In this document: piece after piece, positions 1 to 34,088 of the stretch
How the letters are laid out: each line of letters opens with the position of its first letter
Numbering within the stretch: position 1 is the stretch's first letter
DNA from: Oehlia diaphana
Taxonomy: Eukaryota > Glomeromycota > Glomeromycetes > Glomerales > Glomeraceae
Assembly (NCBI GenBank): GCA_003833135.1
Contig: QZLH01001247.1
Location: 1-34,088, forward strand
Reading direction: 5' to 3'
Length of the DNA stretch: 34,088 nucleotides
The notes under the pieces: model-generated
What the model saw: the letters and a program-made list of their open reading frames with translations, nothing else
What the model was told of the DNA's origin: nothing
Databases searched by the model: none
Made by a program: the position numbers and the translations under genes

Positions 1-1482
1 TAGAAGACTCGAGTACTCTAAGTAAGCTTTGTAGAAAAGACAGATTCAAGCCCCCATGCCTACTATCAACTGACATTAACGATATATCGTGAGTGATCAA
101 ACTCGTGCAGAGGTACTGTCATGTTGATAATAAGACATGAGACCCACCACCAAAGGGAAGGGCCCCACATACAGAAGTCTGCGACATAGCTTGAGACATT
201 ATTATTTTCTATTTTTCTCATTAAGGTAACCAGACTTCTAGAAGAGGAGGATAACCAAAGCACTCTAGGTGCACAACTCCCTTATACATCCCAGCTTAGT
301 CATTTCCACTTACCAAAATAATAAAAAGCCCAAGAAATTTATCTTCATTGTTTGATGTTATGTAGACGTCTTCCAAGGCTTTTGTATATAAAAACATAAG
401 TTTGAGAAAGTTATAATAAATACTAAGAGAAAAATGATAAATATTTAAATATTAGAGGAATAATAACAAATATTGTATTAAAAGAAATAATATTAAAAGG
501 TAATAAAAATTTTGAAAGACAGAGAAAGAAAAAGCGATTTATTTCTCATGGGAAAATCATTAAAATATATACTGAGTGTCATTATGATTATATGTATGAT
601 ATAAGATTGATTACGCGCTATAATTAATTGATCATTACGCGCATTACACGAATGTTGATCACGTTGGTCAAGTACGTTAGCGGGTTGTCATCCTAGTAAT
701 AACGAAAATATTTCATTCAATATGAATGGAAATCTCGTCCCTTTTGTGATCTCTCAAGTTATCAAGGTTGTTAAAATGTCTTACGTACGATTAGCTTTAT
801 CTACAGTTAGTAACTTCGTCCAAAAAAGTCTTGGATCTCAATTTTTTAAAGTTGAGATATTATTCACGCATACTAAATGATGAGTATTTTGGTCCCTTCC
901 ACGAATACCCAATATCAAATCGCACCACTAAAGTGAAAAAAACTGAATATAAATAAACGAGAATTATGAATTTATCAACACTTTGCAAAATGATGGGATT
1001 TTGCATAATGTATATGTACTTCAATCCCGTTGCACTAATCATAATTTCTCGCGTTGATTATCTATAAATCATATTAATAAAAGTCGATCCATTTTTTATA
1101 TTCCATCTTCTTTCCGTAAAAGGCTCATATTTCTGGAATTAATAATCTTATATCACGGAATTTATCGAATTATTTATATTTTTTTTTTGTAAAGGGCTCA
1201 TTTACGGAGTTTTTGCAGAAATAACGGATAAATCATTTAAACTATTTCAATTTGAAGCATAAAATTTTTTTGATCCGTTATTGGTTTTTATTGCCATTAT
1301 TATTTTTCTTTTTTTAGTATAAGCAAACTTTGTATCTTATAATGAATAAGACGATTTCTATTAATGTGAATTATAACACGGGAAATAGTTTATTAATTCA
1401 GTATTGAAAATATAGTACAATAGCAATAAAAATTTGATGTTTAAGTACATAGATACAATTTTTTTTGAGACAATCAAATAAT
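1..1482. other. Intergenic, no gene recognised
   Basis: The first ~300 bases are visibly less AT-rich than the rest and contain a small hairpin (TCATGT 119-124 with ACATGA 135-140), which could be the edge of an old insertion. The remainder is AT-rich with scattered homopolymer runs. Two related short phrases around 'GTAAA-GGCTCAT' occur near 1115-1130 and 1189-1202. No open frame has recognisable protein similarity and no RNA gene is seen. Confidence 0.5.
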
Positions 1483-3480
1483 TTAATAATTATTTAATTC
1501 AAACTTGGTTTCATAAATTTGTCCATTTGTCTGATTAAAAGCCCTAGCTTTAATTTCCATTCACCAAAGGATATGCAAAATGTACAGGGTCTATTAAATC
1601 CTAAATGCACATCTGGAAGGTCAACCCAAGCAACTTCACGCCAAGTTCATCACAATAAGCGGCATTCTGTGCTTTTGTATAATATATCTCAAATTTCATT
1701 ATTATTTGAAATGGAATGACAGGATAAGATCTTTGAACACAAATTCTTGATCAATTGTACTGTAACTTCAGTTTTACGTTCTATAATACGGCGAAATTTA
1801 TGAATTTTTCAAAAATGTGTAATTTGGTCTGGTGGACCTCCAGTTTGCCATCTAGTAGTTTCTTTCGTTCCAAAAGTATGATTTAATATGAGAGCTGCAA
1901 TGACGCATTTTAAATTATTCGTGTTCTTATAATTTCTTGACTCAAGTAAACTTTTCCGTAGATTGCTGCGCCACGTACGACGCTGGTTCGGAATTGAGGT
2001 ATTTTCTACCAATTGACTAAATTCCTTCTCAATTTTTTTCTGTAAATATTTTGATTGACCGAACCTTTAACTAATAATTTTGCAAGCATTTTCCTGAAGA
2101 ATTTTTTTAGTTGAATACGAATCATTTCGATAATTCTATCAATAATAGGATCAAACATGAATTTAACGTTAATGGTATCAAAGTCAAGTCCATTATCCAT
2201 TCTTATCTTTTCCTGAACCAGTGACACATTATAAAAATGCAGGTGCAATTTCTTTAAGATACATTTCATATCTTAAATTTGGATCATTTCCGGTGAATGG
2301 CATCTTGACATATTGAGAATTAAGTACTGAAATTGTTCACGCTTAAGTAAGTCGATGAATTTTTTATTGATGAACGTACAATCTCCTGCTCTTTCTGTTA
2401 CTTCACTTAATTGATTTTCTTCTAATAATTTACGAGTTGTTAAGTCTACTGTGCCACCACCGCAGTCAACGACCATGAAAGTTGCTTGATCAGACAAGGA
2501 TGAATAATGTTAATTAGTACTAAATACAGTCAAAAAACTTGATTGGCGAGCAAAAATTTAAGCGTGAACATATTTTTGGGTTCTGTAGGTTTATAATTCC
2601 TTTAAGCAATTCATACAGTGGATTCATCTATAATAACATTAATAAATATAATATATGTTATAATAATTAATTGAACATACGTTCAGTTGTGAATTGCAAT
2701 CTTACTGAATTTTTGTCGCTTATCAATCCAGCATTAAATGTACATTCTCTCATTTTAGCCTTATCATTTTCCGAATATTCAGCTGGTATAGCAAGAACTA
2801 ATATAACATCATTCATGAAGTAATTCCAGGCCAATATTGAGGAATTATTTCTTTAATCCACTTAAAAGTAAAATTTGAGATAAGTAAAATATGAAAATTA
2901 ATGCATTTAATATTTGAAAGTTTAGTAAATTCTTTACCTTTCCCATTTCACGAAGATAATCGGCAATTACTTTTTTAAAATCTATAGGCAAATTTGGTCT
3001 AAACAATTAGCCAAATGTAATTTAAATAATTCTACAGGTTTCATTTCATTATCTTTATTTTTCTTATTAGGTTTCTTATACAAGGCCGGATAACCCTGCA
3101 ATCAAGCTCTTCGAAGTTAGCTTTGTATTGAAGTACCGTATTTGTTTTTAATGTTCCCATACCTCCGGGCCATATAGAGTTTGCCTGGATATTCCCAACA
3201 TCATCATTTTCGATTTGATGTAAGAAAATCCCTATCAAAAAAATAAAATATCCTTTTTATTCACATCAGTTCTTACGCAACATGAAGGTTGGAATTATGT
3301 TATTTACCGAATAAGTGGTTCCAAAATCTAAAATATATATACAATATAATTAATTAATTTGGCAATAAAAAAAAACAAAATGATTTTCTTAATTATTATG
3401 ACTTTACCCAAAACAATCACGACGCGGATTTCGTTTGTCCACAACACTATCTTCAACGAACGATGAAGTATATTAGACTA
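1483..3480 (-). pseudogene. Decayed HSPA12-like Hsp70 (actin-like ATPase) gene
   Basis: The minus strand reads as a broken member of the HSPA12 branch of the Hsp70/actin-like ATPases. In order: a short exon ending in 'EIRVVIVL' (ends 3408); a 20-nt exon 3327-3308 giving the phosphate-1 motif DFGTTYS; an exon from 3231 with 'WPGGMGTLKTNTVLQY'; a block near 2700-2870 with 'VLAIPAEYSE' and 'LQFTTE'; the phosphate-2 motif 'VVDCGGGTVDLTTR' near 2425-2485; and a C-terminal end 'NGQIYETKFEL' closing at TAA 1483-1485. GT-AG introns are still visible. Frame breaks occur after 'GFSY' (about 3220), near 3100, near 3005, near 2820, through 2500-2640 (stops and a lost 'PEAAA'-type segment), at 2273, near 1790 and near 1570. 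No in-frame ATG precedes exon 1. The identification rests on motifs recalled for the family; loss of function is clear from the number of breaks. Confidence 0.75.
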
Positions 3481-5693
3481 GTAAAAAATGTAACTCATAA
3501 TATTTATATACTATAGTGGATTTCCCTAATGATGCTGTTTTGGATCTTATAAAAAATAAATATATACTCATGCATCTGAAATAAATTTTATCAGTAAAAT
3601 CTTTTTAAAAATTAATACAGGTAAAAACATGTTTTTTCCAAAAAAAAAATTTGAGTTCTACAATTTTTTTGTTCCTCTTTAGTTACTTATACAAAATAAA
3701 CAATTACTCCAAGAATTTCTTATTGAAAAATTTATTGTGCAAAATACTTTGGAAATAATGGTACTTGTCATACATACATAATATGTACTTTCTCTTTGTT
3801 TTACTGATTTTAGGATTTTTTTAAAAGAAATTTCAAAGTGCATTAAACAAATCTTTCATCAAATTTAAAATAAATTAGTATTTATAATTTTGTACTTAAT
3901 TCTTGGCAAACCCCTAATTTATGTTTACTTATCTTTATTTTTGATACAGTATTTATTTATAGTATTTATTATAGTTGTTCAGCATGTTTTACTGTGTTTA
4001 ATTTAAACACGAGGCAATTTTCTATATCAACCATAAGAGATTTTATTCAGAAAGAAGCGCAGTAAATTACTTACGAAAAGTTAATAATTTGTTTTTACAA
4101 CATATTTGAAACAGAGATAAAAAATGTTAGAATTGCGTGAAAATTAAAATTTTCTAAATATAAACAAAAAACCAGTAATTAAAAAAAAAAATTGATTCTC
4201 GTGAAAATAAAAATGCAAAAAATTTATCACGAAAATTATTAATTTTTTTAATAAATTTTTTTTATTCTTTTGATTAAAATTGGATCATTGAAAATTAAAT
4301 AACATGAAAATTAAAAATTTTTAAATGAGAATAATTTTTTAATAATAAATAAATGTAATATAAAAATTTAATAACTTATTAAAGAAAAAAAAATAAAATA
4401 AAAAAATGATTGTACACAAAAAATAAAATGTAATGATACGTGAAAATTAAAAATAATAATTAAAAATAACATAAAAATTTGAAATTAGTTGGAATATACT
4501 TAATGAATATTTTTATTTTTTTATTAGAGATATCAAAGAACATAATTCTATTTTTAAATATGGAGGACTGTTCATCTATCTAATTTAACTATCAAAAAAA
4601 AAAATTTTTTACCGTTTCTAGTTATTTCATGGGAAGCCGTTGAAATCATTGATCGTCATGGCGGAACCGTACCACGGAAACTAACGTCCCGTGGTGTGCA
4701 ATTTTAAACTACTAATAGACTTTTTTAGCTTATCCTTTTAAATAAACATCATGAGGAAACGTGGTATAATTTTCCTTATTTGCATTAACACTTTTGTATT
4801 TAATTTAATCATCTGTTGAAGTTTTTAATAAGAAATTCCTCCAATGATAAATTAAAAGCAGCTGAAAAATTATTGAAAGAATGTTGAAAATTCAGCATGT
4901 TGGTATGATGATAAAAATCTTTTAATTTGATGGCTAAATTTAGCGTAAGTAGTGCTACATTATGACGTACTTTACTGTACATTACTGTATTTGCATAAAA
5001 CTTTCGGAAAAAATTGCTGAATATCATTCCCATGTTTTAATAAAGGATCGGCAAAGTTACAAATTTGATCAACAAAGTTATTTCTAAATATGTTAACCAA
5101 CGAATAATAGTTTCAACGGTAATGCTGAGGAGCCAATTTTTTCTTTTTTTTTTATCTTGTAATTTTTGTATCAATCAATAGTTTTGTACCTTTTATTTAT
5201 TACCCTTAATAAAATCGAAACACAATCAACTATTTAATTGTTACATATAGAGATAGTCATATCATGCGCATGATGCACATGATGCATGTGATGCAGCATT
5301 TTGCGATCATACTATAAACTTTTTTTTTTTTTATAATTTATGTAATTTTATTTTTAATATTATCGAATATATGGCAATTTTATAATAATAGCAATTTTAC
5401 ATGATTTTTTTCAGTTGTTTTATTCATCTTCACTATCCGTTTCATCATTAATTTTTAAAATAATTTAATAATACCATTTTGATGCGCAGTCATGCACGTG
5501 TACTGTATGTGGGTGGGCATCATGTGCATGATGCCTATCTCGTTACATAACATGATGATCAACAAATTTATTATGTTACACTTCGGAATTTTTGAAAAAA
5601 AAAAAAAAAAAAAAAAAATTCTTTAACGATAAAATAAAACAAAAAAAAAATTTTTCCTTTTTAAAAAACTTTTTATAATAAAATTTTTATATT
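3481..5693. other. AT-rich intergenic spacer
   Basis: Long A/T-dominated stretch with homopolymer runs, including about 24 A's at 5595-5618 just upstream of the K1 gene. It contains a 7-bp hairpin (ACCACGG 4671-4677, CCGTGGT 4689-4695) and a possible inverted-repeat element at about 5238-5548 (listed separately). A minus-strand 74-codon frame at 4809-5033 may be a coding relic but has no recognisable domain. Confidence 0.5.
5238..5548. repeat. Possible non-autonomous inverted-repeat element
   Basis: The left side reads TGTTACATATAGAGATAG followed by tandem CATGATGC-type words. The right side, reverse complemented, reads TGTTATGTAACGAGATAG followed by CATCATGCACATGATGC. Both ends share GAGATAG-CAT and the CATGATGC words, giving an imperfect inverted repeat around a ~230-bp AT-rich core. 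No clear target-site duplication was found, so this may be a degraded MITE or simply two patches of similar ATGCAC repeats. Confidence 0.35.
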
Positions 5694-7906
5694 ATGTCTA
5701 CTATTATTATTCGAAGAAGATTAATTAATGAAACAGTTAGTAGAGCATGTTCATTAACTGATTATAATAATCGTACTGATATGCATAAACAATTTGAATT
5801 TCGTAAACAATTTATTCTTGATGATAAACTTCTTACAGATGATGAAAAAACTTTAGCAATTAAAATAATAAATGAGATTTATGATCAAAATAAAGTTCTT
5901 TCAAATTCTGGAATAAAAAGAATTTGTGAAAATTGTAATCAAGAATGTTTGGCAACATTATATTGTGAATATTGTGTTCAAAATTTTTTAAAATCAAATT
6001 TTAAAAATTGGACATCAGGAAATTATGATATTGATAATTTAATACAAAAATGTCAATTAGAAACACTCATGCCAAGTAAAGTAATTGAATGGATTTCATA
6101 TAAAAATTTAACGGATATTAAATATTTAACAAAAGGTGGATTTTCTGAAATATATACTGCACGTTGGATTGATGGATATTATAAACAATGGGATTCTAAA
6201 AATCAACAATTACTAAGATTTGGTACTATAAGAGTAATACTTAAAAGGTTAGAAAATGTTGAAAGTGCAAGTCAAAGTTGGTACGAGGAGGTAATATATA
6301 TATATATATATATATATTTTTTTTAAATTATTTTATCATTCTTTATATTGAACAATAAAATTCTTAATTTTTATAGGCTAAATCGCATTTAAATATAAAC
6401 AATAAACATACTACCATTGTTAAATGCTTTGGTTTAACAAGAGATAAACCAAATGGAAGTTATATGCTTGTAATGATGGAAATGGATATGGATTTAAGAA
6501 AATATTTACAACTTCATAATCAACTTACGTGGAAACAAAAAATTAGAATTGCTTTTGAAATAATTGATGCACTTTTTTTCATTCATCTTGAAAAGGCAAT
6601 TCATAGAGATTTGCACTCTGGAAACATATTATATTCAAAATATAATGATCGTTGGTTTATTAGTGATCTCGGATTTTGTGGACCTGCTGATAAATCATCA
6701 AAAAGTATATATGGAAATCTTCCATATATAGCACCCGAAGTTATTAATGGAAAGGGTTATACTTTTAAATCTGATATTTATAGTGTTGCAATACTTATGT
6801 GTGAAATCTCAACTGGATATCCACCATTTATTGATTGTAAACATATTGATTATGAGCTTGCAATGAATATAATTAATGGAATGAGACCAGAAATTGCGTC
6901 AGACACTCCTTTCGAATATAAAAGTTTAATGAAGCAATGTTGGGATGATAATCCGTCAAACAGACTTGATATTCAACCTCTTCGGGAAAAAATGAATGAA
7001 ATTCATCTATTATATCAAAATAAGCCAAATGAAGTTTTTCAGGCAAAACCACTAAATAATATTGAAATAAAAATTAGTAATACAAGTAGCAGATTATTTA
7101 CAAGTAAAATTTATCAATTTGATAATCTATTTGAACGAAAAAATGCAACAGAAGGTACTACTTTATATATTTTGTAGAGGAACAATCGAATTATTATAAT
7201 AACTTTTAAACTATTTTTCTTTTTTTTTTTTTTAAATAGAAATTTATAGTAAAGTATATGACTTTAGTATTCCTGATAATGGTAAGTATCGTTAAAAAGG
7301 TTACATTTATTGAAATATTTATTAAACGAATTTCATTTTTTAGTTGATGATTTTAATAATTCAAGAAATCTACTAAGTATTAATAAAACATCAAGAATAA
7401 GTAGTAATTTTAAAGGTAATTTATTTATATTTATATTTATTTAAATATCCTTTAAATAATAATGGTACAAATATATCTCAATTTTAGCCATTGATAAAGG
7501 ATTATCTAAGGTATATAAACCGTTAAAGATAAGCTCAAAGGATGGTAAGTAATATGATATTAAATATTAATTGTTCATTAAGCAATATTGATCGATCAAT
7601 TATTTAATAATATAGACATTCGAAATGATCATAAAAAAGTAATAATGCGACAAACGAAAGGTTCAGTTAGTGGTGAATAAAATTTTTTTCCATAAAATTT
7701 TTAATTTTGCAATATTTAAATTAAAATATTTTTTTGTCCTCTTATAGATGATGACGAAATATATAATAATCCAAACCTTCATTCAGAAGAACAAGATGAA
7801 TTTGAGATTCCCGAGGGTTAGTTTCTTAATATTAATATTGTATAAATAATATCTTAATTATTAATTTATATTATTTATATGTATTCTTTTTTCAGGTGGA
7901 TTTTAA
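5694..7906 (+). CDS. TKL-type protein kinase K1 (8 exons)
   Basis: Predicted Ser/Thr (tyrosine-kinase-like) kinase of about 560 residues. Exons inferred from GT-AG sites and paralogues: 5694-6290, 6377-7154, 7240-7281, 7344-7415, 7488-7544, 7616-7672, 7748-7816, 7896-7906; every junction after exon 2 is phase 1. Residues 78-94 hold a Cys cluster (C78, C81, C85, C91, C94) suggesting zinc binding. The kinase domain follows: glycine loop around 147-154 (KGGFSEIY), ATP-site lysine K184 in VILK, catalytic loop HRD 275-277 with N282, DLG 296-298 instead of DFG, APE 318-320. The tail after about 420 is low-complexity and ends 'EIPEGGF'. If the last donor is not used, it stops at TAG 7819. A paralogue's 12-nt 'EEQE' microexon is absent because its donor is mutated. 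An (AT)n run sits just inside intron 1. It is the left copy of a tandem duplication. The substrate is unknown. Confidence 0.85.
6294..6317. repeat. (AT)n microsatellite in K1 intron 1
   Basis: About twelve AT dinucleotides begin three bases after the exon 1 donor GT of K1 and run into an oligo-T stretch. Length variation here would sit right beside the splice donor. Confidence 0.9.
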
Positions 7907-9445
7907 AATTATATTTATAAGTAAATAATAAATAATATTGAAAATTTTATTTAAACACTAAGGTTAGAATAGTAAAATATTTTACGCGATTTCTTAGTTT
8001 GTAATTTAAATAATTTTTTTAATATTATATCTTATCAATAAATATAAAATCAATTTTTTTTATATATTAAATCGAAAAAAAAAGAAATAAAGTCAATGAG
8101 AAAGGGACGATAAGAAATATCATGTAAAGATTAAAAATAAGAAAAATAAAAATATTGAAACCAAGTTGTTATAAATTAGTAAAGAATTTTTAAAAATAAA
8201 AACAGCTTTGAATATTCACTTATAATCTTTTAAATTCTTTAGTTTTAATGAAGTTCCGATTCTCATAAATTTCTAAATATTTATTGTCATTCAAACATTT
8301 TATACAGTATTTCGTCTTGTTTCTATAATAATGTAAGGAACTTTTTTTATAATAATAAATAATGTATTGTATCAAAATAAATTTCATGTATTGATATTAA
8401 TATAAAATGGTTTAATAATATATTTTTTGCATGAGTTATAATTATTCGCATCAGTTAATTATTTTTTTTAATTAATAAATCTTTATTTTGCATCACATAT
8501 TCACGTCGGTAAATTTTTTCTATATTAGACTTTTATTTATACATGATTAATTTAATAATCGCAGTGGTAATGTGATTCGAGCATTAATTAAATTTCTTTT
8601 TAGTACATAATTATTTTTCAATAATTTTATATCACATCAGCTAATAATTCATAACGTTTTATATATTATACACTATTATTAGATAAAATGGTCAAAATGG
8701 CACAAGTATCAAACTATTAATATTTTTTATTATGATATTAACTATATGATTTATTAATAAAGAGGAATGTACATATTTTGATTAAGCGGTGTAAATTGTC
8801 ACGAACTTCCGCCGATTTTCAGCCACAAATAAATCAACATATGGGAAAAATCATTTTAATGGTTCGCAATAATCTGCGTGTTCTGAAACTAGAATTTTTT
8901 CATAATGCTTAGAATAGAATAAATTAAAATCTAAGGACCTAAGAATAATCATCCCTTATAAAGTTATATTCATTTCCTCATAATTTTCCAAGAGTTTTTT
9001 TTTTGCATTCATATATATATAATTATCAAATTAAAATAATTCAAAGTAATCGTAACGATTATTTATTCTTTCACATCAAATAATTAATAGTCAGTCCCTT
9101 CGCGCAACTCAGCTGCGATAGTGCCGCAGTTGTGAGGTCACGTGTGCACGAGTTGGTATTTATTTTGTACCTTGATTTTGTTATTTATTTCTAGAAATGT
9201 AAAAATATTTTTTATTACGTTAAACCTGTCTAAAAATAGTTTATTTTTTTGTTTATAATTGTTTGTGTAATTGCCACATGAATATTTAGATCATATGGTT
9301 ACACTTTTTAGAGTTTAGTAACTTTTCAGCTCATCGTCAAAAATAATTCTTTTTTTCACTTTTTTTCAAATTCATATTTATTTTTTTTTTTAACAAAAAA
9401 AAAAAAAAATTTTCATTTTTAAAATTTTAGCAACAAAATTGCATT
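7907..9445. other. Intergenic: K1 3' flank, then unrelated AT-rich spacer
   Basis: 7907-8580 is the duplicated 3' flank shared with 11694-12348. 8581-9445 is unique AT-rich sequence with one GC-rich patch at about 9096-9152, including a short hairpin (CTGCG 9113-9117, CGCAG 9125-9129). No gene is recognised. Oligo-T/oligo-A runs directly precede the K2 start. Confidence 0.6.
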
Positions 9446-11593
9446 ATGTCTAACATTCGATATGAATTAGTTAATTCAACAGTAAATAGAATAATTTTAT
9501 TAACGGATTTAAAAATTTACAATAACATACATAAATATTATGAATTTCGAAAACAAACAATTCTTAATGAAAAACTTCTTACAGATGACGAAAAAAATTA
9601 TGCAAAAAGATTATTAACTGGAATTTATGATCGAGATAAAGTTATTACTAATTCAGGAGCGAAAAGAATTTGTGAAAATTGTAAACAAAAATGTTTAGCT
9701 ACGTTATATTGTGAATTTTGTATTCAAAATTATTTAAAAATAAATTTTAAAAATTGGACATCAGGAAATAATGATATTGATGATTTAATACAGAAATGTC
9801 AAATTAAAACTATTGGACCAAATTATATAGTTGAATGGATTCCATATAATAATTTAGAAAATATTAAATATTTAACAAAAGGTGGATTCTCCGAAATTTA
9901 TACAGCTGATTGGATTAATAGTTCTTATAAAGGATGGGATTCTAAAAATCAACAATTAAAAAGATTTGGAAGTGCAAAAGTAGTACTTAAAAAATTAGAG
10001 AATGTTGAAAGTGCAAATCAAAGATGGTTTGTATTTTTAAATTTATTTATAAAGTTAACCAATTCTTTATTTACAATAAACGTTTTATATTTTTGTAGGC
10101 TAAATTACATTTAATTATAAGTAGTAAGCGTGGTAGCATTGTCCGTTGTTTTGGTTTAACACAAGATCTATCAAATGGAAATTACATGCTTGTAATGTCA
10201 AAGATGGAGACGGATTTAAGAAAATATTTACAACAAAATTATAATCAACTTACATGGAAAGAAAAGATTAAAATTGTTTATGAAATATCTATTGCACTTG
10301 GTAATATTTATAAAGAGAAAGCAATTCATAAAGATTTGCATTCCGGAAACATATTATATTCTAAATCAAATGATCGTTGGGTTATTAGTGATTTTGGATT
10401 TTGTGGACCTGCTGATATATCATCAAATAGTATATACGGAAATCTTCCTTACATAGCACCAGAAGTTATTAATGGAAAAGGATATACTTTTGCATCTGAT
10501 ATTTATAGTATTGCAATACTTATGTGGGAAATTTCATATGGATATTCGCCATTTATTGGTTATAAGCATGATGATTATAATCTTGCAATGGATATAATTA
10601 ATGGTATGAGACCAGAAATTATGTCAGATATTCCTTTAGAATATAAAAATTTAATGGTACAATGTTGGGATGCTGATCCATCAAAGAGACCTAATATTAA
10701 TGCTCTTGATGAGCAAATAAAAAACATTTATTTATCATATCAAAATATGCCAGATGAATTTTTCCAGTCAAAAGCAGTGAATAATTTTGAAATAAAAACT
10801 AGCACAAATTATATAAGCAGCAGATTATTTACGAGCAAAGTTCATCAATTTGAAAATTTACCCGAACCAAAAAATGCAACAGAAGGTATTATTTGCTAAG
10901 TTTTTTGTTTGATATGATGACGTTACTAAATTTTTTTTAATTTAAATGATTATACACATTATAGAAGAACAAGAAGGTTAGCTTTTTAATTGTTGTTTCA
11001 TTAACTATTATAATAACTGAATTTATAACCTATTATTCTTATTTTTTAAAATAGCATTTCATAGTAAAACATATGATTTTAGTATTCCTGATAATAGTAG
11101 GTATTTATTGAGTATTTCATTTGATGAAATATTTATTAATCAAATTTTCGTTTTTTAGTTGAAGATTTTAATAATTCAAACGATCAGAAGATTAATAAAA
11201 CAACAAAAATAAATAGTATTTTTAAAGGTAATTTATATATTATATATTCAAATTTTTGAAATAATGTTATAAATTTATCTCAATTTTAGGTGGTAGTAAA
11301 AGATTATCTAAAGGATTTAAAAGGTTACAAATAAGTTCAAAGAATGGTAAGTAATAATATTCTAAATTTTAATTGTTTATTCAATATTTATAATCTTATT
11401 TATTTAAAAATTTAGACATTCCAAATAATCATAAAAAAGAAACAATGCAACAAATGAAAGGATCAGTTAATGGTAAGTAGAATTTTTTTCTATAAATTTT
11501 CAATTTATTTTGCAATGTTTAAATTAAAATTTTTGTCCTTTTATAGATGATGACGAAATACATAATAATCCAAACCTTCATTCAGAAGATTAA
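9446..11593 (+). CDS. TKL-type protein kinase K2 (8 exons), truncated tail
   Basis: Paralogue of K1, about 551 residues. Exons: 9446-10030, 10099-10885, 10965-10976 (12-nt microexon encoding the EEQE turn), 11055-11096, 11159-11227, 11290-11346, 11416-11472, 11547-11593. Tail junctions are all phase 1. Cys cluster C76, C79, C83, C89, C92. Kinase motifs: glycine loop about 145-152, lysine K182, catalytic loop HKD 272-274 (the usual Arg is Lys), N279, DFG 293-295, APE 315-317. Exon 1 ends at 'RWF': the two Glu codons present at this junction in the paralogues are missing, but the frame is kept because the donor moved to GTATTT. A TAA at 11591-11593 replaces a codon in K1, and the region equivalent to K1's last acceptor is deleted downstream, so the final exon is lost. 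Catalytic residues K, D, N and D are intact, so it is probably active. Confidence in the exon chain is high because K1 and K3 match it. Confidence 0.85.
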
Positions 11594-12348
11594 GATGAAT
11601 TTGAGATTCCCGAGGGTCAGTTTCTTAATATTAATATTGTATAAATAATATCTTAATAACTAATTTATATTATTAATGGATTTTAAAACTATATTTATAA
11701 GTAAATAATATTGAAAATTTTATTTAAACACTAAGGTTAGAATAGTAAAATATTTTACGCGATTTCTTAGTTTGTAATTTAAATAATTTTTTTAATATTA
11801 TATGTTATCAATAAATTTAAAATCAGTTTTTTTATATATTAAATCGAAAAAAAACAAAGAAAAAAAGTCAATGAGAAAGGGACGATAAGAAATATCATGT
11901 AAAGATTAAAAACAAGAAAAATAAAAATATTAATAGTTATTGAAACCAAGTTTTTATAATCAGAAAAGAATTTTTAAAAAATAAATCAACTTTGAAATAT
12001 TCACTTATAATCTTTTATATTCTTCAAAGAATTTCAAATTCCATTTTATACAATAATATTTCGACTTTTTTCCATAATAATGTATGTAACTTTTTCTAAT
12101 AATAAATAATGTACTATGATTGTAAATTTCATGTATTGATATCATAAATACAAAGGTAATATAAAATAGTTTTTTTGCATGTAATAATAATTATTTTTGC
12201 ATGAGTTATAATTATTTGCATTTGTTAATTATTTTTTCAATTAATAAATTTTTATTTTGCTACACATATGCATCAATTAAATTTTTTCTATATTAGACTT
12301 TTATTTATACATGATTAATTTAATAATCGCAATGACAATGTGATTCGA
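9446..12348 (+). repeat. Tandem segmental duplication, right copy (K2 and 3' flank)
   Basis: Partner of 5694-8580; the offset grows only from 3752 to 3768 bp across the copy. Homology stops after 'ACAATGTGATTCGA' at 12348, 44 bp before the stop codon of the CRN1 gene on the opposite strand. The duplication breakpoint therefore lies at the 3' boundary of CRN1. Confidence 0.85.
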
Positions 12349-12391
12349 CTTCAGTGTAATTGTAAGAGGCATGATTATTTATGCATCAATA

Positions 12392-15058
12392 CTACAAGAA
12401 ATTACACAAGCTCATCATCCATTTTTTGGGCATTCCTACATAATAACGACCACCATCTGGGTATACAACTATCAATCCAACCTCCAAAGCTTTTTGTTTT
12501 AATGCTTCTGGAAAAAGTGAACCACAAGCAACTCCAACTAGTTCTTTATCTGATAATTGTTTGAATTCGGGATCTTTTGCCTTCTTCAATTTCTCAGGGA
12601 ATTCCTTTAATCGTTCAACAATTTCGTTTAACTTTTCCTAAAAATGGTTGATTGATCAGTGAGCTTGTTAAACAGATTCATGAGAGTTACATCAAATTAA
12701 TAATTTTTATATTTACCTCTGATATTTTATGTTTGCATTCGCATAAAAATACTTTATCACGACATAATAATATCCCGTCCCATTCCATTATGGGATTACC
12801 TGTTTCATCATGCATTATTCGATTAGTAAAGACCTCAACAGGAGATTTAAATGTTTTTTTGAGCTTGTTTTTTAAAGCTGATGTTGTTTCAATTTCCGCC
12901 ACCATGTCTTCAACTTTTGACCATGTTACGCCCTTCTTTATGGCCATAAGATATGCAGCACTTATACAATAAAGTTGATTAGGTTGAATGTCTTCAAAAG
13001 TTGAAATGACTTTCGGTACTTTATTATTATCATCGATATGCTTCAACCCTCTTGCATCTACTCTCTTTAAAAACTCGCGAAAATCATTTTCATCACGCAT
13101 TGTAAATTCTTCAAATTTGTCTAATGGTTCACCTTCGTCATTGTAACATTGGACACGAAAAGTTTTCTCTTCCTTAGCATGTACTTTACCACCGGTATGT
13201 ACTAAAAATAAAAATGGTCAGTTGGCACATCACGTGAGTTGACCAATCATTATGGCACAAAAGCATACCTTGATGTTCATCTAAATTGGGTTAGGAGACC
13301 AAGAATGGTTAGCTTTTAGTAACATTAAAATATTATACGATAAACACATACCTGGAACCTTCTTTATGGTCATGAGATATGCAGCACTTATACAATAAAG
13401 TTGATTAGGTTGAATGTCTTCAAAAGTTGAAATGACTTTCGGTACTTTATTATTATCATCGATATGCTTCAACCCTCTTGCNNNNNNNNNNNNNNNNNNN
13501 NNNNNNNNNNNNNNNNNNNNNNNNNNNNNNNNNNNNNNNNNNNNNNNNNNNNNNNNNNNNNNNNNNNNNNNNNNNNNNNNNNNNNNNNNNNNNNNNNNNN
13601 NNNNNNNNNNNNNNNNNNNNNNNNNNNNNNNNNNNNNNNNNNNNNNNNNNNNNNNNNNNNNNNNNNNNNNNNNNNNNNNNNNNNNNNNNNNNNNNNNNNN
13701 NNNNNNNNNNNNNNNNNNNNNNNNNNNNNNNNNNNNNNNNNNNNNNNNNNNNNNNNNNNNNNNNNNNNNNNNNNNNNNNNNNNNNNNNNNNNNNNNNNNN
13801 NNNNNNNNNNNNNNNNNNNNNNNNNNNNNNNNNNNNNNNNNNNNNNNNNNNNNNNNNNNNNNNNNNNNNNNNNNNNNNNNNNNNNNNNNNNNNNNNNNNN
13901 NNNNNNNNNNNNNNNNNNNNNNNNNNNNNNNNNNNNNNNNNNNNNNNNNNNNNNNNNNNNNNNNNNNNNNNNNNNNNNNNNNNNNNNNNNNNNNNNNNNN
14001 NNNNNNNNNNNNNNNNNNNNNNNNNNNNNNNNNNNNNNNNNNNNNNNNNNNNNNNNNNNNNNNNNNNNNNNNNNNNNNNNNNNNNNNNNNNNNNNNNNNN
14101 NNNNNNNNNNNNNNNNNNNNNNNNNNNNNNNNNNNNNNNNNNNNNNNNNNNNNNNNNNNNNNNNNNNNNNNNNNNNNNNNNNNNNNNNNNNNNNNNNNNN
14201 NNNNNNNNNNNNNNNNNNNNNNNNNNNNNNNNNGACCAATCATTATGGCACAAAAGCATACCTTGATGTTCATCTAAATTGGGTTAGGAGACCAAGAATG
14301 GTTAGCTTTTAGTAACATTAAAATATTATACGATAAACACATACCTGGAACCTTCTTTATGGTCATGAGATATGCAGCACTTATACAATAAAGTTGATTA
14401 GGTTGAATGTCTTCAAAAGTCAAAATGACTTTCGGTACTTTATTATTATCATCAATATGCTTCAACCCTCTTGCATCTACTCTATTTAAAAACTCACGAA
14501 AATCATTTTCATCACGCATTGTAAATTCTTCAAATTTGTCTAATGGTTCACCTTCATCATTGTAACATTGGACACGAAAAGTTTTCTCTTCTTTAGCACG
14601 AACTTTACCACTGGTATGTACTAAAAATAAAAACGGTCAGTTGGCACATCATGTTTGAGTTAACCAACCATTATGATGCAAAAGCATACCTTGATGTTCA
14701 TCTAAATTGGGTTAGGAGACCAAGAATGGTTAGCTTTTAGTAACATTAAAATATTATATGATAAACACATACCTGGAAGCTTCACTATGATTGGATTATC
14801 TTCATCGATTTCATATATTTCTGTTAATTTAGTAAAATTTTTTTGACTATCCTTAAAAATTGTATTATCCAAAGTGATAAGTTGTGAATCTTTCTTCTTT
14901 TTTGTGTATAAAGCTAGACTTGATGGAGAGCAAGTTAGTTTTTCTTTTTTTGATATTGCTTCAAGAAGATCAATAAAATCATTTCCGGAAAGTTCAGTGA
15001 TTTTATTTGCGTGATAATGATTTTCTATTTGAAACCAAACAGGTTTAGAGAAACTCAT
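12392..15058 (-). CDS. Crinkler-type (CRN) protein with duplicated middle exon and nuclease-like C-terminus
   Basis: Minus-strand multi-exon gene. Exon 1 (15058-14773) encodes a 95-residue ubiquitin-like CRN header starting MSFSKPVWFQIE. It is followed by a 12-nt microexon (14701-14690, 'DEHQ') and a domain exon (14620-14345) with 'EEKTFRVQCYNDEGEPLDKF' and 'ARGLKHIDDNNKVPKV'. The microexon recurs at 14273-14262 and 13280-13269, and the domain exon recurs at 13481-13352 (partial, beside an N run) and 13201-12717. The last copy runs on into 'VTWSKVEDM' and 'MEWDGILL...FLCECKHK', a D-x(n)-E-x-K pattern of PD-(D/E)XK nucleases (D at 12777-12779, E 12738-12740, K 12732-12734). The final exon is 12637-12392. 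Length would be 534 residues if the gap hides one domain exon and 630 if two. CRN nucleases are known effector-type toxins acting in nuclei; activity here is inferred. Confidence 0.8.
13201..14772 (-). repeat. Tandem 428-bp exon-intron units inside CRN1
   Basis: Each unit carries intron, 12-nt microexon, intron and the 276-nt domain exon. The intron around 'CTCCTAACCCAATTTAG' is essentially identical at 13281-13351, 14274-14344 and 14702-14772. The complete unit 14772-14345 is 428 bp. Exons begin and end in phase 1, so any number of units keeps the frame. Near-identity of introns as well as exons indicates recent duplication or ongoing homogenisation. Confidence 0.85.
13482..14233. other. Assembly gap (752 N)
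   Basis: Run of N within the tandem CRN1 units. If one 428-bp unit spans it, only about 187 bases are missing; if two units, about 615; if three, about 1043. None equals 752, so the gap length is probably an estimate and the copy number is unresolved. Confidence 0.99.
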
Positions 15059-15068
15059 TTTTGTAGTT

Positions 15069-15123
15069 GAAAGAGTTAGTTGTAATGTTCGTAGAAAGAG
15101 TTAGTGTTTCAGAAAGAGTTTGG
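15069..15123 (-). repeat. Three direct repeats in CRN1 leader
   Basis: On the + strand GAAAGAGTTAGT occurs at 15069-15080 and 15094-15105, and GAAAGAGTTTGG at 15112-15123. In CRN1 orientation these are three AACTCTTTC words between the TATA box and the start codon. They could be a regulatory or leader repeat; function is unknown. Confidence 0.6.
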
Positions 15124-15131
15124 CTTTTATA
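15124..15131 (-). promoter_or_regulatory. TATA box upstream of CRN1
   Basis: The minus strand reads TATAAAAG 66-73 bases upstream of the CRN1 ATG (15058), a standard core-promoter spacing allowing a short leader. Between it and the ATG lie three copies of an AACTCTTTC word (listed separately). Confidence 0.55.
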
Positions 15132-15943
15132 AAGCTATGTGAAGTTGTGAACGCGTCTTAAACCTGAATAAGCTTTTATCAAACTTACACGTTTTGGTAA
15201 GTCCAAAGTATGATAATCATTGATATAATCAGTAAAAAAACCAAGTAATCATTAAACATTTTGATTATATACGAATCTGATTACATCATCAAATACAATT
15301 TATTTTCTAATAACATAATTTCCGATACTTTATTAATAATTTTAGAAGTGGAAAGTATTAGAAAAGCAAGATGCTATCAAAGAGGGAGGGGAGTACGCAG
15401 ATCCTAGGATTTAATGCGAGTCCCAGCATCAAGTTATTTCTTTACTCTCCCTATAACTAATTTGTTTATATCGCTAATATTGACATCTATAAGTTTCTTA
15501 CACTCTAACCTATCCCAACTATACATGTAACATTTTCGCATATCCATATCACCTACCCACATAGATCATGTAAAAAGTTAAGCACAAGAGAACTATTCTG
15601 TGATGAATTAATTTCGAGCCTGTAGTACCGGATAATTTTTCTGGACCGTCATTGAAATCTGACAAAATCTCAATGATCCATAACACTGATAACTGCTAAA
15701 GGTAAAATAAATAATCTACAGATGAAAATTTTTATTATTCTTAATATTGTCATATCATAAAGTCATATGATGCTGATAATCAAAAATCAAATAATCAAAT
15801 AGTTAGAATTACTCATCAAAAATCATAATTACTGTAATCAAATTTATTTAGCTAAAAAAAATTATTTTTTTTTTTCAAAACATTTTGTTTTCATTCAAAC
15901 CAAAAAAAAAAAAAAATTAATAATTTAATCAATTATATTAATA
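15132..15943. other. Divergent intergenic region between the two CRN genes
   Basis: The starts of CRN1 (-) and CRN2 (+) are separated by 885 bp with no other gene. There is a G-rich/C-rich inverted repeat (AGGGAG near 15383-15388 with CTCCCT 15447-15452) flanking a 12-bp near-palindrome around CCTAGG. The CRN2 side ends in oligo-T then oligo-A runs (about 15864-15916) with no clear TATA box. It may act as a shared regulatory region. Confidence 0.5.
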
Positions 15944-18383
15944 ATGACAAGTATTTATGAAGAATTAATTAAACTTAAACTTAGTGAACATGTAATAAAG
16001 AAATTATATATTCATTTCACTAAAAATTATAATCAAATATATGAGGCGGAATTAATTCTTAGCAAATATTGCAAAACAGATGATGATAAATATGAATATT
16101 TAGAATCTTTATTAGAAAGTTCCTTATTACCTGATGGACCTGTTGGTATGTTATAATAATATGTTATAGTATTAATAAACTTAATAATTAATACTTATAT
16201 TGATATCGATCTTTTTTCTTTTAGTAACTAATAAATTAAGAATAAGAGATGTTTTTTCTGAAGGTATATATTAAATAATTCTAAAATTTATATTTTTTAT
16301 ATTATAATTAAAAAATAAAAAATATTTCTTTCCTTTATTAGGTCTAAAATATCAAAAACCAAAACCTTTACTTTCTACTATTGGTATTAATTGGGAATAT
16401 CAACCAGATCCATCTTTACATCATATATTGCGAAAAGAAATTAAGAATCATTATAGATATTTTACTCAAGAAAAATTTGATAAGGCTTATATGCCTATTT
16501 ATTTCTTTTTATCTGGTGCTGGTACAGGAAAATCACGAAATGCTACTGAATTTCATAATACAGTACTTAAATGTTTAAATAGTAAAGAAGATAATTCAAA
16601 ATTAAAAGATATGATTCAAAAAGCTTTAGTGTTTAATGTTAGCTTTGAAAATGGTACAAGTTTAAAACAAGTGGAATCTGATACTTATAAAGCTATTGGT
16701 ACTCGAATGTTATTACAACTCCTTCCTAATGTGAATTTGGATGAAATTATTTCAACTTATGAGGCACCTTATCCATGGGAAGTTTTACAATTGGTTGCTA
16801 AAAATAAGAAACAAGATTTGAAAAAGATTACAGTTTTCTTAATTATTGATGCATTACAACATATTATATATGATTCAAGAAAGGATCATTTAGATCCTGA
16901 ATACAAATTTTATCAGACTATATCAAATATAGCAGATCTTGCATGTCAGGGTACTTTTTTGATTCCATGTTGTACTTCTACAACTACTAGTCCAATTCAT
17001 AGTGTTACAAAAAGTCTATCTAATAAATGTGTTTACCTACCAGTTCCTACCTTACATCCTCCAACAATTTGTAAAGAAAATTCTCAAGAATCAACAAAAG
17101 TCTTTCCAAAAAATCTTATCTCAAAAATTCTTGTAGAGGATTGTGGAGGACATGGGAGAGCTCTTGAAACTTTACAAGAAACTTTAATAAATCATCATGA
17201 TGTTAGTGAAGACAACATTAACTTAATAATGAATGATTTGCGTAACACATTAACTAATAGATATATTAGTGCTTTTAGTCTTTCCAATGCTGAAATTCAG
17301 ACTATTGCAAAAGCAATATTATTTCACCAACCTTTAGATTTTGACAAGAATATTCCTGGAATAAATAAAACTCCAGAACAAATTGTTCAGCATGGACTTG
17401 TTCAATTTGAACGAGAAGGTACTATTGTTAATTCCAAAACAGGATATCTCATTGCACCATATAACTGGATTTGGATATTAGCACAACAAATTGGTATTGA
17501 TGAGTTACTTCAAAAATGGCAATTTGATGATTATAAAGAACAAAAATCATTATTATCATTAGATTCTCAAAGTTCGCGAAATTTTGAACAATTTATTGCA
17601 ACTATTCGTTGTTTAAAGTCACGGATTATAAAAGAAGGCGAGTTAACGAAAATTTCTGAAGTTCATTCTGGAGCACGATTGAATGGAGATATTGAATTTG
17701 TAAATCATCATCTAAAATTGAGAATTCCTGATTTTCAAGAACCTACAAATTCTGAAAATTCTAATGTAAATATATTATGTGGAAATGAAATTATTAATAT
17801 TCGACAAGGCAGATATTGCATTGTTAATCATGCATCTGCACAACATGGTGACTCTTTTATTAGTTTGGATTTAGAGAAAAATAAAGAAAAAGTAAATGAA
17901 AGGAAAAAATATTTTCCCTTAATTGCTAATGAAGTTCATCAATACAAATTCTGGAATAATAAAGAAGTTAATCAAAACGTTTACCTAAATGAACGAAATA
18001 AAGTTGCATCAACGCACGATTTTTTAATGCTCTATACAACCAAAAATTGTGATAAGTTTGAACTCCCAGAAAATTCAGGAATTGTTGATAAAGAAAATTG
18101 GAATAAATACTTTGGACCATTTGCAAATAGAGCATTTATATTTGCTACACCTCTTGATATTAATACAACAGATCGTAAAAGTCTTCAACAAATAAGATCT
18201 ATTGGTATTGAAAATTCAGAAAAAATCTTATCAAAGAGGCCATTTATAAATATTGAAAATGCAATGGAAAAAACAGGTTTATCGGAAAATGTGTTGGAAA
18301 AATTTAAATTTCCTTTTAGAAGGTATCATAGTTTAGCTCGTGTGAGTCATAAAATTTGTCAAAATATATTTCGTTACATATAA
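15944..18383 (+). CDS. CRN/RHS-type P-loop NTPase with nuclease-like region and HhH tail
   Basis: Three exons (15944-16145, 16225-16263, 16342-18383), both junctions phase 1, 760 residues. The N-terminus (1-81) lacks the ubiquitin-like header seen in CRN1 and is a short, unrecognised, Leu/Lys-rich helical stretch ending 'LLPDGPVG'. Walker A is GAGTGKS 139-145; Walker B is 'VFLIID' ending at D250; 'GGHGRALETL' (349-358) is a motif recalled from CRN NTPases. Residues about 500-620 resemble the restriction-nuclease-like module of this class, with GDSF (D584) and EVHQYK (E611, K616) as candidate active-site residues. Residues 693-738 read like a helix-hairpin-helix, 'IRSIGIENSEKI' then 'RPFINIENAMEKTGL', suggesting DNA binding. 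In CRN/RHS-type proteins the NTPase is thought to work with the nuclease. It is divergent from CRN1. The role is inferred from domains; it could act inside the fungus or in a host. Confidence 0.85.
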
Positions 18384-20007
18384 TTGCATTCCAAATTATA
18401 ATTCTTATTGAAGGAAACTTTATATTAAATATATTAGTTTGAAGTTTAATACTGGTTTAATAAATTGGAAAAATTAAAAGACAGCATGAACGAAAACTGA
18501 AAATTAATATATACAAATTTTGTTCCTAAATTAAAAATTCTTTTTAATTAATTAACATTTTAAATTCAAATATAAAGTTTATGAAATCGTAAATAACATA
18601 ATAATTGTTTTAATTATGATATTATGTTTTTGTGAGATATCATTATTTATATTACTACAGTATTTCAAAGTAAAATATATAATCAAAAGTATTCGACCGT
18701 CTACTGTTGGTCGCTTTGGTACTGTTAACAAACACTCATTATAAATTAATTATTTTTAAGCATCAGTTACCAAGAAGATATCATACATTATCGTCCGTTA
18801 CCATGCTTATTTTCATATTAATGTTGTATACAGTTCCAAGTTTAATTTGTATATACTATATGGTTTATATATAAGATAATACATTTCGTAAATTAGCATT
18901 ATTATGAAAAGGAAAAATAATCTTTACAGAACTGAAATGATTTATCATTACACGATAGATATAAAATGAGTGCGATGCTGATTTCAAAATCGATCATATT
19001 TCTTTGTTTTGTTTTAATATAAGCTTTTTGTGTAATTTCATATTTCAACTCGAGAACTTTTAGTTGCATCAATTCTTGAATCATATTTTTAATTAAATAA
19101 CTATATCACCTTTTGCGTTCAATAATACTGATCTTGGGAACTATATGAAATTTGCCATCATACACGCAGTTTGCGTTTTTAGTTTAAAGAATAAAATTTT
19201 ATTATGAGCGTCTAAATGAAAATAAAAAGAAATAACATTTTCAAGTAGTTTAAAAATGAATGTTAACATGATAATGACAATAAGAAGATTATGTGGAAAG
19301 AATGCGTCACTAATACGTCCATGATGTGGTGATGTTTTAGTTTGTAAAGCCGCATAATGTAAATTGTTGGAAGTGCCATTCTTGAGAAAAATGTAAAGTA
19401 AAAAGTTTATTAAAATTGAGGGCATAAAAAAAGAAATTGGTGCTTATATCACTTTAATATTACAAATATTTTTTTTTTTTTTCTCATCACAACCTAATAC
19501 AATGACTGGCAGTAAAATTTTAAAATGTAAGTCGTAATGACGTATTTATTCTAGTTTACAAAATGTTATCATTTGGGTTACTTATTATTATGAGGTAGGT
19601 AATCGGCTTTCATTCGAAATTCGGGACCGACCTTCGACAAATCAAATTATTCGACAATCATTTAACCGACAAGTAACATTTCACCAGATGATCAGATCGT
19701 GAAAATATCATTTAACATTAAGATATATATACTTGTTTGTTTATTTGTCGCATAATATAAAGTGTAATATTTTTATTTTCAAAGATATAACTTTTAAATT
19801 ATATTATATTATATGTTAATTCTGGCTAGAATGCTTGAATTACGTTGGATTTTTATAATTTGGCGACTATCACATGTTGCAGCTCTTCTAAGATAGTGAA
19901 GTGGTACAAGTCCAAAAAGGTTTTATTTAACTATCCGATAAGAAGGTCTGACAAGTTCATGTAACTTCCATTATCTTATCATTTGTTACAAAAGCACATC
20001 CTTCGTC
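18384..20007. other. Intergenic, no gene recognised
   Basis: AT-rich sequence after CRN2. Short minus-strand frames at 18902-19084 and 19141-19425 show no recognisable domain or splice pattern. Around 19620-19680 CGAC words recur but form no clear repeat unit. No RNA gene is seen. Confidence 0.5.
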
Positions 20008-20015
20008 TATATAAA
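20008..20015 (+). promoter_or_regulatory. TATA box for the small ORF at 20058
   Basis: TATATAAA lies 43-50 bases upstream of an ATG at 20058, with an A-rich leader between. This supports transcription of the small ORF but is not proof in so AT-rich a genome. Confidence 0.4.
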
Positions 20016-20057
20016 CAATAGCAAAAATAACAAGTCACAAAAAAAGAATAAACAAAT

Positions 20058-20309
20058 ATGAGTATGTATCAACAAGATAATATCTCTAAAGAAACAATAG
20101 CAACAATGGGAAGCGTTATAAGCGATGCAACAGATTTATTTGAAGAAGTATTACAGCGAATAGAAAATCACGAGGACAAGAAACAAAGAAAAAATTACTT
20201 GATGAAATTTATTAGAACTTTAAAACAGAAACAAAAAAAAAAAGGAAAGAGTAAACGGAAACTCGTGATATTACTTCTGAGAGCAAAAGCCTTATTTTTT
20301 AAGAAATGA
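20058..20309 (+). CDS. Small lysine-rich hypothetical protein
   Basis: An 83-codon frame, ATG 20058 to TGA 20307-20309. The first 55 residues look like an amphipathic acidic/basic helical segment ('DLFEEVLQRIENHEDKKQ'). The remainder is strongly basic ('KQKQKKKGKSKRK'), resembling a nuclear-localisation-like tail, followed by a short Leu-rich end. I do not recognise the family. A well-placed TATA box and A-rich leader argue for a real gene; the small size and lack of introns or homologue evidence argue against. No signal peptide or membrane segment is apparent. It could be the remnant 5' exon of a longer gene, as purine-rich open sequence continues briefly after the stop. Confidence 0.35.
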   Translation: MSMYQQDNISKETIATMGSVISDATDLFEEVLQRIENHEDKKQRKNYLMKFIRTLKQKQKKKGKSKRKLVILLLRAKALFFKK

Positions 20310-21756
20310 AAGAAATATGTTATCAAAATAAGACCATATCGGTAAAACGAAACAGAAGAATATAAAGAGAGAAGTAATTCGCAAAGAAATTCTATTACGG
20401 CGACGAAAAAACTCAAGAATAGATAGAAGGCACAAAAAAATCATCATATTTCGTTTCATATCGATTTAAGCTAATTAAATGTTATTAATGTTATTAAGTT
20501 TTGGTGGTTCAGAATCCCAAAAACTTCTCTAGCACTTTATTTTTTTTTATTTGTCCGCAGTACGTAACTGCGATATTTTTATTTATTTATTTATTTATTT
20601 GTAACAATAAAACTTTGTGTATTATGGGACAATTTCGTCCAATAATATATTTTTGTATGTGGGTCGTAAGAATCTGGTAAAAATTATTAGTGTGTGTGGA
20701 CATGTTGGTATCAAACTTTTTACTCGGATAATTTACACCAAAGCGCAGTCATGGTAAGAATTCTTACTATGTATTAGATTTTTCGATTAAGAATTACGCG
20801 CAATATATCTTAAATAAAGCTTTAAGTCATCAATATAATTGTACGCTTGAAGGCTTTATAAATATGTCCAAAAATTTTACAGGACGAAAACAAAAGACAG
20901 AAGAGGGATTTTTTCGGTGAAACCAGTATAGAAAAGTTGCCTTCGTAAGCTTTTATTAAGCTTTCCAACTAACTATTAGTTAATCTTTTTATCATGAAAC
21001 TACGGTTTTTTTACCAATAAATAAGTATTTTACAAAAACTTTGCTTATGGCAGGTTCTTCACGCCATAAAGTTTGGTCGTCAATGAGCTACAAAAAGAAG
21101 AGGGACAATATCGTACGTTTAAAAAGTTTTTCCGCCTTCTTTCTTGCCGTTAAGGAGTTAAATAAATTTTTCGGTCAGTATTTTTCGGAGAGATTGTTGA
21201 GGTATCAAGCCACTTGTTTTCTACGAGTGGCGCAGCAAAGTCATGCGACTACCCTCACTTGACATATAGTCCACTAAAAAATTTATTAAATAATCATGTG
21301 TATTTTCGTGATATTCGAAGAAGCACAAGATTAAGTTAGTGTATATATTATTAATACAAATTAAAACAGAACAGACGGAAAAGGAATGATAAGTATCAAA
21401 AAATTAGCATTTTATTATTTCTGCATTATTAATTTATATTTCATCAGTTGAAACGAGCCTAGAATGCATCTTCTGTTTCTTAGTTATGATAATATCAATA
21501 TGTTATTCGATCATTAGCGGGTTATACATTAAGATTTTAAGTAGACTCTTTCGCATGTTAAAATTGTACCTGACCTAAAGGAGAGCTACAAACTAAAAAT
21601 TTGTAAACATACTAATGACTAATAATAATTTTATAAATTATTAATAAAACTAAAAAAAAGTCAATCTATAATACAATTTAAAATAATTCTGAAAAAGTGA
21701 ATAAATACAAATTAATAAGTTTAATTATTACTTTAGAAACATTACTAAAAAAAATG
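20310..21756. other. Intergenic with simple repeats and small palindromes
   Basis: Contains an (ATTT)n run at about 20577-20600, a perfect 14-bp palindrome GTAAGAATTCTTAC at 20754-20767, and a hairpin at 21209-21231 (GCCACTTG/CGAGTGGC with one G-T pair). A 73-codon frame at 21041-21262 begins with a non-ATG codon and has no recognisable domain. The right end is the 3' flank of K3. Confidence 0.5.
20577..20600. repeat. (ATTT)n microsatellite
   Basis: About six tandem ATTT units, visible by eye. Confidence 0.85.
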
Positions 21757-24024
21757 CTAACCATCAGGAATTTCCAATGTATTTTGTTCTTTTGAATGAA
21801 GGTTTGGATTATTATATATTTCATTCTCGTCTATAAAATACATTTGTTAATTATAAATAATACAAAATTTTAAATAAAAATTTTTGATAAAATATTTTCA
21901 CATACCATTAATATTAATATTAATATTCGCTCTTTTTATTTGTTGTATTTGTTGTATTTCTTCTTTTTTATAATAATCTCGAATATCTTTTATTTCAAAT
22001 AAAAAAATAAAAATCATTGAATATTTTAATAAAGTTCATTCATTATTACTTGTAATTTCTTTAAATGATATAAAATTATATTTACCATAATTTAGATTTA
22101 CTTGTGACATTTCAAATATTTTGTTGGACAATTTTTTATTATTAACTAAAATCAACATATAAATTAATCATTAATGTTTGTATTAATTTAATTAATAAAT
22201 AGAATTAATTACCTTTAATGGAAATATCCACATTTTGAATATCTGACTTATTAAATTCATTGACTAAAACAAGAAATCAAGCGTAAGTCGATCATTATAC
22301 ATTTTATTGTACAATTTTAAAAATATTAATAATTACTTACTATTATCAGGAATTTTGAAACCATATGATTTACTATAGAATACTATTAATACATTATCGT
22401 TTTAAAAGTTATATCAATAATATTTAACAATCATAAATAAAAAAAATACTATTACATACCTTCTTGTTCTTCTATTATTAATTAAATTAAAAAAATTAAA
22501 ACAAAAATATTTTTAATATACTGTATAATATATTGCATATTAAAAAAAAATTTATAATAGATAGTAAGCAACTATACCTTCTGTCGCATTCTTTGGTTCG
22601 GGTAAATTTTCAAATCTATGAATATTACTTGAAAACAATCTGTTATTTGAAGAATTTGTTTCTAAACCATTAGGTTTATATACTTTTGGTTGTAATAATT
22701 CATTTTCCATATTTTTATATGATAAATAGATTTCTTTTATCTGCTTCCTAAGCGTTTTTATATTAGGTCTTTTTAATGGATCAGCATTCCAACATTGTTT
22801 CATTAGTAGTTTATATTCTAAAGGAGTTTCTGGCACAATTTTTGGTCTCATGCCGTTAATAATCTTCATTGCTAGACTATAATCATGTTCATAATTTATA
22901 AATGGTGGTTGTCCAGATGTGACTTCCCACATAAGCATTGCAATACTATATATATCAGATGCAAAAGTGTATTCACTTCCAGCAATTATTTCAGGTGCTA
23001 TATAAGGAAGATTTCCATATATACACTTTGATGATATATCAGCAGGTCCACAAAATCCAAGATCACCAATAAGCCAAATATCAAGGACTCGTAAATACAA
23101 AATATTTCCTGAATGTAAATCTCTGTGAATTGCATTTTCATTAACGATTCTATAAAGTGCATTGATTATTTCAAAAATAATCTTAATCCTTTTTTTCCAT
23201 GTAAGTTGACTATGTTTTTGTTGTAAATATTTTCTTAAATCCATATCCATTTTTCTCATTACAAGCATATAATTTCCATTTAATGGATCTTGTGTTAAAC
23301 CAAAACAACGGACAATATCTACCCATTTATTGCCTATAGTTAAATGAGATTTAGCCTATAAAATTTAAAACTTTTATTATACAATAAAAATATAAAATGT
23401 ATTTAATTTTAATTTTGAAATTAGATAACAAACCTCTTCAAACCAATTTCGATTTATACTTTCAGCATCATCTAATCTCTTAAGTATAACTTCTTGAGTT
23501 CCATTTCTTACTAATTGTTGATTTTTAAAATCCCATTCTTCATAATATCCATCAATCCAATCTGCAGTGTAAATTTCGGAGAATCCACCTTTTGTAAGAT
23601 AATTAATGTTTTTAAAATTATTATATGGTATCCATTCAATTACTTTATTCGGCATGAAAGTTTCCATTTGACATTTTTGTATTAAATTATCAATATCATC
23701 ATTTTTAGATGTCCAATTTGAAAAATTTTCTTTTAAATAATTTCGAACACAATATTCACAATATGATGTAGCAAGACATTCTTGATTACAATTTTCACAA
23801 ACTCTTTTTGTTCCTGAATTATGAATAATTTTATTTCGATCATAAAATTGAAATAATAATTTTATTAATTTAGTTTTTTCATCATCTGTAAGAGATTTAT
23901 TAGATAAAACGAATTGTTCATGAAATTTATTTTGTTTGTGTATATCATTGTTAATATTATAATCACTTGACATATGTGCTTTCAAACACAATTCATAAAT
24001 CAATTCATATCGAATATTAGGCAT
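21757..24024 (-). CDS. TKL-type protein kinase K3 (8 exons)
   Basis: Third member of the same kinase family, on the minus strand, about 562 residues. Exons: 24024-23434, 23355-22578, 22471-22460 (12-nt EEQE microexon), 22382-22341, 22263-22213, 22145-22086, 21986-21906, 21830-21757 (TAG). All tail junctions are phase 1, as in K1 and K2. Cys cluster C76, C79, C83, C89, C92. Kinase landmarks: glycine loop about 145-152, lysine K182, HRD 274-276, N281, DLG 295-297, 'YIAPEIIAGSEYTFASDIYS' in the activation/APE region, and 'CWNADPLKRP' near the C-lobe end. Tail exons 5-7 differ in sequence and length from K1/K2 and include an Asn/Ile repeat, but the last exon returns to the conserved 'NNPNLHS' motif. 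No downstream exon equivalent to K1's GGF end is seen. It is predicted active; the substrate is unknown. Confidence 0.85.
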
Positions 24025-24848
24025 AATGAAAATTAATTACGAATTCAATTAATAATATTATATTATTAATAATAAAAAAATTATGAATTTGATAAAAATA
24101 AAAAGCATGAAAAATTTCAGAATAGGACTTTTAAATAATTTATATTCTATTTTGTAGTAAGTATCCGCGATCAAAAGATCAGCGTTTGTTAAATTGCGCC
24201 AATTTCTTTTTTTAGCAAATCATTACTAATCTAAGATTATAAAACCTTTATATTTAATACAAATTTCATTCAATAATGGAATTACAAATATTGAGTAATT
24301 TACGATCTATATATATACGTGTGTATATTATATATACAGTATATGCGTATGTACATATTATATTACTTGTACACCTTTGTGAATTAATTATGTCAATTTT
24401 GAATAATAACTTTTTTTTTGTTTGTTTATGCAAATTACCTTATAACAATAACAATGATTATGCAACATATAATAATTTTATTATTTATATCTTGCATGCA
24501 TTATTAAATTAGAAAATAATTATAAATTATTATAAACGAAAGAGAAGCGGCCGAATCGGTAATAAATATTTATTATATTGTGTATGACGAATTATGGGCT
24601 GGAATTCATATAAATATATATGTATCCCGGCCGAGCGACCAATTGCAGGCCTCTATATCGGATAATCTTAAGCTTTAGCCGAGTTATTTAAAAAAATTAT
24701 CTGCGTTGTCAATAATACTATCATCGTTGTAATCGTTGTAAATATCGAAAATAATTTATATGTTAAAAATATTTTTTCATAATAATAATATCTCATTTTT
24801 ATATCTAAAGAAGATTATGTTTACATTAAAATGTGAAGATCATTACTA

Positions 24849-24886
<38 letters not shown>
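24849..24886. repeat. T27-A11 homopolymer pair
   Basis: About 27 T's directly followed by about 11 A's, able to fold back. Such runs are frequent in this window but this is the longest. Confidence 0.9.
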
Positions 24887-25657
24887 TGGTGTCATATCGA
24901 ATAATAATTTTTTTGATTGTGAAAGAAATGATTAGCATCCAAATAATAAATAATGCATCATTAAAGTTTCTTGGCGTATTATTTTGATAAATAATTACTT
25001 ATTATAATATAATACTTGACAAAAGTCTTGTCCTATGAACTTTTTCATAATAATTGCCTAAATACTTTTCTTGTAAATAATTCAAATATTTTCTTTTTTC
25101 AACTACGAAATAGTTTCTTAAAATCATATTTATTATTATTTAAAAGTGAGAGTTTTTGATCGGTTTATAATTTAATTAAACGATAATGGTGGTTTTTGTG
25201 ACGTAATTAAATTCTTTAGTATTACCAATCAAAATTATTAAAAAGGTTTAGAAAAAAAAAAAAAAAATTTTTTCTACTCGTTTGAGACCTTATTGGGCCA
25301 AAGTCACATGATAATATGAATATGATGTTCGGATAGACATTTTACTAATCAAAATACTGGAATATTTTACAAACACGTGACTGAATTTAGGACATATCCC
25401 AATTATGTAATCATTACATCTTGTTCTAATTATTACATTCGTTGAAGTTACAAATCCAAAGGACATGTAGTGATAATACACCATGTAAATTACTCGTTCA
25501 TGTTAATTTAATAATAATATTACGACGGTAACATTTTATCAAGTAATTAGCAAAAAATCTACGTTACACACCTACAAAAGACATGTGATTTGAAATATCT
25601 TTGTTTCTTAATTGCGAATTGATGATAAATTAATTTGTAAACAATCTAATAAGCAAA

Positions 25658-25682
25658 TTTTATTTTATTTTATTTTATTTTA
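25658..25682. repeat. (TTTTA)n microsatellite
   Basis: Five tandem five-base units, visible directly. Confidence 0.85.
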
Positions 25683-25812
25683 TGTGAAGTCAGAGAGCAA
25701 CTATAAAAGAACATAGTTCGATACATGTAAAGAACGTTCTAGCTAAGCGCAACCATCCATCGAGTCATAATGAAATGACGGACCCTATCTACTAATAATA
25801 GAACCAAAAGAA

Positions 25813-25842
25813 GACTCCCACACTTCTACCAGTGAGGGAGTC
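25813..25842. other. Strong hairpin, 11 of 12 bp paired
   Basis: GACTCCCACACT (25813-25824) pairs with AGTGAGGGAGTC (25831-25842), with a single A-A mismatch and a 6-base loop TCTACC. A second hairpin follows (CCACCT 25914-25919 with AGGTGG 25934-25939). Both lie beyond the 3' end of the minus-strand coding element at 26289-28019, so they would be in its 3' untranslated region. Confidence 0.7.
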
Positions 25843-26288
25843 AGGGAAACAATCAACTAATGAGCACTCATACGTGTACACAATCGATCCGAATTATTTT
25901 TTCAACAAAGTTGCCACCTGTAAATTCTGTCATAGGTGGAATGGTTCACACTATTCTGATTTAATATATAAAAATATATAACATACAATGCAAAGAAATA
26001 GTCTAAGCTATAAAATGATTCCTAAAAAAGGAGAATATATAAAATATAAAAAAAAAAGTAAAAAAAAAGAAAAGAACTTTAGTTTCTAAAAACTTTAGAC
26101 GGTCCAGCCTGCTCGGAATCAAAAGCAGTATCGGGAGTGGTATCTAGACAGGACCGTTTCGGGTTAATCAATGATATAGAAAGGTTTGGGTTAATATCCA
26201 CCTATCGTTTAAGAGGAAAATCTTGATTGATTTTTCGTTCATTCAGTCGGTAGGGTTTGATCACCGCTGGTTTGTCTTCATCACCTGG

Positions 26289-28019
26289 TCATTCTACCGG
26301 CAAATGCATTCGGATACATTTCCTGTTGTTGGGTATAATGAAACCCAGGAATCTGGCATATAATGTTCTCATCTCATCCTCAAGTGTAAACTTGTGTTTT
26401 TTCTTACTTTGCCCATCGTCAGGTGTATTCTTGTTAGTATATTTCATCATAATCCTGTCATATTCTTTGACAAAATTTGTTCTATCCTTGTGAAATTTGT
26501 CACTCCAATTCATCAAATTATTGATTTTTTTTATTTTATTATAATAGAATTTTGGGTCCCAGCCTGATTCTTTAGCGTTTGCTATTTCCCTCTCAGAATC
26601 TGTCATCGTGGGTGAGACCATCACCTGAGGTTCAATTGTTATTTCCTTTGATTTACCTCTATGTTCAGGAGGATTCAGCCTTTTCTTGTATTTATGGTCA
26701 TACGGTGTGGAGAAAGTAAGACCTAAATTTTCAGGAGAAAGCTTGATATCTTGAATTCTGATATGCTGAATTCTTTTGTTAATGGTTTGTAAGGGTAAGA
26801 ACAAGAAATTAGATGTCTTCGCAGTGCCAAGTTTGGAAGCTACGTTAGAAGTACCGCCAGGTTTTACAACCTCCTTCTTGAGAACTCTACGACAATTGCG
26901 TTCAAAATGGCGTTGTTGTCTTTTGGCCACTTTAGTATTGGGGCTAGGTTGATAATTGAATCCTTTCATCAATTTATTGTAAATGCGAGTTCTAGGGTAG
27001 TGGGTAACTTTCTTATATCCCGGGAGTGTATAACGTGAGCGGTAAGATATGCCCGTATGCTTGATATAAACATCTTTCCATTCTAAATTTTGCCATCATT
27101 TGAATATCAAGTTGGTGTGGAATGCTTTAGTGATTTCTCTTGATTCAAAGGTAACTGATCATTTTTCAGAGTAATATCTGAAATATTTTTTTGACGTGAG
27201 AACCACAACCATGTCTGTTGTTGGACAATATAATGTCGGAGGGTAATTGACATAATATAGGAGGTGAGGAAGTGTTTTGAACTATTTGATATTCACATGG
27301 AATGTATATACTGAAGTGAAATCTGTATCTTTTATACAAGAAATTAAAGAAGGTTTTCGTTTGATGATTACGATCATCTGTTTTGTAAGCACGTGATTCG
27401 ATGAACGTGATTCGTTCTAATAATTTTTTCCTTAGCATATTAAAATATTTTTTTTGTATTCGACGTGGAATAACTCTTTGTGAAGAAAAAAAATACTGAA
27501 GTGCTTTGCTAATTTGAAATTTGGCGTTAGGTACCCGGCTCGTGGAGTTAAAACTAATCAGGGTGGTTGACATGCGATAGTCATTTGTGTGTATCTTAAG
27601 ATGAATATCATTGGTGCCTGGATTGCAATCGACAATCTCAAAAAAGAAACTTTTTGAATGCCCAAAATTGTAGATCTTGTTAAAACCTGTATACTGGGTT
27701 TTGATCACGTGGGTTTTCTTGAATGAAACAAAGAAAGGAAAATTTTTCCTGCGAGGTTGTGGCGCAGTATAAGACGAAGGTGAAAGAATATCATCAATAT
27801 CAAGGTGAAGGATATCCTTGGTAGTAAGTATAACTTCTTGTCAAAATCTTGAACATAATTATTTGAGTCCTTTTGTGGCGTTGGAGTTAGGCCGAGTTGA
27901 ACAAAAGAGTGTGTCGGGGGAGACAACCAGTCTATTACTATATGTTTAGTAGTAGAAGAAGAAGCCATATTTGTATCTGGATATAAAATAACAAAAACCT
28001 CGTCATATGCCTGAGGCAC
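26289..28019 (-). pseudogene. Disrupted unrecognised ORF, likely mobile-element origin
   Basis: One long minus-strand coding sequence now in at least three frames. It starts near 27966 (MASSSTTKH, with a possible upstream ATG at 28019). The first frame shifts near 27840 into 'EVILTTKDILHLDIDD', which continues through 'QYTGFNKIYNFGHSKSFFF' to a stop at 27166. Coherent sequence then resumes in another frame ('VTFESREITKAFHTNLIFK'), is broken by an in-frame TGA at 27096-27098, and continues 'HYPRTRIYNKLMKGF' to the stop at 26289. Total length would have been about 570 residues. The middle is basic and Arg/Lys-rich, with no catalytic motif I recognise. Base composition (about 37% G+C in a sampled 60-base line) and codon use are unlike the kinases and CRN genes. 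It may be a retroelement ORF1/gag-like protein or another foreign element; a spliced host gene is less likely because the breaks lack clear GT-AG pairs. Confidence 0.5.
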
Positions 28020-30212
28020 CCATCGAGGGCCTCTTTCCCTTTGAGTTTTCTTAGAAAACTAAAAGTACAAACTCGCAAAAATTTTACTGCAGAAAACTAA
28101 TGAAATGGAAAAAAGGAGAAAGAGTTTTTTTCCTCCAATCTAATAAGCAAACTTGATGTCCTTTTCTTACGTTGCACATATAATAAAGTCGGGTGATCTA
28201 ATATTGGCAAGATTCATAATATCAACCAATGAAAACTAATAAAATACTACAATGAATAATATATAAACATATGACGTAATAATACTGTAGTTTAGTAAAA
28301 TTCCAGAAAGAAAAAGGCAAAAAAAATAAAATAAAAATAACAAAATGCTTATGCCTTTTTACCAATTTATTGAACTTGAATGGCAATTTAATTTTAAATA
28401 CGATATGTTATCGCCCATGGTGATTATCACATCTCGCATCACGAATGAATCTCCAGTGAAATAAATGGAAAAATATGAAAAACGAAAAAAAGATTACAGA
28501 AAAAAACGATAAAGATTATAAGTCTAAACAGTATGTTATTACATTCTTATTAGGTAATTTATGAGAACTTGAAAATCTTAACGAAATCGCTTTTTAATAA
28601 TTGAAGCCAATTTATAGGGAATTGTTACGTTATTTTGAATGCGATACTCAAGTTTTTCTGAATTTGTGGCAGATTTCAACAATAAATCGGTTATTCTATT
28701 AATAACATGAAAGTTGAAACTGTAACTTGAATTCCATTAACTTTTCGAAACGAATTGCCAAATTTCTCATGTTGGTAGGTTTACAAATGGTCTATTATAA
28801 TGAGTCGGGTATTATGGACGGATTTTGTATAAATTACTAGATTTTCAGTTAAAAATTTAGAAAACTTATTTTAGCAAATAAAGAAGGGGGTAAATAATTA
28901 ATTACTAATTAAATTAATGGAAATTTTTTTTTTTACGGCCCAAAAAAAAAATGGCAGTCGGATTTGTTCCCAGGTTACACGATTTGCGCACATGGTCTAG
29001 ATGATTATTTTCGGTAATTATTATAAACTTTTTATTGATCGATCGTTGTTATCCTTAATTAAATGAAAAAACAGTTTAACTAATCGGATAAATTTCAATA
29101 CCTTTCACCGATTGAAATTAAAGGATTTTCTAAAATTAGTATACAAGAAAAAAAGAATTTTACCATATCGGAGTTATTTATTGATTGTGTAAATGGGATT
29201 GGATCTACAATTACAAAAAAATAAGGTTACAAATAAAAAAAAAAAAAATTATTAAATTCAAACCTGTCAAATATTTATTGCAAATATTTCTTTTGCATAT
29301 GATAGTTTATCATATGTAATATATTTAATAAATTTTCTAGAAATTAAATTACTTAATTGCTTAATAATGTTCATTTGTCATATTTTTGTTAGTATTTTTA
29401 GTATTTTGTATATCAATCAATAACGAAAATCAATACTGTACTTGAAATAAAGTTAAGGTTTGTAACATAAAAAATTTTTTTTATTAATATTTTGTAAACA
29501 ATTAATTCCTCTCTAAAGGAAATTTATTGAAATTTACATTTGTAAGCGAAGTGAATGTCTTACACGTACTTTATTATTACTTTTTTTTTTAAAAAAAAAA
29601 GGGTAAAAAAGGAAAACAACAGATATAAAAAAAAAGAGAATAAGGATAAAGATCATAAAGTGATTGAGTTAATGAAGTATTTAGTAAATTTATAGAAGGA
29701 TTTAAATGTGTAGGAATAGAATAAGGTTTATACCGGAATTTTCTTTAACTTTAATAAAAGAGAAAGTATTAGGCTATACCAGCCCTTCAATCTTTTAGTA
29801 AACAGTTACACATCATATTTTAATATTTTGGTGTCAAAATATTCAATAAATCACAATACTGCGGATTTATTAATTTGCGTGGCAAAAAATAATATACAGT
29901 ATAAACATAAGCAGTATCGCGAATCAAATCTTTTTTTCAATCATTATTTTTTATTATCCCATTTTTGTTTATATTTAGAAAATTTTAATTTTCACGTATT
30001 AAAAAAAAATATTTGACAAATGTCGCAACGACTGGAAAATATCACGTCTTTAAATCATGTGTTTTAAATCATCCTTTCGTAATTTACTGTGCCTCTTTTC
30101 TGAAATATTTATTCCAAATATTTCAACGGACTCTACTCTATTAAAAAGGATTTATCTCCCAACGGGCTCTTAAAAAAAATCTCTTATGGTTGATGTTTTA
30201 TGTTAACAATTA
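28020..30212. other. Intergenic, AT-rich, no gene recognised
   Basis: Mostly A/T sequence with homopolymers. Small GC-richer patches occur at about 28020-28045, 28415-28455 and 28935-29000, the last containing a poly-A interrupted GGCCC...ATGGCAGTCGG phrase. A plus-strand 62-codon frame at 29828-30016 begins at a non-ATG codon and shows no domain. Confidence 0.5.
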
Positions 30213-30346
30213 CCGTATTCACCCGAAAATAAGCACCAACTTTTGCACGTAATGCAGGCCAAGATTTAGTAATGCTGGCCAAAAAAATCCATAATTCCGC
30301 CCATGTTGCTTATTTTCGGGGGTTGCTTATTTTCCGATGAATACGC
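30213..30346. mobile_element. 134-bp MITE with ~24-bp terminal inverted repeats
   Basis: The left end CCGTATTCACCCGAAAATAA matches the right end, which reverse complemented reads GCGTATTCATCGGAAAATAA; the match continues through GCA. A TA dinucleotide flanks both ends (30211-30212 and 30347-30348), the target-site duplication expected of Tc1/mariner/pogo-type elements. The right end also carries a second GAAAATAAGCA copy in tandem. There is no coding capacity, so it is non-autonomous. Confidence 0.75.
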
Positions 30347-30741
30347 TAATTCTTATTAGAGTTCGCAATATCATAGTACACACTGTAACAACACCATGAA
30401 ATTAAATACTTTTTGTATAATCATTATTTTTTTTTAGTATCGGGGAAATTAAAATTTAATCAACCCAATGCATACATTGTATCAATAAAGTATCTGTCTG
30501 ATACAAATTTTGACTATAAAAGGCCTAAACTATTCGAAACTCGGCTAATAAAGCCCTAAAATTTACTATTTTATTACGTATTCACTCGCTATCTTCACTT
30601 TCACAATCCCACAAGTAACCTGATTTTGCGCGACACGTTTCTTTGTATTTATAATATCACTATTTCTTTTTTCCTTTGATGCTTATCTGTAAATTCTTTT
30701 GATTACCGCTTATTTCGTTGATTCTATGATATAAATATAAG
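30347..30741. other. Spacer upstream of the 30742 ORF
   Basis: AT-rich, with CT-rich stretches before the ATG at 30742 and TATA-like words near 30647. No gene is recognised. Confidence 0.4.
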
Positions 30742-31026
30742 ATGATCAAGGCTAATCTGCGCTTTACCAAAGAGTACGAAAATACGTATAAGCGAGTTGG
30801 AGCTAATATCACAATTATAAAGAACGGTCGTCAATATTTCTTTAGAATGTATGACTTTGATTTAAGCCCACAAGAATTAAGAAATAGACGCAGATGGCAA
30901 GCATGTAAGAAAATTTCAATTGAAGTAATGCAAAAAACGGTGAAAAAAGAAAATATTACGAGATATGAAGGATGTTTCGGAAAAGTTATTAGGGTTAACA
31001 AAATTAGATATCTTTATATACTTTAA
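30742..31026 (+). CDS. Unrecognised basic 94-residue ORF
   Basis: ATG 30742 to TAA 31024-31026, preceded by 'ATAAATATAAG'. The product is Arg/Lys/Tyr-rich with no signal peptide or membrane segment. It has 'GRQYFFRMYDFDLSPQELRN' and a basic helix 'RNRRRWQACKKISIEVMQK', which might bind nucleic acid. Codon use includes CGA, CGT, CGC and ACG more freely than the CRN and kinase genes. The next ORF (31066) is in the same frame after three stops, and I see no convincing GT-AG pair joining them. It could be a small gene, a first exon, or part of a mobile element whose other parts lie just downstream. I do not recognise a family. Confidence 0.4.
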   Translation: MIKANLRFTKEYENTYKRVGANITIIKNGRQYFFRMYDFDLSPQELRNRRRWQACKKISIEVMQKTVKKENITRYEGCFGKVIRVNKIRYLYIL

Positions 31027-31065
31027 CAACGAAAATGAAATGATGCACGCGATTTATAAATCGGG

Positions 31066-31374
31066 ATGGAAGATGACATAAGGCTAGGGATACAATTGAA
31101 AAGTCAAGACGAACTAATAGGAAGGACGGTAAGGAAGATCTACAAGACGAACCCAAACAATAATGTATCGGAAATGTCGGAAGACGAACAATTTTATGAT
31201 ACAAGGGATAGTCTAACGAATCCGAAGGAATCTTTCAACGATAAGATTGAAAATTTTAATAAATTAAATGAGGTTATTAGCGGTAGCTCCGTAGCTACAG
31301 TTCTATTAATACTGTTATCATTCATCTTTTGGTTTATGCATCGCGAATATTCACCTGTTTTCCCTTCTCAATAG
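31066..31374 (+). CDS. Unrecognised ORF with C-terminal membrane segment
   Basis: 102 codons, ATG 31066 to TAG 31372-31374, 39 bases after the stop of the 30742 ORF and in the same frame. The first ~75 residues are charged and polar ('NVSEMSEDEQFYDTRDS'). Residues about 77-96 form one hydrophobic helix ('SSVATVLLILLSFIFWFMH'), followed by seven residues, a tail-anchored arrangement. No homologue is recognised. It may be the 3' exon of a gene starting at 30742 whose splice sites I cannot place, or a separate short reading frame. Confidence 0.35.
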   Translation: MEDDIRLGIQLKSQDELIGRTVRKIYKTNPNNNVSEMSEDEQFYDTRDSLTNPKESFNDKIENFNKLNEVISGSSVATVLLILLSFIFWFMHREYSPVFPSQ

Positions 31375-31391
31375 AGCTTGTATAGGAAGTA

Positions 31392-31571
31392 ATGAATACT
31401 CAAATCACCGCTGAACTTACCACTCCGGAAAACTCTTTTCTTGAAGCCTCTATTCACGCTCCAGCTTCTGTTTCCGTTTCTTCTCGTTCTCCTGCGGATC
31501 CCTCATCTACTACTAGTGCTCCTTCGATAGGGGACAAGCTAACACTAAATGGGGCTGGGTCATATCATTAA
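31392..31571 (+). CDS. 59-residue Ser/Pro/Thr-rich ORF, possible transposon ORF fragment
   Basis: ATG 31392 to TAA 31569-31571, starting 18 bases after the preceding ORF. It contains 'TTPENSFLEASIHAP' followed by Ser/Pro/Thr-rich low complexity. From memory this opening resembles the N-terminus of repeated, transposon-linked proteins in Rhizophagus, but I cannot verify that. The codons are much less AT-rich than local genes. After 'GDK' the reading frame appears to run into unrelated sequence and stops, so it looks like a truncated 5' fragment rather than a whole gene. Confidence 0.3.
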   Translation: MNTQITAELTTPENSFLEASIHAPASVSVSSRSPADPSSTTSAPSIGDKLTLNGAGSYH

Positions 31572-32110
31572 GTGGTAAGTATAAATTATAATAGTTCGCC
31601 GGAAGGACGTATGTGTAGGTGTAACACTGCAGGGTTCACTGAAAGTCTTCCGCATGGTGAACTGTTATGATTGACATAGGGGTTTATGTGCTCGTAGTAC
31701 GTACCATTTGCTACTGACTAGTAGCTGTCTGCTTTTGTGCACAAAGCATAGCTACAATGATGCCAAATAGGTGATCCCCGGGCAGGCTGTGGTCCCGTTG
31801 GAAATGACACATATCTCTTATGTCATGTTACTTACTTAGTTGTTGTTATTGAATACTATATGAGTTCATTTACCATAGATCCTATGATGGCCACATGGGT
31901 GTCCTGGGGTTCCCTGCTTAGGCATAATTAACAGGGTGGTAAACCTCATATGGTATGAGGTGATAGTGACTAAAAAATTTTGTAATTTTGTAGGGCATGT
32001 ATCAATTCATTTTTTCTTTGTCTTGACGTTGGCGCCAGGTGAAATTCTTACTTCTTATGCAATTATGGCTATTAATCAAAGTAATTCTGAAGAGCTGTTG
32101 AAGATGTGAA
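31572..32110. other. GC-rich, hairpin-dense non-coding island
   Basis: Two sampled 60-base lines are 45% (31621) and 53% (31741) G+C, against roughly 20% around them. Self-complementary segments are packed together: GGTTCAC...GTGAAC; GCTACT...AGTAGC; GTAGCT-...TGCTTT...AAAGCA..AGCTAC; ATGACA...TGTCAT; and CCTCATA (31944-31950) with TATGAGG (31954-31960). No reading frame is convincing. The segment is bounded by GTAAGT (31575) and TTTTGTAG (about 31993), so it could be an intron or the untranslated end of a mobile element. Confidence 0.55.
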
Positions 32111-33203
32111 CTGGGATATAGATTTTTATTTTTGGTTTTTATCTTTATTTTTTTTGTTTTTTTTTCCCTTTTAATTATAGATGAACTTTTTCGTTTCTCA
32201 TTCTGTTTGAGGTTACATTTATATCGACTTAGTAATTTTACGTTATTTTGTTAAATATGTTGCTTTTTTAATTAAATAAAATATAGTTATAAGTTTTTTA
32301 CATTCATGATATCTTTATAATTAATTGGATTTGGGAAAAATTTTGCGTATAAATGTGTATGAGTGTAGAAGCTATATAGTACGTATATATGATAATAAAA
32401 TACGCAGACATAATTGTATTAGTGTAAAAAAATATATAAACAATGGCTATCATCAAGGCATAACTAAAATATATTTATTCTTTATTTTAGAATTTAGGCT
32501 GTATGTAATAACTCTATTCATATAAGAAAAAAAGAATATTTCGTAAACGTTAAAAAAAAAAAAATAAAATACATTTCAATAATTCAGGTGTGAACACTGT
32601 AAATCATTCTTTTTCTTCTATCAATATAAACGTTCCATTAAACTAATTAAACCATATTCTTGAATAAACAAACCTGTAGCATAAATATATATGGTAATAA
32701 TTAAAGCCTTAAATTCTTTGATTAAATATACACAAAAATCCATAATGTATCGGAAGAATTGTTAATCATGGCTGATTCAAACGATGTGACTTGTATAAAG
32801 TGAATAAGTGAATAAGTGAAACGAAAAAATTTGAAAAGATATAATAATGTAACAAGGATTTTAAATTAAATCATTACACCACTAAAAGATTTGTTAATCG
32901 ATTTATTTATAAAAAAGGAAAAGTCCGAATGTAAGACATTAGAAAATATATTACATAATTAGTAAATAATTGGTAAATCAGAACTAAATATAGAGGATCG
33001 GCATCCCAAAAAGGAAATCACTCATAGACAAATCTTATATATATATATATATATATAATATAATATATATATAATATAATATATATATAATATGAAGAAA
33101 CATGATCTGCGGAGAACTCTTTCTTGTCGATCTCTGGACCAAATTTTCCCAGAAAAAAATAATGACAAAATATATAGACAAACTTATATAAACTATATAC
33201 AAA
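32111..33203. other. AT-rich spacer ending in TA-rich minisatellite
   Basis: Oligo-T and AT-rich sequence with no recognised gene. The end (33036-33093) is a TA-rich tract listed separately, which directly abuts the sequence leading to the 33204 ORF. Confidence 0.5.
33036..33093. repeat. TA-rich micro/minisatellite
   Basis: A pure (AT)n stretch followed by about three tandem units of roughly 17 bases built from ATATATATAATATAAT. Confidence 0.85.
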
Positions 33204-34088
33204 ATGAATATTCTTTCACCAAAAGAGTTCGTAAACACCTTTTACAAAGATATATTTCAACTCCTATCCAAAAAGTTTTCAAGGATAGGAACAAAAAGGC
33301 CCAGAAATTTCAGAGAAGAAGTGCTACGAGTCTATAGACAAACAGACAGGAGTATAAAAGTCTTTGAAGATATAGCGCATAGCATTTGCTTACCTTTAGA
33401 GGAAATATTGCTTTTACTAGAGAGCAGCGTCAAAGTTGCTCACAAAATATACATGGACAACTCAAAGCTTCAAGGCAGAAAAGAAGAGATACTGCGGAAA
33501 AGATTGAACGAAGAACACACATGGTCACGTGAAATGAGTCATACCTTATCAAAACAGGCAGGAGCAATAAAAAATAAGGAACGAATAATAGTTAATCAAA
33601 ATCGCACCATCGACCAGATAAGGAAAGAAAAGGAGAAAAATGGAAACACAACGGAGAACACGCCTAAAAAACCAAAAAAAGGTAGTCAATCCCAAAAAAA
33701 AGAAAGATCAGAGCCGATCTTGGAGATTCCGATGTTGATTGAAGATCAAGATAATAAAGAAAAAGAGAAATCACGTGACATTTTTTTTACGATATACCGA
33801 AGTATTGGACAGAAGAAGATATTAGGACCAATTTGGCCAAAATAGGAAAAGTTTTCAGGATTCAAGTGAAACAACAATACAAATACAAGTCCGTCAGAGC
33901 ACAAATACTGTTGAACAAAAATTTTGAGAATAAATTCGACATTGGCACTTTCGGAATTTGTATTAGCAAAAATTTCATAAGATGGTACGACGCCAAGGAC
34001 GGATTGAAGACCAGACAGGAAAGAGATAGATGGCAATTGGTCAGAGACCTAACTAATAAGGAGATGGAACAAATTAAAGAAACAGGTG
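33204..34088 (+). CDS. Non-LTR retrotransposon-like ORF1 (coiled coil + RRM-like), frame break, incomplete
   Basis: ATG 33204 opens a 213-codon frame ending at TAG 33843-33845. The product has a helical N-terminal half, a predicted coiled coil around residues 85-140 ('LRKRLNEEHTWSREMSHTLS'), and a Lys/Pro/Ser-rich linker ('NTPKKPKKGSQSQKK'). At the T8 run 33781-33788 the sensible protein continues in the -1 frame: 'FYDIPKYWTEEDIRTNLAKI', then 'KYKSVRAQILLNK' and 'GTFGICISKNFIRWYDAK', an RRM-like fold pattern, open to the window end. Coiled coil plus RRM is the plan of LINE ORF1 RNA-binding proteins; the reverse transcriptase would lie beyond the window. One extra T, or -1 ribosomal slippage, would join the frames. 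No reverse-transcriptase motif is visible here, so the class is inferred. Confidence 0.55.

What the first reader, a model, noticed from the sequence alone, without database searches (positions are those of the whole stretch)
13201..14772. CRN1 has a recently amplified, frame-neutral domain exon that broke the assembly
Near-identical 428-bp units (intron, 12-nt microexon, intron, 276-nt domain exon) are repeated in tandem. At least three domain exons are implied, and a 752-N gap sits inside them. Because the exons are phase 1 at both ends, copy number can change without breaking the protein, adding 96 residues per unit. This would be an effector-type protein whose middle domain varies in copy number.
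Basis: partly seen in the sequence, partly recalled or inferred. Interest (0 to 1): 0.75.

Follow-up and report, generated by a model that had tools for sequence, protein, structure and literature searches.

The report
Tandemly repeated domain in CRN-like gene
In a root-symbiotic fungus, an effector-like gene carries near-identical tandem copies of a domain-coding exon, each preceded by a 12-base exon that other genes of a similar modular type also carry where their front and back parts join, so the array looks like a recent duplication of a module rather than an assembly accident.

Summary
Near-identical 426-428 bp units (71-nt intron, 12-nt microexon, 67-69-nt intron, 276-nt exon; phase 1 at both ends, 96 codons) lie in tandem on the minus strand around a 752-N gap. 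Two domain exons are firm; a third is partial and mosaic; the gap length is nearest to four, but fits no whole number. The 'domain exon' is not an old exon: a duplication joined the end of exon 1, with its splice donor, to the middle of the terminal exon. The repeated domain X (about 78 aa, ubiquitin-like in models) precedes a likely PD-(D/E)XK nuclease. X is tandem in 8 of 31 X-bearing proteins found, from Gigaspora and Diversispora epigaea; separate expansions are the simplest reading. The microexon recurs at 8 other loci, where it joins different headers to different bodies; at least four of these loci look damaged. The name CRN is only partly earned: exon 1 has no Pfam Crinkler match and secretion was not tested. 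Splicing, expression and copy variation between isolates are untested.

The parts
14773..15058 (-). Exon 1 (286 nt, ATG to phase-1 donor): header ending ..DEDNPIIVKLP
   Evidence: one match in the genome up to E 10, itself; no PF20147 match
14702..14772 (-). Intron 1, unit 1 (71 nt, GTATGT..CTAAC..TTTAG)
14690..14701 (-). Microexon ATGAACATCAAG, unit 1 (12 nt, phase 1-1, adds D-E-H-Q)
   Evidence: same 20-base pattern at 8 other loci
14621..14689 (-). Intron 2, unit 1 (69 nt)
14345..14620 (-). Domain exon A (276 nt, complete X copy; chimeric 3' end ..AAGAAG GTTCCAG|GTATGTG)
14274..14344 (-). Intron 1, unit 2 (71 nt)
14262..14273 (-). Microexon, unit 2
14234..14261 (-). Intron 2, unit 2, first 28 nt, cut by the gap; identical to the start of the intron before exon C
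13482..14233 (.). 752-N assembly gap inside the repeat array
13352..13481 (-). Domain exon B, 3' 130 nt: C-like body, A-like tail (mosaic)
13281..13351 (-). Intron 1, last unit (71 nt, identical to the unit-2 copy)
13269..13280 (-). Microexon, last unit
13202..13268 (-). Intron 2, last unit (67 nt)
12717..13201 (-). Terminal exon C (485 nt): X copy running on into the nuclease domain (MEWDGI..VFLCECKHK)
   Evidence: first 63 aa of P0008 (R. diaphanus) found in it unchanged
12638..12716 (-). Last intron (79 nt, phase 0)
   Evidence: the junction agrees with P0008
12392..12637 (-). Last exon (81 codons + TAG)
   Evidence: identical to the 81-aa tail of P0008

Best explanation
This is a modular CR/CRN-like gene of a Rhizophagus fungus (R. 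diaphanus, or indistinguishable from it over the 144 aa of P0008). Its layout is header, linker microexon, X domain, likely PD-(D/E)XK nuclease. Shown by sequence: a tandem duplication inside the gene had one breakpoint in exon 1, a few bases before its splice donor, and the other in the terminal exon, just after X. The two ends share GAAG. The new unit therefore carried intron, microexon, intron and X, plus a ready-made donor from exon 1, in the same phase. Inferred: copies then changed in number and were mixed by unequal crossing-over or gene conversion (copy B is C-like in its body and A-like in its tail). Inferred: all units are spliced in, so the protein is header-(DEHQ-X)n-nuclease with n about 3-4, and each X adds one predicted ubiquitin-like binding module ahead of the nuclease. 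Shown: the same microexon, with related flanking introns, sits behind the header exon of other genes of this modular type (headers and bodies there were read mostly by eye). The duplicated unit is thus 'linker + next domain', the same joint at which headers and bodies differ between genes.
For: Unit anatomy, splice signals and phases. Breakpoint: A ends ATAAAGAAGGTTCCAG|GTATGTG, C reads ATAAAGAAGGGCGTAAC, exon 1 ends ATAGTGAAGCTTCCAG|GTATGTG. More than one X match in 8 of 31 X-bearing proteins: P0032 of Diversispora epigaea, and P0003, P0010, P0011, P0013, P0018, P0025, P0027 of Gigaspora, several with partial copies. P0032 carries the microexon peptide DEHQ twice, before X1 and before X3. In the X tree the two window copies (95/78), the three P0032 copies (95/91, starred) and ten Gigaspora copies (88/89, marked open) each form a group. 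Junctions differ by eye: window ..YLMTIKK-VPG-DEHQ, P0032 ..NISS-PY-DEHQ. Microexon pattern: 12 places at 9 loci, reversed control 0 (9 exact plus 3 with one mismatch; all 12 fit the relaxed pattern). Header exons end in phase 1 in 7 of 7 loci where I named the donor (6 of the 8 other microexon loci plus C322).
Confidence: 0.7

Rival explanations
1. Only two domain exons exist (A and C). Copy B and the gap come from an assembler path switch between A and C, or from a second nuclear haplotype, and the two contig ends are unmerged views of the same unit.
For: The overlapping stretches are 99% alike over 241 nt. B could arise by switching from A to C inside the 53-nt stretch without A/C differences. 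The gap size fits no whole unit number.
Against: B differs from A at 3 of 130 sites and matches C over its first 107 nt. A positive gap of 752 N was placed, where a two-copy locus would need overlapping contig ends (inference; how the gap was sized is unknown). Tandem X copies are found in other species' proteins.
Confidence: 0.2
2. The duplicated exons are alternatives (skipped or mutually exclusive), not all included, so transcripts carry one X at a time.
For: The units are phase-symmetric and nearly identical; [quoted passage not shown]
Against: Gene models of other species join several X copies in one protein (P0010, P0032), though these may be predictions without transcripts.
Confidence: 0.15
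3. The microexon is not used: the two short introns are really one intron of about 150 nt with a fortuitous AG-12nt-GT.
For: Skipping it also keeps the frame (12 nt). Some other loci carry one-base variants of it (5 of 12 copies) and C322 has it cut to three bases.
Against: The 12 nt with flanking TTTAG/GTA are kept at 9 loci, each intron has its own donor, branch-like CTAAC/CTGAC and acceptor (read by eye), and the peptide DEHQ is in the D. epigaea model.
Confidence: 0.12
4. The locus is a decaying pseudogene and the array has no function.
For: Related loci decay: C330 holds several stops and C382 one; C672, C63 and C283 look broken.
Against: The visible exons of the window gene are open with sound splice signals. 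A vs C has 6 synonymous changes and 5 changed residues in 266 nt, too few to decide on selection.
Confidence: 0.1

Closest known systems
CRN / CR proteins (Crinkler; Ubl header plus REase-type C-terminus), e.g. RiCRN1 of R. irregularis (PMC6131194, passages)
   Same: Modular header plus nuclease-type C-terminus. Relative P0017 (R. clarus) has the PF20147 header on the same kind of X-nuclease body. A review describes the header end as a recombination hot spot (PMC5289972, passages).
   Different: The window's exon 1 has no PF20147 match. An X domain, in tandem, lies between header and nuclease. The joint here is an intron-microexon-intron linker.
Diversispora epigaea Glove_48g67 (P0032, 520 aa)
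   Same: Header - DEHQ - X - X - DEHQ - X - nuclease.
   Different: Copies are only 59-73% alike and junctions differ by eye, so the duplication looks separate and older; header similarity is not significant.
Gigaspora margarita F8M41_000953 (P0010, 527 aa)
   Same: Three tandem X copies before the same kind of nuclease.
   Different: The N-terminal part differs (named SAM domain-containing by a source), no DEHQ-like motif found, copies 64-71% alike.
SP7-like effectors of arbuscular mycorrhizal fungi (PMC11333574, passages)
   Same: Effectors with variable repeat number; the authors suggest binding grows with the number of repeats.
   Different: Hydrophilic repeats rather than a nuclease with a folded module; no relation was tested here.
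Tandem exon duplication / intron gain by tandem genomic duplication (PMC9013439, PMC4974935; listings and abstract starts only)
   Same: Duplication inside a gene creates new exons or introns by reusing splice sites.
   Different: Here a whole domain plus a linker microexon is the unit, and the donor is captured from exon 1.

Membership tests
Crinkler (PF20147) effectors | PF20147 N-terminal domain | tested here: not met
   Exon 1 gives no PF20147 hit up to E 10; none of the 150 scored PF20147 places of the genome (150 of 243 candidates) lies on this contig.
Crinkler (PF20147) effectors | LxLFLAK-like and HVLxxP-like motifs at the header end | tested here: inconclusive
   By eye LALYTK and PIIVKLP in exon 1; no statistical support.
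Crinkler (PF20147) effectors | Signal peptide / delivery into the host | not tested
   No signal-peptide tool was used; no expression data.
CR proteins (header plus REase-superfamily C-terminus) | PD-(D/E)XK nuclease-type C-terminus | tested here: inconclusive
   MEWDGI..VFLCECKHK in the window (motif recalled); the model of relative P0012 (mean pLDDT 70.8) hits R.BspD6I (2p14) at Foldseek E 8e-4, prob 0.99, but TM 0.22/0.32; NERD E 0.0047, below its cut-off. No activity test.
CR proteins (header plus REase-superfamily C-terminus) | Same kind of body joined to different headers | tested here: met
   X-nuclease with PF20147 header (P0017), other N-termini (P0012, P0015, P0005), a SAM-named N-terminus (P0010), helical-looking header by eye (C382).
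Ubiquitin-like (beta-grasp) fold, domain X | beta-beta-alpha-beta-beta fold | tested here: inconclusive
Tandem exon duplication | Near-identical adjacent exons with frame-neutral phases | tested here: met
Tandem exon duplication | Copies spliced into transcripts | not testable with these tools
   No RNA data.

The most novel reading that the evidence does not exclude
The roughly 100-bp intron-microexon-intron cassette (..GGTCTCCTAACCCAATTTAG | ATGAACATCAAG | GTAAGCCTTTGCGTCGTAATGATTGGTCAAC..) is a shuffling joint of glomeromycete CR proteins. It lies in phase 1 between at least three kinds of header and at least three kinds of body (kinds judged partly by eye). Recombination within it swaps heads and bodies, duplicates the microexon itself (C382) and amplifies the next domain (the window). 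It would be an intron-borne counterpart of the oomycete HVLxxP recombination hot spot.
Probability: 0.35. Interest if true: 0.75.

Novelty: new variant of a known kind. Interest (0 to 1): 0.55.

Why it matters
How CRN-type proteins exchange heads and bodies, and how their domain number changes, is mostly inferred from protein alignments (my general knowledge and PMC5289972, passages). Here the DNA joint can be seen: the duplication breakpoints, the captured splice donor, and a 12-base linker exon shared by genes with different heads and bodies. That makes two questions testable with long reads and RNA: whether nuclease-type CR proteins of symbiotic fungi differ between isolates in the number of X modules, and whether a conserved intron cassette serves as the recombination joint. 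A practical lesson is that assemblies and gene models can miss such arrays: the deposited R. diaphanus model P0008 begins inside the terminal exon.

Tried and rejected
Tried without gain. A consensus RNA structure for the cassette: none (-0.85 kcal/mol). Homology of exon 1 to the P0032 header: 31% over 88 aa, E 2e-4 in a one-sequence search but 0.16 against the 36 proteins; against a profile of the P0032 and C322 headers exon 1 scores 6.6 bits, while at least five of 2000 shuffles score 8.1 to 11.1, so it is not claimed. A comparison of cassette halves (mean 83% and 82% over 45 pairs of 10 cassettes, window units 1 and 2 left out, against 74% and 75% for shuffled sequence) is inflated by gapped alignment; the BLAST E-values are the better measure. 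The idea that the cassette introns are a widespread introner-type element was dropped: the intron pattern is at 7 places (up to three mismatches, control 0), and together name 13 contigs, the window's included. C235 was looked at once (intron-like stretch, no microexon pattern); C156 and C187 were not looked at. Two-mismatch pattern hits (18) do not exceed the control (26 places at up to two mismatches) and are not counted. C63 and C283 were left out of the phase count because header or donor look degenerate; C672 was kept although its header frame is broken upstream. In one search I named the donors and acceptors to be tested, so it confirms a reading rather than finds it blind. C672 and C63 bodies look broken and are not assigned; the C283 body was not scanned.

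Weak family hits not used as evidence: DUF5689, Spore_Cse60, MHC_I_2, PsbU and similar. Ten paper searches listed no title or abstract start on this locus or linker; some lists were cut (20 of 44, 20 of 65, 20 of 54, 8 of 28). I saw passages of four papers (PMC6131194, PMC10234402, PMC5289972, PMC11333574) and only listings and abstract starts of the others. That the linker is unreported rests on these searches of an open-access subset.

Full report
What is there. The window is contig C1182 of a 108.8-Mb assembly. The gene lies on the minus strand from ATG at 15058 to a stop ending at 12392. The deposited R. diaphanus protein P0008 (144 aa) is found in the last two exons unchanged (63 + 81 aa), so the source is R. 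diaphanus or very close. Exon 1 (14773-15058) is followed by intron (71 nt), microexon ATGAACATCAAG, intron (69 nt) and a 276-nt exon A. Then intron, microexon and 28 nt of the next intron lead into the 752-N gap. Beyond the gap come the last 130 nt of exon B, intron, microexon, intron (67 nt), terminal exon C with X and most of the nuclease, a 79-nt intron and a last exon. All joints up to C are phase 1.

How many copies. A is tied to exon 1 and C to the nuclease by unbroken sequence, and A differs from C at 12 of 266 sites, so two copies are certain. B is identical to C over 107 nt and then shares A's tail; it differs from A at 3 of 130 sites. That is what recombination between units would give, but an assembler path switch could give it too. 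The spacing across the gap is 2.32 units; gaps of 187, 615 or 1043 would mean three, four or five domain exons, and 615 is nearest to 752. I do not know how the gap size was set.

How the unit arose. Exon A ends ATAAAGAAG-GTTCCAG|GTATGTG. Upstream of that it follows exon C (ATAAAGAAGGGCGTAAC); from there on it follows the end of exon 1 (GTGAAGCTTCCAG|GTATGTG) and its intron, with one base different. The duplication thus joined exon 1's last bases and donor to the terminal exon just after X, at a shared GAAG. This gave a new exon in the right phase in one step. A and C share residues that differ in R. irregularis P0002 and in P0001 (compared by eye), and they group together in the tree (95/78): the event looks younger than the split from R. 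irregularis, or the copies have been homogenised.

X is tandem elsewhere. 8 of 31 X-bearing proteins hold more than one match and 23 hold one: the eight are seven from Gigaspora (several with partial copies) and P0032 of Diversispora epigaea with three. P0032 reads header-SDEHQG-X-X-DEHQG-X-nuclease: the microexon's peptide DEHQ precedes the first and third X. Copies within P0032 are 59-73% alike, within P0010 64-71%, window A and C 96%. The tree (34 rows; P0006, shorter fragments and window copy B left out; midpoint root) groups copies by lineage: P0032 95/91 (starred), window 95/78 (not starred), Gigaspora 88/89 (marked open). The junction after X differs between window and P0032 by eye. At least three separate expansions is therefore the simplest reading; concerted evolution of an old array is not excluded.

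The linker cassette. The pattern TTTAG-ATGAACNTCNAG-GTA occurs 12 times at 9 loci: three in the window, two at C382, one each at C63, C173, C256, C283, C580, C672, C859. Seven of the 12 read ATGAACATCAAG; five differ from it at one base. No place has one mismatch to the pattern, and two-mismatch places are at control level. The flanking introns are related in DNA. At C382, a relative with a different header and a single X, two microexons stand in tandem. Header exons end in phase 1 at 7 of 7 loci where I named the donor (six of these eight other loci plus C322), and the downstream exon is open in phase 1 at 3 of 3 tested. Bodies after the linker: X-nuclease (window, C382), P-loop NTPase-like at C173, C580 and C859 (nSTAND3, E 1.6e-4 to 1.6e-3, below Pfam's cut-off), DUF6826 at C256 (E 8.2e-11, above cut-off). 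At C322 the cassette is present but the microexon is cut to three bases. At least four of the eight other loci look damaged (C382 one stop; C672, C63 and C283 broken frames or donors), so presence of the cassette does not show a working gene. One linker thus joins several heads to several bodies. Whether it is the site of recombination or is kept for splicing is open; no consensus RNA fold was found.

What it works like. The arrangement works like a CR/CRN protein with a changeable number of middle modules. For membership in the Crinkler family the window gene fails the profile test made, although R. clarus P0017, with a related body, passes it. The effector role, delivery and nuclease activity are inferences from related proteins. 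PMC6131194 (passages) says many CRN-like proteins of these fungi lack the LFLAK domain; PMC5289972 (passages) describes the header end as a recombination hot spot.

Verdict. The array is most likely a recent tandem duplication of a linker-plus-domain module, one of several such expansions in these fungi. The finding worth following is the shared microexon cassette.

Noticed in passing
L019 (G000:C382) about 3615-3712, minus strand: Two tandem 12-nt microexons (ATGAACATCAAG, ATGAACTTCAAG) with their own introns between a helical-looking header and a single X plus nuclease; one stop lies inside X.
   Followed up: yes
L066/L069 (G000:C322): Cassette with the microexon reduced to ATG, behind a header closely resembling that of D. 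epigaea P0032.
   Followed up: partly
L017 (G000:C625) 276-9344: Inverted repeats (751 nt, 97%, and others) around a gap of about 4.5 kb; SAM-like (by eye) plus X sequences on the arms.
   Followed up: no
window about 15945-18383, plus strand: Gene divergent from this one, with a Walker-A-like GAGTGKS (by eye) and a weak helix-hairpin-helix match (HHH_3, E 0.001, below cut-off): possibly a second CR-type gene head to head.
   Followed up: no
window 5682-7177 (+), 9431-10899 (+), 22552-24036 (-): Three kinase-like genes that resemble each other, with a Cys-rich N-terminal stretch (read by eye, not searched).
   Followed up: no
P0001: Labelled Funneliformis caledonium but groups with R. irregularis and the window and is only 53% identical to F. 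geosporum P0012: perhaps a mislabelled or contaminant contig, or a transferred gene.
   Followed up: no
L020 (G000:C330): X-nuclease paralogue broken by several stops and, by eye, lacking the microexon.
   Followed up: no
genome G000: 150 scored places (of 243 candidates) match the Crinkler N-terminal domain PF20147, none on the window's contig.
   Followed up: no
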